Assembly (NCBI GenBank): GCA_020850615.1
Contig: JADZEI010000081.1
Location: 1 to 64,000, forward strand
DNA length: 64,000 bases
Source of the DNA: Dehalococcoidia bacterium
Lineage (GTDB): Bacteria; Chloroflexota; Dehalococcoidia; Tepidiformales; Tepidiformaceae
Reading direction: 5' to 3'
The notes under the pieces are model-generated. The model had not been told where the DNA came from. It searched no databases and was given only the letters and a program-made list of their open reading frames with translations. A program made the position numbers and the translations under genes. Below are positions 1-64,000 of the stretch, piece after piece (positions within the stretch are counted from its first letter, which is position 1; each line of letters opens with the position of its first letter).

Positions 1-43
1 CGAGTCCCACGGTCTGGATGCTGGTGCTGGTATCCTGTGTCAT
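1..43 (-). CDS. N-terminal fragment of an unidentified protein
   Basis: An ATG at 43 is preceded by an AAGAGGAG Shine-Dalgarno. Reading leftwards it gives MTQDTSTSIQTVGL before the window ends. Fourteen residues are too few to name a function. The start is credible because of the ribosome site and because nothing else occupies this strand. Confidence 0.45.
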   Translation of the reverse strand, partial: MTQDTSTSIQTVGL

Positions 44-44
44 T

Positions 45-97
45 GCCGGTCACTCCTCTTTTTGCAGCACAGTACGTGACTGCGCCGGGTGACCGGC
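45..97. promoter_or_regulatory. 9-bp inverted repeat around the ribosome site of the left-edge gene
   Basis: GCCGGTCAC at 45-53 is the exact reverse complement of GTGACCGGC at 89-97. The inner arm touches the start codon at 41-43, and the Shine-Dalgarno lies between the arms. It could be an operator, or an RNA hairpin that hides the ribosome site. Neither role is shown. Confidence 0.4.
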
Positions 98-242
98 CTT
101 CTCATGCCATCTACGCCTGCGGCGCCCCGTCATGACGCGGCGTCGCCTCCGGCGGCGCGCCTCCCTTTCGCCCGGCCCGGGCTTTGCGGCGGGCGAGGGG
201 GGAGTTGGGATCGCGGCGTGTGGCGCGGTGCGGCGGGCTCCG

Positions 243-248
243 TAGAAT
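243..248 (+). promoter_or_regulatory. -10-like box TAGAAT
   Basis: TAGAAT lies 21 bases before the thiolase-like start at 270, with the GGAGGG ribosome site between them. No convincing -35 is seen. The same TANNNT form recurs before many starts in this window. Confidence 0.35.
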
Positions 249-269
249 CGGGCGGCGGAGGGTACTGAG

Positions 270-1460
270 ATGGCACATCCACTCCGCGGGGCGACGGCCA
301 TCACCGGCCTGGGCATGACCCCGATGGGCCGTGTGTTCGGCAAGACGACGATGGAGCTGGCGGCGGACGCGATCCGGATCGCGATCGAGGATGCGGGGCT
401 CCAGAAGAGCGATATCGATGGCCTGCTGATCAACCCGGGGATCACGGGCGTGACGGGCGGGGGGATCAGCCTGCCGCTGCAGAACTACCTGGGCATGACG
501 GACCTGCGGCTGCTGAACCACATGAACGCGGCCGGTTCGACGGCGGCGCAGATGGTGCAGTACGCGAGCATGGCGATCGCGGCCGGGATGGCGAACCACG
601 TGGTCTGCGTGTTCGCGGACCTGCCGCTGAGCGAGGGTAAGGGCGCGGGCGCGGCCTATGCGGGTGCGGCGCGCAACCCGAGCCGGCCGAAGGGCATGGC
701 GGGCCTGTTCGCGGCATCGGGATACTTCGGGGCGAACACGGGCTATGCGCTGGCGGCGCGGCGGCACATGGACACCTACGGCACGACACAGGACCAGCTC
801 GGGATCATCGCGGTGGGGCAACGGGCGTGGGCGACGCGGAGCCCGCTGGCGCAGATGCGCGACCCGATCACGCTGGAGGACTACCACAACTCGCGGTGGA
901 TCATCGAGCCGCTGCACCTGCTGGACTGCTGCCTGGTTTCGAACGGGGCGATCGCGGTGATCGTGAGCTCCGCGGAGCGGGCGAAGAGCATGAAGCAGCC
1001 ACCGGTCTACGTCTGGGGGATGGGCCAGGGGCACCCGGGCGACACGAGCCGGCGGGGCCGCAGCCCGGAGACGGAGACGGGCGGCATCGCCGCCGGGGAG
1101 ACGGCGTACCGGATGGCGGGCGTGGGGCCGGGGGACGTGACGCAGTGCCAGCTGTACGACTGCTACACGTACACGGTGCTGGTGACGCTGGAAGACTACG
1201 GCTTCTGCAAGAAGGGCGAGGGCGGGCCGTTCGTGGAGGACGGGAAGCTGGGGCCGGGCGGTTCGCTGCCGACGAATACGGGCGGGGGCGAGCTCTCGGG
1301 GTACTACATGTGGGGGATGACGCCGCTGAGCGAGGCGGTCATCCAGGGCCGGGGCCATGGCGGCGACCGCCAGGCGAAGAACGACGTCATCCTGTGCACA
1401 GGGAACGGTGGGACGCTGAGCTATCACGCCTGCCTGGTCCTGAGCCCGCATGCGAGCTGA
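270..1460 (+). CDS. Thiolase-like protein (DitF/Ltp2-type, DUF35 partner)
   Basis: A 396-residue thiolase-fold protein opening with ATAITGLGMTPMGR, as in the lipid-transfer/SCP2 thiolase-like group. The place where thiolases carry the nucleophilic cysteine reads NAAGST (about residues 90-95), so no thiolysis cysteine is seen. Relatives without this cysteine, such as Ltp2, work with a DUF35 protein as retro-aldolases on steroid side-chain CoA esters. The next gene, 3 bases downstream, encodes a DUF35 protein, so the two probably form one complex. The start has GGAGGG at 7 bases. The true acyl-CoA substrate cannot be read from sequence. Confidence 0.85.
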   Translation: MAHPLRGATAITGLGMTPMGRVFGKTTMELAADAIRIAIEDAGLQKSDIDGLLINPGITGVTGGGISLPLQNYLGMTDLRLLNHMNAAGSTAAQMVQYASMAIAAGMANHVVCVFADLPLSEGKGAGAAYAGAARNPSRPKGMAGLFAASGYFGANTGYALAARRHMDTYGTTQDQLGIIAVGQRAWATRSPLAQMRDPITLEDYHNSRWIIEPLHLLDCCLVSNGAIAVIVSSAERAKSMKQPPVYVWGMGQGHPGDTSRRGRSPETETGGIAAGETAYRMAGVGPGDVTQCQLYDCYTYTVLVTLEDYGFCKKGEGGPFVEDGKLGPGGSLPTNTGGGELSGYYMWGMTPLSEAVIQGRGHGGDRQAKNDVILCTGNGGTLSYHACLVLSPHAS

Positions 1461-1463
1461 GCC

Positions 1464-1874
1464 ATGACTGAACCAGTTATCGAAAAGCCAATCCCGGAAG
1501 CGGACGACGCCTCGAAGCCGTTCTATGAGGGCGGCATGGCGGGGCGCCTGATGATGATGAAGTGCTCGAGCTGCGGGACGTGGCGGCTGCCATCGCGCAG
1601 CCATTGCGACGAGTGCCTTTCGGACCAGTACACGTGGGAGCAGGCGAGCGGCCGTGGCGTGATCCGGACGTTCGGGGTGATGCACCAGAAGTACCACCCC
1701 GGGTTCTTCCCGGAGCTGCCGTACAACGTGACGATCGTGGAGCTCGAGGAAGGGCCGCGGGTGGTGACGAACATCGTGGGCGCGCCGAACAGCGAGCTGC
1801 GGGTGGGGTTGCCGGTAGTGGTGCAGTTCGAGAAGCACGCGGATTCGGCGATCCCGAAGTTCCGGCCTGTGTGA
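1464..1874 (+). CDS. DUF35 zinc-ribbon/OB-fold acyl-CoA-binding protein
   Basis: 136 residues of the usual DUF35 form. A short helical N-terminus is followed by a rubredoxin-like zinc ribbon (CSSCGTWRLPSRSHCDEC, four cysteines, about residues 33-50) and an OB-fold. Family members bind the CoA part of a substrate and dock on a thiolase-like partner, here the gene ending 3 bases upstream. The pair looks like a small two-gene operon. No separate promoter is visible. Confidence 0.9.
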   Translation: MTEPVIEKPIPEADDASKPFYEGGMAGRLMMMKCSSCGTWRLPSRSHCDECLSDQYTWEQASGRGVIRTFGVMHQKYHPGFFPELPYNVTIVELEEGPRVVTNIVGAPNSELRVGLPVVVQFEKHADSAIPKFRPV

Positions 1875-1916
1875 GGTGGGCGGCGGGGGAGGCATTTCCC
1901 GTTAGGCGGGGTTTGG

Positions 1917-1922
1917 TACGAT
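1917..1922 (+). promoter_or_regulatory. -10-like box for the tRNA cluster
   Basis: TACGAT lies 11 bases before the mature 5' end of tRNA-Trp, the distance expected for a tRNA promoter. A weak TTTCCC 16 bases upstream could serve as -35. Confidence 0.4.
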
Positions 1923-1933
1923 AGGTGCTGCGC

Positions 1934-2009
1934 AGGGGTGTAGCTCAGTTGGCAGAGCATCGGCCTCCAAATCCGAGTGTCGCGGGTTCGAATCCTGCCA
2001 CCCCTGCCA
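1934..2009 (+). tRNA. tRNA-Trp (anticodon CCA)
   Basis: Full cloverleaf. AGGGGTG pairs with CACCCCT, the anticodon loop is CTCCAAA with CCA, and the T arm is GCGGG-TTCGAAT-CCTGC. The 3' CCA is encoded. It is first of a three-tRNA cluster. Confidence 0.95.
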
Positions 2010-2086
2010 TTCGACGAAAGGGTCCGCGCTTGTGACCCTCAGCGGCTTGCCGCAAAGCGCGGTTGCTTCGTAGGATGAGCGGACGT

Positions 2087-2170
2087 GCCCAGGTGGTGGA
2101 ATGGCAGACACGCTGTCTTGAGGGGGCAGTGCCGATAGGCGTGTGAGTTCAAATCTCACCCTGGGCACCA
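2087..2170 (+). tRNA. tRNA-Leu (anticodon GAG)
   Basis: Acceptor arms GCCCAGG and CCTGGGC pair. The anticodon stem CTGTC/GGCAG holds loop TTGAGGG with GAG. The longer variable arm expected of a class II tRNA follows, and the T arm is GTGAG-TTCAAAT-CTCAC. CCA is encoded. Confidence 0.95.
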
Positions 2171-2186
2171 CACACCGCAGTTATCC

Positions 2187-2260
2187 GGCGCCGTGGCCAA
2201 GTGGCAAGGCAGAGGTCTGCAAAACCTTCACCGCCGGTTCGAATCCGGCCGGCGCCTCCA
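2187..2260 (+). tRNA. tRNA-Cys (anticodon GCA)
   Basis: GGCGCCG pairs with CGGCGCC. The anticodon loop is CTGCAAA with GCA, and the discriminator U is typical of tRNA-Cys. CCA is encoded. It starts 16 bases after the tRNA-Leu, so it is probably co-transcribed. Confidence 0.95.
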
Positions 2261-2301
2261 AGCCCCTCCCCGCCCCGCGGCTTTGCCTCCCCTCCTGTTT
2301 T

Positions 2302-2321
2302 CGATTTGCGATTTTCGATTT
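2302..2321. repeat. Short AT-rich heptamer repeat
   Basis: CGATTT occurs three times at exact 7-base spacing (2302, 2309, 2316) in the gap after the tRNA cluster. The rest of 2261-2498 holds no gene that I can support. Confidence 0.5.
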
Positions 2322-2498
2322 CCGCCATGCGGTTGGGGTGGAGCGCTGCGCGCGGCCTGACGACCAGGTCGCGGTCGTAGTGGGCACGTCCTGATGGCTT
2401 CGCCGCCTAGTCCGACGCGGGAGGGCTGTGGCTGCTATCGGCGCCGGTTGGCGGCAGCGCGGGGGGCGTGCGCGCTGCCGCGGGGCTGCGGGCGGGGG

Positions 2499-2855
2499 TT
2501 ATTGTTTGGCGTAGTTGGCGGCGCCCTGGAATTCGACGACGACGGTGGGCTTTTCGCCGCTGTTCCAGGCGTCGTGGCCGGGGGCGATGCGGTAGACGTC
2601 GCCGGCGACGATGTCCTTCGTGGTGCCGTCGGTGTGCTCGATGTGGAGGGCGCCGGCGATCATGTAGCCGATGTGTTCGACCTGGCAACTGGGCGTGTTG
2701 ACGACGGGCTGGATGCACTCGGACCACTTCCAGCCGGGCTGGAAGGTGTAGCGGCCGATTTGCCCGCCGGCGAGGCTGACGAGCTCGATGAACGTCTTCG
2801 GCGGGGTCCGCGTTTCGTCGGGGGTGCTGAAATCGCGGGATTCGACTCCGGGCAT
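2499..2855 (-). CDS. Single-domain cupin protein
   Basis: 118 residues from an ATG with AGGAG upstream. The cupin motifs are visible: GYMIAGALHIEHTDG in the first strand set and GDVYRIAPGHDAWNSGEKP in the second, with HIEH and the GHDAW histidine as likely metal ligands. Such small cupins bind metal or small ligands and often sit beside regulators or oxygenases, but here no neighbour points to a substrate. The open frame runs far upstream, but homology and the ribosome site begin here. Confidence 0.85.
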   Translation of the reverse strand: MPGVESRDFSTPDETRTPPKTFIELVSLAGGQIGRYTFQPGWKWSECIQPVVNTPSCQVEHIGYMIAGALHIEHTDGTTKDIVAGDVYRIAPGHDAWNSGEKPTVVVEFQGAANYAKQ

Positions 2856-3055
2856 GGTGGTTCTCCTGGGGGACATGTGTGGTGGCGTCTGCGATGCCAC
2901 CCGCTGCAGTAGTGCGGGGCCGGGGCCGTTCGTTACGGGCGCCTGGAGTGCTTGCGAGCGGGTTGCAGGGGCGTTGCGTAAACAATCCCGCCGGTCGCGG
3001 AAAACAGTTCGTAACGGGCGCACCGCGGTGGCGCGGCGTGGCAGAGAATCGCGAC

Positions 3056-4033
3056 ATGACGCGACGGTACGTCGGCGCAGTGGGCCTGTTCCTGGGCGTG
3101 GTGTGCCTCGCGGGGCTGACGCTGGGGGCGATGCTGCCCGTGGTGGAGAGCTGGCAACTGGTGCTGGCCGCGCTCGTGCTGTACCCGGCGGGGGTGTACT
3201 TCGACCTGTTGCCACCGGGCCGGCCGCCGGGGGTGGTGACAGCGGCCGCGGAGGCGCCGGACGAGCCCGGCGAGCCGGAAGGGCTGCCGCCGGCGATGGT
3301 GCCGGGGCCGCCGCGTTCGCCGGGGTTCGCGGGCTGGTCATATGTGGACATGGATGGCGAGGCGGAGCCGCCGCAACGCGGGACGCTGGCGTTCCTCGTG
3401 GTGGCGGCGCTCGCGGTGGGGCTTGCGGTGGGGGCGGTCGCGACCGGGCTGGCGATGTCGATGCGGGAGGAGGGCGCGACCGAGGCCGCGGTCCCGGGCA
3501 CAGAGCCGCCGGCTGAGGCAACGGGCGAACAATCCGCGGTGAGCCCTTCGCCCACGCCTAGCCCGACGACGGAGGCGACGGCGACGCCCACGGCGACAGC
3601 GACACCGAGTCCCACGCCGAGCCCGACGCCGGAGCCACCCACGCCGACGCCGACGGTGGCGCGCCGCACGGAACCGACACCCGCGCCGCCCACACCGGTG
3701 CCGACGCTCGCGCCACAGACATCGCGATCCACGGCGGCGAGCATTGGCGGGACGTGGGAGATCGTGGACACGGTGACGTATGGGCCGGGGCAGGGCGAGA
3801 CGTACCGGTTCGAGGTGGACCTGCGGCAGGCGGGCGGCGTGGTGACGGGCGGGGGCGCGGGACTCGACCTGGTCGGCGAGCGGCAGGGCGACCGGATAGT
3901 CGTCGCGTTCGAACGCGAGGGGGCCACGGGCTACTTCATCTGGTGGGTGGCAGACGGCGAGACGCTGTGGGGTGAGTTCAGGGATAACGGCGCGGAAAAC
4001 GGCGGGACGAGCCTGGCGCGGCGGGTGGACTGA
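3056..4033 (+). CDS. Membrane protein with Pro/Thr stalk and C-terminal lipocalin-like domain
   Basis: 325 residues. Two hydrophobic spans lie near residues 6-45 and a third near 103-130. A linker of PTP/SPTP repeats (about residues 160-220) and a C-terminal globular part of about 90 residues follow (GGTWEIVDTVTYG at its start, IWWVADGETLWGEF near its end). Stalks of this kind are common in Chloroflexota envelope proteins and place the last domain outside the cell. The globular part resembles small beta-barrel domains with a GTW start, but I cannot name it. The ATG was chosen because the first span follows at once. Confidence 0.8.
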   Translation: MTRRYVGAVGLFLGVVCLAGLTLGAMLPVVESWQLVLAALVLYPAGVYFDLLPPGRPPGVVTAAAEAPDEPGEPEGLPPAMVPGPPRSPGFAGWSYVDMDGEAEPPQRGTLAFLVVAALAVGLAVGAVATGLAMSMREEGATEAAVPGTEPPAEATGEQSAVSPSPTPSPTTEATATPTATATPSPTPSPTPEPPTPTPTVARRTEPTPAPPTPVPTLAPQTSRSTAASIGGTWEIVDTVTYGPGQGETYRFEVDLRQAGGVVTGGGAGLDLVGERQGDRIVVAFEREGATGYFIWWVADGETLWGEFRDNGAENGGTSLARRVD

Positions 4034-4133
4034 GTCGCCCAGCGGGCGGGCGCATCGCTGGTGGTGATTGACGGGCGGGGGCGGCGCGGCGCAGCATGCC
4101 GGGGAGGCGCGCGGGGGCGCCCGGGAGCTGGCC

Positions 4134-4982
4134 ATGCAGTTGCGCCGGGTTATGCGACGAGCGGGAGAGCGAACGGTCACGGCCCGCGCCACCGCGAGCC
4201 ATGCGCCGGCGCGGCGGGCGCCGGGCATCCTCGACCTGCAGCGGATGGCGGGGAACCGGGCGACGGCGAACTTGATCCAGCGGGTGGGCGGCGGCCAGGT
4301 GAAGGCGAAGGACGGCGCGCTCAAGGTCATCAAGGACGTGACGGCCGGGAAAGCGACGAAGGGCACGAAGATCGACGTGCCGCTCTCCGTGACGTATGCG
4401 GACGATTCGAAGGACGCGCTCAACATCAACGTGAGCCACGAGCGGCACCTGATCTCTTCGTACACGACGAAGCTGAACGAGACGAAGGACAACCCGCAGA
4501 ACACGATCGCGGCGGTGAGCGACGCCGAGTTCGTGCAGGGGTTCGAGGACTACTCGGAGAAGGTAGCGGCGCGGATCGGCGCCCAGGGGAGCGCCTACAA
4601 GCCGGATGACCCGGCGAACGAGCTGGACACGGTGGCGGGGCTGAAGTTCCACAGCGACAACAAGAGCTTCGGGGCGTCGCTCCACTGCTTCCCGACGGCC
4701 GGGGGCAAGGCCAGGACGCTGGATGCGACGCAGTTCGCGGCGTTCAAGAACGTCACGCGGCTGCTGAGCATCACGGAATGGGCGAGCGCGGGGTCGACCC
4801 TGAAAAAGGGACAACTGGCGTGGGAGGACAAGGCGAACGACACATGGAAGGCGGCGCTGCTAACGCAGGAGCAGATCGATCAGATCGCGGCCGCGCTGCT
4901 CAAGGGGCCGAAGGAGATCGCGGCGGCGAAGCAGCAGAAGGCGGCGGCCGCCAAGGCGAAGGCGACCGCGCCGAAAGAGTAG
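4134..4982 (+). CDS. Unknown protein with LQRxAGNRA...LIQR leader motif
   Basis: 282 residues from an ATG with GGGAG at 6 bases; a TTG at 4068 is an alternative. About residues 33-50 read LQRMAGNRATANLIQR. I associate this pattern with the N-termini of proteins from extracellular contractile injection loci, often with DUF4157. The middle (KAKDGALKVIKDVTAG onward) matches no family I know. The end is an Ala/Lys-rich helical tail with no signal peptide or membrane span. No injection-system genes are in the window, so any export role is inference. Confidence 0.7.
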   Translation: MQLRRVMRRAGERTVTARATASHAPARRAPGILDLQRMAGNRATANLIQRVGGGQVKAKDGALKVIKDVTAGKATKGTKIDVPLSVTYADDSKDALNINVSHERHLISSYTTKLNETKDNPQNTIAAVSDAEFVQGFEDYSEKVAARIGAQGSAYKPDDPANELDTVAGLKFHSDNKSFGASLHCFPTAGGKARTLDATQFAAFKNVTRLLSITEWASAGSTLKKGQLAWEDKANDTWKAALLTQEQIDQIAAALLKGPKEIAAAKQQKAAAAKAKATAPKE

Positions 4983-5000
4983 GTTGCGGACGCTATCCGG

Positions 5001-6227
5001 TCAGGCGCGGCCCTTCATGATGCCGTTCCAGTAGAGGCGGGGCAGGCCGTACTTCTTCACCCAGTACATGGTGCGGCGCTCGCGGGTCTGGTCGATGCGG
5101 AAGGAGTTCATGGGCTTGAGGTCGTAGTCGAACTCGGCCATGACGAGCTTGCCGTCGCCGGTGACGAGCGGGCAGGCGGTGTAGCCGTCGTAGCTGGCGT
5201 CGAGCGAGCGGCCCTGGATTTCGGCGACGAGGTTCTTGACCAACACGGGAGCCTGCTTGCGGATGGCGGCGCCGGTCTTGCTCGTGGGCAGGGAGCTGGC
5301 GTCGCCGAGCGAGAAGACGTTGGCGTAGCGCGTGTGGCGGAGGGTGTTCTTGTCGACATCGACCCAGCCGTCGGCGTTCGCGAGCGGGCTGTTGCGGACG
5401 AAGTCGGGCGCGCTCTGCGGCGGGGTGACGTGGAGGAGGTCGTAGTGGACGACGGTCTCTTCGTTGGTGTCGAGGTTGCGGAGCACCGCCTCGCGCGTGT
5501 CGGGGCGGACCTCGACGAGGTTGGTGCGGTAGCGGACGTCGATGCCCTTGCGCTCGACGACGGCGCGGAGGGTCTTCGCGTAGGCCTCGACCTGGAAGAT
5601 GCCGGCGTTGGCGGTGGCGAAGATGATGTTGGTCTTGTCGCGCACGCCGTTCTTGCGGAAGGCGTCATCGGCGAGGTAGGCGATCTTCTGGGGTGCGCCG
5701 CCGCACTTGATGGGCGTGGCGGGGTGGGTGAAGAGCGCAGTCCCGCCCTTGAAGGTGCGGATGAACTCCCAGGTCTTGTCGACGTACTCGTAGCTGTAGT
5801 TGCTGCAGACGCCGTCCTTGCCCAGGGCTTCGGGGACGCCGGGGATGGCGCTCCAGTTGAGCTGGATGCCGGGGGCAACGACGAGGTAGTCGTAGGTGAT
5901 GCGCGCGCCGGCGGCGGTGGTGACGGCGTTCTCCTCCGGGAGGAACGTGGTGACGGCGTCGCGGATCCAGGTGGCGCGCTTCGGGATGACGGAGCGCTCG
6001 CTGCGGCGGGTCGACTCCTTCTTCGCATCGCCACCGCCGACAAGGGTCCAGAGCGGCTGGTAGTAGTGCCGGTTGGATGGCTCGATGATGGCGACATCGG
6101 TGCCGGGCAGGGCCCGGAGGAGGCGGGCGGCGGCGCTGATGCCGGCGTTGCCGCCACCGACGACGACAACCTGGTGATGGCGCGTCGCGGGGGTGGCCGT
6201 GGAGGGCCGTTCCTGGGCCTGGGTCAT
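5001..6227 (-). CDS. sqr: Sulfide:quinone oxidoreductase, type II (SQOR-like)
   Basis: 408-residue FAD enzyme that oxidises sulfide and reduces membrane quinone. The dinucleotide motif [12 protein letters not shown] is at residues 20-31. The redox cysteines of the SQOR group are Cys175 in KCGGAPQK and Cys352 in YTACPLVTG; Cys141 (GVCSNYS) is also kept. [15 protein letters not shown] and [12 protein letters not shown] are characteristic of the mitochondrial-like branch. The ATG has GGAG at 7 bases, and the long upstream frame is discarded. It stands alone, 18 bases tail to tail from the preceding gene. GACTTAAGTC, a perfect palindrome at 6301-6310, lies 74 bases upstream and could be an operator. 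Confidence 0.93.
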
Positions 6228-6349
6228 GGTGGAGCTCCGGAGGCGGCGGGGCGGGCCGCGTAGTCGGGTTAGGGTACCGGGGCAGCCGGGTGCGGAAGGT
6301 GACTTAAGTCGCAAGAATGCGGGCCCGTGGGGCCGGTGTGTGGAGCCGG

Positions 6350-7276
6350 TCAGTCGCGGCGGAAGAGCGTGGCGCCCCACTCGCCCCATGCGATGGACCC
6401 CGGGTGGATGCCGAGACCGTAGGTGAACTCGTAGACCTGGTCCCAGAACGAGTCGGCGGCACCGGGGATGACGGCCATCAGCCCCCACGCGAGCAGGAAC
6501 CCGCCCCACGGCCCGAGCATGGCGGCGTAGCGGCGTGGTGTCTCACCGAGGTGGGGTTCGAGGGCGCCGAAACCGTCGAACGGCGGCAAGGGGATGAGGT
6601 TCCACATCGCGGCCGCGACCTGGAGGAAGGCGAGGTAGCCGAGCCCGGCGCCAGCAGCGGTGTAGGGATCGACGAGACCGTAGTGGAAGACAAGGCCGAT
6701 GGCGCCGGCGCAGGCCAGGTTGGTTGCGGGGCCGGCGAGGGAAACGAGCGTCCGCCACCAGCGACTACGGAGGTCGGCCACGCAGACCATCGTTGCGCCG
6801 CCGATGAGGGGCATCCCGCCCATGAGGACGAAGAACAGCGGCAGGACCACCGACGTGATCGGGTGCATGAAGCGCACGGGGTTGAGGGTGAGGTAGCCGC
6901 GCTCGCGGATGGCCCTGTCGCCGCCAAGGTAGGCGGTCAGGGCATGCGCGAACTCGTGGAAGGTGAGCGAGACGATCCAGCCGCCGAAGACGATGGCACG
7001 GATGATAACGAGGTCGTGATCACCCTTTGACCAGGCGAATACCAGCGACCCGACACAAATGGCCACGGCGGCCAGGAACACCAGCACGCGGAGAGCGCCC
7101 GCTTCGGGGATGGCGATGGAGGAGCGGGCTGCTCGGGAGGTGAAGCTCGGGGCGCAGGCGCGGCAGCGGGTGCCGACCGCGGTGGTGACGACGCAGCGCG
7201 CGCAAAGCGGGGCTTCGCAACGGCCGCAGGCGAGCGTCGACGCGAAATCGTGCGAGTTGCATTGTGCCAGGGCCAT
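6350..7276 (-). CDS. M50 site-2-type membrane metalloprotease with N-terminal B-box zinc domain
   Basis: 308 residues. The first 45 hold a B-box-like cysteine/histidine cluster (CNSH, CGRC, CARC, CRAC). Several membrane spans follow, with the zinc protease motif HEFAH at 107-111 and the second metal-site segment NLIPLPPFDGFGAL. These proteases cut within membranes, usually in envelope stress signalling. A zinc domain on the N-terminus occurs in a subset of bacterial M50 proteins. The ATG at 7276 has GGAG at 8 bases. No anti-sigma partner is adjacent. Confidence 0.88.
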   Translation of the reverse strand: MALAQCNSHDFASTLACGRCEAPLCARCVVTTAVGTRCRACAPSFTSRAARSSIAIPEAGALRVLVFLAAVAICVGSLVFAWSKGDHDLVIIRAIVFGGWIVSLTFHEFAHALTAYLGGDRAIRERGYLTLNPVRFMHPITSVVLPLFFVLMGGMPLIGGATMVCVADLRSRWWRTLVSLAGPATNLACAGAIGLVFHYGLVDPYTAAGAGLGYLAFLQVAAAMWNLIPLPPFDGFGALEPHLGETPRRYAAMLGPWGGFLLAWGLMAVIPGAADSFWDQVYEFTYGLGIHPGSIAWGEWGATLFRRD

Positions 7277-7405
7277 CGACCGCTCCGGGGGCGAGGCGCC
7301 CCACCAGAACGTTCGGCCGCACCGCAGACCGGCAACAGGCTGGCATGGCAGCAATCACCACTCATCCACCAGCGGTGGAGCCGGCCGGTACCGTGCCGTG
7401 TCGCA

Positions 7406-7939
7406 TTACCAGGTGCGGGTGGCGCGGAAGAGGCGGATGGGCGCGGGGATGCCCTTCATTACCGCGGGGCCGAGCTCTTCGAGATCGATGTCGTCGAGCC
7501 GGCGTTCGAGGGCGGTACAGGCGGCTTCGCTGACGACGACTTCGCCGGGGCCGGCCATGTCGACGACGCGGGAGGCGACGTTGACGTCGTGGCCGACGAT
7601 GTCGTCGCGGCGGCGGGTGGGGCGGCCCCAGTGGACGCCGATGCGCACCCAGAGGGGGACGGCGAGCTCGGCGGACTGCTCTTCGAAGCGCTCCTGGAGG
7701 GCGACCGTGGTCTCAATCGCGTCGCAGGCGGTGGGGAAGAAGAGGAGGAGGCCGTCGCCGAGCTCCTTGACGATGCGCGCGCCCTGGGGGAGGGCGGTGG
7801 TAACGATGCGCTCCTGGAGGGCGAGGAGCTCGAGGGCTTCGGCGTCGCCGCGGAGGGCGGTGTACTCGGTGAAGCCGACGATATCGGTGAAGACGACGGC
7901 ACCGGTGAGCACATCGAGGGCGGGCGCCGCCGTCTGCAT
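7406..7939 (-). CDS. Class III adenylate/guanylate cyclase-domain protein
   Basis: 177 residues, almost only a CHD cyclase domain. VVFTDIVGFTEYT supplies the first metal aspartate, KELGDGLLLFF the second, and GHDVNVASRV the transition-state Asn/Arg positions. The start ATG shares one base with the stop of the upstream DUF4097 gene (TGATG), so translation is coupled. A free cyclase domain may make cAMP or cGMP or act as a regulatory partner. The sequence does not decide which. Confidence 0.88.
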   Translation of the reverse strand: MQTAAPALDVLTGAVVFTDIVGFTEYTALRGDAEALELLALQERIVTTALPQGARIVKELGDGLLLFFPTACDAIETTVALQERFEEQSAELAVPLWVRIGVHWGRPTRRRDDIVGHDVNVASRVVDMAGPGEVVVSEAACTALERRLDDIDLEELGPAVMKGIPAPIRLFRATRTW

Positions 7940-8646
7940 CAGGATGGCACCACTTCCACGCGCCCGCTGAGGGTCGAGACGGAGACGCGGCAATCGGTGC
8001 CGCGGGGGCAGGTGCAATCGAGCCTGCCGCCGACGCTCTTCATCGCGATTTCCGGGCGGACGCCTTCGGGGAGGCGGACGGTGACCCGGCCGGAGATGGT
8101 GTGGACGTGGACCTCTTCGCGGCCGGCGGAACCGATTTCGACGCGGCCGGAGACGGTCTTGGCGCGGACTTCGCCGGAGACGGACTCGACGGTGGCGCGG
8201 CCGGAGACGGTCGCGACATCGGCGCGGCTGGCGCTGCCGATTTCGATGCTGCCGCTCTTCGTGGCGGCGCGCACGGCGCCGACGCGGCCGACTTTGATGC
8301 TGCCGGAGATCGAGCGCACGTCGGCTTTCGTGGCCTCTGCGACCTGGATGCTGCCGGAGGCCGTGCTGACGCGCGTGGGGCCGGCGCGGCCGTGCACTTC
8401 GACGCGGCCAGAGAGCGAGCCGATGACCAGGGCGATGCCGGCGGGGCAGCGCATGACGAACGCGCCCGACGGCTGGACGGAGAGTTGCGTGCCGTCGCGC
8501 TCGGTGCGGTTGCCGCCGCGTTCGATGAGGATGTCGGGGCGGTCCTCGCAGTAGACCTGCACGGAGCCGGACCGGTTGTTCACGCGAATGACGTCGATCC
8601 CATCGCGGGAGGACGTCCCACCACCAGTGCCACCAGAGTCTTCCAC
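7939..8646 (-). CDS. DUF4097-type beta-helix (toastrack) protein
   Basis: About 235 residues dominated by the repeating SGSIxV/SGRVEIG pattern of DUF4097 adhesin-like domains, each repeat giving one strand of a beta-helix. No signal peptide or membrane span is seen. The start is uncertain. I chose GTG at 8646 because it is the first plausible start before the conserved part; another GTG lies about 25 codons later. It overlaps the cyclase start, so the two proteins probably work together, perhaps as sensor scaffold and output. Confidence 0.75.
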   Translation of the reverse strand: MEDSGGTGGGTSSRDGIDVIRVNNRSGSVQVYCEDRPDILIERGGNRTERDGTQLSVQPSGAFVMRCPAGIALVIGSLSGRVEVHGRAGPTRVSTASGSIQVAEATKADVRSISGSIKVGRVGAVRAATKSGSIEIGSASRADVATVSGRATVESVSGEVRAKTVSGRVEIGSAGREEVHVHTISGRVTVRLPEGVRPEIAMKSVGGRLDCTCPRGTDCRVSVSTLSGRVEVVPS

Positions 8647-8772
8647 GGGATGATCATAGCGCCGCGGACGGGCGGGAGCGTGGCGGGCATCACAGATGGC
8701 GCTACCGAACGGCCACGCGCGGCGACGCGACTGCCCCTGCACGGCCACCGGGAGTGCGCCGAGAACCATGGC

Positions 8773-8961
8773 ATGAACATGCTTGGGGCCATCGCCCCCA
8801 CATCCGTGCCGATCGACCCGCTGCAGCCGGCGAACCCGGTGCAGCAGCAGGCGCAGATCGCGGTCGCCGCGAAGGTGCTGGACGCGCAGCGGGCAGCAGG
8901 GGAGCAGGTGATGCAGCTGCTCGACCCGAATGTGGGGAAGCACCTGGACCAGCGCGCCTGA
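8773..8961 (+). CDS. YjfB-like putative motility protein
   Basis: 62 residues, helical. NPVQQQAQIAVAAKVLDAQ followed by GEQVMQLL and a short C-terminal HLDQRA resembles the small YjfB motility family, whose members end in a similar LD-R tail. No flagellar or pilus gene is in the window. The ribosome site is weak, and a second ATG two codons later is possible. Confidence 0.55.
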   Translation: MNMLGAIAPTSVPIDPLQPANPVQQQAQIAVAAKVLDAQRAAGEQVMQLLDPNVGKHLDQRA

Positions 8962-9073
8962 GCAGCGCCCCCGCCGGCGTGCGGCTGAGGCAGCGTGGCG
9001 GTACCCTTCGAGGACAATCCCACGCTGCCGCGGCCGCGCGTGCGCGCGCCCCGCGGACGCCCGAGTGAGGCCC

Positions 9074-9925
9074 ATGCCCGTCCGCGAAATCGACGCTGCT
9101 ACGATCACCGACACCATCGCCCGGCTCGCCGTGGAGGCGACGCACTACCTGCCCGAGGACGTGGAGGGCGCCATCCGCGCGGCGAAGACGACCGAGCGGT
9201 CGCCGCTGGCGGTGCAGATCATCGACGAGATCCTGGAGAACGCGGAGATCGCGCGGACGCGGATGCTGCCACTCTGCCAGGACACCGGGAGCGCGGTGGT
9301 GCACGTGGAGCTCGGCCAGGACGTGCATATCGCCGGCGGGTTCCTGGCGGACGCGATCAATGAGGGGATCCGGCGCGGCTACGCGGAAGGGTTCCTGCGG
9401 AAGTCGATCGCGGACCGGCCGTTCAGCGCGCGGACGAACACTCAGGACAACACGCCCGGGATCATCCACACGGAGATCGTGCCGGGCGACAAGGTGCACC
9501 TGTACTTCATGCCGAAGGGCGGCGGCTGCGAGAACATGTCGCGCTACCAGAACTTCCTGCCGGGCATGGGGAAGAAGGCGATCGTCGACTTCGTCTGCGA
9601 GACGGTGGACATGAGCGGGGGCAACCCGTGCCCGCCGCTGGTCATCGGCGTGGGCGTGGGGGGCACGGCCGAGAAGGCAATGACGATGGCGAAGCACACG
9701 CTCTTCCGCCAGATCGGTTCGCGGCACCCGGACGAAGAGGTGGCCGCGCTCGAAGACGAGCTGCTCGAGGCGGTAAACGCGCTCGGGGTGGGGCCGCAGG
9801 CGGTGGGCGGCAGCACGACGGCGCTCGACGTGTTCGTGGAGACGCACCCGACGCACATCACGGCGCTGCCGGTCGCCGTGAACATCCAGTGCCACAGCGC
9901 CCGCACGAAGCAGGCGACGATCTAG
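9074..9925 (+). CDS. Class I fumarate hydratase, alpha subunit
   Basis: 283 residues matching the N-terminal part of oxygen-sensitive [4Fe-4S] fumarases. Cluster cysteines are visible in LCQDTGS, GGGCENMS and NPCPPL. With the beta subunit at 10470 it forms the enzyme that interconverts fumarate and malate in the citric acid cycle. GAGG precedes the ATG. The two subunit genes normally lie side by side, but here an acetyltransferase gene sits between them. The related L-tartrate dehydratase cannot be fully excluded. Confidence 0.92.
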   Translation: MPVREIDAATITDTIARLAVEATHYLPEDVEGAIRAAKTTERSPLAVQIIDEILENAEIARTRMLPLCQDTGSAVVHVELGQDVHIAGGFLADAINEGIRRGYAEGFLRKSIADRPFSARTNTQDNTPGIIHTEIVPGDKVHLYFMPKGGGCENMSRYQNFLPGMGKKAIVDFVCETVDMSGGNPCPPLVIGVGVGGTAEKAMTMAKHTLFRQIGSRHPDEEVAALEDELLEAVNALGVGPQAVGGSTTALDVFVETHPTHITALPVAVNIQCHSARTKQATI

Positions 9926-9963
9926 GACCCGGCCGTGGCTGCGACCGCGTCGAGGATGCCGCG

Positions 9964-10473
9964 ATGAGCATGACCATCCGCCGCGCCACCGAGGAGGACA
10001 TCCCGGCGATCGTGTCGCTGGTGAACCTCGCCTACCGGGTGGAGGACTTCTTCATCAAGGGCAACCGGACGGACGAGGTGCAGGTGCGGGAGTGCCTCGC
10101 CGAGAGCGGATTCCTGATGGCAGAGGACGCCGAGGACGACGAGCTCGTCGCGTGCGTGCACGTGCGGATCCAGGGCGAGCGCGGCTACTTCGGGATGCTC
10201 TCGGTGCACCCCACGCGGCAGGGGCAGGGCATCGGGCCGGAGATGATCGCCGAGGCCGAGGCGTGGGCACGGGATGCCGGGTGCACCGCGATGGACCTCA
10301 CCTATGTCAACCTTCGCGAGGAGCTCCCCGGCCTGTACGGGCGGCTCGGCTACGTGCAGACGGGGACGGCGCCGTTCGCGGCGCCGGAGAAGCTGCGCAT
10401 GCCCGCGGAGTTCGTCACCATGTCAAAACCACTCGTACCACCAGCGGCCGGCGGCCAGGAGCAGACAGCATGA
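9964..10473 (+). CDS. GNAT-family N-acetyltransferase
   Basis: 169 residues. MTIRRATEEDIPAIVSLVN is a typical GNAT start, and LSVHPTRQGQGIG is the acetyl-CoA pyrophosphate loop. LYGRLGYVQTG closes the fold. It begins 38 bases after the fumarase alpha gene and its stop overlaps the beta start (ATGA), so it is translated as part of the fumarase operon. The target is unknown. Confidence 0.9.
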   Translation: MSMTIRRATEEDIPAIVSLVNLAYRVEDFFIKGNRTDEVQVRECLAESGFLMAEDAEDDELVACVHVRIQGERGYFGMLSVHPTRQGQGIGPEMIAEAEAWARDAGCTAMDLTYVNLREELPGLYGRLGYVQTGTAPFAAPEKLRMPAEFVTMSKPLVPPAAGGQEQTA

Positions 10474-11060
10474 GCAGCATCGCCCTTACCACACCCCTCA
10501 CCGACGAGGTGATCGACGGGCTGAAGCCCGGTGACCACGTGACCTTCAGCGGGGTGATCTACACGGCCCGCGACGCGGCCCACAAGCGCCTGATCGAGCT
10601 CGTGAAGCGCGGCGACGAGCTGCCGGTGGACCTGCGCGGGCAGGTGATCTACTACGTGGGGCCGACGCCGCCACGGCCGGGCGCGGTCATCGGGTCGGCG
10701 GGGCCGACGACGGCGATGCGGCTGGACCCGTACACGGAGCCGATGCTGGAGCTCGGCGTGAAGGGCGTGATCGGGAAGGGCGGGCGCGGGCCAGCGGTGC
10801 GGGCGGCGTTCGCGAAGAACCACGCCGTGTACTGCATCGCGGTCGGCGGCACGGGGGCGCTGCTGAACCGCCACATCAAGAAGGCGGAAGTGGTGGCATT
10901 CGAGGACCTGGGCACGGAAGCGATCCGGCGGCTCGAAGTCGAGGGGTTCCCGGCGATCGTGGTGAACGACTGCCGCGGCGGCGACCTGCTCGAAGAGGGG
11001 AAGCGGCAGTACCGGACGAGCGAACGGCCCATCCCGGCGGTGCAGAGCCTCGGGGGCTAA
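10470..11060 (+). CDS. Class I fumarate hydratase, beta subunit
   Basis: 196 residues of the C-terminal, swivelling domain of class I fumarases. DHVTFSGVIYTARDAAHKR carries the substrate-binding histidine region, and GAVIGSAGPTTAMRLDPY and IGKGG are family hallmarks. It completes the enzyme with the subunit at 9074. The ATGA overlap with the acetyltransferase gene implies coupled translation. Confidence 0.92.
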   Translation: MSSIALTTPLTDEVIDGLKPGDHVTFSGVIYTARDAAHKRLIELVKRGDELPVDLRGQVIYYVGPTPPRPGAVIGSAGPTTAMRLDPYTEPMLELGVKGVIGKGGRGPAVRAAFAKNHAVYCIAVGGTGALLNRHIKKAEVVAFEDLGTEAIRRLEVEGFPAIVVNDCRGGDLLEEGKRQYRTSERPIPAVQSLGG

Positions 11061-11149
11061 CGCGAAACGGGCTCGTAACCGCGCGGGAGCACGCCCGTAA
11101 CACGCGTGGGGGATCATCGGCGGGAGGGGGTTCCCTTCCCGGGCTAAAG

Positions 11150-12223
11150 ATGACAAAATCGCTCCACAATATGCTCAACCTCACCGCATGCTGCTGGTCC
11201 ACGCTGGGCCTCGACCGGGAGTCGGTCGCGGCGCTGGTCGCGCGGGTGCGCCGGGAGCATCCCGGCGGCGCGGTCATCGAGAGCTGCCAGCGGCTGGAGG
11301 CGTACAGCGCGGTGCCGTGCACCGGCGCTGATGCGCAGCGGTTCGAGGGCGAAGCGGCGGTGGCGCACCTTGCGGAGGTGGCCGCGGGCCTGCATTCGGT
11401 GGTGCTCGGCGAGGCGCAGATCCTCGGGCAGGTGCGCGCCGGGCTGGCGGCGGGGCCGGCGGAGGTGCGGCGGGCCACGACGGTCGCAGTCGCGGCGGCG
11501 CGGGAGCTGCGCGCGGCGGTGCGGTTCGATAGCCACGCGGGGCACCTGCTGGACCGGGCCCTCAAGGTCGCCGGGATGCCGGCGGCGGGCAGCGTGCTCG
11601 TGCTGGGCACGGGCCAGATGGGGCGGCTGGTCGCGTCGCGGGCGAAAGAGCTCGGGTTCGAGCGGGTGGTCATCGCCGGGCGGCGGCGGCCGGACGACCT
11701 GCCCGCAGACGTGACGTACACCACCCTGGCGCGCGTCCGGGACCTCGACGGCGTGTTCGACGTGGTCGCCGGGTGCCTCGGGTCGTCGGCGGAGGAGCTG
11801 GCGACTTCGGCGCTGCCGGCGTCGCGGCTGTTCCTGGACCTCGGGACGCCGCCAAACTTCCGCCGCGCGGCGGGCGATGGCGTGCTGGGCCTGGCGGAGC
11901 TGCTCGCGGACGAACGGACGCGGCCGCACGCGATGCGGCGGCGGGCGGAGCTGACGCGGCAGCTGGGCGAGATGCTCGATGCGCGGCTGCGGCAGGCGGA
12001 GGCGGGGCGTTCGCCCGTGGGGGCGCTGCGGTTCGAAGTGGAGCGCGTGCGGCAGCGCGAGTTGGCACGGATGCGGCGGCTGCACCCGGAGGTGCCGGCG
12101 GACGTGCTGGAGACGATGACGCGTTCGCTGGTGAACCAGCTGTTCCACCTGCCCTCGGCGCGGCTGAAGGAGGCGGGGGACGCGGCGTTCGGGCAGCGGG
12201 TGGCGGAGTTGTTCGGGCCGTAG
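11150..12223 (+). CDS. hemA: Glutamyl-tRNA reductase (short form)
   Basis: 357 residues, shorter than the usual 420-450. The catalytic cysteine is Cys46 in ESCQRLEAYS, equivalent to the common TCNRxE motif. GEAQILGQVR is diagnostic, GTGQMG at 153-158 binds NADPH, and the C-terminal helix contains LVNQLFHLPSARLKE of the dimerisation domain. The enzyme reduces Glu-tRNA to glutamate semialdehyde, the first step of C5 tetrapyrrole synthesis. That fits the b- and c-type haem proteins encoded further along. The N-terminus is abbreviated. No other hem gene is adjacent. Confidence 0.88.
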   Translation: MTKSLHNMLNLTACCWSTLGLDRESVAALVARVRREHPGGAVIESCQRLEAYSAVPCTGADAQRFEGEAAVAHLAEVAAGLHSVVLGEAQILGQVRAGLAAGPAEVRRATTVAVAAARELRAAVRFDSHAGHLLDRALKVAGMPAAGSVLVLGTGQMGRLVASRAKELGFERVVIAGRRRPDDLPADVTYTTLARVRDLDGVFDVVAGCLGSSAEELATSALPASRLFLDLGTPPNFRRAAGDGVLGLAELLADERTRPHAMRRRAELTRQLGEMLDARLRQAEAGRSPVGALRFEVERVRQRELARMRRLHPEVPADVLETMTRSLVNQLFHLPSARLKEAGDAAFGQRVAELFGP

Positions 12224-12245
12224 CCCCACCCCGGGCCACCCCCCG

Positions 12246-12416
12246 GGTTCCCAGTTCCCAGTTCCCAGAGGCGTGGGGGGCGTGGTCGCTGCTGGGCGGC
12301 GCCGGGGCGTGGGGGGCACGTGTTTCGTCGCTGCGCAAGGTCGTGGGCTGAGCGAACCCGGCGCCGGGACCGCGATGGATGTGCCGATTGCCTCTGGGAA
12401 CTTCGAACTGGGAACC
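12246..12416. repeat. Long-range inverted repeat of GTTCCCA units
   Basis: The 26 bases at 12246-12271 (TTCCCAG three times) match the reverse complement of 12391-12416 at 24 of 26 positions. The arms are 119 bases apart, in the gap between hemA and the CBS gene. Inside lies GC-rich non-coding DNA. The form suggests a small non-autonomous repeat element. Confidence 0.6.
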
Positions 12417-12485
12417 GGGGGGAAGGGCCGGGCGGGGTTGACAGCGGGGTAGAATGGCGGTGACGCGGGCTCGAAGGAGCCACGA

Positions 12486-12929
12486 ATGTACGGTCACATT
12501 GGCGCGGTCCTGGCCGACAAGGGCCGCCAGGTTTATGTCATTTCGCCGGCCGCGACGGTGCAGGAAGCCGTGCGGCTCATGAACGAACGCGGCGTTGGCG
12601 CGCTCCTGGTGATGGACCGCGACCGGCTGGCGGGGATCTTCACGGAACGGGACGTGTTACGGCGGATCGTGGGGGCGGGGCAGAGCGCGGCGGCGGCGCG
12701 TGTGAGCGGCGTCATGACCGCGACGGTCGCGACGATCGACACGCAGACGCGGGTGCAGGACGCGATGGAACTGATGACCAATGAGCGATTCCGTCACCTG
12801 CCGGTGCTGGAAGACGGCAAGGTGGTGGGGATCATCTCGATTGGCGACCTGCTGCGCTGGGTGAGCATGCACCAGAAGGAGCAGATCGAGCGGATGGCCG
12901 AGTACATCAAGGGCGCGGCGACACCGTAG
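12486..12929 (+). CDS. CBS-domain-pair protein
   Basis: 147 residues made of two CBS domains (about residues 8-62 and 75-130). The first contains GVGALLVMDRDRLAGIFTERDVLRRIV and the second HLPVLEDGKVVGIISIGDLL. Such free-standing Bateman modules bind adenine nucleotides. AAGGAG lies 6 bases before the ATG. A TAGAAT box at 12450-12455 may be its -10. A protein partner cannot be inferred from the neighbours. Confidence 0.9.
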   Translation: MYGHIGAVLADKGRQVYVISPAATVQEAVRLMNERGVGALLVMDRDRLAGIFTERDVLRRIVGAGQSAAAARVSGVMTATVATIDTQTRVQDAMELMTNERFRHLPVLEDGKVVGIISIGDLLRWVSMHQKEQIERMAEYIKGAATP

Positions 12930-12933
12930 CGGT

Positions 12934-12962
12934 CTGACCGTGAGCGCCGGGGGCGGTATCAT
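12934..12962 (+). promoter_or_regulatory. Promoter of the purB-purC-purS cluster
   Basis: CTGACC (-35) and TATCAT (-10) with 17 bases between, ending 30 bases before the purB start. Confidence 0.55.
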
Positions 12963-12992
12963 TGCGGTACCGCCCGCAGGAGCCCCGCGCAG

Positions 12993-14285
12993 ATGATCCC
13001 TCGCTACTCACGTCCCGAAATGGCCGCCGTCTGGAGCGACCAGGCGAAGTTCCAGCGCTGGCTGGACGTGGAGGTGGCGGCCTGCGAGGCGTGGGCCGAG
13101 CTGGGGGAGATCCCGCGGGAGGCCGCGGCGAAGATCCGCCGGGACGCGCGGTTCGACCTCGCGAAGATCGACGAATACCTGGCGATCACGCACCACGACG
13201 TGACCGCATTCCTGCGCTCGGTGGCGGATTCACTCGGCGAGGAAGGGCGGTACGTGCACTACGGGCTGACCAGCTCGGACGTGTGGGACACGGCGACGGG
13301 CCTGCAGCTGCGCGATGCCTGCGACCTGCTGCTAAAGGACATCGATGCGCTCTCGGTAGTGCTCGAACGGCAGGCGGTTGCCTACCGCGACACGCTCTGC
13401 GCAGGGCGCACGCACGGCGTGCACGCCGAGCCGACGACCTTCGGGCTCAAGCTCACGGTGTGGGTCGACGAGATGCGGCGGAACCGGGCGCGGCTCGCGG
13501 CGGCGCGGGACGTCATCGCCGTGGGCGCGATCAGCGGGACGGTGGGGACACACGCATCGTGCCCGCCACAGCTGGAGGAGCTGGTCTGCGCCAAGCTCGG
13601 ACTGGGCATCGAGGCGGCTTCGACGCAGGTGATCCAGCGGGACCGGCACGCGCAGTTCGTGACCACGCTGGCACTCATCGGCGCGTCGCTGGAGAAGTTC
13701 GCGACGGAGATCCGCGCGCTCCAGAAGTCGGAGGTGCGGGAGGCGGAGGAGCCGTTCGACGAGGGACAGACGGGTTCGAGCGCGATGCCGCACAAGCGGA
13801 ACCCGGAGAAGTGCGAGCGGATCACGGGGCTGGCGCGGGTGCTGCGCGGCTACGCGCTGACGTCGATGGAGAACGTGGCGCTCTGGCACGAGCGGGACAT
13901 CAGCCACTCGTCGACGGAGCGAATCGTGTTCCCGGACGCGTGCCTGGTGCTGGATTACGTGCTGAACCTGTTCACGGGGATCATGGAGCGGCTGATCGTG
14001 TACCCGGAGCACATGAAAGAGAACCTGGAGCGGTCGTTCGGGCTGGTGTTCTCGCAGCGGGTGCTGCTGGCGCTGATCGCGACCGGGCTGAGCCGGCAGG
14101 ATGCGTACGCGATCGTGCAGCGGAACGCGATGACCGCGTGGAAGAAGCACACGCCGTTCCTGGAGCTATTGCTGGCGGATGATGCGGTGACGAGCCGGCT
14201 GCCGGAGCAGGAGCTGCGGGCGCTGTTCGACTACGGGTGGTACCTGACGAACATCGGCGCGACGTACGAGCGCCTCGGGCTGTGA
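12993..14285 (+). CDS. purB: Adenylosuccinate lyase
   Basis: 430 residues, normal length. The fumarase-superfamily signature GSSAMPHKRNP is present, with TSSDVWDTA and GRTHGVHAEPTTFG supplying the other active-site segments. It cleaves SAICAR and adenylosuccinate in purine synthesis. AGGAG precedes the ATG. It is first of four genes joined by overlaps: its stop shares bases with the GTG of the membrane protein, and purC and purS follow. Confidence 0.97.
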   Translation: MIPRYSRPEMAAVWSDQAKFQRWLDVEVAACEAWAELGEIPREAAAKIRRDARFDLAKIDEYLAITHHDVTAFLRSVADSLGEEGRYVHYGLTSSDVWDTATGLQLRDACDLLLKDIDALSVVLERQAVAYRDTLCAGRTHGVHAEPTTFGLKLTVWVDEMRRNRARLAAARDVIAVGAISGTVGTHASCPPQLEELVCAKLGLGIEAASTQVIQRDRHAQFVTTLALIGASLEKFATEIRALQKSEVREAEEPFDEGQTGSSAMPHKRNPEKCERITGLARVLRGYALTSMENVALWHERDISHSSTERIVFPDACLVLDYVLNLFTGIMERLIVYPEHMKENLERSFGLVFSQRVLLALIATGLSRQDAYAIVQRNAMTAWKKHTPFLELLLADDAVTSRLPEQELRALFDYGWYLTNIGATYERLGL

Positions 14286-15112
14286 CGCTCGAACCGCCGC
14301 CGCTACCGGAATACGCACCGCTTCCCCCGGCGCCGCCGGCACGCCCTGCGCCGGTGTGGCGGCAGGGGCTCTCGATTCCCTGGCGTAACCGCCGGGCAGT
14401 GCTCATGCCGCTGGTCGTGACGGTGCTACCGGTGTGCATCCTGGCGGGGGCTGCGTGGCTGCTCCTGTTCTTCTGGGCCTATCCCGACGCGCCGTATGAA
14501 GCCACGGACTTCACCGAAGAGGCGCCCGAGAGCCTATTGCTGTGGACCATCATCCTGGCGTGGACAGGCGCGCTGTTCACGACGGTGGGGTATGCGGCGA
14601 CGGTGGTGGCGGTGCACCGCGTGCTCACCGGAGCCCCGATCAGCCTTTCGGCGAGCCTCGACCCGGCGTTCACGCGCATGGGCGGATTGCTGCTGACGAC
14701 CCTTGCGACGTATGTGCTGGCGGCCGTCGCCGCGACGATCATCGGCGCCGTCGTGGTGCTCTACCTGATGGTCCGCGGGGGGTTCGCACCGCAGGCATAC
14801 ATCCTCGAAAACCGGTCGTTCGCGCAGTCCTTCCGGCGGAGCTGGAGTCTCGTGCGTGGCCGCATGCTGGCGCTGATCGGCACCACCCTCGTCGCCGTGC
14901 CGCTCGGGACGCTGGTGTTGCTGGCGTGTGCGCTGGTGTTTGCCATCTTCGCGTTCCCTTTCGATCCTGAAGATCCGGGGCGCGATGCGACGGTGGTCCT
15001 GAACGCGTTCGCAATGGCCGTGCTCGGAGTGGCACTGGTGCCGTGCCTGGCCTACCTGGCGACCGTGACGACGGTGTTCTACCTGGATGCAAGGAAGGCT
15101 GCGGATGCCTGA
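14282..15112 (+). CDS. Multi-span membrane protein within the pur cluster
   Basis: 276 residues. A Pro-rich cytoplasmic start (PPPLPEYAPLPPAPPARP) is followed by about five or six membrane spans. The internal segment AYILENRSFAQSFRRSWSLVRGRM resembles the conserved amphipathic region of DUF975/glycerophosphodiester-phosphodiesterase-type membrane domains. The GTG start overlaps the purB stop by 4 bases (GTGA), and its end overlaps purC by 8. A purine transport role is tempting from position but not supported by any motif. Confidence 0.85.
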   Translation: MTLEPPPLPEYAPLPPAPPARPAPVWRQGLSIPWRNRRAVLMPLVVTVLPVCILAGAAWLLLFFWAYPDAPYEATDFTEEAPESLLLWTIILAWTGALFTTVGYAATVVAVHRVLTGAPISLSASLDPAFTRMGGLLLTTLATYVLAAVAATIIGAVVVLYLMVRGGFAPQAYILENRSFAQSFRRSWSLVRGRMLALIGTTLVAVPLGTLVLLACALVFAIFAFPFDPEDPGRDATVVLNAFAMAVLGVALVPCLAYLATVTTVFYLDARKAADA

Positions 15113-15992
15113 GGCGATGCTCGAATCGGACCTGCCGAACCGGCTCTACCGCGGCAAGGTGCGGGACACGTACGACCTTGGCGACAAGCTGCTCATCGTG
15201 GCGACGGACCGGGTCTCGGCGCTGGACGTGGTGCTGCCGAACGGGATCCCGCACAAGGGCGAGGTGCTCTCGCGGCTTTCGGCGTGGTGGTTCGACCGGG
15301 TGAAGGAAGTGGTGCCGAACCACTTCGTCACGTTGCTAACCGCGGAGACGGCGCACCTGGTGCCGTTCGCGGTCGACGAGCGGTACTACGGGCGGTCGAT
15401 GATCGTGCGGAAGGCGAGGCGGTTCGACGCGGAGTGCATCGCGCGGGGGTACCTGGCGGGCTCGGCGTGGAAGGAGTACCAGCGCGAGGGGCGCGTGTGC
15501 GGAGTGCCGCTGCCAGAGGAGCTTCGGGAATCGGAGCGGCTGCCGGAGGCGCTGTTCACGCCTTCGACCAAGGCCGACGAGGGGCACGACGAGAACATCA
15601 GCTACGAGCAGTTCGCCGAGCTGGTGGGCGAGGAGCCGGCGAACGCGATCCGGATGCGCAGCATGGCGCTGTACGGCTATGCGCACACGGTGGCACTGGA
15701 GCGGGGGATCATCATCGCGGACACGAAGTTCGAGTTCGGGCTGTGGAACGAGGAAGTGATCCTGATCGACGAGTGCCTGACGCCGGACAGCTCGCGGTTC
15801 TGGCCGCTCGAGGGGTACGAACCGGGGCGGCAGCAGCCGAGCTTCGACAAGCAGCCGGTGCGGGACTGGCTGGCGGCGAACTGGCGGGAGGGTGACCCTC
15901 CGCCGGAACTGCCCGAAGATGTGGTCTCGGCGACCACCGAACGCTACCTCACCGCCTACCGGATGTTGACCGGCACGGAGCTACCGCGATGA
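15105..15992 (+). CDS. purC: SAICAR synthetase
   Basis: 295 residues. GKVRDTYDLGDKLLIVATDRVSA is the ATP-binding start, ECIARGYLAGSAWKEY and IADTKFEFGL are family signatures, and LIDECLTPDSSRFW completes the site. It joins aspartate to CAIR in purine synthesis, and its product is the substrate of PurB encoded upstream. AAGGA precedes the ATG. The start lies inside the preceding gene and the stop overlaps purS (ATGA), so all are co-translated. Confidence 0.97.
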   Translation: MPEAMLESDLPNRLYRGKVRDTYDLGDKLLIVATDRVSALDVVLPNGIPHKGEVLSRLSAWWFDRVKEVVPNHFVTLLTAETAHLVPFAVDERYYGRSMIVRKARRFDAECIARGYLAGSAWKEYQREGRVCGVPLPEELRESERLPEALFTPSTKADEGHDENISYEQFAELVGEEPANAIRMRSMALYGYAHTVALERGIIIADTKFEFGLWNEEVILIDECLTPDSSRFWPLEGYEPGRQQPSFDKQPVRDWLAANWREGDPPPELPEDVVSATTERYLTAYRMLTGTELPR

Positions 15993-16300
15993 CGAAGAAG
16001 AGCACTAAGAACAGCAAGAAGGCCAAGAACACGAAAGCCAAGGGCGAAAGCACGTTCCTCGCGCGGGTGTTCGTGTCGCTGAAGCCGACGGTGAACGACC
16101 CGGAGGGCAACACGATCGCGGGGGCGCTGACCTCGCTCGGGTTCGAAGGCGTGTCCGGCGTGCGGAGCGGGCGGTACTTCCAGGTCACGGTCGCGGCGGC
16201 GACGAAGAAGGCCGCGGGCGCGGCGGTGGACCAGATGTGTGCGCGGCTGCTGGCGAACCCGGTAATCGAGACCTACAGCTACGAGGTCGCGGAGGCGTAG
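15989..16300 (+). CDS. purS: FGAM synthase subunit PurS
   Basis: 103 residues. The PurS fold is seen from about residue 24 (ARVFVSLKPTVNDPEGNTI) to the C-terminal LANPVIETYSYEV. It bridges PurL and PurQ in phosphoribosylformylglycinamidine synthase. The first 20 residues are an unusual Lys/Ser-rich tail that standard PurS proteins of about 80 residues lack. purQ and purL are not in the window; the next gene runs the opposite way. Confidence 0.92.
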   Translation: MTKKSTKNSKKAKNTKAKGESTFLARVFVSLKPTVNDPEGNTIAGALTSLGFEGVSGVRSGRYFQVTVAAATKKAAGAAVDQMCARLLANPVIETYSYEVAEA

Positions 16301-16310
16301 GCGCCCACGC

Positions 16311-16514
16311 TCAGTCCGTGGGGGCGGTGTTCTCTGTCTCGCCGGCGGACGGGGCGGTGTCGGGGTGGGGGACATCGATGTCGTCGAGCTTCGGCGCCTG
16401 GCCGGAGCCTTCGGAACGGCCGCGGGCACGGTCGGCGGCTTCTTCTTCGCGGCGGAGCTCGGCGCTTTCGGATTCGGCGGGCGGGGGCGTGTCGGGGTCT
16501 GGCGGGCGGGTCAT
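16311..16514 (-). CDS. Small disordered acidic protein
   Basis: 67 residues, rich in Pro, Glu, Asp, Ser and Arg, with no hydrophobic core. It was chosen because an ATG with AGAGG upstream opens the frame and its stop abuts purS tail to tail. No family is recognised. It may be a natural short protein or an over-call in GC-rich DNA. Confidence 0.45.
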   Translation of the reverse strand: MTRPPDPDTPPPAESESAELRREEEAADRARGRSEGSGQAPKLDDIDVPHPDTAPSAGETENTAPTD

Positions 16515-16617
16515 GTGTGGCACCTCTGGTAGCGAGGGTATGGGATGCGAGGGCGGGGCGTCGCAACGCGGGATGCGGGTGGTGTGGCGGGGGCGTTGCA
16601 CCGGCCGTCACCCCCGG

Positions 16618-16640
16618 CCCCTCTCCCGGAGGGAGAGGGG
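16618..16640. repeat. CCCCTCTCCC hairpin repeat
   Basis: A perfect 10-bp stem with a 3-base loop in the 362-base gap 16515-16876. It belongs to the widespread CCCTCTCC-GGAGAGGG type of intergenic bacterial repeat. Confidence 0.6.
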
Positions 16641-16711
16641 AGGTCCCGAGCTGGCGCGAGACTTGGGACGGCGTGGGTGAGAAGCGAGCGGCCAGGGCGA
16701 AGGTGTTCCGT

Positions 16712-16830
16712 GCGAGCCGTGCGGGCGCTGCGCTGCCGCCCTCGCAGCCCGGGGCGTTGGTGGCCTATCGGTGGCGCATGCGTTGGGCTGACGCTCCGCC
16801 GAGGCTGGGCTCGGCGGACTACCGCTGCGC
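16712..16830. repeat. Intergenic palindromic repeat, copy A
   Basis: The left part contains gcgctgcgctgccgcc, shared with copy C near 53480. The right part has CCGCCGAG-gctggg-CTCGGCGG followed by ACTACC, shared with copy B at 21736. No gene lies in this gap. Confidence 0.6.
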
Positions 16831-16876
16831 GGCCCAACCGCTGCGCGTCGTGGCGGACGCTGGGCCGTGGTGATGG

Positions 16877-18049
16877 TCAGTCGCGGGGGAGGCCGAGGCC
16901 GCGGGTGGCGATGATGTTGCGCTGGACTTCGCTGGAGCCGCTGTAGATGGTCGGCGAGACGTTGGAGAGGTGGCCCTTTTCCATGACGCCGTTGAAGCGG
17001 ACGTGCCGGGAGTCGGGTTCGAGCACGCCGGCGGGGCCGAGGGTGTTGACACCGAAGTTGGTGATGCGCTGGGCGAGCTCGGTGGCGTAGAGCTTGATGA
17101 CCGAGGCTTCGTAGTTCACCATCCGGCCGGCTTCCTGCATCCAGGCGGTGCGATAGCTGAGGATGCGCCCGATTTCGTTCGCGACCCAGAGGTCGGCGAG
17201 GCGGTGGCGGGGGACGGCGGCGTAGCCGGAGGCGGCGCCGGGCCGGTCGCTGCGGATGGCGGAGGCGATGAGCTCGAGGGTGCGCTGGTTGGCGGCGATC
17301 GAGGCGACGTTGGAGCGCTCGAAGTCGAGCAGGGTCATCGCGACGTACCAGCCGTTGTTCTCTTCGCCGACGCGGTTGGCGACGGGCACGCGGACGTCTT
17401 CGAAGAAGACTTCGTTGAACTCGTGGTAGCCGGCCATGTTGACGATGGGACGGACCTGGATGCCGGGCGTCTTCATGTCGACGAGGAGGAAGGAGATGCC
17501 CTTGTGCTTGGGGGCGTCGGGGTTCGTGCGGACGAGGAGGAAGCACCAGTCGGCGTGGTGGGCGCCGGTGGTCCAGATCTTCTGGCCGTTGACGACGTAG
17601 TCGTCGCCGTCGCGGGTGGCGCGGGTCTGGAGGGCGGCGAGGTCGGAGCCGGCGCCGGGTTCGCTATAGCCCTGGCACCAGACGACTTCGGAACTGGTGA
17701 TGCGGGGGAGGTGCTCGCGCTTCTGGGCGTCGCTGCCGTGGATGATGAGCGTGGGGCCAATCATCCCGACGTTGAAGACGCGGCCGGCATCGGGGGCGCC
17801 GGCGTAGGAGAGCTCTTCGCTGAAGATCATCTGGTTGATGTGGCTCCAGCCGAGGCCGCCGTATTCGACGGGCCAGGCCGGGGCAACCCACTTGCGGGCC
17901 GCGAGCTTCTGGTTGAAGGCGACCTGGGAGGGCCAGTCTTCCTGGCTGGTGGGGCGAGCGGGGCCGGGGCCAGAGGGCACGGCCTCCTTGAGGAAGGCGC
18001 GGACTTCGGCGCGGAGGGCATCGTGTTCGGCGGTGAACTTGAAATCCAT
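16877..18049 (-). CDS. Acyl-CoA dehydrogenase
   Basis: 390 residues, normal length. GYSEPGAGSDLAALQTRA binds FAD and substrate, VNGQKIWTTGAHHADW continues the flavin site, and IYSGSSEVQRNIIATRGLGLPRD is the C-terminal signature. It oxidises an acyl-CoA to the enoyl-CoA and passes electrons to ETF. The start is the ATG of MDFKF, where homology begins. The chain-length or ring substrate is not determinable. It is monocistronic here, flanked by repeat-rich gaps. Confidence 0.93.
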   Translation of the reverse strand: MDFKFTAEHDALRAEVRAFLKEAVPSGPGPARPTSQEDWPSQVAFNQKLAARKWVAPAWPVEYGGLGWSHINQMIFSEELSYAGAPDAGRVFNVGMIGPTLIIHGSDAQKREHLPRITSSEVVWCQGYSEPGAGSDLAALQTRATRDGDDYVVNGQKIWTTGAHHADWCFLLVRTNPDAPKHKGISFLLVDMKTPGIQVRPIVNMAGYHEFNEVFFEDVRVPVANRVGEENNGWYVAMTLLDFERSNVASIAANQRTLELIASAIRSDRPGAASGYAAVPRHRLADLWVANEIGRILSYRTAWMQEAGRMVNYEASVIKLYATELAQRITNFGVNTLGPAGVLEPDSRHVRFNGVMEKGHLSNVSPTIYSGSSEVQRNIIATRGLGLPRD

Positions 18050-18085
18050 CGGTGGTGTGTCCCCTCGAGCGGTGTGCCCTCGCCC

Positions 18086-18109
18086 GCTCCTCGCCGCGGG
18101 GCGAGGAGC
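18086..18109. repeat. GCTCCTCGCC hairpin
   Basis: GCTCCTCGCC and GGCGAGGAGC form a perfect 10-bp stem with a 4-base loop. It lies upstream of the acyl-CoA dehydrogenase and downstream of the small membrane protein, so it may be a dispersed repeat or a terminator for the latter. Confidence 0.5.
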
Positions 18110-18197
18110 CATGGTGGCGCGGCTGCGAGCATGCTACCGCATGGTAAGCGGCGGGACACGCGCGCGATGTGGGGCGGGGATTGCGCGGCCGTGGCGG

Positions 18198-18443
18198 TTA
18201 ACCGATCGGCTGGCCGATGGCCCAGAGGGCGATTGCGGCCCAGGGGACGGCCGCGAGGCACACGGTGACGGCGGCGACCGCGGCGTAGAGGCGTGTGGGA
18301 TGCAGGGCGGCAGCTGCGCCCGCGGCGACGACGGCGAGCACCAGCAGCCCGAGGCCGATGCTGAAGAGCGTGAGGTACCCGGCGACGACGAACGCCGGCC
18401 CGCTCGTCAGCGCGACCCTGGCGTAGAACTGGCGGTCGCTCAC
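18198..18443 (-). CDS. Small membrane protein, three spans
   Basis: About 81 residues with three hydrophobic segments. AAGGAGG lies 4 bases before the GTG, a strong site that sets the start although no ATG exists. The longer open frame upstream is not coding in character. Function unknown. Confidence 0.65.
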   Translation of the reverse strand: MSDRQFYARVALTSGPAFVVAGYLTLFSIGLGLLVLAVVAAGAAAALHPTRLYAAVAAVTVCLAAVPWAAIALWAIGQPIG

Positions 18444-18583
18444 CACGCCTCCTTCCGCGGGAAGTCTCCCTCCGAGGCAATGTACCGGGGCATCGACGGG
18501 TGCCCGCAGGTATCGCGGCCGCGTTGCAGCGCCCCGTTTCCCCCGTTCGCGCACGGGACGTTCGCCTGTGCCATGATCGGCGG

Positions 18584-19954
18584 ATGGCGACACCACGCAG
18601 GCCGGAAGGCGGGTACCAGCCGAACCTGCTCGCGACGAGCGGCGAGGAGCCGGTGCAGGCGGACGCGCCGCTGGCTGCCCGGATGCGGCCCCGGAACCTG
18701 GATGAGTTCGCGGGGCAGGAGCAGGCGGTCGGCAAGGGGTCGATGCTGCGGAGCTCGGTGGAGCAGGGGCGGCTGCCTTCGGTGATCCTGTGGGGGCCGC
18801 CGGGCTGCGGGAAGACGACGCTGGCGCGGATCCTGGCGCGGTCGGTGCAGGCGGAGTTCGTGGCGATCTCGGCGGTGTCGTCCGGCGTGGCGGACCTGCG
18901 GAAGGTGGTGGCGGAGGCGGCAGCGCGGCGGACGGGCGGGCGCCGGACGGTGCTGTTCATCGACGAGATCCACCGGTTCAACAAGGCGCAGCAGGACGTG
19001 ATCCTGCCGTACGTGGAGGACGGGACGGTCACGCTCATCGGCGCGACGACGGAGAACCCGTCGTTCGAAGTGGTGGCGCCGCTGCTGAGCCGGGCGCGGG
19101 TGGTGCGCCTGCTGCCGCTACGCGACGAGGACCTGGGGGCGATCGTCGATGCGGCGCTGGGCGATTCGGAACGCGGGATCGGCGGGCAGGGGCTGGCGCT
19201 GGCGGAGGATGCGCGGGAGCTGCTCGTGCAGGGCACGAACGGGGACGCGCGGGCGGCGCTGACGGCGCTGGAGATCGCGGCGAACCTGGCGAACGGCGCG
19301 GGGCGGCGGGAGATCAGCGCCGGGGACGTGCGGAACGCGCTGCAGGACCGGCGGCCGTACTACGACAAGGGCGCGGACTTCCACTTCGACACGGTGTCGG
19401 CGTTCATCAAGACGCTGCGGGGGTCGGACCCGGACGCGGCGCTCTATTGGCTGGCGCGGATGATCGAGAGCGGCGAGGACCCGCTATTCATCGTGCGGCG
19501 GATGGTGATCCTGGCCTCGGAGGATGTGGGCCTTGCGGACCCGCAGGCGCTGGTGGTGGCGACGGCGTGCCAGCAGGCCGTGCACTTCGTGGGCATGCCG
19601 GAGGGGTTCCACGCGATGGCGGAGTGCGCGCTCTACCTGGCGCTCGCGCCGAAGAGCAACAGTGGCTACCGGGCGTACCTGAAGGCGCGGGAGGACGCGG
19701 TGCGGACGTCGCACCTGGGGGTGCCGCTGCACCTGCGGAACGCGGTGACGGGGATGATGCGGCAGTTCGGGTATGGGCAGGGGTACCGGTACGCGCACGA
19801 CGAGGCGGACCACATCGCGCGCGGGGCGACGTATTTACCTGAAGAGCTCGCCGGAGCACGCTACTACGAACCCGGGGAGCTCGGGTACGAGGCCGAGATG
19901 GCGGCGCGGCTTGCGAAGCTGCGCGAGCTCCCGGGCATGGATAGCGACGCATGA
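18584..19954 (+). CDS. rarA: Replication-associated recombination ATPase RarA/MgsA
   Basis: 456-residue AAA+ ATPase. Walker A GPPGCGKTT is at 71-79 and Walker B VLFIDEIHRFNKAQQD near 125-140. GATTENPSFEV (sensor 1) and the C-terminal MgsA segment with SEDVGLADP and MPEGFHAMAECALYLALAPKSN follow. It acts on stalled replication forks. No Shine-Dalgarno is seen, but CATGAT ends 6 bases before the ATG, like the leaderless genes of this window. It overlaps the next gene by ATGA. Confidence 0.95.
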   Translation: MATPRRPEGGYQPNLLATSGEEPVQADAPLAARMRPRNLDEFAGQEQAVGKGSMLRSSVEQGRLPSVILWGPPGCGKTTLARILARSVQAEFVAISAVSSGVADLRKVVAEAAARRTGGRRTVLFIDEIHRFNKAQQDVILPYVEDGTVTLIGATTENPSFEVVAPLLSRARVVRLLPLRDEDLGAIVDAALGDSERGIGGQGLALAEDARELLVQGTNGDARAALTALEIAANLANGAGRREISAGDVRNALQDRRPYYDKGADFHFDTVSAFIKTLRGSDPDAALYWLARMIESGEDPLFIVRRMVILASEDVGLADPQALVVATACQQAVHFVGMPEGFHAMAECALYLALAPKSNSGYRAYLKAREDAVRTSHLGVPLHLRNAVTGMMRQFGYGQGYRYAHDEADHIARGATYLPEELAGARYYEPGELGYEAEMAARLAKLRELPGMDSDA

Positions 19955-20274
19955 AGATCGAGCTCTATTACTCCCGTTCGACGGGGATCACGAAGCAGGC
20001 GGACGAAGCGCTGAAGATGGCGATCGAGGCGACCGGGATCGAGGCCGAGGTCGCCTATATCGAAGTCGACAGCACGGAGCAGGCGAAGGCGATGCGGTTC
20101 CTGGGGTCGCCGACGATCCGGGTCGAAGGCGTGGACGTGGAGTACGGGGAGCGGGAGCCGGACGAGTACCAGCTGGGCGGGCGGTACTACAACACGCCCG
20201 AGGGGTGGAAGAACTGGCCGAACGCGCGGCAGATCGCGAACACGATCGTCGAAGCGCAGCACCGGGCGGGCTGA
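19951..20274 (+). CDS. Cysteine-less thioredoxin-fold protein
   Basis: 107 residues. A beta start (MKIELYY) and FLGSPTIRVEGVDVEYG, with a cis-Pro-like SPT, match the small thioredoxin-fold proteins of the DF/DUF2703 type. Where those carry a CxxC near residues 8-13 this one has SRSTGI, and it contains no cysteine at all. It cannot therefore do disulfide chemistry. The start overlaps the rarA stop by 4 bases, so the two are co-translated. Confidence 0.75.
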   Translation: MKIELYYSRSTGITKQADEALKMAIEATGIEAEVAYIEVDSTEQAKAMRFLGSPTIRVEGVDVEYGEREPDEYQLGGRYYNTPEGWKNWPNARQIANTIVEAQHRAG

Positions 20275-20283
20275 GGCGCCCCG

Positions 20284-20664
20284 GTGGCGGACGACGGTGA
20301 CGAGGCGGAGGTGCTGCGGGCGAACGAGCGGTTCTACGCGGCCTTCACGGAGCGGGACTTCGCCGCAATGAGCCGGGCATGGGCGGAACGGGCCCGGGTG
20401 ACGTGCATCCACCCCCACTGGAACGTGCTGGAGGGCCGGGATGCGGTGCTGCGGAGCTGGGCAGGCATCATGAACAACCCTGCGCAGCCGCGGGTGGTGG
20501 CCGGCGGGGCGGAGGTCACGGTCGCCGGGGACCTGGCGGTGGTGGTGTGCCGCGAATTCGTGGCCGGCGTAGGGCTGCTGGCGACCAACGTGTTCATGCG
20601 GGAGGACGGCGACTGGCGGCTGCTGCACCACCATTCGAGCCCGGTGGCGGCCGAAGCGTCGTGA
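20284..20664 (+). CDS. NTF2/SnoaL-like protein
   Basis: 126 residues from GTG with GAGG at 7 bases. LRANERFYAAFTERDFAAMSRAWAE is the typical first helix pair, and WNVLEGRDAVLRSWAGIM continues the fold. DWRLLHHHSSPV at the end is common in the calcium/calmodulin kinase II association-like branch. These domains bind small ligands or dimerise. It starts 9 bases after the thioredoxin-like gene and probably belongs to the same transcript. Confidence 0.85.
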   Translation: MADDGDEAEVLRANERFYAAFTERDFAAMSRAWAERARVTCIHPHWNVLEGRDAVLRSWAGIMNNPAQPRVVAGGAEVTVAGDLAVVVCREFVAGVGLLATNVFMREDGDWRLLHHHSSPVAAEAS

Positions 20665-20675
20665 GGCGGACGTAG

Positions 20676-21011
20676 GTGGCGGGACGGCAGGTGTTCGCGC
20701 GGCTCGATGAGGAGTGCGTGGACGCCACGGCGGAGCTGTTCGGCGTTGTGCCAGCGGTGGAGCCGTACACGCCGGACGGGGAGCCGGTCTACCGGCTGAC
20801 GCTCAGGGGCGCGGCCGACGGGGTGCAGCTGATCGTGTGGCCGTCAATCGCGCGGGTGGACGTGGCGAGCACGGGTAATCACGCCTGGGTGCTCAAAGAC
20901 GTGGGCCACGTGGAGATCATCGAGGGGGTGGAGGTGGTGTTTCACCCGCGGGAGGGGCGGGGGTTCCTCTTCGTGGCGGTGAACGGGTTCATCAACATGG
21001 TGATGGGGTAG
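20676..21011 (+). CDS. Unknown 111-residue protein
   Basis: GTG start with GAGG upstream, 11 bases after the NTF2-like gene, so it likely ends that operon. Mixed alpha/beta, with the strands VYRLTLRG, GVQLIVWPSIARVDV and VEVVFHP. No signal peptide, span or known motif. Confidence 0.65.
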   Translation: MAGRQVFARLDEECVDATAELFGVVPAVEPYTPDGEPVYRLTLRGAADGVQLIVWPSIARVDVASTGNHAWVLKDVGHVEIIEGVEVVFHPREGRGFLFVAVNGFINMVMG

Positions 21012-21018
21012 GCGCAGC

Positions 21019-21462
21019 TCAGGCGGCGACCATGGGACCGGTGGGCTTGCGGTCGGTCATCCCGGCGCGGCGGCCGGCGAAGTGGCCACGCTCGTGGAGC
21101 TCGTAGCGCGAGGTGGGCTCGGTCGCGGCGAGGGCAACGGCGTAGCCGGTGACGATTCCACTGTCGTCCCAGAGGAGGGCGACGGAGGCGCGGACGCGGC
21201 GGCCGGTGGCGGGACCTTCGCCGGCGCGCCATTCGACCACGAAGTCGGAGGTGTGGCGGGATTCGAACCACTCGCGGACGATGCGGGAGCGGTCGCGGAT
21301 GTCGATGAACTGGAGCCAGCCGGAGCCGGTGGCCTCGTGCTGGCAGAGTCCGGTGAGCTCCATCCAGCGCCGGTTCACGAAGGTGCAGTGGCCGTCGAGC
21401 GCGGTCTGGAAGAGAGCGACCGGGACTTCGGTGGCGAAACGGCGGAAGGTGTCGGCGTGCAT
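21019..21462 (-). CDS. Single PAS-domain protein
   Basis: 147 residues. VPVALFQTALDGHCTFVNRRWMELTGL is the PAS core, followed by WLQFIDIRDRSRIVREW, the usual HP-D-R segment. There is no output domain. GGAGG precedes the ATG at 8 bases. It may sense a ligand or dock with another regulator. Confidence 0.85.
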   Translation of the reverse strand: MHADTFRRFATEVPVALFQTALDGHCTFVNRRWMELTGLCQHEATGSGWLQFIDIRDRSRIVREWFESRHTSDFVVEWRAGEGPATGRRVRASVALLWDDSGIVTGYAVALAATEPTSRYELHERGHFAGRRAGMTDRKPTGPMVAA

Positions 21463-21818
21463 GGGGATTACCTCCGGACTGATGTATCGCATGTTGGGAT
21501 TAACGGCAGTAGGGCGTGATCAGGGAATACCCCGGGCGGGCGGAGGGTGACCATGATGGGTGGCAGGTTCGAGGCGGAATAGAAAAGAGCGATGCGGGTG
21601 TAGGTGGCGCGTATGACCGAGTGGGCCCGCGGAAAGTGGCCCTAAGGGCCGGCCCGGAACAGCGGCCGGGTCGCGGGGGGGTGGTGCCCAAGGGTGCATC
21701 GGGCTAACGCGGGGCATCCGTTGGGCTTAGACGCGCCGCCGAGGCTGGGCTCGGCGGACTACCCCGCTTGCGCGGGACGTGCGGTGTGAAGACCGGAATA
21801 CATGACGAAACGTCGTCC
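21463..21818. repeat. Gene-free gap with palindromic repeat, copy B
   Basis: No gene is supported here. 21736-21757 is CCGCCGAG-gctggg-CTCGGCGG, then ACTACC and a second hairpin CCCGC-ttgc-GCGGG (21763-21776). Upstream, gggctaacgcggggcat (21700-21716) is shared with copy C near 53520. Downstream of the repeat the DNA is noticeably less GC-rich. Confidence 0.6.
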
Positions 21819-21938
21819 ATGGAGGGTTTGAAAGGCCGTACACTGGTGATTCCAACTGACTATCGCACCCCCTACAGGCCGTCGGTTCAGCGAGTCGGCG
21901 GCGGCAATACGACCCCCTATCCCTCGAGGAGGCCGGCA

Positions 21939-23183
21939 CTGCCGCATCACACCGAACTCATCGGCACCATCGCCGCCGGGCTGACCGTGGCGTTCATCCT
22001 GGGCGCCCTGGCGTGGCGGCTGCGCTTACCCCTGATCGTGGGGTACCTGGCGGCGGGGATCATGGTGGGGCCGTTTACGCCGGGGTACGTTGCCGACCAG
22101 GGGGTCGCGACGCAGCTCGCCGAGATCGGCGTGATCCTGCTGATGTTCGGCGTGGGGTTGCACTTCTCGATCGGTGACCTGCTTTCGGTGCGGCGGCTGG
22201 CGCTGCCGGGTGCGATCGGCCAGGTGCTGTTCGCGACGCTGCTGGGGGTCGCGCTGAGCCGGCTGTGGGGCTGGGGGCTCGCCGAGGGGATCGTGCTGGG
22301 GCTCGCGCTTTCGGTGGCGAGCACGGTGGTGCTGCTGCGGGCACTGAACGGGTCGAACGAGCTGGAGACGCCGCAGGGGCGGGTGGCGGTGGGCTGGCTG
22401 GTGGTGGAGGACCTGATCACGGTGCTCGCCCTCGTGCTGCTGCCGGCGCTGGCCGGCTTCGTGGGCACCAGCCAGGCGACGAGCGCGACCGGGTGGGAGC
22501 TCGCCTGGGACGTCACGGTGACGCTGGCGAAGGTGGGTGCGTTCATCGTCCTGATGCTGGTGGCGGGGACACGTGCGGTGCCGTGGGTGCTGGCACGTGT
22601 GGCAACGACGGGTTCCCGGGAACTGTTCATCCTGGCGGTTCTGGCGATTTCGCTGGGCGTTTCGTTCATTGCCGCGGAGCTGTTCGACGTGTCGTTCGCG
22701 CTGGGGGCGTTCCTGGCGGGACTCGTGGTGAATGCATCGCCGTTGAGCCACCGGGCGGGCGAGGAAGCGCTGCCGCTGCGGGAGGCGTTCTCGGTGCTGT
22801 TCTTCGTGTCGGTGGGGATGCTCATCGACCCGCAGATCCTGTGGGAGCGGGCGGCCGAACTGGGCGGCGTGCTGGCGATCGTGCTGGTCGCAAAGGCGGC
22901 GGTGGCGATTGCGCTCGTGCGGGCGCTTGGCGGGGACCTGTCCATTGGGCTGACGGTGGCGGCGGGGCTTTCCCAGGTCGGCGAGTTCTCGTTCATCCTG
23001 GTGGAGGGCGCATTCGCACTCGGCATTTTCCCGGACACCGGGCGGGACCTTGTGCTCGGGGCGGCGCTGGTGTCGATCACGCTGAACCCGCTGCTGTTCG
23101 CGCTGGCACGACGTGTCCGGGGGAGGGTCACGACGCAGGCCGCGGTGCCGGCGCGGCCGGTCCCGCTGGGGGCGGACCACTGA
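21939..23183 (+). CDS. CPA2 cation:proton antiporter, KefB/YbaL-like, without RCK domain
   Basis: About 414 residues and 12 predicted spans. The family core LPLIVGYLAAGIMVGPFTPG, LLMFGVGLHFSIGDLL and GLSQVGEFSFILVEGAF is clear. It exchanges K+ or Na+ for protons. The C-terminal nucleotide-sensing TrkA-N/RCK domain of KefB is absent. The start is a judgement. AGGAGG at 21927-21932 is 6 bases before CTG at 21939, exactly where homology begins (LPHHTELIGTI). The nearest in-frame ATG is at 21819, and the added residues look like translated intergenic DNA. Confidence 0.85.
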   Translation: MPHHTELIGTIAAGLTVAFILGALAWRLRLPLIVGYLAAGIMVGPFTPGYVADQGVATQLAEIGVILLMFGVGLHFSIGDLLSVRRLALPGAIGQVLFATLLGVALSRLWGWGLAEGIVLGLALSVASTVVLLRALNGSNELETPQGRVAVGWLVVEDLITVLALVLLPALAGFVGTSQATSATGWELAWDVTVTLAKVGAFIVLMLVAGTRAVPWVLARVATTGSRELFILAVLAISLGVSFIAAELFDVSFALGAFLAGLVVNASPLSHRAGEEALPLREAFSVLFFVSVGMLIDPQILWERAAELGGVLAIVLVAKAAVAIALVRALGGDLSIGLTVAAGLSQVGEFSFILVEGAFALGIFPDTGRDLVLGAALVSITLNPLLFALARRVRGRVTTQAAVPARPVPLGADH

Positions 23184-23229
23184 GGGTCGGCTGCGCCCTT
23201 CGGCGGCGTGGCCCCTCGCGAAGCGCGGG

Positions 23230-24282
23230 TTAGACGGCGACGGTGGTGCGGCGGGACAGCTCGGCGCGGACGAGGGGCGCCACCCGGGTGCCGAGGAGCT
23301 CGATCGCTCGCATGACCTGGGCGTGCGGCATCGTGCCGACGCTGATGTGGAGCAGGAAGCGCTCGGCCTTGAAGAGGTCGTGGACGAAGAGCATCTTCTC
23401 GGCGACCTGTTCGACGTTGCCGACGAGGAGCGCGCCGGGAGGCGAGCAGAGTGCCTCGAAGTGGTCGCGGATCATTGGCGGCCATCCACGCTCGCGGCCG
23501 AGCTGGGTCATCACGACCTCGTAGGGCGGGTAGAACTCGTCCTTCGCCTGCTCCAGGGTGTCGGCGATGTAGCCGTGCATGTGGATGCCCACGCGGACGT
23601 CGGCGCCGGGGACGGCGGCCTGGCGGGCGCGTTCGCGGTAGAGGTCGACAAGCGGGGCGAAGCGCTCCGGGGCGCCGCCGATGATGGCGACGGCGAGCGG
23701 AAGCCCGAGCCGGGCTGCGCGCACGACCGAGCTCGGGGTGCCACCGACGGCGAGCCACACGGGGAGGGGCTGCTGGAGCGGGCGGGGATACACCCCGCGA
23801 TCGTCAATGGCGGGGCGGTGGTTGCCGGACCAGGTGACGCGCTCGGATTCGCGGACGCGGAGGAGGAGATCGAGCTTCTCGCGGAAGAGGTCGTCGTAGT
23901 CGTCGAGACTCTGGCCGAAGAGCGGGTAGGACTCGATGAAGGAGCCGCGGCCGGCCATGATCTCGGCGCGGCCGCCGGAGAGGAGGTCGAGCGTCGCGAA
24001 GTCCTGGAAGACGCGGACGGGGTCGTCGGAGCTGAGCACGGAGACGGCGCTGGTCAGGCGGATGTTGCGGGTGCGCTCGGCGGCGGCAGCGAGGACGACC
24101 GCGGGAGCGGAGGCGGCGAAGTCGGGGCGGTGGTGTTCGCCGACGCCGTAGACATCGAGGCCGGCCTGGTCGGCGAGCTCCACCTCTTCGATGAGGTCGT
24201 GGAGACGCTGGGCGGACGAGACGGTGACGCCGGTGCGCGGGTCGCGGGTGGTTTCCGCGAAGGTGGTGATGCCGATTTCCAT
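23230..24282 (-). CDS. LLM-class flavin-dependent oxidoreductase (Atu2307-like)
   Basis: 350 residues of the bacterial-luciferase fold. [28 protein letters not shown] and [32 protein letters not shown] are typical of the FMN-linked branch annotated as LLM-family probable oxidoreductase. AGGAGG at 7 bases fixes the start. It uses reduced flavin to oxidise an unknown small molecule. F420 use cannot be excluded but the branch suggests FMN. Confidence 0.9.
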
Positions 24283-24682
24283 GGTGGGCCTCCTGGGGCG
24301 CCCGATGATAGTTGCGCGTGCACCTACTTCCACTGTAGCGGGCCGGGGATCGCGAAGGGAAGCGGGTTTCGCGGCGACGAGTGCTCCGAAAAAACGGGTG
24401 CCTTCGGACGGCGAGACGGCGGGTTCGTCGCCAGACAATCGTGGGCATGGCGACGGATATGGGGTATCGCGGCCTACCTCGCACCGAGTTCAGCGCGGGC
24501 GGACCGTTCGTTGGGTCGGCCCGACCTGTGAAGCCGGGCGGAGGCGCCGTAATCGCACCGGGAGGCCCACGTGGGACGGCGGACGACCGCCCGGCGAAGA
24601 ACTGACGGCCGAACGGCCAGTCACGGCGGGGGCCGGAGGCGGCACGCTGAGCCATGACGCAGGGAGTGCCCGGGGAGACACG
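24283..24682. other. Gene-free gap with hairpins
   Basis: No coding frame is supported. The clearest structure is at 24603-24623, where TGAC-GGCC pairs with GGCC-A-GTCA around a GAAC loop, 60 bases before the 55-residue gene. A second hairpin near 24410-24432 has GGCGA/TCGCC arms. These could be leader structures for the small gene. Confidence 0.4.
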
Positions 24683-24850
24683 GTGTACTGGTTGTTCATC
24701 GACGCTGGCGAATGGCTGCTTTGCGAGAGGGGCCGGCTGGAGACGGCGCGACGCCTCGGCGTTTCGGCGACGGTGCTTGCCGAGCAGGTGCTGAAGCAAC
24801 TGCGGTCGCTCTTCCCGGACATCGAGTTCGTGGTGATCCAGGACGAGTAG
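24683..24850 (+). CDS. 55-residue unknown protein
   Basis: GTG with GGGGAG at 5 bases opens a compact protein: a start with Trp and aromatic residues (YWLFIDAGEWLLC), a helix (GRLETARRLGVSATVLAEQVLKQL) and an end strand (DIEFVVIQDE). It looks like a real small folded domain. It ends 2 bases from the stop of the convergent GGDEF gene. Function unknown. Confidence 0.6.
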   Translation: MYWLFIDAGEWLLCERGRLETARRLGVSATVLAEQVLKQLRSLFPDIEFVVIQDE

Positions 24851-24852
24851 GC

Positions 24853-26355
24853 TCAGGCGACGAGGCCGGGGGCGGAGACGACACGGGCACGGCCGCCGCG
24901 CTTCGCGGTAAAGAGCCGGGCATCGGCGAGCTGGTGGGAGGCGGCGAGCGGATCGGCGGCGTGTGCCTGCCAGGAGGCGACGCCGGCACTGAGCGTGACC
25001 GGGATGACCGTGCCCCGGCGCGTGCACACGGGGTCTTCGGCAAACAGGAGGATGGCGCGCTCCGCGAGGGCGACGGCCTCGGCGAGGGGACGGGCGACAA
25101 GGACGCCGAACTCTTCGCCGCCGAGCCGGCCGACGACGCCCGAACCGGCGTAGAGCTGCTCCAGGCGCTGAGCGACCGCGCAGAGCACTTCGTCGCCGGC
25201 GAAGTGGCCGTGACGGTCGTTCACGGCCTTGAAGTGGTCGATGTCGAGGATGGTGACGGCGAGTGAGGCGTGCTCGCGGGCCCGGGCGATCCAGGCGCGG
25301 CGATTGAGCAGCCCGGTGAGGTCGTCGTGGTCCGCGAGGTGCTGGGCTTCGGCGCGGAGGCGCTGTTGCTCCTGGAGCGCGTGCTGGAGTTCCTCTGCGT
25401 TGGCGGCGACCTGGCGGTAGAGGTGGCGGTTGTCGACGAGGGTGAACCACTGGCGGAGGACGAGGAACGCGGCGGCCAGGACGGCTGCGATGGCGAGCGG
25501 GAGATGGAGCTGACCCTGCCAGGCGAGATAGCCGGCGAACAACACGAGCGGGGAGACGGCGGCGTAGGGGAGCAGCAGACCCGCGACCGACTGCCCTTCG
25601 AGCGGCCGGACGAGGGCGGGACGGCTCGGCGGAGAGACGGCGGCGAGGGCGAGGAGCCAGTAGCCGGCCTGCCAGCCGAGGTCGAGGACGGTGGCGCTGG
25701 CCACGGTTTCCTGGCCGACAAGGCTGTAGCCGGCGTCGGCGGCGATGGTGGCGGACACGGACGCCACAAGCAGGAGCATGCGCGGGTTGGTGTGGTCGCG
25801 GGCGCTGTAGAGCGCGACGACGAGGCCGACGATGACGGCGAGGTCCAGGATGGGGTAGCCGATGCCGACGAGGGCGGCGAGGCTCGTCCCGTCTTCGAAG
25901 CGGGGTTCGACGAGGAAGTGCCACCAGAAGGCAGCGGCGACGATGGTGACGGCAGCGGCGTCGGCCCAGGTGCGGTAGTCGACCAGGCCGCGGCCGGTGA
26001 AGGCGAAGGTGGCGACGGCGCCGATGAGGGCGGCATAGCCGGCGTAGTAGAAGGCGTCAGCGGGGCCGGGGAAGGGTGCCTCGTAGCGCAGGACGAGGGC
26101 GTAGTAGCCGAAGTAGAGCTCTACCGCGGCCCAGGCGCCGAGCATGACGGACATGAGCAGCCAGCCGAGCCGGTAGCGGCCGGGCGCGCAGTTGGCGGCG
26201 CGCAGCGCGACGGCGCAAGCAAGCAGCGCGGGTGCCGGGAAGAGGACGCCGGCGAGGAAGGGGTGGAACGCGGGGAACGGGAGGGCAGCCGCGGACACCG
26301 CCAGCTGGGCTGACGCGGCAATGAGGATCACGCGCCGAGAAAGCACAACAGCCAT
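24853..26355 (-). CDS. Membrane diguanylate cyclase (GGDEF)
   Basis: 500 residues. About eight to nine membrane spans fill residues 1-300, followed by a short coiled linker (HALQEQQRLRAEAQHLADHDDLTG) and a GGDEF domain. DDLTGLLNRRAW is at 344-355, DIDHFKAVND at 371-380 and the active loop GGEEF at 412-416, so it should make c-di-GMP. The RxxD inhibitory site normally five residues before the loop is absent. The start ATG at 26355 is followed at once by the first span. Confidence 0.9.
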   Translation of the reverse strand: MAVVLSRRVILIAASAQLAVSAAALPFPAFHPFLAGVLFPAPALLACAVALRAANCAPGRYRLGWLLMSVMLGAWAAVELYFGYYALVLRYEAPFPGPADAFYYAGYAALIGAVATFAFTGRGLVDYRTWADAAAVTIVAAAFWWHFLVEPRFEDGTSLAALVGIGYPILDLAVIVGLVVALYSARDHTNPRMLLLVASVSATIAADAGYSLVGQETVASATVLDLGWQAGYWLLALAAVSPPSRPALVRPLEGQSVAGLLLPYAAVSPLVLFAGYLAWQGQLHLPLAIAAVLAAAFLVLRQWFTLVDNRHLYRQVAANAEELQHALQEQQRLRAEAQHLADHDDLTGLLNRRAWIARAREHASLAVTILDIDHFKAVNDRHGHFAGDEVLCAVAQRLEQLYAGSGVVGRLGGEEFGVLVARPLAEAVALAERAILLFAEDPVCTRRGTVIPVTLSAGVASWQAHAADPLAASHQLADARLFTAKRGGRARVVSAPGLVA

Positions 26356-26483
26356 GGTGCCCCACGAAGCCGTAGTGAGAGTGATTTCACCTTCACGATC
26401 GGACGGCGGGGAGCGGAAGCGGAGGGGTGAAACAGCGTGGGGCAATGACGAGTTCGCGCGTCGGGAATATGCGCAAGAGAGTG

Positions 26484-26527
26484 GGCGGCATTCGAAACGC
26501 GGACGGAGCTGCGTTTCGAATGCCGCC
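26484..26527 (-). terminator. Strong hairpin after the CAP-domain gene
   Basis: GGCGGCATTCGAAACGC and its perfect complement form a 17-bp stem with a 10-base loop, 12 bases after the stop of the CAP gene. There is no long T run, so it may work as a factor-independent terminator of the GC-rich kind or as a barrier between the two genes. Confidence 0.7.
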
Positions 26528-26539
26528 TATGGGAGAGCG

Positions 26540-27310
26540 CTAGCGGGGGTTGCGGCCCTTGTCCATGCTCATGCCGATGGGGAGGAGGCCGACCGTGCTG
26601 CCGCCGGGGATGAAGTCCGCGGAGCCCCACTGCTGCCAGTTGCCGTTCGGCAGCTGGTCCCAGGCGGTGTAGCCGTGGATGTCCTTCACGCGGAGCCCGC
26701 CGGGGAGGACGGTGGCGACGTTCCACTGGGCGGGCTTGAGGCCGGCGCTGGCGATGCCGGACGAGGCGAGGCGGAGATCGGTGCCGTCCGTGCCGTCGAA
26801 CTGGGTGCCGAAGTCCGTGACCCAGTACCAGGTGTACATCGAACCGGGGGCGTGGTGGCGGGCGATGCCGACCTGGCGGTAGCGGCCGTCGAGCATGTTG
26901 GCGTTGTGGGAGGGCGAGTTGCGCCAGGCTTCGAAGGCGGCGAGCCCGCTCTGCCAGTTGGTGCCCGCGGCGATGTTCTCGCCGACACCGTGGCTATAGC
27001 CACAGCTGGCCGCGCGCGAGGCGGGCGTCGAACCGGACGGGTCATCGTGGCCGAAGAAGCCGCGGGAACCCATCGACTCGGCGTGGACGACGGAGGCGCG
27101 GGTCAGGTTCGAGGAGATGGTCAGTGGCGGGAGGCCGTTCTGCTCGCGGTAACTGTTGATGAGCAGGTAGAAGGCGACCTCCTCGGGGTCGAGGGCGCCA
27201 TCGACCGCGGCGCAGGCGGCGGTGGTGGCGGAAGCGGAGTTGATGTGGGTAGATGCGGCGAAACCGGTGAGAACCAGGCCCGCCAACGCAACAAAAGCGA
27301 TACGGCGCAT
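26540..27310 (-). CDS. Secreted CAP/SCP-domain protein
   Basis: 256 residues. A signal peptide (RRIAFVALAGLVLTGFAAS) precedes a CAP domain with LLINSYREQNGLPPLTIS, HAESMGSRGFFGHDDP, GENIAAG and WRNSPSHNANML, including the putative histidine/glutamate cavity residues. A C-terminal module of about 85 residues with repeated Trp follows. GAAGGA lies close before the ATG at 27310; an ATG four codons earlier has no ribosome site. A TATACA box at 27353-27358 may be the -10. Role likely extracellular. Confidence 0.88.
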   Translation of the reverse strand: MRRIAFVALAGLVLTGFAASTHINSASATTAACAAVDGALDPEEVAFYLLINSYREQNGLPPLTISSNLTRASVVHAESMGSRGFFGHDDPSGSTPASRAASCGYSHGVGENIAAGTNWQSGLAAFEAWRNSPSHNANMLDGRYRQVGIARHHAPGSMYTWYWVTDFGTQFDGTDGTDLRLASSGIASAGLKPAQWNVATVLPGGLRVKDIHGYTAWDQLPNGNWQQWGSADFIPGGSTVGLLPIGMSMDKGRNPR

Positions 27311-27472
27311 ACAGTCCTTCATCGGGGGCTGGATGCAGTTTCGACAGGCTGGTGTATACGGAAGTCAGAGGATCGTAACCGGAAGGCAAACTGACTTAGC
27401 GCGTACGAGAAATGCGGGAGAACCCCGATCGTGGGGCGTCCGGCAGATTCCCGATGGGGCGCGGTTGGCGCG

Positions 27473-28882
27473 TTATGGCGTGCTGGTGGCGCCGGGCGGA
27501 GGTGGCGGCGGCGGGCCGGGGCGCTGGTTCACCTGGTCCCAGACGACGTTCCCGGCGGCGTCGTAGGCGGCCATTTCCACCGAGTCGCCGATGGTGTCGA
27601 GGGCGATGTAGGCGAAGCGCAGGCGGATGCCGCTGGCAGGCGGGGCCGCGACGGTGTCGAAGGAGAGGGTGGGACCGCCGCCCGTGGTGACCTCGACGAG
27701 GACGGCTCCCGGTGGCAGGCGGAGGTCGAGGGTGTAGGGGCCAACAATGGTTCCATCGGCGGAGACGGTCGTTGCTGCACCGGAACTACCGCGCAGTTCA
27801 GCCGGGTCGGGGCAAGTGTGATTCGTGAGCCTGGTGGTGCCGGCGGTGAAGTAGCCGACGCACCAGTTGCCGTAGGCGCTCTGGTAGGCGCCCATCCCGG
27901 GGACGTTGTTGAGCCAGCCGAAGGGGATGGGGTCGGTGAGCATGGTGCGTTCGCGCTCGGAACGGGCGGCACTTTCGAACACACCGCGCGGAACCCAGCC
28001 GTTGTTCGGGCCGAGCGTGATCGCAGGGTCCGGCGTCAGGAAGAGGCTGGCGCGTTCTGCAAGCGTGGGCTCGGCGCGGCCATCTTCGAGGAGGAGCTCG
28101 ACCTCGACGGAGAGCGGGGCCGCGGCGAACCCGGCCGGCCAGCGGGCATCGACGCCATCCAGCCGCCAGCGGAAGAGCCAGGCGTTGTGACGGTCGTCGT
28201 TGGGGGCGGCCCAGCGGGAGGCACCGTCGGCCGAGTCGTAGTTGATGATGGCGGGGAGCCACCGGACTTCGACGAGCGTGAGCTGGAGGAACGTGACAGG
28301 GGTTATGTAGTGAGCGGCGATGTCCGGATGTGCGAGGAGCTCGATGGCGCGGGTTTCGGCGGCGCGGTAGGCATCGGAGGGGGACCAGGTTGCGCCGGCG
28401 GGCGCCGCCGGGAGGGTGGCGTGGGGCAGGGGCGGCACGCTGCTCGGGGAGACCTGCGGCGTCGCGGTCGTGAGCTGCCAGGCGATGGCGGAGGGCGTGG
28501 CGTCGCCAGGGCCCTCGGTCGCAGCGCGGGTGGCGATCGCTACTGTGCCCACGGCCACGCCAGCAACGCCAACGACGGCGACCACGGCGGAGGCGGCCGC
28601 GACGGGCTTGAGGGAGGTGAGGGAGGTGAGGGCAGCGGCGCCGGCGAGCCAGCGGCCGAGCCGCGCGACCGGGCGGCGCTCCGCCTGCCATGCGTCGACC
28701 AGCTCGTCGCGGGAGGTGACGGCGAAGCGGTCGAGGAGCTCGCTGACATGCCACTTGGCGCCGTCGAGGCTGATGCCGAGGGCCTCGGCGATCTCGCCGT
28801 TGGTGTGGCCGCGGGCGAGGAGGTCGAGGACCTCGCGCTGGCGCGACGTGAGTGGCGGCTCTCCGGTGCGTGTCCGTCCCAT
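27473..28882 (-). CDS. Membrane-tethered protein with cytoplasmic LuxR-type HTH
   Basis: 469 residues. Residues 9-65 are a GerE/LuxR helix-turn-helix (LTSRQREVLDLLARGHTNGEIAEALGIS). A span near 95-117 is followed by an extracellular region of about 350 residues ending in Pro-rich PPPPPPPGATSTP. The order suggests a one-component regulator that reads an outside signal and binds DNA from the membrane, like ToxR/CadC proteins but with a LuxR head. No receiver domain. The outside region is not recognised. Confidence 0.8.
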   Translation of the reverse strand: MGRTRTGEPPLTSRQREVLDLLARGHTNGEIAEALGISLDGAKWHVSELLDRFAVTSRDELVDAWQAERRPVARLGRWLAGAAALTSLTSLKPVAAASAVVAVVGVAGVAVGTVAIATRAATEGPGDATPSAIAWQLTTATPQVSPSSVPPLPHATLPAAPAGATWSPSDAYRAAETRAIELLAHPDIAAHYITPVTFLQLTLVEVRWLPAIINYDSADGASRWAAPNDDRHNAWLFRWRLDGVDARWPAGFAAAPLSVEVELLLEDGRAEPTLAERASLFLTPDPAITLGPNNGWVPRGVFESAARSERERTMLTDPIPFGWLNNVPGMGAYQSAYGNWCVGYFTAGTTRLTNHTCPDPAELRGSSGAATTVSADGTIVGPYTLDLRLPPGAVLVEVTTGGGPTLSFDTVAAPPASGIRLRFAYIALDTIGDSVEMAAYDAAGNVVWDQVNQRPGPPPPPPPGATSTP

Positions 28883-28954
28883 GGGTGAAGCTTGCCGCAA
28901 TGCCGGCGTGTTGTCCCTACCCGAGGCGAGACATAAGCGACGGATCTGCGGGGT

Positions 28955-29524
28955 TTACCGAACGGTATAGGTGAGGCGGATGGTGAACGTGCCCGTGGGG
29001 GTGTCGGGGAGGGCGAACGGGCTGTCGACCGGGGAGTCCCACCAGTCGATGGCTTCTTCGACAACGTAGGTACCGGCGCGAAGGCGGAGCGGACCCACCT
29101 CCGGGAACACCATGAGCGGGTATGCGTGGTCGCGGCCGGGTTCGACGCGGATGAGCTGGAGGTCGGCGGTGCAGGCCTGGAGGACGAGGTCCCGCTCGTC
29201 GTCCCACTGGGCGCCGCAGCCGCGGCCGGCGAGCACGAGGTGGCCGTCACCCTGCTCGACGTGATGGACGAAGCGTGCGTCTTCGAAGACCACCGCGGCT
29301 TCGCCCGCCCAGCTCACGCGGAGCTCGTGCGCCAGGTGTCCGTCGGCGGTGGTGGTGAACGCACCGGGCTCCGCGTGGGCAGTGGCGCCGGGCTCGAGGA
29401 TCTCGGCCTCGACGGTGACGGTGAGTTCGGTCGGCTTATCGTCGTTGTCGTCGCCGCCGCAGCTGGACAGCATGAGCGTTATGGCAAGCATCGGGGCGAG
29501 GAGGAAGACGGGGCGGAGGTGCAT
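28955..29524 (-). CDS. Lipoprotein of unknown function
   Basis: 189 residues. A signal peptide ends in the lipobox LSSC-G (cysteine 22), then an acidic DDNDDK linker and a beta-rich domain. GGGAG lies 8 bases before the ATG. The region AGTYVVEEAIDWWDSP may face ligands, but no family is recognised. It lies just upstream, on the same strand, of the membrane-tethered regulator and could be its partner. Confidence 0.8.
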   Translation of the reverse strand: MHLRPVFLLAPMLAITLMLSSCGGDDNDDKPTELTVTVEAEILEPGATAHAEPGAFTTTADGHLAHELRVSWAGEAAVVFEDARFVHHVEQGDGHLVLAGRGCGAQWDDERDLVLQACTADLQLIRVEPGRDHAYPLMVFPEVGPLRLRAGTYVVEEAIDWWDSPVDSPFALPDTPTGTFTIRLTYTVR

Positions 29525-29629
29525 CGGGCACTCCCGGGGGTTTGGATGCGTACCAGCATGGCGCGGTGGGGCGGAGTTGTCAGCGGCGGGACGGGGCGGG
29601 AGTTCGGGCCGGGCGGCCGGAGCGCGCGG

Positions 29630-30568
29630 TCAGGAGCCGCTGACGACGAGGATGATCCCGATGACGCAGATGACCGTGCCCAGCAGCATCGCGCCGGTGA
29701 GCCGCTCCTTGAGGAAGATGACCGAGAGGGGGAGGGCCATGAGCGGCGAGACAGACGAGAGGATGGTGGCGCGGGCGGCGCCGGCCTCGCCGATCGAGTA
29801 GACGTAGGCGAGGCTGCCGAAGGCGGTGCCGACGACACCGAGGGCGACGATGGCGGCGAGGCGGCGGCGGTCGGAGAAGGGCTCGATGAGCTCGCGCGGC
29901 ATGGTGGCGACGGCGAAGACGACGAGGCCAGCGGCGCCGGCGGGCGTGCGGAGGCTCGCGGCGGCGACGCTGCCGAGGTCCCCGCGGCCGTGTGCGAGCC
30001 AGAGCGTCGCGATGGTCCAGAGGATGCCGACGACGACGATGATGGCGTAGCCGCGGACGACCTGGTCGCTGCGGAGACGCGCGACGAGACCGCGGTCCAT
30101 GGGGATCTCGGACTCGGGAGCGGGGCCGGGGGCGGCGGTCACGGCGCGGGCGCGGACGATGACCCAGATGCCGGCGCCGACCAGGAGGGTGCCGACGACC
30201 TGGATCGGCCCGAACGGCTCATCGAGGAGGACGACGCCGCCGAGGACGGTGAGGGAGATGAACAGCGTCATCGAGACGGTGAACGCGCGCTGCACGCCAA
30301 GCATGCCGAGGGTGTAGATGTAGATGGTGTCGCCGAGAGCGTAGGCGACGAGGCCGCTGCCGAGCATGGCGATGACGGACGACATGGTGGCGTCGGTGAG
30401 CTCGCCGGCGTCGCCGAGAAGGACGAGGGCGACGAAGAGGAGGATCGACCCGGCGGCGAGCTTGATGGCGCTGAGCACGATCGGCGAGGTGCGGACGGCG
30501 ATCGAGGCCATGGCCACGCTCGTCCCGGACCATGTCAGCGCGGCGACGAGCGCGGCGGCTTCACCCAT
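29630..30568 (-). CDS. EamA/DMT-superfamily transporter
   Basis: 312 residues, ten spans in two EamA repeats. LLDEPFGPIQVVGTLLVGAGIWVIV ends the first repeat and LKERLTGAMLLGTVICVIGIILV the second. Members carry amino acids or other small metabolites; the substrate is unknown. No ribosome site precedes the ATG, but TAGGAT is 8 bases upstream, which suggests a leaderless mRNA. Confidence 0.9.
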   Translation of the reverse strand: MGEAAALVAALTWSGTSVAMASIAVRTSPIVLSAIKLAAGSILLFVALVLLGDAGELTDATMSSVIAMLGSGLVAYALGDTIYIYTLGMLGVQRAFTVSMTLFISLTVLGGVVLLDEPFGPIQVVGTLLVGAGIWVIVRARAVTAAPGPAPESEIPMDRGLVARLRSDQVVRGYAIIVVVGILWTIATLWLAHGRGDLGSVAAASLRTPAGAAGLVVFAVATMPRELIEPFSDRRRLAAIVALGVVGTAFGSLAYVYSIGEAGAARATILSSVSPLMALPLSVIFLKERLTGAMLLGTVICVIGIILVVSGS

Positions 30569-30576
30569 GGGACGGC

Positions 30577-30582
30577 ATCCTA
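30577..30582 (-). promoter_or_regulatory. -10 box TAGGAT, likely leaderless promoter
   Basis: Lies 8 bases before the DMT transporter start, with no Shine-Dalgarno in between. Confidence 0.5.
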
Positions 30583-30594
30583 CGCGCCGGGGCG

Positions 30595-31071
30595 TTAGCC
30601 GGAAGGGGCGGGCGGGATGAGGATGAGGGGATCGCCGGCGCGGACGACGCCGCTTTCGAGCACGGCCGCCCGGAGGCCGCCGCGGCCGGCCAGATCGTGG
30701 TACAGGCCGGGCCGGGTGAGCGTCTCGAGGTAGCGGCAGGGGTCGCAGGGGCGGACGCCGCGGAGGACGGCCGTGCCGAGGCGGAAGTCGCGGCCGACGA
30801 GCGTGGCGAGACCGACGCCCGTGGTGACGATGTTGCGCCGGAGGTGGCGTGGGTCGAGGCCGAGCTCGCACACGAGCTCGGCTTCGACGAGGGTGAGTTG
30901 CTGGTCCGGCCAGCGGGGGTCGCTCCAGTGGCCGGTGCCCAGGACGTAGCGGTCGCCTTCGATGCCGCGGCCGGCGACGAGCCGGGCGGCATCGAGCTCG
31001 ACGATGGGTTCGCCCGCCGCCGGGGCGACCAGGAGATGGACGACCGTGCCGGCGGGCGAGGTGTCCTCCAT
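30595..31071 (-). CDS. MOSC-domain protein
   Basis: 158 residues. Beta-barrel MOSC fold with GIEGDRY, QLTLVEAE and the conserved cysteine segment RGVRPCDPCRYLE, the likely sulfur-carrying position. MOSC proteins transfer sulfur or reduce N-hydroxylated compounds with molybdenum cofactor. Short stand-alone members such as this are YiiM-like. Its start lies 8 bases after the stop of the esterase gene, so the two are probably co-transcribed. Confidence 0.88.
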   Translation of the reverse strand: MEDTSPAGTVVHLLVAPAAGEPIVELDAARLVAGRGIEGDRYVLGTGHWSDPRWPDQQLTLVEAELVCELGLDPRHLRRNIVTTGVGLATLVGRDFRLGTAVLRGVRPCDPCRYLETLTRPGLYHDLAGRGGLRAAVLESGVVRAGDPLILIPPAPSG

Positions 31072-31079
31072 CGCGCTGC

Positions 31080-32027
31080 TCAGGCGCGGAGGACGTGGGC
31101 GAGCCAGGTCTCCATGTCGGCGCGGGCGCGGCGGGCGAGGGCGGTGCCGGGGAGGAGCGCGTCGAAGCCGTGGGGGCCGCCGGGGTAGACGTGGAGCTCG
31201 GTCGGGACGCCCGCATGGGTCAGGCGGAGGGCGTAGTCGATGTCCTCATCGAGGAAGCCATCGAGGGCGCCGACGGTGATGAGCGCCTGGGGCAGGCCGT
31301 CGAGCTCGCGGGCGCGGGCGGCGGCGGCGTAGATGGGCACATCGCCGCCCACGAGGTCGCCGAGGTACGCGGCCCAGCCGGCCTTGTTCGAAGCCGGCGA
31401 CCAGATGGGCACCTCCCAGCCGCTGGAGACGGAGGTCATGCGGTCGTCGATCATCGGGTAGATGAGGAGCTGGAAGGCGAGCGGGATCTTGCCGCGGTCG
31501 CGCGTGAGCAACGCCAGGCCGGCGGCGAGCCCGCCACCAGCGGAGGCGCCGCCGATGCCGAGGTGGGCGGTGTCGATGCCGAGGGTCGCGGCGTTTTCGT
31601 GGACCCAGGCGAGGCCGGCGTACGCGTCTTCGAGCGGGCCGGGGTACGGCGTCTCGGGTGCGAGCCGGTATTCGACCGAGATGCCGATGCAGTTGAGCGC
31701 GGGGCACCACTTGTCGAAGCGGAGGTCGTCCATCTCGTGGGAGCCGAAGACGTAGCCGCCGCCGTGCATCCAGTAGATGGCCGGGAGGGGGCCCTGCTGG
31801 CCGGCGGGCCGGTGGACGCGGAGGGCGACATCGGGCGCGCCATCCGGGCCGGGGACGGTGTAGTCGGTGCGCTCGACGGCGTCGGAGAGCTGCGACTGGA
31901 TGGTGGCGAGCTGGGCCAGGCGGGTTTCGCGCATGGCCGGGACCTGGTCGAAAGTGAAGCCGTTCATCTGGGGGACGGACTTCAGGGCTTCGCGAATGTC
32001 GGGGTCGAGGAGGGAATCAACGTCCAT
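31080..32027 (-). CDS. Alpha/beta hydrolase, hormone-sensitive-lipase family esterase
   Basis: 315 residues. Oxyanion motif HGGGYVFGS, nucleophile in GGASAGGG, acid in GALDGFLDED and histidine in GPHGFD make a complete catalytic set of family IV esterases. The RLAPETPYP segment is typical. It hydrolyses short-chain esters. GGAG lies 9 bases before the ATG. Confidence 0.92.
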   Translation of the reverse strand: MDVDSLLDPDIREALKSVPQMNGFTFDQVPAMRETRLAQLATIQSQLSDAVERTDYTVPGPDGAPDVALRVHRPAGQQGPLPAIYWMHGGGYVFGSHEMDDLRFDKWCPALNCIGISVEYRLAPETPYPGPLEDAYAGLAWVHENAATLGIDTAHLGIGGASAGGGLAAGLALLTRDRGKIPLAFQLLIYPMIDDRMTSVSSGWEVPIWSPASNKAGWAAYLGDLVGGDVPIYAAAARARELDGLPQALITVGALDGFLDEDIDYALRLTHAGVPTELHVYPGGPHGFDALLPGTALARRARADMETWLAHVLRA

Positions 32028-32164
32028 GTCGGGGGAGCTCCGTTCGGTCTGTTCGGGAGGGGATAGTAGAGGGGAACGGGTGGGCTGGGGAAGTGGAGGG
32101 GCGCGTGGCGGGCGGGCGCGGTACATTCGAGACACCGGGCGGCAACGTTCGTGAGGAGGGGAGC

Positions 32165-32803
32165 ATGGCGCGACGCCGGACGGAGCCGACGGACGCGGAG
32201 CCCGCATCGCGCGGGGTGGTGGCGGAAGCGACGGCGCGGGTGGAAGCGGCCGCGCAGGCGGTGCTCGCGCTGCAGGAGGAGCTCCAGGTCGACCCCGAGG
32301 CGCTGATCGCGGGGCAGCAGGAGCTGATCGACAACTTCGCGCTCATGCTCGAACAGCAGGCGGCGGTGCTGCGCGGGCAGCCAGCGCTGCTGAGCAACCA
32401 GCGGACGATGATCGAGAACCAGGAAGCGTTCCTGAAGAACCAGCACACGCTCCTGGGGAACCAGCCGACGCTGCTGAGCAACCAGCGGACGATGATCGGC
32501 AACCAGGAGGCGTTCCTGCGGAACCAAGAGCGGCTGCTGAGCAACCAGCCGACGCTGATCGCGAACCAGAAGACGATGCTCAACAGCCAGGAGAGCATCA
32601 TGAAGTCGCAGGAGAAGGTGCTGGCGACGCAGGCGGTGATCGCGTCGCGCCAGGCGATGCTGCTGAACGCGATCGACAGCCTGGTCCAGGCCTACCAGGA
32701 GGTGGCACCGCGGCTGGCGGCGATGGCGGAGCAGCTGCCGGCGGCTACGGTGGCGGAGGCGCCAGCAACCCGGGTTCCGCGCCGGCGCAGCACAGGCGGG
32801 TGA
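32165..32803 (+). CDS. NQ-heptad repeat protein
   Basis: 212 residues. From about residue 75 to 170 the chain repeats every seven residues as NQxxLLx (NQRTMIE, NQEAFLK, NQHTLLG, NQPTLLS and so on), about twelve to fourteen copies decaying towards the C-terminus. Asn-Gln and two adjacent hydrophobics hold fixed places, so a regular long helix bundle or coil is likely. No signal peptide or span. AGGAGGGG precedes the ATG, and TACATT at 32122-32127 may be the -10. I do not recognise a named family. Confidence 0.75.
   Translation: MARRRTEPTDAEPASRGVVAEATARVEAAAQAVLALQEELQVDPEALIAGQQELIDNFALMLEQQAAVLRGQPALLSNQRTMIENQEAFLKNQHTLLGNQPTLLSNQRTMIGNQEAFLRNQERLLSNQPTLIANQKTMLNSQESIMKSQEKVLATQAVIASRQAMLLNAIDSLVQAYQEVAPRLAAMAEQLPAATVAEAPATRVPRRRSTGG
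32387..32554 (+). repeat. 84-bp tandem repeat inside the heptad gene
   Basis: 32387-32470 and 32471-32554 are near-identical 84-base units, each four heptads long, beginning ctgctgagcaaccagcggac. A third unit begins and diverges. Recent duplication is the simple explanation. Confidence 0.85.
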
Positions 32804-32831
32804 TCAGCCGAGGGGGGACGGGGCGGACGGA

Positions 32832-33032
32832 CTACGCGGAGGCGGCGATGTAGACGAGCTGGCCGGGGTATTCGGCGGACGCGCGCCAGAGGATTTCGTG
32901 CGCGGGGATGGAGCCGGGGTAGTGGCGCAGGAGGGTGCGGTGGCCGCCGGGCACGACCTGTTGCAGCAGCCAGCGCTGGGTGATGCGGGAGAGCTGCAGG
33001 ACGGAGCTATTCGGTTCGTTCGACTGGTACAT
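32832..33032 (-). CDS. Small 66-residue unknown protein
   Basis: The frame reads MYQSNEPNSSVLQLSRITQ, then WLLQQVV, then ILWRASAEYPGQLVYIA. The amino-acid mix is that of a folded protein, unlike antisense frames. No good ribosome site. The palindrome at 33053-33066 lies 20 bases upstream and may control it. Function unknown. Confidence 0.55.
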   Translation of the reverse strand: MYQSNEPNSSVLQLSRITQRWLLQQVVPGGHRTLLRHYPGSIPAHEILWRASAEYPGQLVYIAASA

Positions 33033-33052
33033 CGCACTTCGCCCGGACAAGC

Positions 33053-33066
33053 TTACCGAAAGGTAA
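33053..33066. promoter_or_regulatory. TTACC-GAAA-GGTAA inverted repeat
   Basis: A perfect 5-bp inverted repeat around GAAA just upstream of the 66-residue gene, where an operator would sit. A similar TACCG-AA-CGGTA occurs near 28957 in the end of the lipoprotein gene. Confidence 0.4.
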
Positions 33067-33139
33067 CACATTCTGAGGGGGGACTTTACGAAGCGCGTGT
33101 TAAGAACAGTGGATCGCGCGTATTCGGCCGGTGGCGGGA

Positions 33140-33883
33140 TCAGTCGCTCCAGCCGCCGCTGTAGGAGAAGAACTGCCCGGTCTGGAAGCGCGAGCGGCCA
33201 TCGAGAAGCACGGCGGTGAACTCGGCGAGCTCGTCCATGGTTCCGAGGCGGCGGAGGGGGACCTGGGCCTCGATCCGGGCGCGGCGCTCGGGGTCGTCGG
33301 CGCGGTTGGCCTGGATGAAGCCGGGGAAGTCCATGAAATTCGTGCCGATGGCGTTCACGGTCACGCCGTAGCGGGCGTATTCGAGGCCGACGGCGCGGAC
33401 GAGGGCGTTGGCACCCGCGCGGGTGGCGCCGTAGAGGGAGACGCGCGGCTCGGGGCGGGCGCCGGTGGCACTGGTGAAGACGACGACCTGGCCGCTCTGC
33501 TGCTCGACCATCGGCGGGAGGACGGCCTTGAGGCCGTAATAGACCTCGTCGAGGTTGGCACGCTTCACGCGCTCCCAGTCTTCGACGCTGCTATCGAGGA
33601 AGGGGCCGAGGACGATACGGCCGGTGACCAGGCAGGCAGCGTCGAGGCGGCCGAAGCCTTCGAGCGCGGCCTGGACGAGGGCGTTGTTGCCTTCGGCAGT
33701 GGCCTGGTGGGCGCGTTCGACGACCAGGAGCTCGGTGCCGGCGGCGCGGAGCTCTTCGACCAGCGCCGCATCGGGCGCGTGGAGCACGAGACGGTGGCCG
33801 GAGCGGGCGAGCACGCGCGCGAGGGCGGGGCCGACGTAGTGGGCGGCGGTGGTGATGAGGGCGACGGGTGCGGTGCCGGTCAT
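33140..33883 (-). CDS. Atypical SDR-family protein (Lys to Arg in active site)
   Basis: 247 residues with the overall SDR pattern: helix LARVLARSG, VTVNAIGTNF, and a C-terminal GQFFSYSGGW. Key places differ. The glycine-rich TGxxxGxG is TTAAHYVG, the NNAG is ACLVTG, and the catalytic set is Ser138, Tyr151 and Arg155 instead of Lys. AGGAG fixes the start. Similar atypical SDRs occur, for example halohydrin dehalogenases with Ser-Tyr-Arg and an altered cofactor site. That is a real alternative to reductase function. Confidence 0.85.
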   Translation of the reverse strand: MTGTAPVALITTAAHYVGPALARVLARSGHRLVLHAPDAALVEELRAAGTELLVVERAHQATAEGNNALVQAALEGFGRLDAACLVTGRIVLGPFLDSSVEDWERVKRANLDEVYYGLKAVLPPMVEQQSGQVVVFTSATGARPEPRVSLYGATRAGANALVRAVGLEYARYGVTVNAIGTNFMDFPGFIQANRADDPERRARIEAQVPLRRLGTMDELAEFTAVLLDGRSRFQTGQFFSYSGGWSD

Positions 33884-33965
33884 GTCGTGCTCCTGGGCCG
33901 GGGTTGGCGCGTATCGTAGCGGGGCGCTGCCGAACGTGCCGAACCGGATGAGCTGACCGGGGCCG

Positions 33966-35027
33966 CTACGCGCCGGCGTGCGCGCGAACCGCGGGAATGA
34001 CCTGCGCGGCGAAGCGCTCCATGCAGGCGAAGAGCTTCGGCGTGGAGATGCCGCCGAGGCTGAAGTAGCTCCAGTAGTGGTCCATCTTCACGGCGTCGTA
34101 GAGGCGGCAGATGCGCTCGGCGACGGCGTCCGGGGAGCCGCACTTGGCGTTCGTGCGGACCATCTTTTCGTAGACGTCACTGTGGGTGCTCTTGCGGACG
34201 CCGGCGGCGACGCCCTCAAGCTCGGTGCCGGCGTAGACCTCGGGGCGCACTTCGTTCGCGACGAGGCGCATGTAGGCCATGTAGTGGGCTTCGAACTCGG
34301 CTTCCGCGGCGGCGTCCGATTCGCCGATGTAGGTGTGCTGGCCGGCGGAGACGTGGAACGCGGCGGGGTCCCGGCCGGAGGCGGGGAGGCCTTCGCGGTA
34401 AGCATCGGCGAGGGGGGCGAAGGCCTCGGCGGGCCCGAGGACGGACGGCAGGGCGAGGTGGAAGCCTTCGTTTGCGGCGAAAAGCACGGAGTCGAGCCCG
34501 CGGCCGCCGCCGATCCAGAGGGGCGGGTGCGGCTGCTGCACGGGCCGCGGCTGGAGGTCGACGCCCGGGACATGTCGGAACTGGCCGTCGTAGGTGAAGG
34601 GCGACTCGCTCCAGGCGCCGCGGACGATGCGGGCGCACTCTTCCTGGCGGGCGCGGGACTCGGCGTAGTCCTGGTTGAAGCCGCGATAGCCCTGGAGGTA
34701 GAGCCCGCGGCCGAGGACGAGATCGACGCGCCCGCCGCTGACGACATCGAGCATGGCGTAGTCTTCGGCGAGGCGGATGGGGTCGTGGTGCACGCCGAGG
34801 GCGACGCCGGTGCCGATGCGGATGCGGGAGGTGCGGGCGGCGATGGCGGCGAGGAGCGGCACGGGGTGGGGGCAGATGTAGTGGGAGAAGTGGTGCTCGC
34901 CGATCCAGTAGGTATCGAAGCCGAGCTGTTCGGCAAGAACGGCCTCTTCGATGACCTGGCGGTAGCGGTCTTCCTGGCTCATGGCGCCGGGGTACCAATC
35001 GACGAGATTGAGGATCCCTATCTGCAT
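33966..35027 (-). CDS. LLM-class flavin-dependent oxidoreductase
   Basis: 353 residues of the luciferase fold. YWIGEHHFSHYICPHP, AEDYAMLDVVSGGRVDLVLGRGLYLQGY and PPLWIGGG are characteristic. It differs from the second LLM protein of this window, so the two are separate lineages. The ATG lacks a ribosome site, but TACACT stands 7 bases upstream, the leaderless pattern. Substrate unknown. Confidence 0.9.
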   Translation of the reverse strand: MQIGILNLVDWYPGAMSQEDRYRQVIEEAVLAEQLGFDTYWIGEHHFSHYICPHPVPLLAAIAARTSRIRIGTGVALGVHHDPIRLAEDYAMLDVVSGGRVDLVLGRGLYLQGYRGFNQDYAESRARQEECARIVRGAWSESPFTYDGQFRHVPGVDLQPRPVQQPHPPLWIGGGRGLDSVLFAANEGFHLALPSVLGPAEAFAPLADAYREGLPASGRDPAAFHVSAGQHTYIGESDAAAEAEFEAHYMAYMRLVANEVRPEVYAGTELEGVAAGVRKSTHSDVYEKMVRTNAKCGSPDAVAERICRLYDAVKMDHYWSYFSLGGISTPKLFACMERFAAQVIPAVRAHAGA

Positions 35028-35034
35028 GCGCGGG

Positions 35035-35040
35035 AGTGTA
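35035..35040 (-). promoter_or_regulatory. -10 box TACACT, likely leaderless promoter
   Basis: Lies 7 bases before the LLM gene start, with no Shine-Dalgarno. Confidence 0.5.
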
Positions 35041-35140
35041 CGCAGGGCAGCTACTGCACGCGAAGCGGCGAGGCGCGGCGGGGCGATGTCGCGGGTTAAT
35101 TGAGCAGAATGACCGGGAGGGGACGCGGGGAGTTGGGGCG

Positions 35141-35217
35141 TGGTGGGCGATACTGGATTCGAACCAGTGACCTCTGCGATGTCAACGCAGCGCTCTAACC
35201 ATCTGAGCTAACCGCCC
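35141..35217 (-). tRNA. tRNA-Val (anticodon GAC)
   Basis: Reverse strand cloverleaf. GGGCGGT pairs with ATCGCCC (one G-U), the anticodon stem CTGCG/CGCAG holds loop TTGACAT with GAC, and the T arm is ACTGG-TTCGAAT-CCAGT. CCA is encoded. Confidence 0.95.
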
Positions 35218-35256
35218 ACGCGGGAGTGTTACGTTACCGCGCACGGGCGATTCGCG

Positions 35257-36330
35257 CTAGCCGTCCGGGTCAACGTCGTCGTCATCGTCGTCTTCGGCGG
35301 GTGGGGGCGGCGGGGCGTGGACCCATGATGCGAGGCGCGCTTCGACCGATGCGAGCAGCGGCGCGATTGCGGGGTCGCCGCGGCGGACGGCGAGCTGCTC
35401 CTGGAGGATGGCGAGCTTCTGGCGGTCGGGCTCGGCTTCGGCGGAGGCGGCGAGGGCGGCGAGGAGCCCGGGGTGGCGCTCGGCCACGATGGAGGCGACG
35501 AAGTAGCGGTAGACCTCGTAGCGGCGGGGGGCGCGGAGGAACGCGGCGGCGGCTTCGAGCACCGGCGCGGTGGGCTCGTGGCGGACGAGGAGGTCGGCGA
35601 GGCCGAGGTGAAACGGCAAGTCCTGGGCTTCGGCGCTACCAGGCAGGCGGAATGCGCCGGGATCCCCTCGCACCAGCGCACCGTTCGCGGCGTCGCGCAG
35701 GAGGGGCCGCAGGATGGCATCCGGGATGTCACGGAGCTCGCCGAGCGCTGTCGTGAGCACCTCGGGGTGCAGCCCCGGGATGCCACGGACGGCGAGCAGC
35801 AGCGGCATGACGTGGCCGAGCGCACCGAGGACCCGTGCGGCCGTGACCGCGGGTTCGCCGTTCATCTCCGATGTCGCAAACAGGTCAGTTGCTGCCGCGA
35901 GGACCGTGGTGGCGTGGAAGGCGGCGAGATCGGGGTCGGCGTCTGCGAGGACGACGAGGGCGGCGGCGCGGAGGCCCGAGCAGCCGGCCGGGTCCTGGGG
36001 CGTGCGCTCGGCGGTGGTCGCGGCACGTTCGAGGAGGGGGATGTCGCCCGGGACGACGACGGGCCGGAGGGCATCGACGATGGCGGCACGGATGAAGCCG
36101 CCGGGGTCGCGTTTCGGGGCGTCGTAGGCGGCGTAGAGGGCGGCGAGGCGCTCGCGCGACTCGGGGCGGGGGTAGGCGGCGAGGGCGGGGAGGGCGCCGC
36201 CGAGCACCTCCGCGCCGGGGTCCTGCTCGATGAGCTCGAGGGCGAAGGCGGCGCGAGCGGCAGGGTCGAGCGCGAGCGCGCGGAGGCGGTCGAGGCTGCG
36301 CCGGACCTGGGCGGCATCGGGGCGTGGCAT
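35257..36330 (-). CDS. Helical repeat protein with acidic C-terminal tail
   Basis: 357 residues, rich in Ala/Leu helices of HEAT-like spacing (ARAAFALELIEQDPGAEVLGGALPALAAYP, DIPDAILRPLLRDAANGALV). It ends in PPPPPAEDDDDDDVDPDG. No catalytic motif. HEAT-like folds usually bind proteins; the acidic tail may add charge-based binding. TAGAAT stands 8 bases before the ATG and no ribosome site is seen. Confidence 0.8.
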   Translation of the reverse strand: MPRPDAAQVRRSLDRLRALALDPAARAAFALELIEQDPGAEVLGGALPALAAYPRPESRERLAALYAAYDAPKRDPGGFIRAAIVDALRPVVVPGDIPLLERAATTAERTPQDPAGCSGLRAAALVVLADADPDLAAFHATTVLAAATDLFATSEMNGEPAVTAARVLGALGHVMPLLLAVRGIPGLHPEVLTTALGELRDIPDAILRPLLRDAANGALVRGDPGAFRLPGSAEAQDLPFHLGLADLLVRHEPTAPVLEAAAAFLRAPRRYEVYRYFVASIVAERHPGLLAALAASAEAEPDRQKLAILQEQLAVRRGDPAIAPLLASVEARLASWVHAPPPPPAEDDDDDDVDPDG

Positions 36331-36338
36331 CGGGCGGG

Positions 36339-36344
36339 ATTCTA
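36339..36344 (-). promoter_or_regulatory. -10 box TAGAAT, likely leaderless promoter
   Basis: Lies 8 bases before the helical-repeat gene start, with no Shine-Dalgarno. Confidence 0.5.
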
Positions 36345-36400
36345 TCGCGGAAACGTCAAACACCCGTGGGCGCGTGACACTCCGGGACGCGAATAGTTGA

Positions 36401-36453
36401 CCGGCGATACGGCGAATTGTTAGCGTTTGATGTACTCACGAACGTATCGCCGG
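36401..36453. promoter_or_regulatory. 11-bp perfect inverted repeat between divergent genes
   Basis: CCGGCGATACG (36401-36411) and CGTATCGCCGG (36443-36453) are exact complements with 31 bases of lower-GC DNA between. The site lies between the divergent helical-repeat and PAP2 genes. A TTGACC at 36397-36402 overlaps the left arm and could be a -35 for the PAP2 gene. Operator or hairpin. Confidence 0.5.
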
Positions 36454-36532
36454 ATTTCGAGACCGCGCAGGCGGAGTAGACGATGGACGAGACGCCAGGA
36501 CGAGATGGAGCGGGACGGCGGGTGCGGACGCG

Positions 36533-37327
36533 ATGAGCCTCGCGGCACACCCGCGACGCCAGGGCGAGCTGCCGCCGTGGTACGCCGACCGCGGGCGCTG
36601 GCGACTGGTGGCGGCGGAGATCCTGGGCACCGCGGCGATCATGACGGTGTACTTCCTCCTGCGCGGGGTGCGGCCGGACGACATCGAGGACTCGGTTGGG
36701 CGGAGCCTGGCGGTGATTCACGTGGAGCAGCGGATCGGGCTGTTCCAGGAGGTGCACATCCAGGAGTGGTTCCTGCCGCACCGCTGGGCGATCAACGTGG
36801 CGAACCTGGTGTACGCGTGGGGGCACTACCCGGTGCTGCTCGCGATCGCGCTCTGGCTGGTGGTGAAGGACCCGCTGCGGTTCCGGTTCGTGCGGAACGT
36901 GATGCTGGTCTCGGCCGTGCTGGGGATCGCGACGTACTGGGTGTTGCCGGCGGCCCCGCCGCGGCTGATGGAGATCCACGGCTACGACTTCGGGTTCACG
37001 GACACGGTCCACGGGGCGGCCAGTAACGCGTACTACTTCCAGCCGGGGCCGTTCGTGAACGACTATGCGGCGCTGCCGAGCTTCCACTTCGGGTGGATTG
37101 CGCTGGCGTCAGCGGCGATCTGGGTGAACACGACGAACCGCTGGGTGCGGGCGGGCGCCGTGGGGCTCTCGCTGGTGATGTGGTGGGCGATCACGGTGAC
37201 GGGGAACCACTACTTCTTCGACATGATCTTTGGCGGCCTCGTGGTGGCAGTGTCGTGGATGGTGGTCGCGACGCTGTCGCAGGTGGGGTGGCGGGAGCGG
37301 GTGGCGGAGCTGACGCGGCGGCGATAG
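36533..37327 (+). CDS. PAP2-superfamily membrane phosphatase/transferase (PAP2_3, Aur1-like)
   Basis: 264 residues, about six spans. PSFHFGWIALA and GNHYFFDMIFG carry the two catalytic histidines of the PAP2_3 branch, related to inositol phosphorylceramide synthase, and RSLAVIHVEQRIG near residue 62 is the conserved pre-span helix. Members move or remove lipid phosphate head groups. No ribosome site is evident. Confidence 0.88.
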   Translation: MSLAAHPRRQGELPPWYADRGRWRLVAAEILGTAAIMTVYFLLRGVRPDDIEDSVGRSLAVIHVEQRIGLFQEVHIQEWFLPHRWAINVANLVYAWGHYPVLLAIALWLVVKDPLRFRFVRNVMLVSAVLGIATYWVLPAAPPRLMEIHGYDFGFTDTVHGAASNAYYFQPGPFVNDYAALPSFHFGWIALASAAIWVNTTNRWVRAGAVGLSLVMWWAITVTGNHYFFDMIFGGLVVAVSWMVVATLSQVGWRERVAELTRRR

Positions 37328-37390
37328 AACCACTTCGACACCGTGCGGGGTGCGCAGTGGATCCGCGTTTAGCTGTATGGTTATTGGGCA

Positions 37391-38458
37391 ATGCCGGCTG
37401 AACTTGGCGCCCCAACCAGCCTGGCGAGCCGCGTCCGGGTCGCGGTATCGCCGGTCACCGAGCTCTGTTTCGCCCTCTTCGTGATTGAAAGCCGCGCGCG
37501 GGACCGGCACCGCGAGGTCCCCGCGTGGCTGCAGGCGATGACCGAGGGCGAGGACGAGCTGCGCCAGCGGGTGCTCGCGTTCTGGGACGAGTCGGATTAT
37601 GACGAGTGGGGCGAACTGCTCCTGCTGGCGTGGAAGGCGGGCGCGGTGCTGGCGGACGACGTGGAGACGATGGTGAGCCGCGTCGAGATGGCCGCCCGGG
37701 ATGCGTTCGCGGTGCCGGAGCTGCCGACAGAGCCGCCGATCGTCCAGCAGATCATCGCGGCGCGGCTGGCGCGGCTGCAGGAGGACGAGGCGCTGCGCGC
37801 GCGGTATGTGGCGCTCATCCGCGACGTGTGGGCGTTCGTGCGGCCACGGTGGGCGGAGGAGGGCGAGCGCACGGCCACCGCCTCGGCGCGAGCGATCGCG
37901 CAGGCGGTGCGGGGCGCGGAGTCGCTCGAGGCGGTGTTGCCGCCGACGCACCTGGCCCGGCGCGAGCGGTTCGAGCCGCTGGTGCGGGACGCGCTGGAGC
38001 GCGGGCAGGTCGTGATCGTGCCGCTGGGGCTCTCCGGGGAGGGGCAGTACTTCTTCGCGTTCCCGGACCTGCTGCTCATCGGGTATGGGCCGCGGTCGGA
38101 GGCGAAAGCAGAGCGGTGGCGGGAGCTGGCCGAGCGCGCCGCCACGCGGTTCAAGGTGCTCTCAGACCCGACGCGGGTGATGCTGCTTTCGCACCTGGCG
38201 GCTTCGCCGATGAGCATCACGGACCTGGCCTCGTACTACGGGTTTTCGCAGCCGACGGTGAGCGTGCACATCAAGATGCTGCGCGAGGCGGGGCTGCTGG
38301 AATCGGAGAAGAGCGGTTCGCACACGCTGTACCGCGCGCCGGAAGCGGTCGTGCGGGAGTACATCGAAGGCGCGGAGACGGACATCCTGGCGCACCGGCA
38401 GCTGCACTGCGAAGCGCCGGTCATGCGGGCAGACTACACGGCCGGGAGCGGGCGGTAG
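37391..38458 (+). CDS. ArsR-type winged-helix regulator with long N-terminal domain
   Basis: 355 residues. The winged helix is at the C-terminus (RFKVLSDPTRVMLLSHLAASPMSITDLASYYGFSQPTVSVHIKMLREAGLLESE). About 240 N-terminal residues resemble the DUF5937-like sensor part of similar actinobacterial and Chloroflexota regulators. No metal cysteine set is seen. TATGGT stands 9 bases before the ATG. Target genes are not evident. Confidence 0.88.
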   Translation: MPAELGAPTSLASRVRVAVSPVTELCFALFVIESRARDRHREVPAWLQAMTEGEDELRQRVLAFWDESDYDEWGELLLLAWKAGAVLADDVETMVSRVEMAARDAFAVPELPTEPPIVQQIIAARLARLQEDEALRARYVALIRDVWAFVRPRWAEEGERTATASARAIAQAVRGAESLEAVLPPTHLARRERFEPLVRDALERGQVVIVPLGLSGEGQYFFAFPDLLLIGYGPRSEAKAERWRELAERAATRFKVLSDPTRVMLLSHLAASPMSITDLASYYGFSQPTVSVHIKMLREAGLLESEKSGSHTLYRAPEAVVREYIEGAETDILAHRQLHCEAPVMRADYTAGSGR

Positions 38459-38459
38459 G

Positions 38460-38825
38460 TCAGGCCCGGGGAAGCCGGTTCTCGCCAATGATGAGATCAG
38501 CGACGGGGTGGCCGTCGCGGAGGTCCTCGTCGACCACGCGGGCGAGGTTCGCCGCGTCGAGGCCAGCGTACCAGGTGCCCTCGGGATAGACGACGGCGAC
38601 GGGGCCGTCGCGGCAGACGCGCAGGCAGCCGACCTTGGTGCGGTAGATGCGGCCACGCTCGCTGGAACCGTTGAGCGCGGCGACGGATTTCTTGAGCTGC
38701 TGCCAGGCGGCGTCGCCCTGCTCCGGGGTGCAGCAATCGGGGCCGGTGCAGATGAAGATGTGGCGGTCGTAGGAGCCGACGCCGCGCCGAATGGCTTCGG
38801 CGCGGGCGTCATCGAGTTCGGGCAT
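38460..38825 (-). CDS. Thioredoxin-like [2Fe-2S] ferredoxin
   Basis: 121 residues. The ligand pattern CTGPDCC (residues 26-32) and, about 40 residues on, VGCLRVC matches the thioredoxin-fold ferredoxins related to NuoE. GPVAVVYPEGTWYAGLD follows as in the family. It carries single electrons; partner unknown. TACACT is 6 bases before the ATG with no ribosome site. Confidence 0.9.
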   Translation of the reverse strand: MPELDDARAEAIRRGVGSYDRHIFICTGPDCCTPEQGDAAWQQLKKSVAALNGSSERGRIYRTKVGCLRVCRDGPVAVVYPEGTWYAGLDAANLARVVDEDLRDGHPVADLIIGENRLPRA

Positions 38826-38831
38826 GCGGGA

Positions 38832-38837
38832 AGTGTA
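38832..38837 (-). promoter_or_regulatory. -10 box TACACT, likely leaderless promoter
   Basis: Lies 6 bases before the ferredoxin start, with no Shine-Dalgarno. Confidence 0.5.
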
Positions 38838-38848
38838 GCGGACGTGGC

Positions 38849-39601
38849 TCAGGCGCCGCTGTCGTCGCCGGTGCGGTTGCGGGAGATGGCGTAGCCGACG
38901 CCGCCACCAACGGCGGCAATGCCACCGAGGACGAGGACGACCACGGCCCAGATCGGGAAGCCACCATCATCGCCGCCGCCACCGCCGTTCGCGGCCGACT
39001 GGGAGCTGGAGATGCCACCGCGGAGGGTCGGGACGGGCGAGCCGGCGCCCGGCGAGCCTGCGGGGATCGTGCCGGCGGGCGTCTCGTCTTCGGCAGCGGC
39101 GGTCGTCCCGGAGGGGACGGGCGTCACACTGCCGTTCGCCGGCGGTGCGGTGCGTGTCGGGGTGGGGGTGAAGGTGGGGATGGGCGCGGGAGTCGCGTCG
39201 CCGAAGGTGACGTCCATCGAGACGGGGCCGGACTCCCAGCGGGTGGTGGTGGGTGCAAACCGCTCGCCGATCTTGATGCGGACCTCGGAGCCGGGCGCGT
39301 TCAGGGGCTTCACGCCGCAGCCGGCCGTCTGCTCCGCGGAGACGACGTCGACGAAGTAGACGGTGATCCGGGCGGAACCCTCGCCCGTGTACTGGGTCTT
39401 GCCCTGGCCGCAGAGCTTGTCGCCAATGTAGGCCTCGACCGGGAGGTCCGGCTCCACAGGGCCGGCGCTGTCGGTGACAGAGCCGAAGACGGTGGATGGC
39501 GGCCCGAAGACCTGCGCTGCGGCGCTGCTCAGGAGCGAGAGCGCGAGGAGGGCTACCAGCGCGGGCGCGGCAAAGGCGCCGGCGCGAACGATTCGTGCCA
39601 T
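38849..39601 (-). CDS. Secreted protein with Pro/Thr stalk and C-terminal membrane anchor
   Basis: 250 residues. Signal peptide (APALVALLALSLLSSAAAQ), a beta domain of about 110 residues (STVFGSVTDSAGPVEPDLPVEAYIG resembles carboxypeptidase-regulatory-like folds), a Thr/Pro/Gly linker (PTFTPTPTRTAPP) and a C-terminal span (IWAVVVLVLGGIAAVGGGVGYAI) with a short basic end. Thus a surface domain held on a stalk. It lies just downstream of the giant secreted protein, so they may be co-expressed. Confidence 0.8.
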   Translation of the reverse strand: MARIVRAGAFAAPALVALLALSLLSSAAAQVFGPPSTVFGSVTDSAGPVEPDLPVEAYIGDKLCGQGKTQYTGEGSARITVYFVDVVSAEQTAGCGVKPLNAPGSEVRIKIGERFAPTTTRWESGPVSMDVTFGDATPAPIPTFTPTPTRTAPPANGSVTPVPSGTTAAAEDETPAGTIPAGSPGAGSPVPTLRGGISSSQSAANGGGGGDDGGFPIWAVVVLVLGGIAAVGGGVGYAISRNRTGDDSGA

Positions 39602-39671
39602 GAGCAACAACTCACCATGGGTGGATTGACGGCCTGCGATCGAGCCTATCGCAGGCCGCCCTTGTGTGACA

Positions 39672-42600
39672 TCAGCGGGTGAGCCGGAGCGTAAACGCCT
39701 CGTTGACCTGTACCCAGTAGACGCCGCCGGAGTCGAACCGTTCGAGCGTCTGGACATAGGCGGGCGCGCCGGAGATGTAGCGGCGCCAGGTGCCGGTGAG
39801 CTGGTCGAACTGGTAGATGCCTTCGACCTTGCTGGTGTCGGTGCCGAGGACCTGCGAGATTGGCGCACCAGTCGGGACAGTCACCAGGTTCCAGCCGCGG
39901 GTGAGCGGTGCACCGGTCTGCTGGCCGAAGGGGATGACGATGTCGAGCTTGATCTCGCCTTCGGGGTCGAGCGGGAGCGGGTTGGGCGGCTCGGTGGTGA
40001 CTTCGGTGCCGTCGCAGCGGCGCATGTGGACCTGGAACTCGTTCCAGACGATGCGGGCGTAATCGTTCGCGGCATTGCCGAAGGCGTACTCACCGGTGAC
40101 GTTGATCCAGGGGCCGAGGCCGGGGGAACCGCTCACATCGATGCTCTGGCCGGGTTCGAGGTAGCCCTGGAGGCCGAGGTGCTCCTCGGTGAGGCTCGCG
40201 AGGTTGAGGGCGCTGCGCAGCCCGAAGCCCGCGAGCGAGATCGGCGTGGTGCCGGTGTTGGTCAGGGTGGCGAAGCCGGAGGGGCCGCAGACGAGCCGCG
40301 TGATGCGCAGCTGGCCCGGGAGCGGCACGGGCGGCGCCGGGAACGTCACGAGGACGTCGATTGGCGTCTGGAGCGTGTTGCTGATCTTGATCCAGGCCTG
40401 GCACTCATCGGCGTCGATGGGGGGCTGGGTGATCTCGACGTTGATCGGGTTGCCCAGGTCGTCCTGGATGTCGAACGTGGTGGCGGTGGCCTGTTCCTTG
40501 TCCAGGCGGATAGAGAACGGCCGGTCGGCGGCGGCGAGGATGATGCCGTTGCGGCCGGCATCAAACTCGAAGTTGATGACGTTGCCGAGCGTGTTGTTGA
40601 AGCTGATGGCGTCGCAGTAGCCGTCGCGGTCCTTCAGGTGGGCGACGAGGTACTTGATCGCGGGGTCCGGCGTATCGACGACGGAGAGACGCTTGTAGCC
40701 GGCCCAGGTCCAGGTCGTGGAGACGACGTTCGAGGCGACCTGCGGGTGCTTGCCGCGCCATTCGGTGTAGTCGGCGACCACGAAGTAGCGGGTGGAACCG
40801 GCGATGTCGCCGGGGTCGCAGTAGGGGTTGCCGGTGAAGGTGTTCGGCTCGCAGCCTTCGAAGCTGAGGTTAAAGTCGCCGAAGATGTCGATGTCGGCGA
40901 GGCCGTCGGTGTCGGAGTGCTCGCTGATGATGCGGGGGCGGGAGACGGCGCCGAGGGCGCTGGGCTGGCGCGACTCAGGGTGGATGTTGAAGTCGAAGGA
41001 GCGGAGGTCGTCATCGGGCACGAAGAAGCCGCTGCCGCCGTTCTTCACGCCACCGCGGAAGCTGTTGACGGTGGACTCGTTCTCCATGAAGAAGGTGACG
41101 CGGGATGGCGGCATGGGCGCGGAGTTCGGCCAGCTGAAGCGGAAGTCATCCGGGCCCTTGAGGAGCTGCCAGTCATCGGGGAGGACCCAGCGGTGGGCGG
41201 GCACGGTGCGCCCGTCGGGCTTGGTCTCGGCGGGGCGGGCGGAGAAGTTCGTGCCCGGGAACCAGCCGCGGACGTTCGCCTCGAGGGTGCCGTACTCGGA
41301 GACGTTGTGGTCGTCGGCGTCGATGCTTAGCGTCACGTCTTCGAATTCGAGGAAGAAGAGCGGGAAGTGGACCTTCGAAAAGTCGCCGGGCGTGGTGCCG
41401 TTCTGCGGGTCGGTATCGATGAACGAGGCGACGATGTCGACTTCGCCGGGCTTTTCGCTTTCGAAGCCGATGGTGGCAGAGCACGTATCGTTGTCGAACT
41501 GGAGCTCGGCCGAGTTCGGGCCGCTGATCGAGCCACTGGTGAAGGCACCGGGCTGTTCGGCGGACTTGGTGAAGACGGCGCGGAGGTCGCCGCAACCGGA
41601 GCCTGCGAAGCCGTAGACGATGGTCGCGGTCTGGCCCACCCAGAGGAGTTGCGGCGCGGCCGAGTTGGTGGTGAACCCGGCGACGACGATGTCGATGAAT
41701 TCGGTTTCAGGGAAGGGCTCGTCCTCGCCGGGGTAGAAGACGTCGATTTCGACGCGGATGACGTCGCCGGGGACGCAGTCCAGGTCGTCGTCTATGGTGA
41801 CGGTGAAGGGCACGCGCCCGCCGAGGGTGACGGTGCCGAGGCGAATCGCGACCGGGCCACCCGGTCCGGCCTTGGTTGCGAGCGGAAGCTGATCATCCTC
41901 GGGGAGGAAGTAGCCGCAGTCGCTTTCGATGCGGAGGCGGACCTCCACCCCATCGAGGGCGGCTTCGACGCGGCCCGAGGGCGTGTCGCGATAGCCGATG
42001 ACCCACTCGAAGAGGGTGATGCCGCCGAGGAACGAGCCCGTGCCAGCGTTGAACTGGGGGCCGATGATGACGGACCCGTTGGTCACGATGGAATCCGGGT
42101 TGAGCGTGCCGGTGGTGGTGATCTCGGTTCGGTCGATGAGGAACCAGTCCTTGACCAGCGGGCCGGACTGCTCGGTGCCGTTGCGGTCGCCGTCGGTGTC
42201 CCAGGAGACGCCGATGGTGGAGCCCGCGGCGAGCGTTGGGCCGCCCGGGGCGAGGGTGACGGTCGCGGTGATGAACTGCCGGCCCGGGGACGAGGACGTC
42301 CAGGTGAAGCAGAGGGTGCCATCGGGCACGCCGTTGGTACCGTCGGCATCGTGGAAGACGCTGATGACGTTACCGGTCGCGCCGTCGCTGCTGGTGAACT
42401 GGATGTTGCCGGGTGTGAGCTGATCGCCGGGGATGGAGGGGACCACGCAGGCGGTGTGCGGCGCGGTCACGACGTTGGGGTTGGCGATCTGGGGCTGGAC
42501 GATGTTGCCGGCGGTATCGACGTGCCGGAGCTCCGGAGCGGCGGCGGAAAAGAACTCGGCGATGTCGGTGGCGGTCTCGGTGTGGAGGATGTCGTCGAGC

Positions 42601-43364
42601 TCGGTGTTCTGGTCATAGACGGCGTAGAAGGCGAGCTCGACATCGATGCCCGACACCGGGGCGCCGGACGTCATGTTGAGGCACCACTCGGGGCCCTGCT
42701 TGTAGGGGGCGCCGACCGGGGTGACGCCGGCCGTGAGGATCGTCCAGTCCGTTACGTCGACCACATCCACCACGTTGGGGACGGTTGGGGGCGTGTTGCT
42801 GGCCTCACCCGTCAGGAACGTTGGGTCCCAGCCGCGGGTACAGACCGTGGCAACGCCGCCGACGGCACCGTCAGTGCCGGTGAACGTGACTTTGACCTGG
42901 GTGATGAGCAGCTCGATGGTGACGGGGTCGCTGCCTCCATCGCTGTAGGTCCAGCGGAGGGTGATGGGGACGCGGGGGAGGTCGTCGTTGGGGATGGTCC
43001 CGGCCACGACGGCGCAGTAGACGTCGTCGCTGCTGTCGCCGGGCGAGCCGTTGTCGAAGTAGTCGGTGTCGAGGATGACCCCGTTGGTAATCGCGAAGCC
43101 GTCGGATCCACCGAGCGATGCCACGGCTGAACCGGCGATGTCGATGCAGTAGCCGTTGGTGCCCAGGGTGGGATCGGCGTCGGCGTCGCCGGGGTGCGAG
43201 GGGTCGCCGACGTAGAGGGTAGCGGGCAGGACCTGGGTGAACTCTTCGCCGGCGGCCTGCGCGACGGCGAAGGGCACGCGGCTGAGCGTGGCGCCGCCGG
43301 AGATGGCGACGATGACCAGGATAAGGAGTGAGAAGGCGCCATAGCGGCGGCGGTAAGTGGCCAT
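39672..43364 (-). CDS. Giant secreted surface protein with lamin-tail-like domain
   Basis: 1230 residues. A signal sequence or anchor (FSLLILVIVAISGGATL) precedes a long chain of beta-sandwich-like units with many Asp, Asn and Thr and paired cysteines. Near residues 1025-1090, ITRLVCGPSGFATLTNTGTTPISLAGFGLRS fits a lamin-tail-type fold. The end (GWNLVTVPTGAPISQV to GGVYWVQVNEAFTL) matches a C-terminal module common on Chloroflexota surface proteins. No enzyme motif is visible. A candidate promoter lies about 110 bases upstream. Confidence 0.85.
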   Translation of the reverse strand: MATYRRRYGAFSLLILVIVAISGGATLSRVPFAVAQAAGEEFTQVLPATLYVGDPSHPGDADADPTLGTNGYCIDIAGSAVASLGGSDGFAITNGVILDTDYFDNGSPGDSSDDVYCAVVAGTIPNDDLPRVPITLRWTYSDGGSDPVTIELLITQVKVTFTGTDGAVGGVATVCTRGWDPTFLTGEASNTPPTVPNVVDVVDVTDWTILTAGVTPVGAPYKQGPEWCLNMTSGAPVSGIDVELAFYAVYDQNTELDDILHTETATDIAEFFSAAAPELRHVDTAGNIVQPQIANPNVVTAPHTACVVPSIPGDQLTPGNIQFTSSDGATGNVISVFHDADGTNGVPDGTLCFTWTSSSPGRQFITATVTLAPGGPTLAAGSTIGVSWDTDGDRNGTEQSGPLVKDWFLIDRTEITTTGTLNPDSIVTNGSVIIGPQFNAGTGSFLGGITLFEWVIGYRDTPSGRVEAALDGVEVRLRIESDCGYFLPEDDQLPLATKAGPGGPVAIRLGTVTLGGRVPFTVTIDDDLDCVPGDVIRVEIDVFYPGEDEPFPETEFIDIVVAGFTTNSAAPQLLWVGQTATIVYGFAGSGCGDLRAVFTKSAEQPGAFTSGSISGPNSAELQFDNDTCSATIGFESEKPGEVDIVASFIDTDPQNGTTPGDFSKVHFPLFFLEFEDVTLSIDADDHNVSEYGTLEANVRGWFPGTNFSARPAETKPDGRTVPAHRWVLPDDWQLLKGPDDFRFSWPNSAPMPPSRVTFFMENESTVNSFRGGVKNGGSGFFVPDDDLRSFDFNIHPESRQPSALGAVSRPRIISEHSDTDGLADIDIFGDFNLSFEGCEPNTFTGNPYCDPGDIAGSTRYFVVADYTEWRGKHPQVASNVVSTTWTWAGYKRLSVVDTPDPAIKYLVAHLKDRDGYCDAISFNNTLGNVINFEFDAGRNGIILAAADRPFSIRLDKEQATATTFDIQDDLGNPINVEITQPPIDADECQAWIKISNTLQTPIDVLVTFPAPPVPLPGQLRITRLVCGPSGFATLTNTGTTPISLAGFGLRSALNLASLTEEHLGLQGYLEPGQSIDVSGSPGLGPWINVTGEYAFGNAANDYARIVWNEFQVHMRRCDGTEVTTEPPNPLPLDPEGEIKLDIVIPFGQQTGAPLTRGWNLVTVPTGAPISQVLGTDTSKVEGIYQFDQLTGTWRRYISGAPAYVQTLERFDSGGVYWVQVNEAFTLRLTR

Positions 43365-43474
43365 AAGTCCCCCACGGACCCTGGGACGCACCCCGCAAAC
43401 GCCAAGATCGCCTTTTCCGCGTCAACGCGAAACCGCCAGGGTCTCGACCCCCTAACGGCGAAAAGGCTTTGGCA

Positions 43475-43504
43475 GTTATCACCGATGAGTGCGGGCTACG
43501 TCAA
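43475..43504 (-). promoter_or_regulatory. Promoter of the giant surface protein
   Basis: On the reverse strand TTGACG, 18 bases, GATAAC. The leader of about 105 bases before the start contains GGGTCGAGACCC and further self-complementary stretches. Confidence 0.45.
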
Positions 43505-43579
43505 GAGCCGGGGTTCCGTTTGGGAACGTTAAATCGCGGCTGCAGCATTTCCCGCGATATGGGGCGGGCGCCTGACCAA

Positions 43580-44089
43580 TCAGGCGCGGGCGCCGAGGTC
43601 GCGGAGCTGGTGGCGGTAGTCCGCGAGGGTGGCCTGCGGAAGGCCGTTTTCGCGCAGCTGGCGGGCGACATCGGGCCGGGAGGGCGAGTAGCCGCGCTTT
43701 TCGAGCGTCGCGAGGGCCTGGCCGGCGATAGTGAAGTACTGTTCGAGGCCGCGGGTGGCGTGCCCGAGGCGGTCCAGGGCCCGTTCGCGGGCCGATTCGA
43801 CGGTCGCGGCTTCGCCACCACCGAGGACGGCGATGAAGTCCTCGAACTCCTCGTCGCTCATGCGCTTTGCGTTGGCGGAGATGCGCTCGCGGAAGAGCTG
43901 GGCGCGGGCGGCTGCGTCGGGGGCTTCGCCACTGCCGACGCGGACGGATGCTTCGATGCCGGCCTGCTGGCGGGCCGTGAGCTCGGTGAAGTACTTGATG
44001 CGGTCGATCGCTTCGTTGAGGCGGGAGACGTGGGAGACGTAGGCGTCGTAGGGCGACGCGAGCTTCCAGAAGACCGTACCGAGCGCCAT
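43580..44089 (-). CDS. Helical protein of unknown function
   Basis: 169 residues, largely helical, soluble. LNEAIDRIKYFTELTARQQAGIEASV and SDEEFEDFIAVLGGGEAATVESARERALDRLGHATRGLEQYF dominate. GGAGG at 8 bases fixes the start. It follows the PAC2 gene by 30 bases on the same strand, probably in one operon. No family recognised. Confidence 0.8.
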   Translation of the reverse strand: MALGTVFWKLASPYDAYVSHVSRLNEAIDRIKYFTELTARQQAGIEASVRVGSGEAPDAAARAQLFRERISANAKRMSDEEFEDFIAVLGGGEAATVESARERALDRLGHATRGLEQYFTIAGQALATLEKRGYSPSRPDVARQLRENGLPQATLADYRHQLRDLGARA

Positions 44090-44119
44090 GTCCGAACCTC
44101 CGGGCTGCCCCGCGGGGGA

Positions 44120-44992
44120 CTAGTTGTCGCCGCCGCCGCGCAAGAAATCTTCGACGTCGCGAAGGATATCATCGGCGGAGGGGAGCTCCTCGTCCGATTC
44201 GAGATCTTCCGCGGGCTCGCCGTAGTGCTCTTCGAGCGAGCGGACATAGGCGCCGATCTGGTCGTCGCCGCGGGAGGCTTCTTCGACGCGCTCGACGAAG
44301 CGGCGGCCGGCGTCTTCGAGGTCGCCGACGGGCGGCGGGAGGCCGATCATCGGCTCGAGGGCGCGGAGAAGGGCCATGGTGGCGGCAGGGTTCTCATCGA
44401 CGTTGAGGTAGTGCGGGACGCCGGCGGCGAGGCTGATGAGCGGCGCGCGGTGGTCGTTCCGAAGGATGTCGTGGAGGACGCCGATGATGCCGGTGGGGCC
44501 CTGGTACATGGAGCGGCCAAGCCCGTAGCGCGCGGCGAGGGCGGGGTCGGCGGAGGAGCCGGTGACCGGCACGGGGCGGGTGTGCGGGGTGGCGGCCGGG
44601 CGGGCGACGAGGGCGCAGACAAGGGACGGCTGGAGCCCGGCGATGACCTCAGCGAGGCGGGTGGCAAAGGTGCGCCACTTCAGGTTGGGCTCGCTGCCGC
44701 GGATGATGACGATGTCGTGCGCGGCATCGGGGAGGCGGGCGTAGAAGCCCTCATTGCGGGGCCAGTTGAGCTCGCGGATGCCGCCCTCGCCGACCTTCAC
44801 GGTCGGGCGGGTGTCGGTGAAGACGTAGTACGACTCGGCGTCGACCGTGAGGAAGCGCTCGGCGGCGTAGGCGTCGACCAGGCGGGTGGCGGCATCGGTC
44901 GTGACGGTGCCGGTGTCGCTCCAGCCGGTGAAGGCGAGGACGACGACAGGAGAGCGGAGCCCTTCGACGGGAGTACTGTTGAACCCATCCAC
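44120..44992 (-). CDS. PAC2-family proteasome-assembly-chaperone-like protein
   Basis: 290 residues. VVVLAFTGWSDTGTVTTDAATRLVDAY opens the PAC2 fold, and GPTGIIGVLHDILRNDHRAPLISLAAGVPHYLN is its conserved core. The end is acidic and helical (LESDEELPSADDILRDVEDFL). PAC2 proteins are archaeal/eukaryal proteasome chaperones and are frequent in Actinobacteria and Chloroflexota. GTG at 44992 is chosen because TACAAT stands 7 bases upstream; the ATG three codons earlier would lie inside that box. Confidence 0.88.
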   Translation of the reverse strand: MDGFNSTPVEGLRSPVVVLAFTGWSDTGTVTTDAATRLVDAYAAERFLTVDAESYYVFTDTRPTVKVGEGGIRELNWPRNEGFYARLPDAAHDIVIIRGSEPNLKWRTFATRLAEVIAGLQPSLVCALVARPAATPHTRPVPVTGSSADPALAARYGLGRSMYQGPTGIIGVLHDILRNDHRAPLISLAAGVPHYLNVDENPAATMALLRALEPMIGLPPPVGDLEDAGRRFVERVEEASRGDDQIGAYVRSLEEHYGEPAEDLESDEELPSADDILRDVEDFLRGGGDN

Positions 44993-44999
44993 GGGGAGC

Positions 45000-45005
45000 A
45001 TTGTA
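45000..45005 (-). promoter_or_regulatory. -10 box TACAAT, likely leaderless promoter
   Basis: Lies 7 bases before the GTG of the PAC2 gene, with no Shine-Dalgarno. Confidence 0.5.
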
Positions 45006-45172
45006 CCGGGTCGGGGCTTTGGGACACGCTGGCGGACATGCGGCAGCCGCTGGCGGCACACACGGGCGTTACCGTGGGGATGGATACTGTTATGCGCGCG
45101 TTAGCCGGGCAGGCTAGATTGGCGTGGGAGTTGCGTTTGCAAAGTACAACAGAGCCGAACACTGCCGGGACC

Positions 45173-46636
45173 ATGCCAGTCGCCGCGATACCCGACCGGG
45201 CCAACCAGAACCCGGTCCTGCTGTGGGAGAGCGGCGCGGGAGGCGACCTGACCTGGTGCAACGCCGCCTGGCTCGCGTTCCGGGGCCGCAAAGCCGGGGA
45301 CGAGCTGGGGTACGGGTGGCTCGAAGGCGTGCATCCCGGGGACCAGGAGGCCGTCCGGGGTGGGTTCGAACAGGCGCACGCGGCGGGGCTGCCCCTGGAG
45401 ATGGAGTTGCGGATGGTGCGCGAGGACGGCTCGCTGCGCTGGATGCTGCTCCAGGGGGCGCCGGGCGGGGGCGGGTTCGCGGGCAGCTGCAACGACATCA
45501 CCCGGCTGAAGCGGGAGGCGCACGAGTCGTCGGAGCGGCTGTCGCTGGCCGAGACGCTGCTGGAGCGGGCGCCGGTGGGGTTTGCGTTCCTCGACACGGA
45601 CCTGCGGTTCGCTAGCGTGAACCCGGCGCTGCAGACGATGGACGGGCTGCCGGCGGAGGCCCACCGGGGCAAGACGCCGAGCGAGGTGTTCGGCAGCGAA
45701 CCTGGCGGCACGCTGGAGGCGCAGCTCCGCGAGCGGCTGGAGGTGGACGAGGCGATGACCGGCCTGGAGCTCACCGGCGAAACGGCGGACGGGCGGGTCG
45801 CCGCCTGGATCGTCAGTTCGTACCCGGTGCGCCATTCGGCGACGGGGGAGCGGCTGGGCGTGGGCCTGATCGTGGTGGACGTGAGCGAGCAGGAGGCGGC
45901 GCGGAGCGAGCTGCGGCAGGTGGCGGACGACCTGCGGCGGGCGAATGCGGTGAAGGACGAGGTGCTGGGGCTGGTGTCGCACGAGCTGCGGACGCCGCTG
46001 ACGACGCTCCGGGGGAACGCGAACGCGCTGGCGCGGCACGGGCGGGCGCTGAGCGAGGAGCAGCGCAACGACGCGCTCGGGGACATCGAGCGGGACGCGG
46101 AGCGGCTGCAGCAGATCGTGGAGAACATGCTGATCCTGGCGCGGATCGAAGCCTCGGACGAGGTGGAGGTGGAGCCGGTTCGGTTGCAGCGGGTGATCGA
46201 GCGGGCGGTGGCGGACCACCGGATCCGGCACCCGTGGCACCCGGTTTCGATTACCTACACGGAGGAGCTGCCGCCGGCGCTGGCGCACACCGTGTACTTC
46301 CGGCAGGTGCTGACGAACCTGCTGAGCAACGCGGCGAAGTACAGCGACCCGGACAAGCCGATCGACGTGGAGGTCGGGCGGCTCGGGGACTCGGCGATCG
46401 TGCGGGTGCTGGACCGCGGCGCAGGCATCGCCCAGGAGGAGGCGGAGCGGATCTTCGACCCGTTCTACCGGTCGAGCGAGACGGCGACGCGTGCCTCCGG
46501 CATGGGGCTGGGGTTGTCCGTGTGCAAGCGGCTGGTGGAGGAGCAGGGCGGCGAGATCGCGGTCGCGCGGCGGGAGGGCGGCGGCACGGCCGTGACCTTC
46601 TCGGTGCGGCTGATCACGGACGAGTACCCGGAGTAG
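45173..46636 (+). CDS. PAS-PAS sensor histidine kinase
   Basis: 487 residues, soluble. The first PAS domain (about 12-115) includes WLEGVHPGDQEAVRGGFEQA and the second (125-240) includes ERAPVGFAFLDTDLRFASVNPALQ. HisKA follows with VSHELRTPLTTL (His270), then HATPase with NLLSNAAKYSDP, DRGAGI and GMGLGLSVCKRLVEEQGG. The open frame extends 1.7 kb further upstream only because of antisense GC bias. The ATG at 45173 begins the first PAS helix. The receiver gene lies tail to tail. Confidence 0.9.
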   Translation: MPVAAIPDRANQNPVLLWESGAGGDLTWCNAAWLAFRGRKAGDELGYGWLEGVHPGDQEAVRGGFEQAHAAGLPLEMELRMVREDGSLRWMLLQGAPGGGGFAGSCNDITRLKREAHESSERLSLAETLLERAPVGFAFLDTDLRFASVNPALQTMDGLPAEAHRGKTPSEVFGSEPGGTLEAQLRERLEVDEAMTGLELTGETADGRVAAWIVSSYPVRHSATGERLGVGLIVVDVSEQEAARSELRQVADDLRRANAVKDEVLGLVSHELRTPLTTLRGNANALARHGRALSEEQRNDALGDIERDAERLQQIVENMLILARIEASDEVEVEPVRLQRVIERAVADHRIRHPWHPVSITYTEELPPALAHTVYFRQVLTNLLSNAAKYSDPDKPIDVEVGRLGDSAIVRVLDRGAGIAQEEAERIFDPFYRSSETATRASGMGLGLSVCKRLVEEQGGEIAVARREGGGTAVTFSVRLITDEYPE

Positions 46637-47119
46637 CTACTCGCCCAGGGCAGCGCGGACGGCGCTGGTGAGCGCGGGGAGGTCGAACGGCTTCTGGATG
46701 AAGCCGGCGAGCGGGCGCACGCCGAAGAGCTCGGTGGCCTCTTCGCGGCCGTAGCCGCTCATGAGGACGACGCGGGCATCGGGGCGGACGGCGGCGATGG
46801 CATCGAACACCTGGTCGCCGCCCATCACGGGCATGGTCATGTCGAGAAGAACGAGGCGGACGCGGGAGGCGTGCTCCGTGAAGAGGGCGAGGGCTTCGCG
46901 GCCATCGGCGGCAGTGGTCACTTCGAAGCCGGCGTATTCGAGCGCTCGGGCGGTGACCAGGCGGATGACCTCTTCGTCGTCGACGACGAGGATGAGGCCG
47001 CTGCCGCGCCAGGGCCCGGGCCGCTCGCTGGCGTGCACGGCGTGCCGCGGCCGCAGCCAGGCGGGGACGCGCCGGGCCACGAGGCGGCGGAGCTGGGGGC
47101 GCGGGAGCAAGTCAGGCAT
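46637..47119 (-). CDS. Stand-alone response-regulator receiver
   Basis: 160 residues. A basic N-terminus of about 40 residues precedes a REC domain: ILVVDDEEV, phospho-acceptor in LLDMTMPVMGG, MSGYG and the conserved lysine in IQKPF. No output domain. Its stop abuts the kinase stop with no gap (gagTAGCTActc), so the pair is convergent. It probably accepts phosphate from that kinase, but this is inference. The start could be further upstream, up to 47236. Confidence 0.85.
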   Translation of the reverse strand: MPDLLPRPQLRRLVARRVPAWLRPRHAVHASERPGPWRGSGLILVVDDEEVIRLVTARALEYAGFEVTTAADGREALALFTEHASRVRLVLLDMTMPVMGGDQVFDAIAAVRPDARVVLMSGYGREEATELFGVRPLAGFIQKPFDLPALTSAVRAALGE

Positions 47120-47272
47120 GGTGCATAACCGGGTGCGGCACTCCAACCGTGCCCGGGCCGCCAGGGGCGCCGGGGCGAGGCGCGCGCAGTGGCCCCGAGG
47201 GACCACCGCGCGAACCAGTGTACTCATCTGCGGCAAGCCCCTGCCGCGAGACCAGTGGCGATGGGACGGAGG

Positions 47273-48547
47273 TCAGAGCACCAGGGCGGGCTCGAGCTCG
47301 GCCTCGTCCAGGTCCGGGCCGACCACCGAGAGGTGGAGCTTCTCGCCGTGGAGGACGCGCCGGGCGATGCGCTGCACGTCGTCCGCGGTTACGGCTTCGA
47401 TCCGGTCGACGACGGACTCGATGGTCTCGATATAGCCGCGGGTGAGGAGGAGCTCGCCGTGGCGCTGGCCGAGCGAGTGGGCGGTCTCCTGGGAAAGGCG
47501 GTAGCGGCCGATGGAGTGGTCCTTGGCCTTGCGCAGCTCGTCTTCGGGCACGATGTCGCTGGCGAGCTTGCCCGTCTCATCGAGGCAGACGCGGACCGTC
47601 TCGACGAGGCGGTCGCGGTCGACACCGGCGGAGATGGTGAAGACGCCGGCATCGGCGAGGAAGCCGTAGCCGGAGCTGACCGAGTAGGCGAGGCCGCGGC
47701 GTTCGCGGACTTCGCGGAAGAGGCGCGAGGACATACCGGCGCCGAGGACATCGTTCATGATGCGGAGGGCGAACCGCTCCGGGTCGTCGCGGCCGAAGAT
47801 CGGCAGGCCGATGTAGACGCTGCACTGGTCCACGGCGCGGGAATCGCAGGCGATGCGCGGCCCGGTGACCTCCGGGTCGTAGGGAAGGACCGAGGGGATG
47901 TCGCCGGCGGGCATGTCGCGGAAGAGCGGCTCGGCGATGTCCATGACCTGGGCGTGGGTCACGTTGCCGGCCACGGAGAGGACGATGTTCGAGGGGTGGT
48001 ACCACTGGCCGATGTGCTCGAGGAAATCGGGGCGGTTCATCCCGTTGACGAGCTCGACGGAGCCGCCGACGTCCCAGCCGCTCGGCTGCTCGCCATAGAC
48101 AGCGGTGCCGATGAGGCGGCCCGCCCAGGCCTGGGGGTTGTCGTGGTTCCGCTTGAGCTCCTGCTGGACGACGGTGCGCTCGCGGTCGATCTCCTCCTGT
48201 TCGAGCTTCGAATGGAGAAGCATGTCGGCTGTTACGTCGAGTGCGACGGGGAGCCGGTCGAAGGGGACGATGTTCCAGTAGCAGGTGAACTCTTTGTTGG
48301 TGTAGGCGTTGAGGGTGCCGCCTGCGCCTTCGATCTCCTGGGCGATCATGACCGCGTCGGGGCGGCGTTCGGTGCCCTTGAAGACCATGTGCTCGAGGAA
48401 GTGGGTGATGCCGTTGAGGCGCTGGGGCTCGGAGCGGGAGCCGACGCCAACGAAGAGATTGACGGACGCAGCCTGCGTGGTGGGGATGGGGGTGGTGACG
48501 ATGCGCAGTCCGTTTGGCAGCGTCGATTGTTCCCAGGTGATGGCCAA
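47273..48547 (-). CDS. M16-family zinc peptidase
   Basis: 424 residues. The inverted zinc motif HFLEH is at 49-53 with the downstream glutamate region (RERTVVQQELKRNHDNP), and the C-terminal homologous half carries RRGLAYSVSSGY. This single-chain form resembles processing-peptidase-beta-like YmxG. The start is TTG with GGAGG at 5 bases; no ATG fits. It cleaves peptides or processes proteins. Confidence 0.93.
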   Translation of the reverse strand: MAITWEQSTLPNGLRIVTTPIPTTQAASVNLFVGVGSRSEPQRLNGITHFLEHMVFKGTERRPDAVMIAQEIEGAGGTLNAYTNKEFTCYWNIVPFDRLPVALDVTADMLLHSKLEQEEIDRERTVVQQELKRNHDNPQAWAGRLIGTAVYGEQPSGWDVGGSVELVNGMNRPDFLEHIGQWYHPSNIVLSVAGNVTHAQVMDIAEPLFRDMPAGDIPSVLPYDPEVTGPRIACDSRAVDQCSVYIGLPIFGRDDPERFALRIMNDVLGAGMSSRLFREVRERRGLAYSVSSGYGFLADAGVFTISAGVDRDRLVETVRVCLDETGKLASDIVPEDELRKAKDHSIGRYRLSQETAHSLGQRHGELLLTRGYIETIESVVDRIEAVTADDVQRIARRVLHGEKLHLSVVGPDLDEAELEPALVL

Positions 48548-48632
48548 GGAGTCCTCCCGGCGGTGGTGAGCGCGTATTGTACGGGCCGCGGCCTTTGCCG
48601 GAAGGGGGAGGCGCCGAGGGTGTGTGCGCCCT

Positions 48633-48638
48633 TACACT
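48633..48638 (+). promoter_or_regulatory. -10 box TACACT
   Basis: Lies 7 bases before the ATG at 48646. The short spacer gaaggta could also serve as a weak ribosome site. Confidence 0.4.
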
Positions 48639-48645
48639 GAAGGTA

Positions 48646-49617
48646 ATGGAACTCGCCGGGGCCCGGATCGCGGCGAACTGGACGAGCGCGGCCGGTGCGC
48701 TCGAAGGGATCCTGGCCTACGTGGGCGCGCCGCTGCCGCGACACGCGGTCATGGGGCTCACCGGGCACGCGTGGCACTTCTGCCTCGGGACGAAAGAGGG
48801 CGTGGCGGCACTGCCTTCGGGGCCAGCTGCGGTCGACCGGGCGGCGCTGCCACACCGGTACGCGCGGACGGGACAGAGGTGGGAGCGGTTCGCCGCGCGG
48901 GCGGCCGGGCCGGACGAGCTCGCTGCGGCGCGGGCCGGGGCGGCCGCGTGGGCGAAGGGCCACCTCGATGCGGGGCGGCCGCTGATCGGCTGGGACCTGC
49001 ACCTGCACGAGCACGGCGTCATCTACGGGTACGACGATGCGCGCGGGGGGTTGCTGGCGGACGACATCCTCACGCCGGAGGTGGGACCGCTCGTGCGCTG
49101 GGAGGACTGGGCGCCGCTCGGGGAGATCGAGCTGCTGGCACCGGTGGGGGCGTTCGAACCGGACCCGGACGAGGTGCTCGCGGGGGCGCTGGAGACGGCG
49201 ATCGCGTGCTTCGAGGGGCGGGACGGGCCCGAGGGCGACACGCAGCCCCGGGGAGCCGACGGGATCGCCGCGTGGGCGGACGTGCTCGACGGCGCGGGCG
49301 AGGTGGACCGCGCGGGCAACGCGTACACGCTGGCGGTGCTGCAGGCCGCACGGCTGGACGGCATCACGTTCCTGGAGGACCTGGCCGGCGGGATACCCGA
49401 GCTCGCGGGGCCGCTCGGCGGGGCGGCGCGGGCGCTGCGGGAGGAGACGAAGGCGCTCGCGCCGCTGCTCACGCTGTTCCCGTTCCCGACCGGGGGACAT
49501 GGCAACGTGGCCAACCCGGGGCTGCGGCGGGCGGCGGCGATGGCGCTGCGGCGGGCAGCGAACCACGAGCGGGAGGCCGCGGGGCGAATCGGGGACGGGC
49601 TCGAGCAGCTCCGGTAG
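48646..49617 (+). CDS. BtrH-like papain-fold protein (tentative)
   Basis: 323 residues. Segments such as GLTGHAWHFCLG, GRPLIGWDLHLHEHGVIYGYDDARGGLLADD and the later helical half recall BtrH_N/C39-like proteins, which bind or process peptides or acyl carriers. The expected cysteine nucleophile is not clearly placed. No signal or span. It leads a tight series with the phosphatase and the Cys-rich regulator. Confidence 0.65.
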   Translation: MELAGARIAANWTSAAGALEGILAYVGAPLPRHAVMGLTGHAWHFCLGTKEGVAALPSGPAAVDRAALPHRYARTGQRWERFAARAAGPDELAAARAGAAAWAKGHLDAGRPLIGWDLHLHEHGVIYGYDDARGGLLADDILTPEVGPLVRWEDWAPLGEIELLAPVGAFEPDPDEVLAGALETAIACFEGRDGPEGDTQPRGADGIAAWADVLDGAGEVDRAGNAYTLAVLQAARLDGITFLEDLAGGIPELAGPLGGAARALREETKALAPLLTLFPFPTGGHGNVANPGLRRAAAMALRRAANHEREAAGRIGDGLEQLR

Positions 49618-49638
49618 GCCGGGCGAAGGGGCGTGTGG

Positions 49639-49644
49639 CACAAT
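49639..49644 (+). promoter_or_regulatory. -10-like box CACAAT
   Basis: Lies 6 bases before the phosphatase start, with no Shine-Dalgarno. Confidence 0.4.
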
Positions 49645-49650
49645 CGGGGC

Positions 49651-50073
49651 ATGCCGAACTGGGTAATCGAGGACCTGATCGCCACCAGCCCGCGGCCGGG
49701 GTTCACGCCCGGGCCAGAGCACCGCGTGCCGGAGCATGTCGTCGAGGAGTGGCTGGTGCGGGTACAGGCGAGGGGGATCCGGTCGGTGATCTGCCTGATC
49801 GGGCCGGACCAGCTGTGGCTGTACAAGCATTCGCTGCCGGAGGGGCTGCTCGGGCGGTACAACGCCGCCGGGCTGGAGGTGGCGCACATCCCGACGCAGG
49901 ACCAGCAGACGCACCCGTTCACGCCGGAGCAGTACGACGAGGCGTGGGAGGCGTTCCTGGCGCTGCCAAAGCCGGTGCTGGTGCACTGCAGCGCGGGGAT
50001 GGACCGCACCGGGCGGATCGTGAGCCACATCCTGGCGTGCATGCAGCGGGACGGGGTGTTCACCGCCGGTTAA
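49651..50073 (+). CDS. Tyrosine/dual-specificity phosphatase
   Basis: 140 residues. The P-loop VHCSAGMDRTGR gives Cys113 and Arg119, a complete HCX5R signature. The preceding helix and HIPTQDQQTHPFTPEQ supply the general-acid loop with Asp84. It should remove phosphate from tyrosine or other phospho-residues. The start has no ribosome site but a CACAAT box 6 bases upstream. Confidence 0.88.
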   Translation: MPNWVIEDLIATSPRPGFTPGPEHRVPEHVVEEWLVRVQARGIRSVICLIGPDQLWLYKHSLPEGLLGRYNAAGLEVAHIPTQDQQTHPFTPEQYDEAWEAFLALPKPVLVHCSAGMDRTGRIVSHILACMQRDGVFTAG

Positions 50074-50159
50074 GCCGTTTGGAAAGTTCCAGTCTGTCCA
50101 CCTTTTCCGGGCGCGCGGGTCGCCGATCACTAGGTGACGGGAACCACGGAGGCCGGGCG

Positions 50160-51335
50160 TTGTGTTCGCTGTGTCCCTCGCCGGATGACGATGGCGCCCT
50201 GGAGTGGTGGGGCGAGGGGCTGAGCGTGCCCCCGGCCGACGCGACCCCGGAATCGAAGCCGGTGTGCATGCGGTGCTTGCGCTGGTTCGGGCATGTGCTG
50301 GACCTTGCGGCGCGGCCGCACGACATGGACCCGGGGGTGCTCGGGTTCCCGGCACGGCGGGAAGGCGGGCGGGCCTGCATGAACTGCTGCAACTTCTGCC
50401 TCGGCGAGCTGGGCGGCGAGCGGTTCACCGTCTCACTTTCGCAATCGCGGACATCCATCACGGACCGGCAGTGGCCACCGCGACAGTACCGGCTGTGCCG
50501 GGGGTGCTTCACCTGGGCGCGGCTGGCGGTGCACGACCGGACGGCCCTGAGCGGCACTTCGCACCGGGCGGGCGAAGGCGCGATGGGCTCGTGGCGCCAG
50601 GCGGCCGCGCGCGACGCCTGCATGGCCTACCTGGACCCGCGAGACGCGTTCACGGTGGAGGCGACGCTGACGGCGATGCACCGACAGGTCGCGCGGATCA
50701 CGATGCGCTGCACGTGGGAGTGCGGCCTGATAGGCGGGAGCGGTGGGGCGGCCGGGCACGCGCTGCCGACGGCTCACGGCCTCGTATGCGGCTCGGATTC
50801 GGGGATCCTGCTCGCGGCGGGACAGGATGGCCGGGCGCGAGAGTTCGTTGGCACGCTGTCGCCGGAGCAGCGGGCGCGGGTGTTCGTGGTGGCGCGGCAG
50901 GACACGCTCTCGGACGCGTTCGAGGCGCTGCGGGCGGGCGCGGCGGAGCTGCTGTCTTCGCCGCTTTCGCCACAGCAGGTGAGCGGCGCGCTGGACCGGA
51001 TGGGCCAGCCCGGGCTGGTGAGCCAGCGGAACCGGAACGGCGTGCCGGCATACCGGGTGGCCGCGAGCAACGGGATCAGCGCGCACGGGTTCGCGATCCG
51101 CCCGGGCGAGCGGATGCCCGCGGCGTCGCTGCTGTTGCTGTTGCGGCGGTTCGTGCGGGGCTACGACCTGGTCGGGCAGTGGCCGGACAACCGGTTGCAG
51201 GTGGTAGCGTTCTGCGACGACGCGCGAAAGGGCGCGGTGCTGGAGCGGCTCAAGCTCGCAGCGGGGCGGAGCGCCGTGGTGGAGCTGCGAGAAAGCGCGC
51301 CGGCGGGGGCGGCCCGGGAGCTGCGCGCCGGCTGA
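50160..51335 (+). CDS. Multi-CxxC, pseudo-receiver, degenerate GGDEF protein
   Basis: 391 residues. CxxC pairs at 2-5, 36-39, 73-80 (CMNCCNFC) and 113-116 suggest zinc knuckles. Residues about 207-280 resemble a receiver (VFVVARQDTLSDAFEALRAGAAELLSSPLSP) without the phospho-aspartate and with Ser for Lys. Residues about 305-385 resemble a GGDEF domain whose signature loop has become GQWPDNRLQVV, so it should be inactive. TTG with GGAGG at 7 bases sets the start; no ATG fits. Probably a signal-binding adaptor; function unknown. Confidence 0.75.
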   Translation: MCSLCPSPDDDGALEWWGEGLSVPPADATPESKPVCMRCLRWFGHVLDLAARPHDMDPGVLGFPARREGGRACMNCCNFCLGELGGERFTVSLSQSRTSITDRQWPPRQYRLCRGCFTWARLAVHDRTALSGTSHRAGEGAMGSWRQAAARDACMAYLDPRDAFTVEATLTAMHRQVARITMRCTWECGLIGGSGGAAGHALPTAHGLVCGSDSGILLAAGQDGRAREFVGTLSPEQRARVFVVARQDTLSDAFEALRAGAAELLSSPLSPQQVSGALDRMGQPGLVSQRNRNGVPAYRVAASNGISAHGFAIRPGERMPAASLLLLLRRFVRGYDLVGQWPDNRLQVVAFCDDARKGAVLERLKLAAGRSAVVELRESAPAGAARELRAG

Positions 51336-51363
51336 GGGCGCGCAGCCGGGACGATTTGGCGAC

Positions 51364-52344
51364 TCAGACGGTCGCGACGGCGCGAGGGGTGAGCAGGCCG
51401 GAGAGCCGCTCGATCTCGGTCCAGAACTCGTCGACGGTATCGCGGACGATCTGGCCGGCCGACTTGACCTCGTCGATGAGGACGCCGCTTTCGCCGCAGC
51501 CGGCGAGGGCGAGGTCAGTGCGGCCTTCGTAGAACAGCTTGAGCGGTTCGCCGGCGTACATCTTGTTGCGGTCGCCGGCTTCGCCGCGCGAGACGGCTTC
51601 GGAGAACTGGTTCCGGACGGCGCGCATCGAGGGGATGACGGGGAAGTTGAGGTCGATGGAGATGACCGCGTTGCAGTCGACGATCTCCTGCTTGTACTCG
51701 GGCGACCAGGGGCACTCAGCGGAGGCGATGAAGCGCGTGCCCATCCAGATGCCTTCGGCGCCGAGGGCGAAGGCGGCGGCCATGCCGATGCCATCGACGA
51801 TGCCGCCGGAGGCGACGATGGGCACGTGCAGCTGCTTGCGGGCCTTCTGGAGGAGGGCGAAGGTGTGGAGCGCGTCGGCACGGTGGCCGCCGCCCTTTTC
51901 GGCGCCGCCGAGGACAACGCCATCGACGCCAGCATCCTGGGCGCGGAGCGCTTCGTCGATCGAGTCGGTCAGGTGGTAGGTGACGACGCCGGCGTCCTTG
52001 ATGCGCTGGATGAAGCGCGTGGGGTCGCCGTAACCGGTCGTCACGAAGCGGGTCTTGCCATCGAGCGCCCAATCGAGGACGGCGTCGGCGCGGTCGGGCA
52101 TGCGGGAAAGGGTGCCGACCATGAGGTGGATGCCGAAGGGCTTATCGGTGCGGCCGCGAAGCTCTTCGTACTGCTCCTGGAGCTGCGGGATGGGCAGCGA
52201 CGCGGTTTCGAGCAGGCCAACGCCGCCAGCCTCGGCGACGGCGCCCACGAGCGGGGCGCGGGAGATGAGGCCGATGGGGGCCTGGAAGATCGGGAACTCC
52301 GTGCCCGTGTGCTGGATGACGCGATTACCTTCGAACGAACGCAT
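51364..52344 (-). CDS. Nitronate monooxygenase/enoyl-ACP reductase II-like flavoprotein
   Basis: 326-residue TIM-barrel FMN enzyme. FPIFQAPIGLISRAPLVGAVAEAGGVGLL is the N-terminal signature, GVVLGGAEKGGGHR the catalytic-loop region, and ASGGIVDGIGMAAAFALGAEGIWMGTRFIAS binds the FMN phosphate. GGAGGGG at 6 bases fixes the ATG. Whether it oxidises nitronates or does another flavin reaction is not determinable. Confidence 0.9.
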   Translation of the reverse strand: MRSFEGNRVIQHTGTEFPIFQAPIGLISRAPLVGAVAEAGGVGLLETASLPIPQLQEQYEELRGRTDKPFGIHLMVGTLSRMPDRADAVLDWALDGKTRFVTTGYGDPTRFIQRIKDAGVVTYHLTDSIDEALRAQDAGVDGVVLGGAEKGGGHRADALHTFALLQKARKQLHVPIVASGGIVDGIGMAAAFALGAEGIWMGTRFIASAECPWSPEYKQEIVDCNAVISIDLNFPVIPSMRAVRNQFSEAVSRGEAGDRNKMYAGEPLKLFYEGRTDLALAGCGESGVLIDEVKSAGQIVRDTVDEFWTEIERLSGLLTPRAVATV

Positions 52345-52476
52345 GGAAACCCCTCCCGCTGCAGCGATGTGCGATCGTGCCGCAGCCAAACGCTACCTGC
52401 CCGGTCTTCCCGGTACGTTTCGGAAGAACCATTGGGCCTTGTTTGTATCGAAGGCGGGGCGGGCGGGCAAGGGTGG

Positions 52477-53322
52477 CTACTGGAGCTCCTGCCACTCGGC
52501 CTGGCGCGCGAAGAGGAGGTCGTGCATCTCCCAGAACTTGTCCTGTTCGCCGGCGCACATGGCGACCACGGCGGCGTTTGCGGCGTTCGGGTGGATCTGG
52601 GTGATGGGGAAGTGGAGGAAGGCCATCGCCACGTCGTTGCCGAGGCGGGTGCGGATGCGCTCGAGGTTGTCGTTGTTCCAGCGGCGGCAGAAGGGGCACT
52701 GGAAGTCGCTGAACTCGGCGACCATGACCTTCGCCATGGGGTTGCCCTCGATCTCGGCGTCGGAGACGTCGGGCTTGCGGTCGAGGATGGCGAAGCGGCC
52801 GGCGGCGGCGAGCTGCTGGATGGTCGCGGAGTACTGGTCGAGCGAGGTGGGGCTGGCGGCGAGCTCCTTTTCGATGACCTCGTCGAAGACGGCGGTGGGC
52901 TGGGCGCCAACGACCATCTTGTTGTTGATGAAGAACGTGGGGGTGCCGGTGACGCCGAACTCGCGGCCACGCTGGACGTGGGTGTTGAGCAGGGCGACGT
53001 TCTGCTGCTGGGCGAGGCACTGGTCGAAGCGGACGGCGTCGAGCTTCAGCTCCGCGGCGTAGTTGGTCATCGCGGTCTTGAGGTTGAGGTTCGCGGACGT
53101 GGGGGAGGTGGCGGTGCCGGTCGCCGAAGTTTCGCTGCCGCCGGCGGCCATGTGGGTCACGTCGTCGCCGGAGTCGTTGCGGTCGATGAGCCAGATGGTG
53201 GCGGAGATGATGACCGCGCCGATGAGGATGGCGCCCGGGGTGAGGAAGGCGGTCCAGAGGGGGCGGGCGGGCGGCGCGGGGCGTGGTTCGGGAGCTGGCG
53301 GCGGGTCGAGTTCCGGGGTCAC
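52477..53322 (-). CDS. Membrane-anchored DsbA-like oxidoreductase, apparently circularly permuted
   Basis: 281 residues. One span (about 30-46) is followed by the part that normally ends a DsbA/Thioredoxin_4 domain: LKLDAVRFDQCLAQ, GREFGVTGTPTFFIN with the cis-Pro at 128, and VVGAQPTAVFDEVIEKEL. After a linker (160-193) comes the part that normally begins it: AKVMVAEFSDFQCPFC (CPFC 209-212), HPNAANAAVVAMCAGEQDKFWEMHDLLF, then the stop. All halves are present once, in swapped order. Start GTG lies 6 bases after TACCAT, without a ribosome site. Confidence 0.85.
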   Translation of the reverse strand: MTPELDPPPAPEPRPAPPARPLWTAFLTPGAILIGAVIISATIWLIDRNDSGDDVTHMAAGGSETSATGTATSPTSANLNLKTAMTNYAAELKLDAVRFDQCLAQQQNVALLNTHVQRGREFGVTGTPTFFINNKMVVGAQPTAVFDEVIEKELAASPTSLDQYSATIQQLAAAGRFAILDRKPDVSDAEIEGNPMAKVMVAEFSDFQCPFCRRWNNDNLERIRTRLGNDVAMAFLHFPITQIHPNAANAAVVAMCAGEQDKFWEMHDLLFARQAEWQELQ

Positions 53323-53328
53323 GAAGCC

Positions 53329-53334
53329 ATGGTA
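53329..53334 (-). promoter_or_regulatory. -10 box TACCAT, likely leaderless promoter
   Basis: Lies 6 bases before the GTG of the DsbA-like gene, with no Shine-Dalgarno. Confidence 0.5.
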
Positions 53335-53460
53335 CGGCGGGGCGGGCGATGGGGCGACGCGGGGTTTCCCGGGCGTGGACTCGGTCCCGGAGCACGGGTG
53401 TAGGGGGACATGGGGACACATCGAGCGACGGGATGGCGTCGCTCGGGCCCCCCTCGCCAT

Positions 53461-53590
53461 GCGAGCCGGGCGGTTGCTGCGCTGCCGCCGTCGCGGCGAG
53501 GGGCGGTGGTCGCGGGCTAACGCGGGGCATGGCACTGGGGGCCGCGGAGCCGATGCTCCGCGACTACGGCTTCGCCTCTGGTCCCGAACA
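53461..53590. repeat. Intergenic palindromic repeat, copy C
   Basis: Contains gctgcgctgccgcc (shared with copy A), ctaacgcggggcat (shared with copy B) and the hairpin CGCGGAGC-cgat-GCTCCGCG (53543-53562) followed by ACTACGGC. The gap 53323-53637 holds no gene. Confidence 0.6.
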
Positions 53591-53637
53591 TGCAGCGGGG
53601 GAGAGGAGCGCGGACGTTCGTCACTGTTTGGGGCGAG

Positions 53638-54300
53638 CTACTGGCGGGAGTCGCGGCCGCGGAGGACGGCGAGGGTGAGGGATTCGACGGTGCCGGTGGG
53701 GTCGGCGTCGTGGGCTTCTTCGACCCAGCGGCGGGCTTCGGAGCGTGGGTAGCCGAGGGCGACGATGGTCTCGATGGCGTCGGCGACGACGCGGCGCTGT
53801 TCGAGGCGGGAGGCGTCGACGGGCTGGGTGATGGCGCTGTCGGCCATGGCGGCTTCGGCGACGACCTTGCCGCGGAGGTGGGCGATGATCTTGTCGGCAC
53901 CGCGTGCGCCGATGCCGGGGAGCTTCGTCAGCGCGGGGCGGTCTTCCTGTTCGATGGCGCGGGCGATGGTGCTGACGGAGACGTTCATCGCCTTCACGGC
54001 CTTTGCGGGGCCGATGCCTTCGACGGTGATGAACTTGCGGAAGAAGTCGCGCTCGGCGCGGCGGAGGAACCCGACGAGCACGGGCACGGGCTGGTTCGTG
54101 GTCGCGGAGTAGTGGATGTGGAGGCCAACGGAAGGGCCGGCGGTTTCGCCGTCGAGCTCGGCTTCGCCGGCAAGGCCCTGGAGCTCGCCCCAGAGGAAGA
54201 GCGGCACGAGTACCTCGTAGCGGACCCCGGCCACATCGACTTCGACAAGCGGGCCGGTGACGTCCATGCGGGCGAGGGAGCCGTGGAGGTGGGTGATCAC
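53638..54300 (-). CDS. ruvA: Holliday junction branch-migration protein RuvA
   Basis: 220 residues. N-terminal OB-fold (MITHLHGSLARM), tandem helix-hairpin-helix motifs (FITVEGIGPAKAVKAM, LTKLPGIGARGADKIIAHL) and the C-terminal three-helix domain that touches RuvB (VVADAIETIVALGYPRSEARRWV). Start is GTG. An insertion around residues 50-70 makes it slightly longer than usual. ruvB and ruvC are not in the window. Confidence 0.95.
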   Translation of the reverse strand: MITHLHGSLARMDVTGPLVEVDVAGVRYEVLVPLFLWGELQGLAGEAELDGETAGPSVGLHIHYSATTNQPVPVLVGFLRRAERDFFRKFITVEGIGPAKAVKAMNVSVSTIARAIEQEDRPALTKLPGIGARGADKIIAHLRGKVVAEAAMADSAITQPVDASRLEQRRVVADAIETIVALGYPRSEARRWVEEAHDADPTGTVESLTLAVLRGRDSRQ

Positions 54301-54343
54301 GTGCTAAGGGGATGCCGGATGGGGCGAACGCGCAAGCGCGGCG

Positions 54344-56542
54344 TCAGGCGCCGGCGCGCTCGCTGGATTCGGGCACGGGGCCGCGGGCGATGCGTTCGAG
54401 CTCTTCGGGCGTGGCCGTGGGGTAGGGGATGCGCGGGTGGTAGATGGCTTTGAGGGTGGCCTTGAAGCTGGCCGCGACGCCCTGGAGCTCGCGCATGGTC
54501 ATGTCGCACTCGTCGAGCTGCCCTTCGGCGAGGCGCTCGGCGAAGATGTTGTCGACGAGCTCGTCGATGGCGGCGCGGCCTGCGTCCTGGTGGGCGCGGA
54601 CGATGGCTTCGCAGGAATCGGCGAGCATGACGATCGCGGTTTCCTTCGACTGCGGACGCGGGCCGGTGTAGCGATAATCGCGGGGGTCCGGTTCGAGGCC
54701 ACGCGCGGTGGCCTGGCGATAGAAGAACGTGACGAGCCGCGTGCCGTGGTGCTGGGGGATGAACTCGCGGACGATGGACGGCAGGCGGTAGCGGGCGGCG
54801 ATGTCGAGGCCATTGGTAATGTGCTCGCGGATGATGCGGGCGCTCTGGTCGGGCGGGAGGGCGTCGTGGGGGCTGGGGCTGCCGTCGAGCTGGTTTTCGA
54901 TGTAGTAGGGCGGCTGTGCGAGCTTGCCGATGTCGTGGTAGTAGGCGCCGACCCGGACGACGAGGGCATCGGCACCGATGCTGTCCGCGGCGCGCTCGGC
55001 GAGGGCGCCGACCATCATGCTGTGGTGGTAGGTGCCCGGTGCTTCGTCCTGGAGCCGGCGGAGGAGCGGGTGCCCGGAGTGGGCAAGCTCCATGAGCTGG
55101 AGGCGGGTGGTGACGCCGAAGAGCATCGAGAAGACGACGAAGACACCGACTCCGATGACCGCGGAGGCGACGCCGTTGGCGCCCGCGGCGAGGGCCTGCC
55201 AGGCGAGCTCCTCGTTCTCCCGCGGCTCGGCGATGAGCCAGAAGGCGGCGAGGACCAGGCCGGTGGCCAGTGCCACGGCCACGGCGGCGGCGAGATAGCG
55301 CGAGAGGCGCTCGGCGCGATGGACGGCGACGGCGCCGGCGAGCCCACCGGCGGTGTAGGCGATGCCGAGCTCGAGCGATTCGAGGGAGCCGATGAACCCA
55401 GAGCCGGAGAGCTCGGGTGCGGCGGCGCCGATGAAGGCGGCGAAGAGCCCCACGGCGACCGCGACGACCGCGGCGAAAGGCAGGTCGGCGAAGGACGCGG
55501 TGACGATGGCGGCGGCCGCGAGCGGGAGTGCGAAGGCGAAGAAGTGGCCGTCGCGGTCGGGGGTGAGCTCGGGGAGGGCGATGCGGGCGGACGCGAGCGC
55601 GGCGATGGTGACCACGCCGATCAGGAGCAGGCGGCGCGAGGCGGGCGCGTGGAATGGCTGCACCTGGTAGAGGTAGATGCCCACGAGTGCACCAAAACCA
55701 ACCGCGAAGAGGATGCCGCCGGCGAGCTTGTAGTAGTCGAAGCCGATGGAGAGGGCGCCGGTCTCGCGGAGGGCTTCGATGTCGGCGGCATCGAGCTCTT
55801 CACCCTCGGTGGCGATGACCTGGCCGCGGCTGAGCGAGACGACCTCGGTGGGCACGGCCTGGCGCGCCTCGGTGCGGGCGGCCTCGGTGGCGCGCTCGTC
55901 GACGGCGGCGTTCTGGACGACGAAGGCGCGCAGCGTCTCGCGGACGGGTGGGCGAAGGAGGTCCACCTCGTCGATGGAGGTGACGCCCCAGAAGGTGGAG
56001 CGCGCGAGGAGCTGGTCGACAATGGCGTCGCGGTCTCCGGGGAGGTTGATGGCGACCTCGCCCTGCATGATCTCGCCGAGGGCCTGGGTGACGCGGGTGC
56101 GATAGGCGTCGAACTGCGCGCCGTCGAGCGCGATGATTGCGGTGCGGCCGTCGGCGCTGATGGTCGCGGCGGAGGCGAGGCCTTCGACGGCGGTGAGCTG
56201 CTCCTGCTTGGTGGTGTTTGGCTTCTGGCGGATGGCCGCGACTTCAAGGAGGAACTGGTCCAGGGTGCGGAGCTGGCGGGTGCGGATGGCGGGGTCGGGG
56301 GCGAGGCGGGTGGGGACGACGGCAGCGGCAGCGGCGTTGCGCTTCTCCTCGGTGAGGACGCGCGATTCGTACTGGGCGTTGCGCGCTGCGGTGAGGGTTC
56401 GGGGGGCGTTTTCGCCCTCTTCGATGCCTTCGCCCGCGGGGATGAGCGGGACGACGAGGAAGACGGACGCGACCGCGAGGACGAGCCCGAAAATAACCGC
56501 CTGCATGCGGGTGATGGTTGGCGCGGGGCGGCGACGGAGCAT
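54344..56542 (-). CDS. 7TM-HD phosphodiesterase, PgpH-like
   Basis: 732 residues. A first span (MQAVIFGLVLAVASVFLVVPL), an extracytoplasmic 7TMR-HDED domain of about 250 residues, seven spans, then an HD domain: GTYHHSMMVGALAE, YYHDIGKLAQPPYYIENQ (HD pair) and PQHHGTRLVTFFY. This is the architecture of PgpH, which hydrolyses c-di-AMP to pApA. It sits in the ruvA-yqeY operon. Start ATG has a TATCCT box 12 bases upstream. Confidence 0.93.
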   Translation of the reverse strand: MLRRRPAPTITRMQAVIFGLVLAVASVFLVVPLIPAGEGIEEGENAPRTLTAARNAQYESRVLTEEKRNAAAAAVVPTRLAPDPAIRTRQLRTLDQFLLEVAAIRQKPNTTKQEQLTAVEGLASAATISADGRTAIIALDGAQFDAYRTRVTQALGEIMQGEVAINLPGDRDAIVDQLLARSTFWGVTSIDEVDLLRPPVRETLRAFVVQNAAVDERATEAARTEARQAVPTEVVSLSRGQVIATEGEELDAADIEALRETGALSIGFDYYKLAGGILFAVGFGALVGIYLYQVQPFHAPASRRLLLIGVVTIAALASARIALPELTPDRDGHFFAFALPLAAAAIVTASFADLPFAAVVAVAVGLFAAFIGAAAPELSGSGFIGSLESLELGIAYTAGGLAGAVAVHRAERLSRYLAAAVAVALATGLVLAAFWLIAEPRENEELAWQALAAGANGVASAVIGVGVFVVFSMLFGVTTRLQLMELAHSGHPLLRRLQDEAPGTYHHSMMVGALAERAADSIGADALVVRVGAYYHDIGKLAQPPYYIENQLDGSPSPHDALPPDQSARIIREHITNGLDIAARYRLPSIVREFIPQHHGTRLVTFFYRQATARGLEPDPRDYRYTGPRPQSKETAIVMLADSCEAIVRAHQDAGRAAIDELVDNIFAERLAEGQLDECDMTMRELQGVAASFKATLKAIYHPRIPYPTATPEELERIARGPVPESSERAGA

Positions 56543-56597
56543 CAGGTGCGTTCGAGGATACCAGAGCGGAGGGGCCGGGCAGGGAAACTCACCAACG

Positions 56598-57308
56598 TCA
56601 GCCGGGCATACCTTCGCCGAGCCACTCGTGGACGCCGGTGAGCGAACCGATGACGCAGCGTTCGCGATCGATGCCGCCGGTGCGGCGGTCGACGCGGAGG
56701 GCGGTCATGCCGAGCGCCCGAGCCCCGGCGACGTCGGTGTCCTCGCGGTCGCCGACGAAGAGGGCGTCGGAGGGCTCGACGGCGAGCGTATCGAGGGCGG
56801 CGCGATAGGGGGCGGGGTGGGGTTTACCGTGGCCGGCGTCGGAGGAGGTGACGATGGCGCCGAAGTAGCCCGCGAAGCCGAGCGCAGCGACGCGGGCGGC
56901 GAAGAGCCGCGCGGGGAAGAGCGAGTTGGTGACCAGGGCCATGGCGTAGCCGCGGTAGCGGAGCGAGCCGAGGAGGGCGCGGGCGTCGTCGTAGACGCGC
57001 TGACCAGCGGCATCGGCGGCGCAGAAGCTGACCGCCGCGGCTTCGACGAGGGCCGGGGATGGCGGCAGCTCCAGCGACCTGAGCGTGGCCGCGAGGATGG
57101 CGTCGAGGCGCGGGGCCGTGGTGGTCACGCCGGGCACGTACCGGGGGATGGCGGCGCGGAGGGCCTCGACGAACGCGGGCACGGCGACGCTGACGCCGGT
57201 CTCGGTCGCGATGCACTGCACGACAGCGCGCGCCACTGCCTCGGGCGTCACGCTGTCGTCGCGGACGATGGTGCCGCCCCAATCGAAGAGCACGGCACGG
57301 TAGGTCAC
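56598..57308 (-). CDS. HAD-family hydrolase
   Basis: 236 residues. Motif I is unusual: LFDWGGTIV (DWGGT, second Asp replaced by Gly). VTNSLFP is motif II, GKPHPAPYRAAL motif III and FVGDREDTDVAGARALGM motif IV. Loss of the second Asp weakens phosphatase acid/base chemistry. GTG start one base after the yqeY stop indicates coupled translation. Substrate unknown. Confidence 0.9.
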   Translation of the reverse strand: MTYRAVLFDWGGTIVRDDSVTPEAVARAVVQCIATETGVSVAVPAFVEALRAAIPRYVPGVTTTAPRLDAILAATLRSLELPPSPALVEAAAVSFCAADAAGQRVYDDARALLGSLRYRGYAMALVTNSLFPARLFAARVAALGFAGYFGAIVTSSDAGHGKPHPAPYRAALDTLAVEPSDALFVGDREDTDVAGARALGMTALRVDRRTGGIDRERCVIGSLTGVHEWLGEGMPG

Positions 57309-57309
57309 G

Positions 57310-57807
57310 TCAGCTGCCGAGCAGGGCGCGGACGACTTCGTTGATGGTGCGGCCGTCGGCGCGGCCCGCGAACTGCTTCGAGAGCACGGGCATCACCTTG
57401 CCCATGTCCTTCGGGCCGGCGGCGCCGGTGTCGGCGATCACCTTGCGGGCGGCGGCCTCAATCTCGTCGCGGGCGGCCTGCTGGGGGAGGTAGACCTGGA
57501 AGACGGCGATCTCGGCCTCCTCCTTCGCAGCGAGGTCGTCTCGATTGGCCTTGCGGTACTGGTCGATGCTGTCCTGGCGCTGCTTGACCTGCTTCTGGAT
57601 GACGGCGAGGACGGCGTCGTCACTGAGGTGGTGGTCCTCGGCGGCGCGGCGGGCCAGCTCAGCCTCGTCGAGGTCCTTGCCGGGCGCGGCGGGGATCTCG
57701 GCGTTGCGGACGGCGGCGACGAGCATGCGGAGGGCGCCCTTGCGGATTTCGTCGCGGTCGCGCATGGCCTGGGCGAGGTCGGACTGGAGCTGTTCGCGGA
57801 GTGACAT
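57310..57807 (-). CDS. GatB/YqeY-domain protein
   Basis: 165 residues. MSLREQLQSDLAQAMRDRDEIRKGALRML and VYLPQQAARDEIEAAARKVI, with GPKDMGKVMPVLSKQFAGRADG, are the YqeY signature, a stand-alone form of the tRNA-binding tail of the amidotransferase. GGAGA precedes the ATG; four more residues would start at 57819. It heads the yqeY-HAD-pgpH-ruvA series. Confidence 0.95.
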   Translation of the reverse strand: MSLREQLQSDLAQAMRDRDEIRKGALRMLVAAVRNAEIPAAPGKDLDEAELARRAAEDHHLSDDAVLAVIQKQVKQRQDSIDQYRKANRDDLAAKEEAEIAVFQVYLPQQAARDEIEAAARKVIADTGAAGPKDMGKVMPVLSKQFAGRADGRTINEVVRALLGS

Positions 57808-57829
57808 GGGCGTCTCCATGGGGTTTGGT

Positions 57830-58315
57830 TCAGTCGAGTGGGGCGATGACGTCGCAGGGGGCGCCGGCGCGGGCGAGCTGGTCGCGGAGGCGCCCGAGGC
57901 GGCGGTCGACCCAGATCCCCGGGCGTTCGAGCGCGATGGATGGCGCTTCGACGTTGAAGCGGTCCTGTTTCGCGCGAAGGGCGCGGGCGGCGACGGCGAT
58001 CCGGGCGCCGAGGTTGCGCAGGGCAGGTGCGTGGCGCCGCCAGTCGCCGCTGGCGGCTGCGAGCTGGAGCCACTCGGCGTGGCGGGCTTCGAGGCCGGCG
58101 AGGGCGAGCTCGTCCTGCTCGATTTCGCGGGCGAGCATGAGCCACGGCGGCAGCGCGCCACTATCGCGCATGATGCGGAAGCCGATCCAGTTCTCGCCGG
58201 CGAGGCGGTCGGCGTCGTCGAAGCGCATGGGGCGGCCCGCGCCGGGCAGGTGGGCGAAGACGCCGGCGTTCATGGCTTCCTGGATGCGGTTTTCGACCAG
58301 CTCTTCGAAGGACAC
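57830..58315 (-). CDS. DUF1992 (DnaJ-homologue C28-like) protein
   Basis: 161 residues. FEELVENRIQEAMNAGVFAHLPGAGRPM and GFRIMRDSGALPPWLMLAREIE are the DUF1992 hallmarks; the rest is helical. Function unknown across the family. GTG start, TACCAT 6 bases upstream, no ribosome site. Confidence 0.9.
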   Translation of the reverse strand: MSFEELVENRIQEAMNAGVFAHLPGAGRPMRFDDADRLAGENWIGFRIMRDSGALPPWLMLAREIEQDELALAGLEARHAEWLQLAAASGDWRRHAPALRNLGARIAVAARALRAKQDRFNVEAPSIALERPGIWVDRRLGRLRDQLARAGAPCDVIAPLD

Positions 58316-58321
58316 GCTGCC

Positions 58322-58327
58322 ATGGTA
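58322..58327 (-). promoter_or_regulatory. -10 box TACCAT, likely leaderless promoter
   Basis: Lies 6 bases before the DUF1992 GTG and directly after the terminator of the small-protein unit. Confidence 0.55.
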
Positions 58328-58339
58328 GCGGAAACGCGA

Positions 58340-58362
58340 AACGGGGCCGATATGGCCCCGTT
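58340..58362 (-). terminator. Terminator hairpin of the mini-protein unit
   Basis: AACGGGGCC-gatat-GGCCCCGTT, a 9-bp perfect stem, 24 bases after the stop of the 47-residue gene. The tail is only weakly T-rich. Confidence 0.65.
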
Positions 58363-58385
58363 CGTGTGCGCGGATCGCGGAGGAC

Positions 58386-58529
58386 TCAGTCGGCGGAAGG
58401 AAGGACCTTCGGCTGCATGAGCTCCATGTCCTTGCCGTTGACCTTGAGCTCGCAGTTGCCGGGCTTGATGACGAGGAGCTCGATACCGGTCTCTTCGTCC
58501 TTGTAGCGCTTGCCGAGTTGGACTGCCAT
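58386..58529 (-). CDS. Cysteine-poor desulforedoxin-like mini-protein
   Basis: 47 residues. GKRYKDEETGIELLVIKPGNCELKVNGKDMEL follows the same pattern as the preceding 39-residue zinc protein, but all but one cysteine are gone. It keeps a C-terminal MQPKVLPSAD tail. AAGGAG precedes the ATG. It lies 13 bases after its neighbour, so the pair is an operon. Confidence 0.75.
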   Translation of the reverse strand: MAVQLGKRYKDEETGIELLVIKPGNCELKVNGKDMELMQPKVLPSAD

Positions 58530-58542
58530 GTTGGTACGCTCC

Positions 58543-58662
58543 TTACTTCTTCAGTTCAAGCGGCGTGTCGCCGCAGGTGAGTTCGCCATCGCCGCCCTTG
58601 GTGACGATGAATTCGGAGCCACACTTTGGGCAGGTGTAGCGCTTACCGGTTTGCGCAGGCAT
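58543..58662 (-). CDS. Desulforedoxin-like zinc mini-protein
   Basis: 39 residues: GKRYTCPKCGSEFIVTKGGDGELTCGDTPLEL. Desulforedoxin-like domains have four cysteines (CxxC and CC); here CPKC and one cysteine remain, so metal binding may need a dimer or another ligand. A purine-rich GGGGG precedes the ATG. Stop abuts the second mini-protein. Confidence 0.75.
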   Translation of the reverse strand: MPAQTGKRYTCPKCGSEFIVTKGGDGELTCGDTPLELKK

Positions 58663-58765
58663 ACATCCCCCTCGCTCCGCAGTCGGAGCGCTTCGATTTC
58701 GCGCGATCGTAGCCAGCGCGGTGGGGTGGGTCAAACGTGGGGCGGCAGGAAGCGAGCCGGGAACG

Positions 58766-58800
58766 AAACGGGCCCCTCCAGGAGCTGGACGGGCCCGTTT
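58766..58800 (-). terminator. Terminator of the cytochrome bc operon
   Basis: AAACGGGCCC-c-TCCAG-gag-CTGGA-c-GGGCCCGTTT, 15 pairs with one mismatch, 20 bases after the last gene of the operon and followed on that strand by TTTCG. Confidence 0.75.
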
Positions 58801-58819
58801 GACGTTGCGTTGGCCGCGG

Positions 58820-60721
58820 TTACTCCTCGCGGACGAAGAGCTTGGCGAACATGGCCGGGTGGTACGTGCAGGTGATGTCGTACTCACCGACGGTGTCGAA
58901 CGGGACACTGGCCTCGTCGCCGACGCGGAAGGGGTCGTTCGTGATGTTGCCGTTGATGGTGATGTTGTGGATACCGGCGGAGACGGTGAACGCGACCGAG
59001 GTACCCGGGGCAATCTTGGCGACGCCCTCGTTCATGGGCTGCTCCGTGCCGTCGGCGGTGAGCGTCCAGTCGTTGGCGCCGGCGTCGATCGAGACTTCCT
59101 GCGAGAACTCGGCGGGCTCGTCGATCGGGGTGACGGTACCGATGCCCGGAAGCGTCTCGAAGACCTGTTCCGGAACGGTGTACTGGACGCAGGCGGTGCC
59201 GGGGTTGAGGGCATTTGACGCGGCGTTGCCCCAGGCGTCGTGCGGCAGGTGGAGCGACTGGCCGATCATGATGATGGAGTCGACGGTGATGCCGTTGGCC
59301 TCGGCGAGGGTGTCGGCGGTCACGTTGCCCCAGTCCTCGGCGAGCTCTTCGAGCGACTGGCCGGAGATGGTGTAGGCGTCGACCTTCGGGAGCTCGATGA
59401 TGACCGAGGGCCCGAAGGGATCGCCTTCCTCGATGCTGTTCAGGCGAGCGAGGTCCGCAGCGATGTCGCGCTGGATGCCGTCGGGCGGCGCGAGCTCCTG
59501 GGCGATCGTCGCGAGGGTGTCGCCCGTGGAGACGAAGTAGCGTGCGTTATCACCCACCTCGACGGTGTCTCCGGGGGTGAGCGTGCTTTCGGCGGTCAGC
59601 GACGAGTTCAGCTGGATGAGGTCGTCGACTTCGAGGCCGAACTTCGTGGCGATGGTCCCGAGGGCGTCGCCGGGCTGGACGATGTAGGTGGTGTAGTCGC
59701 CGAGGAGCAGCTCGCGCGTGCCGCTGAACTCCGTCGCCGGGTCGGTCGACGGGAGGACGCGGACGTTGAACGGCGTGTTGAGGACGCCGACCGACGCCAG
59801 CCCGTGCTTGTCGGCAATGATCTGGAGGGTGTCGAGCGGCTTGATGATGTAGCGGGCGCCTTCGGGGAGGGCGATGGTGTCGCCGGGGAAGAGCCCGGTG
59901 ATCTCCGCGCCTTCTGCGTCGAGGAGCGTGAAGCGGCCCTGCTTCTTGTCGTACTCATAGGGGAGGTTGTTGAGCTCGGCGAGGATGATTGCGCCAACGT
60001 GGTGCGAGTCGGCTATCTTCGCGATCGTCTCGTTGTCGTTGATGACCTTGTACTCGTAGCCGTCGGCGTCGTCGTTGTAGCCGGGGAGCCGGACGGTCGT
60101 GCCTTCTTCGAGGATGGCGTTGGCGTCGACGCCGCTGTTGAACTCGGAGAGGGCATCGGCCCCGATGAGGTGGTCGGCGGCGATGGTGTCGAGGGTCTCA
60201 CCACCGACGATGACGGTGGTGTGGCTGTTGAGGACCTCGGCGAAGTGGACGGCCTCTTCCCAACCCTTGTTGGTCATGGTGCCGTTGCCGCCGGTGAGGT
60301 CAGCGAGCGCTTCGCTCTCTTCCGTGCCCGGGGCGGTGATGAAGTTCACCAGGTGTTCGATCTGGCGCTCGTTGAGGGCGCCCCCGTTCGTGGTGAGCCA
60401 CGGCTGCATGGCGGTGCCGGCGCGGCCGCAGTTGAGGGTGCGGGTGAGCTTCTCGCGGTTGTTCGCGAGCACGAGCGGGTCCTGGTCCTTATACACATCA
60501 GTGTTCAGGGGGAGGCCCACGCCACCCTGGCCTTCGTTGCCGTGGCAGGTGCGGCAGTTGTTGGCGTAGAGCAGGGCGCCGCGTTCGATGGACTCTTCTT
60601 CGTGCCACTTCTGCTGGTCCTGCGCGCGGATGGGCAGGTCGACAGCGGCATAGCCGGCGCAGGCGCCGACGAAGAGGAAGGAGAGGACGACGATGAGGAA
60701 GGTCTGCTTCTGGGTGTTCAA
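58820..60721 (-). CDS. Cytochrome c, six LysM-like repeats and cupredoxin in one chain
   Basis: 633 residues. Signal anchor (1-28, possible lipid cysteine 21). A class I cytochrome c follows with CRTCH at 56-60 and the axial Met105 (TAMQPW). About six LysM-like units fill 165-495 (IVQPGDALGTIATKFGLEVDDLIQLN is the clearest). A plastocyanin-like domain (545-633) has His585, Cys618, His621 and Met624 as type 1 copper ligands. It is the last gene of the bc operon and starts at TTG with GGAG. It could take electrons from the complex and pass them to copper while binding cell-wall glycan. Confidence 0.92.
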   Translation of the reverse strand: MNTQKQTFLIVVLSFLFVGACAGYAAVDLPIRAQDQQKWHEEESIERGALLYANNCRTCHGNEGQGGVGLPLNTDVYKDQDPLVLANNREKLTRTLNCGRAGTAMQPWLTTNGGALNERQIEHLVNFITAPGTEESEALADLTGGNGTMTNKGWEEAVHFAEVLNSHTTVIVGGETLDTIAADHLIGADALSEFNSGVDANAILEEGTTVRLPGYNDDADGYEYKVINDNETIAKIADSHHVGAIILAELNNLPYEYDKKQGRFTLLDAEGAEITGLFPGDTIALPEGARYIIKPLDTLQIIADKHGLASVGVLNTPFNVRVLPSTDPATEFSGTRELLLGDYTTYIVQPGDALGTIATKFGLEVDDLIQLNSSLTAESTLTPGDTVEVGDNARYFVSTGDTLATIAQELAPPDGIQRDIAADLARLNSIEEGDPFGPSVIIELPKVDAYTISGQSLEELAEDWGNVTADTLAEANGITVDSIIMIGQSLHLPHDAWGNAASNALNPGTACVQYTVPEQVFETLPGIGTVTPIDEPAEFSQEVSIDAGANDWTLTADGTEQPMNEGVAKIAPGTSVAFTVSAGIHNITINGNITNDPFRVGDEASVPFDTVGEYDITCTYHPAMFAKLFVREE

Positions 60722-60733
60722 CCGTTCTCTCCG

Positions 60734-61345
60734 TTAGCCGCTGTAGGCGACGGTGCGGAGCGGATTATCGGCGCCGCCGTTCGTGATGCGGCCGGTGTTC
60801 ACACCAACCGAACCGTCGGAGTTGATGCTGATCTCCATGGTGTCCATGGAGCGGGGTGCCGGGCCGAACACGCGGATGCCGGCCTTGGAATAGGTGGAGC
60901 CGTGGCAGGGGCAGCGGAACCAGCCATTGATCCCGGGGAAGTTGACCGCGGCGCCGCTGTAGCTGCCCTCCCATGGGACGCTGCAGCCGAGGTGCGGGCA
61001 CTTCCAGTAGAGGGCGAGGAGGCCGCCGGCGCCGCCGGCGCCGAGGACATCGCCTTCAGCCCCGGCCAGGTTCGCGAGGAAGAACTTGCCTTCGGAAACG
61101 CGAAAGGGCTCGGCCGCCGGGGCGGGGATGACGTTGGCCGGGACGACGACGACGCCGCCGAAGCCGGTGGGATTTCGCAGATTGAAGAAACCGAGGAAGC
61201 CCGAGAGCAGGCCCCCCACCGTGAGCGAGATGCCGGCGAAGGCGCTGACCCGCATGAACGAGCGGCGTGCGACCTTGCGCGCTTCCTGTTGTTTGGCCTG
61301 TTCGATGCGGCCCGAGGCCGAACGGGCACCCTGTTGCGCTGCCAT
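60734..61345 (-). CDS. Rieske [2Fe-2S] protein
   Basis: 203 residues. The twin-arginine-like start RRSFMRVSAFAG precedes one anchor span. The cluster boxes are CPHLGC (116-121) and CPCHGSTY (145-152): ligands Cys116, His118, Cys145 and His148, with Cys121 and Cys147 for the disulfide. It carries electrons from quinol to the cytochrome c domain. GGAGG precedes the ATG. Confidence 0.96.
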   Translation of the reverse strand: MAAQQGARSASGRIEQAKQQEARKVARRSFMRVSAFAGISLTVGGLLSGFLGFFNLRNPTGFGGVVVVPANVIPAPAAEPFRVSEGKFFLANLAGAEGDVLGAGGAGGLLALYWKCPHLGCSVPWEGSYSGAAVNFPGINGWFRCPCHGSTYSKAGIRVFGPAPRSMDTMEISINSDGSVGVNTGRITNGGADNPLRTVAYSG

Positions 61346-61365
61346 ATGAATCCTCCCCCTCCGCC

Positions 61366-62250
61366 TTACTCTTGACCCGGGATGCCTTCGCTGACCTTGA
61401 GCTCCCACGGGAAGACGAGCTCCTGGCCCTGGCCGCGGAAAGCCGTGCCAACGAGCGTCAGGATGCCGTAGGCGCCGATGAAGCCGCTGAAGAGCGCGAG
61501 GAGGGCATCGCGGCGGGTGAGGACCCAGCCGGCCTTCCACATTGCGTAGATCATCAGCGAAGGCAGGCCGACGATCGCCATGATTGGGATGCCCTGCTCG
61601 ACGAGCCAGCCGGGGAAGTCCAGGTTCTGGAACTCGGTCGGGCCGCCGGGAGCATCGCTGGCGAGGAGCTTGAGGTTGAAGGGCAGGTAGGTGATGTCCG
61701 AGGCCCATTCCGGCCACGGGAGCTGCGTCTGCATGGAGCGGACATTTTCGAGGAAGCGGAGGTTATCGCCGCCCGAAAGACCGAACCAGTCGTTGAGGAA
61801 GAAGGCGATCTTGCCCGAGTCCCAGAGGATGAGGAACCAGGTGCCGATGATGCCGACGAGGCCGGAAATGATGGTGATCTTGACGGCGCGCTCGGTGCCG
61901 AACCAGACGCCCTGGCCATCGTTTTCGCGGTCGAAGTAGGGGAACGCGGCCATGATGCCGAGCCAGATGGACGGGATGATGACGCCGGCCATGGCGGCGT
62001 TCATGTGGAGAAGGAGCTCCTGGAGGTTGAGCAGGTACCAGGGGGCCTTCGACGGGTTTGGTGTGACGTCGGCGTTGGCCTGGTCCAGGAGGGGTGCGTT
62101 CATCACCGTCGCCAGGAAGAAGAGGGTGATGGTGAAGAGCATTGCTGCGATGAACTCGATGAAGACCAGGTCGGGCCAGACGAGGACTTCCTCGTCACGG
62201 GCGCGAGCCTGGGGACGAGCGACCGGGCGGGCGACTACTGCGGTTGCCAT
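61366..62250 (-). CDS. Cytochrome b C-terminal part (subunit IV-like)
   Basis: 294 residues, at least four spans. NPSKAPWYLLNLQELLLHMN occupies the quinol-oxidation loop, with KAPWY in place of PEWY, as is usual for menaquinol or mixed quinone enzymes. The N-terminal basic part precedes WPDLVFIEFIAAMLF. With the separate cytochrome b gene it forms a split, b6f-like cytochrome b. A hydrophilic insertion near 160-200 makes it longer than PetD. Confidence 0.92.
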   Translation of the reverse strand: MATAVVARPVARPQARARDEEVLVWPDLVFIEFIAAMLFTITLFFLATVMNAPLLDQANADVTPNPSKAPWYLLNLQELLLHMNAAMAGVIIPSIWLGIMAAFPYFDRENDGQGVWFGTERAVKITIISGLVGIIGTWFLILWDSGKIAFFLNDWFGLSGGDNLRFLENVRSMQTQLPWPEWASDITYLPFNLKLLASDAPGGPTEFQNLDFPGWLVEQGIPIMAIVGLPSLMIYAMWKAGWVLTRRDALLALFSGFIGAYGILTLVGTAFRGQGQELVFPWELKVSEGIPGQE

Positions 62251-62268
62251 GTATCCGTTCCCTTGCGA

Positions 62269-63021
62269 CTAGAGTGGCCGGGCGAGGCCGCCGTCGCGGC
62301 GGATGCGCCAGAAGTGGACGGCCATGAAGATGGCGGCGAGCAGGGGCAGGCCGATCACGTGGAGGGTGTAGAAGCGGATCAGGGCGTCGGGGCCGACCTG
62401 GAGGCCGCCGAGGAGCCAGAAGCGCGACTTGGGCCCGAGCACGGGGGCGGAGCCGGCGATGTTGGTGCCGACGGTGATCGCCCAGAAGGCCAGCTGGTCC
62501 CACGGGAGCAGGTAGCCCGTGAAGCTCAGGAGGAAGGTAAGGACGAGGAGGATGACACCGACGACCCAGTTGAATTCGCGCGGTGGCTTATACGCGCCGG
62601 TATAGAAGACGCGCATCATGTGCAAGAAAACGAGGATGACCATGGCGTGTGCCATCCAGCGATGCAGGTTTCGCATCATCTGGCCGAACTGCACGTTGGT
62701 CTGGATGTTCTCGATGTCCAGGTATGCACGGTCGACGCTGGGCACGTAGTAGAACATCAGCAGGATGCCGGTGATCGTGAGGCCCAGGAACATGAAGAAG
62801 GAGAGCCCACCGAGGCAGTAGGTGTGGGTGATCTTCACGTGCGTGCGATGGATACGCGTGGGGTGAAGATGGAGGAACACGTTGGTGGCGACGACCAGCA
62901 TCTGGTTACGCGGCGTGTTCGGATAACCGGTGCGGAAGATGGACTTCCACACGTAGTTGTGGAAGAGGGCGTCGTAGATCTTGTCGCCCAGCGTTGGCTT
63001 CGTTGGTGTTTCAATAGCCAT
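62269..63021 (-). CDS. b6-type cytochrome b with haem-c(n) cysteine
   Basis: 250 residues. Four core spans with haem ligands His120/His221 and His134/His236; the 14 residues between His221 and His236 are the b6-type spacing. [13 protein letters not shown] places Cys69 at the position of PetB Cys35, which covalently holds the extra haem c(n) in b6f and in Bacillus QcrB. Its product transfers electrons across the membrane in the quinol cycle. Confidence 0.95.
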
Positions 63022-63038
63022 GTGTATCCAGCCCCCGC

Positions 63039-63158
63039 CTAGCGCTGCCACCAATGGCCGAACGCGACCATGATGGCAAGCGACGCGACGATGGTAATGC
63101 CGACGAAGACGAGCTCTAGCGTCTCCGCGAAGTCATGTGGCAGGTTCGCGAATTCCAA
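63039..63158 (-). CDS. 39-residue single-span protein heading the bc operon
   Basis: The frame starts at TTG with GGAGG at 8 bases. It reads [16 protein letters not shown], then the hydrophobic [18 protein letters not shown], then HWWQR. It ends 17 bases before the cytochrome b start and follows the operon promoter. Position and topology resemble the tiny subunits of b6f complexes (PetG, PetL, PetN), although the sequence is not theirs. It is probably a structural subunit. Confidence 0.7.
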
Positions 63159-63240
63159 CCGGACGACCTCCCCCTCGAACGCACCCACGCGGATCCGCCC
63201 CCGGGAGAGGGCAGACTTTGTGAATCCTGTAGCGAATGGC

Positions 63241-63270
63241 TTTATACCACCGGCCCGAACGGGGGGTCAA
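63241..63270 (-). promoter_or_regulatory. Strong sigma-70-type promoter of the bc operon
   Basis: TTGACC, 18 bases, TATAAA on the reverse strand: the best promoter in the window. Transcription would start near 63233, leaving a leader of about 75 bases. No gene is seen in 63159-63457. Confidence 0.75.
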
Positions 63271-63457
63271 ACCAAGGAAGGGCTGTTGGCGGCCTTTCCA
63301 CGCTTGGCCCGGGAGCGGCCGGATGGCAGCCATCGGACGGCTCGATGCTACCGCAATGGAGCGATGGAAAGACGGGACCGGGCCAGGGCCGATAGGCCGG
63401 CGTGAGCAGCAGGGGTGAGCTGTTATGACCTCGTAAGAAGCGAACGGACGGAGTGGC

Positions 63458-63754
63458 TCAGCGGGTGGCACGGGGGCGGCGCGGAGCCGGGCGGGACATC
63501 GCCGCGTGGCGCCCGCCGAGGTGGATGGCGCGAGCGAGCAGCGTGAGGATGATCCAGGCCGACGAGAGCCCGAAGGCGGCCGCTGATGCGACCGCGAGGA
63601 AGGTGACCGCGAGCCCGTAGGAGCTCCCGCCGGTCGTTTCGTAGATCACGCCGTCCCAGACCACGACCAAGATCCCGGCCGCGAAGGCAGCCAGGGCGAT
63701 GCTGAGCGGGAGGAGCTTCGCAGCGGCAACGGGAAAGCGGTATCGGCGCGTCAT
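63458..63754 (-). CDS. Small two-span membrane protein
   Basis: 98 residues. Two spans (about 15-35 and 45-75: LAVTFLAVASAAAFGLSSAWIILTLLA) and a basic C-terminal tail ending RPAPRRPRATR. The ATG follows the ketopantoate reductase stop by 31 bases. No ribosome site is obvious. Function unknown. Confidence 0.7.
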   Translation of the reverse strand: MTRRYRFPVAAAKLLPLSIALAAFAAGILVVVWDGVIYETTGGSSYGLAVTFLAVASAAAFGLSSAWIILTLLARAIHLGGRHAAMSRPAPRRPRATR

Positions 63755-63785
63755 ATGTGGATGTTCGACCGCGAATGACGCGAGG

Positions 63786-64000
63786 TCAGGGGGTGGGCGG
63801 GATTTCGGCGGCGAGCCCGGCCTCGAGATCAGCGGGAGTGAGGGAACCGGGCGGGGCGCCTTCGGCGGCGAGGCGGTTCGCGACCCGCGTGAGCATGCGG
63901 TTGACCGGCGTGGCGACGCCGTGAAGCGAGCCAAGCAGGGCGATCTCGCCGTTGAGATAGTTGGCCTCGATGGTCCGCGTGCCGCGGGCGAGGCTCTGCC
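63786..64000 (-). CDS. panE: Ketopantoate reductase, C-terminal part
   Basis: The last 70 residues: GQSLARGTRTIEANYLNGEI, then HGVATPVNRMLTRVANRL. The TE(I/A)NYLNGEI and G-PTPVN segments are the C-terminal signature of PanE/ApbA. The enzyme makes pantoate for coenzyme A; paralogues act on other keto acids. The gene runs off the right edge. Confidence 0.88.
   Translation of the reverse strand, partial: QSLARGTRTIEANYLNGEIALLGSLHGVATPVNRMLTRVANRLAAEGAPPGSLTPADLEAGLAAEIPPTP

Follow-up and report, generated by a model that had tools for sequence, protein, structure and literature searches.

The window, a stretch of 64,000 nucleotides from a Dehalococcoidia contig, very probably encodes a DsbA-like protein that is circularly permuted by nature, a membrane-anchored, predicted outward-facing thiol-disulfide oxidoreductase of predicted activity in which the DsbA fold is predicted to be kept, the new chain ends are probably bridged by C102 and C256, and the reversed order most likely stems from a tandem ancestor. 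In the product, a transmembrane helix is followed by a disordered spacer, the DsbA C-terminal half, a joint and the N-terminal half (Table 1), and comparable GTG or ATG codons are available as starts in the orthologues. The anchor is preceded by basic and followed by acidic residues, which suggests that the catalytic domain faces outward.

Table 1. Features of the permuted DsbA (cpDsbA) gene and its surroundings in the window, and related proteins elsewhere (L numbers are our locus labels)
Feature	Positions or loci	Strand	Basis or remark
cpDsbA gene	52477..53322	-	281 aa; GTG at 53322, stop 52477-52479
N-terminal transmembrane anchor, residues about 22-48	53179..53259	-	model helix 29-48; pattern recurs in orthologues
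Spacer, residues 50-75	53098..53175	-	AlphaFold2 model, pLDDT under 50
Old C-terminal half, residues 80-160 (helices, cis-Pro hairpin, last helix)	52843..53085	-	Pfam and half-profiles
C102, proposed structural-disulfide partner, one side of break	53017..53019	-	co-occurrence count
Cis-proline P128 within GTPTFFIN	52939..52941	-	T127-P128 invariance
Joint of old C-terminus and old N-terminus, residues 156-192	52747..52857	-	model (folded) and half-profiles
Old N-terminal half, residues 190-281, ending HDLLFARQAEWQELQ	52480..52755	-	Pfam Thioredoxin_4
Active-site CPFC, residues 209-212	52687..52698	-	conserved cysteines
C256, proposed structural-disulfide partner, other side of break	52555..52557	-	co-occurrence count
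ruvA, directly upstream	53638..54300	-	HHH_5; RuvA_C just under cut-off
Nitronate monooxygenase-like gene, directly downstream	51364..52389	-	not found near the permuted gene in the other genomes compared
DSP/tyrosine-phosphatase-like protein, downstream	49633..50073	+	near the permuted gene in 8/14 genomes
M16 peptidase, downstream	47273..48631	-	near the permuted gene in 5/14 genomes
Tandem DsbA-DsbA proteins	L109-L111, L182, L193-L197, L203, L204, L206, L209, L210, L212
Patescibacteria permuted proteins	L050, L094-L099, L102, L122, L124-L134, L139		break at several sites of the helical insert

Reversed halves and the predicted fold

The canonical order of a DsbA-like domain is beta-alpha-beta, four helices, alpha-beta-beta-alpha, and normal-order Thioredoxin_4/DSBA proteins accordingly present an N-half and then a C-half, unlike the window protein. 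Here, residues 83-150 match positions 123-190 of the 191-position Pfam DSBA profile, its C-terminal part, whereas residues 193-279 match positions 9-95 of 165 in Thioredoxin_4, its N-terminal part (whole-protein E 3.6e-23), and both family scores lie above cut-off (PF13462, 83 bits; PF01323, 63.3 bits). With half-domain profiles, the protein yields a single C-half and a single N-half, and no stray further half comes up in any frame within ~1.5 kb on either side of the gene. The Pfam and half-domain profiles thus bear out the sequence-only reading, which had placed the cis-Pro half (GTPTFFIN, VVGAQP) ahead of the CPFC half, each present once. Both catalytic elements are in place: CPFC starts model helix 210-224, the cis-Pro loop carries the GTP motif, and they are conserved in the permuted proteins examined. 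T127-P128 is invariant in the 7 orthologues and 15 permuted proteins compared, and none of the permuted proteins counted, 34 from Chloroflexota and 21 from Patescibacteria, lacks either CPFC cysteine. Because the halves are reversed, we class the window protein as a permuted variant and not as a canonical DsbA-like member; each half occurs once, the fold is predicted to be kept and the new ends lie in the helical insert, as in a circular permutant of the 1UN2 type.

The position of the cut can be read from normal-order relatives, whose helical insert runs through '..HDxLFxxQ..', a loop, and then '..YAxxLGLDxxxFxxCL..'. In the window family the cut falls in that loop, between the 'HDxLF' and 'YAxxLGLDxxF' helices, and both flanking helices are retained. 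The C-terminal residues, HDLLFARQAEWQELQ, run out in the loop that leads on to 'YAxxLGLDxxxFxxCL' in normal relatives, so the chain, earlier said to stop where the domain would enter its insert, does stop inside it, after the 'HDxLF' helix. The linker of some 35 residues that had been proposed to join the old ends is recovered as well, at about 35 residues by the model and 31 between the half-profiles.

The structure prediction put forward earlier as a check was run with AlphaFold2 on the orthologue alignment together with separate half-rows of normal-order relatives, and it yields a complete DsbA domain, with block means of pLDDT between 91 and 98 (mostly 96-98) over residues 81 to 280 and a pTM of 0.72. 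The joint is modelled as a helix (166-173) and two strands (177-179 and 190-192). The best PDB match of the model is 1UN2 (Hennecke 1999, Manjasetty 2004), a circular permutant engineered from E. coli DsbA and named Q100T99, in which the DsbA chain was opened at residue 100. It is the sole Foldseek match in the PDB at E under 0.001 and the first VIA-align match in the whole PDB (Z 14.4, rmsd 3.1, 168 of 186 residues, model 80-279), far above the Z of 8 below which a VIA match means little. The next entry, 1z6m, reaches Z 8.3 over residues 175-281 only, further entries (BdbD and others) do not exceed that value, and almost every DsbA entry among them aligns to the second half only; for normal-order DsbAs, the collinear match to the model spans little more than one half. 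Furthermore, the aligned starts of the natural domain and of the engineered permutant agree within a few residues. Since the alignment with 1UN2 runs collinearly through both halves, CPFC and the cis-Pro loop are expected to occupy their DsbA positions and to lie next to each other in the window protein, with the caveat that the fold is a prediction, that 1UN2, a public entry, was possibly among the AlphaFold2 training data, and that half-rows of normal-order relatives had added depth to the input alignment.

Besides CPFC, C102 and C256 are present in 54/54 complete permuted proteins. Among 82 normal-order relatives, both cysteines are present in 67, both are absent in 13 and only 2 are mixed, a present-or-absent-together pattern as expected of a disulfide, and in the permuted protein the pair probably links the two new ends through such a bond. 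An extra disulfide in the helical domain, as proposed here, is known from MtbDsbA, in which Cys140-Cys192 links helices H2 and H5 (PMC3792642), and from alpha-DsbA1 (PMC3839904). PDB entry 3f4t of alpha-DsbA1 names C97 and C146, and from the ends of the VIA alignment C97 would lie near C256 of the window protein. The minus strand of the gene, which the earlier reading left unstated, the membrane anchor, the Patescibacteria cases, the resemblance of the cut to that of the engineered permutant and the cysteine pair flanking it all go beyond the earlier reading.

Conservation and origin of the permuted order

Collinear homologues are found among 61 genomes comprising the window's own and its relatives, with 50-61% identity for the best of them. 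Of the 38 genomes sampled from the family to which the window belongs, 31 carry a full-length orthologue that agrees in order and endpoints, as do 4 from a sister family, and complete orthologues share the C-terminal end 'HDLLFxRQxEWxxL' with small variations. The class-wide search of 393 genomes gave no permuted orthologue outside these two families at E under 1e-10; a phylum sample of 301 genomes added none, the other full-length hits (genomes G900 and G935) being tandem proteins. The sister-family copies (L105-L108) lie away from ruvA and nest, in a quick tree, among the copies of one first-family genus, a combination that would fit horizontal transfer. In all ten pairs tested dN is well below dS (0.010-0.109 against 0.19-0.48 in the eight close pairs), and judged from these values the permuted gene is under purifying selection.

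The assembly behind the window is a draft in 95 contigs, and the order of halves could in principle be an artefact of assembly or of a local rearrangement in this genome. That explanation is scarcely conceivable given the same order and endpoints in 35 Chloroflexota genomes, among them single-contig ones (G012, G013, G029 and G032), together with purifying selection and no stray half nearby. The search for same-order homologues, which had been advised for this very question, thereby excludes a local assembly rearrangement, and the orthologues, dN/dS and the stray-half scan also rule out a frameshift or a pseudogene.

The same reversal of halves is seen in a protein of Candidatus Buchananbacteria (L050), and sorting of open reading frames with the half-profiles gives single-domain permuted DsbAs in at least 21 of 381 Patescibacteria genomes. 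The break lies in the same loop as in the window family in L097, L098 and L102, with the endpoint of L098 and L102 identical to that of the window family, and one helix later in L050, L094 and L095. The model of L050 has pLDDT 92-98 over the domain and again 1UN2 as its first VIA match, with a smaller lead (Z 11.3 versus 10.0). Among samples of 351 Nanobdellota and 376 Acidobacteriota genomes, the full-length permuted-order hits checked are tandem N-C-N-C proteins or neighbouring ORFs; these searches, like that across Chloroflexota, covered samples with their best hits checked, so that rarer single-domain permutants may exist.

With both halves put back in register for tree building, the Chloroflexota permuted proteins form one clade with full support, while deep branches in a 120-row quick tree are mostly weakly supported. 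A single permutation event followed by transfer between Chloroflexota and Patescibacteria is somewhat unlikely. It agrees with the shared endpoint of L098, L102 and the window family, and no grouping tested was rejected as a single clade at 0.05 by the AU test (p 0.093 for all permuted proteins; for Chloroflexota plus L096, 0.054; plus the L050 group, 0.16; plus L098 and L126, 0.56). Yet all permuted rows form one clade in 0 of 200 bootstrap trees of the careful tree, the well-supported branches force at least 4 changes of order, and the break is shifted by a helix in L050, L094 and L095. The bootstraps and forced order changes, set against AU values above 0.05, make several origins of the permuted order likely but not proven.

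How the order may have arisen is suggested by tandem DsbA-DsbA proteins, which occur in the same two families (L109-L111), in other Chloroflexota (L182, L183), in Myxococcales (L048, L049), in Nanobdellota and in Acidobacteriota. Their interior holds the series C-half, linker, N-half, with linkers of similar length, 26-51 residues in the tandems measured, compared with 31-39 residues in the permuted proteins from Chloroflexota and 16-34 in those from Patescibacteria. Unlike the window protein, with its one C-half and one N-half, they hold two or three complete domains. Triple tandems, N-C-N-C-N-C, are found in Myxococcales (L048, 1446-3512; L049, 499-2655) and Chloroflexota (L182, 364-2334), and another ORF of L049, at 4206-5588, has the half order N-C-C. 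Given tandem proteins with similar linkers, the most likely origin is duplication and trimming, whereby a tandem ancestor would have lost its first N-half and its last C-half. The evidence is evenly balanced on the wider proposal that nature has permuted DsbA repeatedly through trimming of tandems, evolution having in effect re-run the Q100T99 experiment, and that every opening falls within the helical insert for the reason that a disulfide already present in it keeps the new ends together.

Predicted role and genomic context

The conserved CPFC, cis-Pro and helical insert make a DsbA-type thiol oxidase the best guess for function, and the most likely role predicted from these features is that of a membrane-anchored, outward-facing thiol oxidase. 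The single N-terminal transmembrane helix would hold the domain at the cytoplasmic membrane with its catalytic part outside; the old termini would be bridged by the folded segment, with the new ends in the loop of the insert. With the full DsbA fold kept, CPFC would sit beside the cis-Pro loop and, like its counterpart in other DsbAs, should engage secreted proteins in disulfide exchange. Re-oxidation could fall to the DsbB homologue of the same genome (54.6 bits against a Pfam cut-off of 22.1), which has no VKOR match and also encodes two normal-order DsbA-like proteins (C20, C26). Across the family, DsbB scores above cut-off in 16 of 38 genomes (none in the other 22) and VKOR in 6 of 38, so the partner varies or is divergent, and VKOR was rejected as a universal partner on this count. 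In eight genomes of one genus (G012, G020, G025, G028, G031, G033, G035 and G329) neither DsbB nor VKOR is matched and the permuted DsbA is kept.

In 9 of the 14 genomes whose gene context was compared, ruvA is the neighbour just upstream of the permuted gene, and there is probably no functional link between the two. No redox gene was recognised among the neighbours in the window (ruvA, nitronate monooxygenase, DSP phosphatase and M16 peptidase), and the arrangement of genes at the G013 locus and at those of the sister family, known from gene calls only, gave no functional lead. The lack of a recognised redox neighbour, and of a DsbB or VKOR match in part of the family, would suit a permuted but non-redox protein, a structural or substrate-binding relic like the TRXL domains of UGGT. 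We consider this very unlikely, as CPFC and cis-Pro are retained in the permuted proteins examined and the UGGT domains are described as belonging to a folding-sensor region. A reductase or isomerase in place of an oxidase is also unlikely, albeit less so. The window protein has Thr before the cis-Pro, a feature common to DsbC-type isomerases; against this, the chain is without a dimerisation domain, its closest PDB sequences are named DsbA, TsdA and BdbD, and the oxidase-type alpha-DsbA1 has the same Thr, which we take to be its T172. A T172V mutant of alpha-DsbA1 is available as PDB 3f4s. On balance, we favour the thiol oxidase.

Comparison with known DsbA-like proteins

BdbD, Corynebacterium DsbA/TsdA, MtbDsbA Rv2969c and alpha-DsbA1 share homologous halves, CxxC, cis-Pro and helical insert with the window protein. 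DsbA is a classic target for circular-permutation engineering, and in the open literature, with subscription journals mostly outside, we met with no description of the DsbA enzyme or thioredoxin being circularly permuted in nature; the searches led to UGGT and to engineered DsbA only. The route by which permutation evolved becomes directly testable, given a family that is conserved and whose active site is predicted to be intact, Patescibacteria cases that look independent, and tandem proteins that may represent intermediates. For annotation, there is a warning in that searches for collinear matches show permuted DsbAs as two partial hits.

The TRXL1 domain of UGGT is likewise a naturally rearranged DsbA-like domain, with the helical bundle at its N-terminus (PMC7687155, PMC5610325). 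There, the whole bundle precedes the thioredoxin part, whereas in the window protein the insert is cut and the halves are exchanged, so that in the model insert helices stand at both chain ends and the cis-Pro hairpin comes before the CPFC beta-alpha-beta unit. The closer counterpart is Q100T99, which shares the topology, with the break in the helical insert and the old ends joined. Q100T99 is reportedly a laboratory construct whose old ends are connected by a short linker of designed sequence. In contrast to that engineered protein, the natural one carries a membrane anchor and two additional cysteines, and its joint of ~35 residues is modelled as a folded segment.
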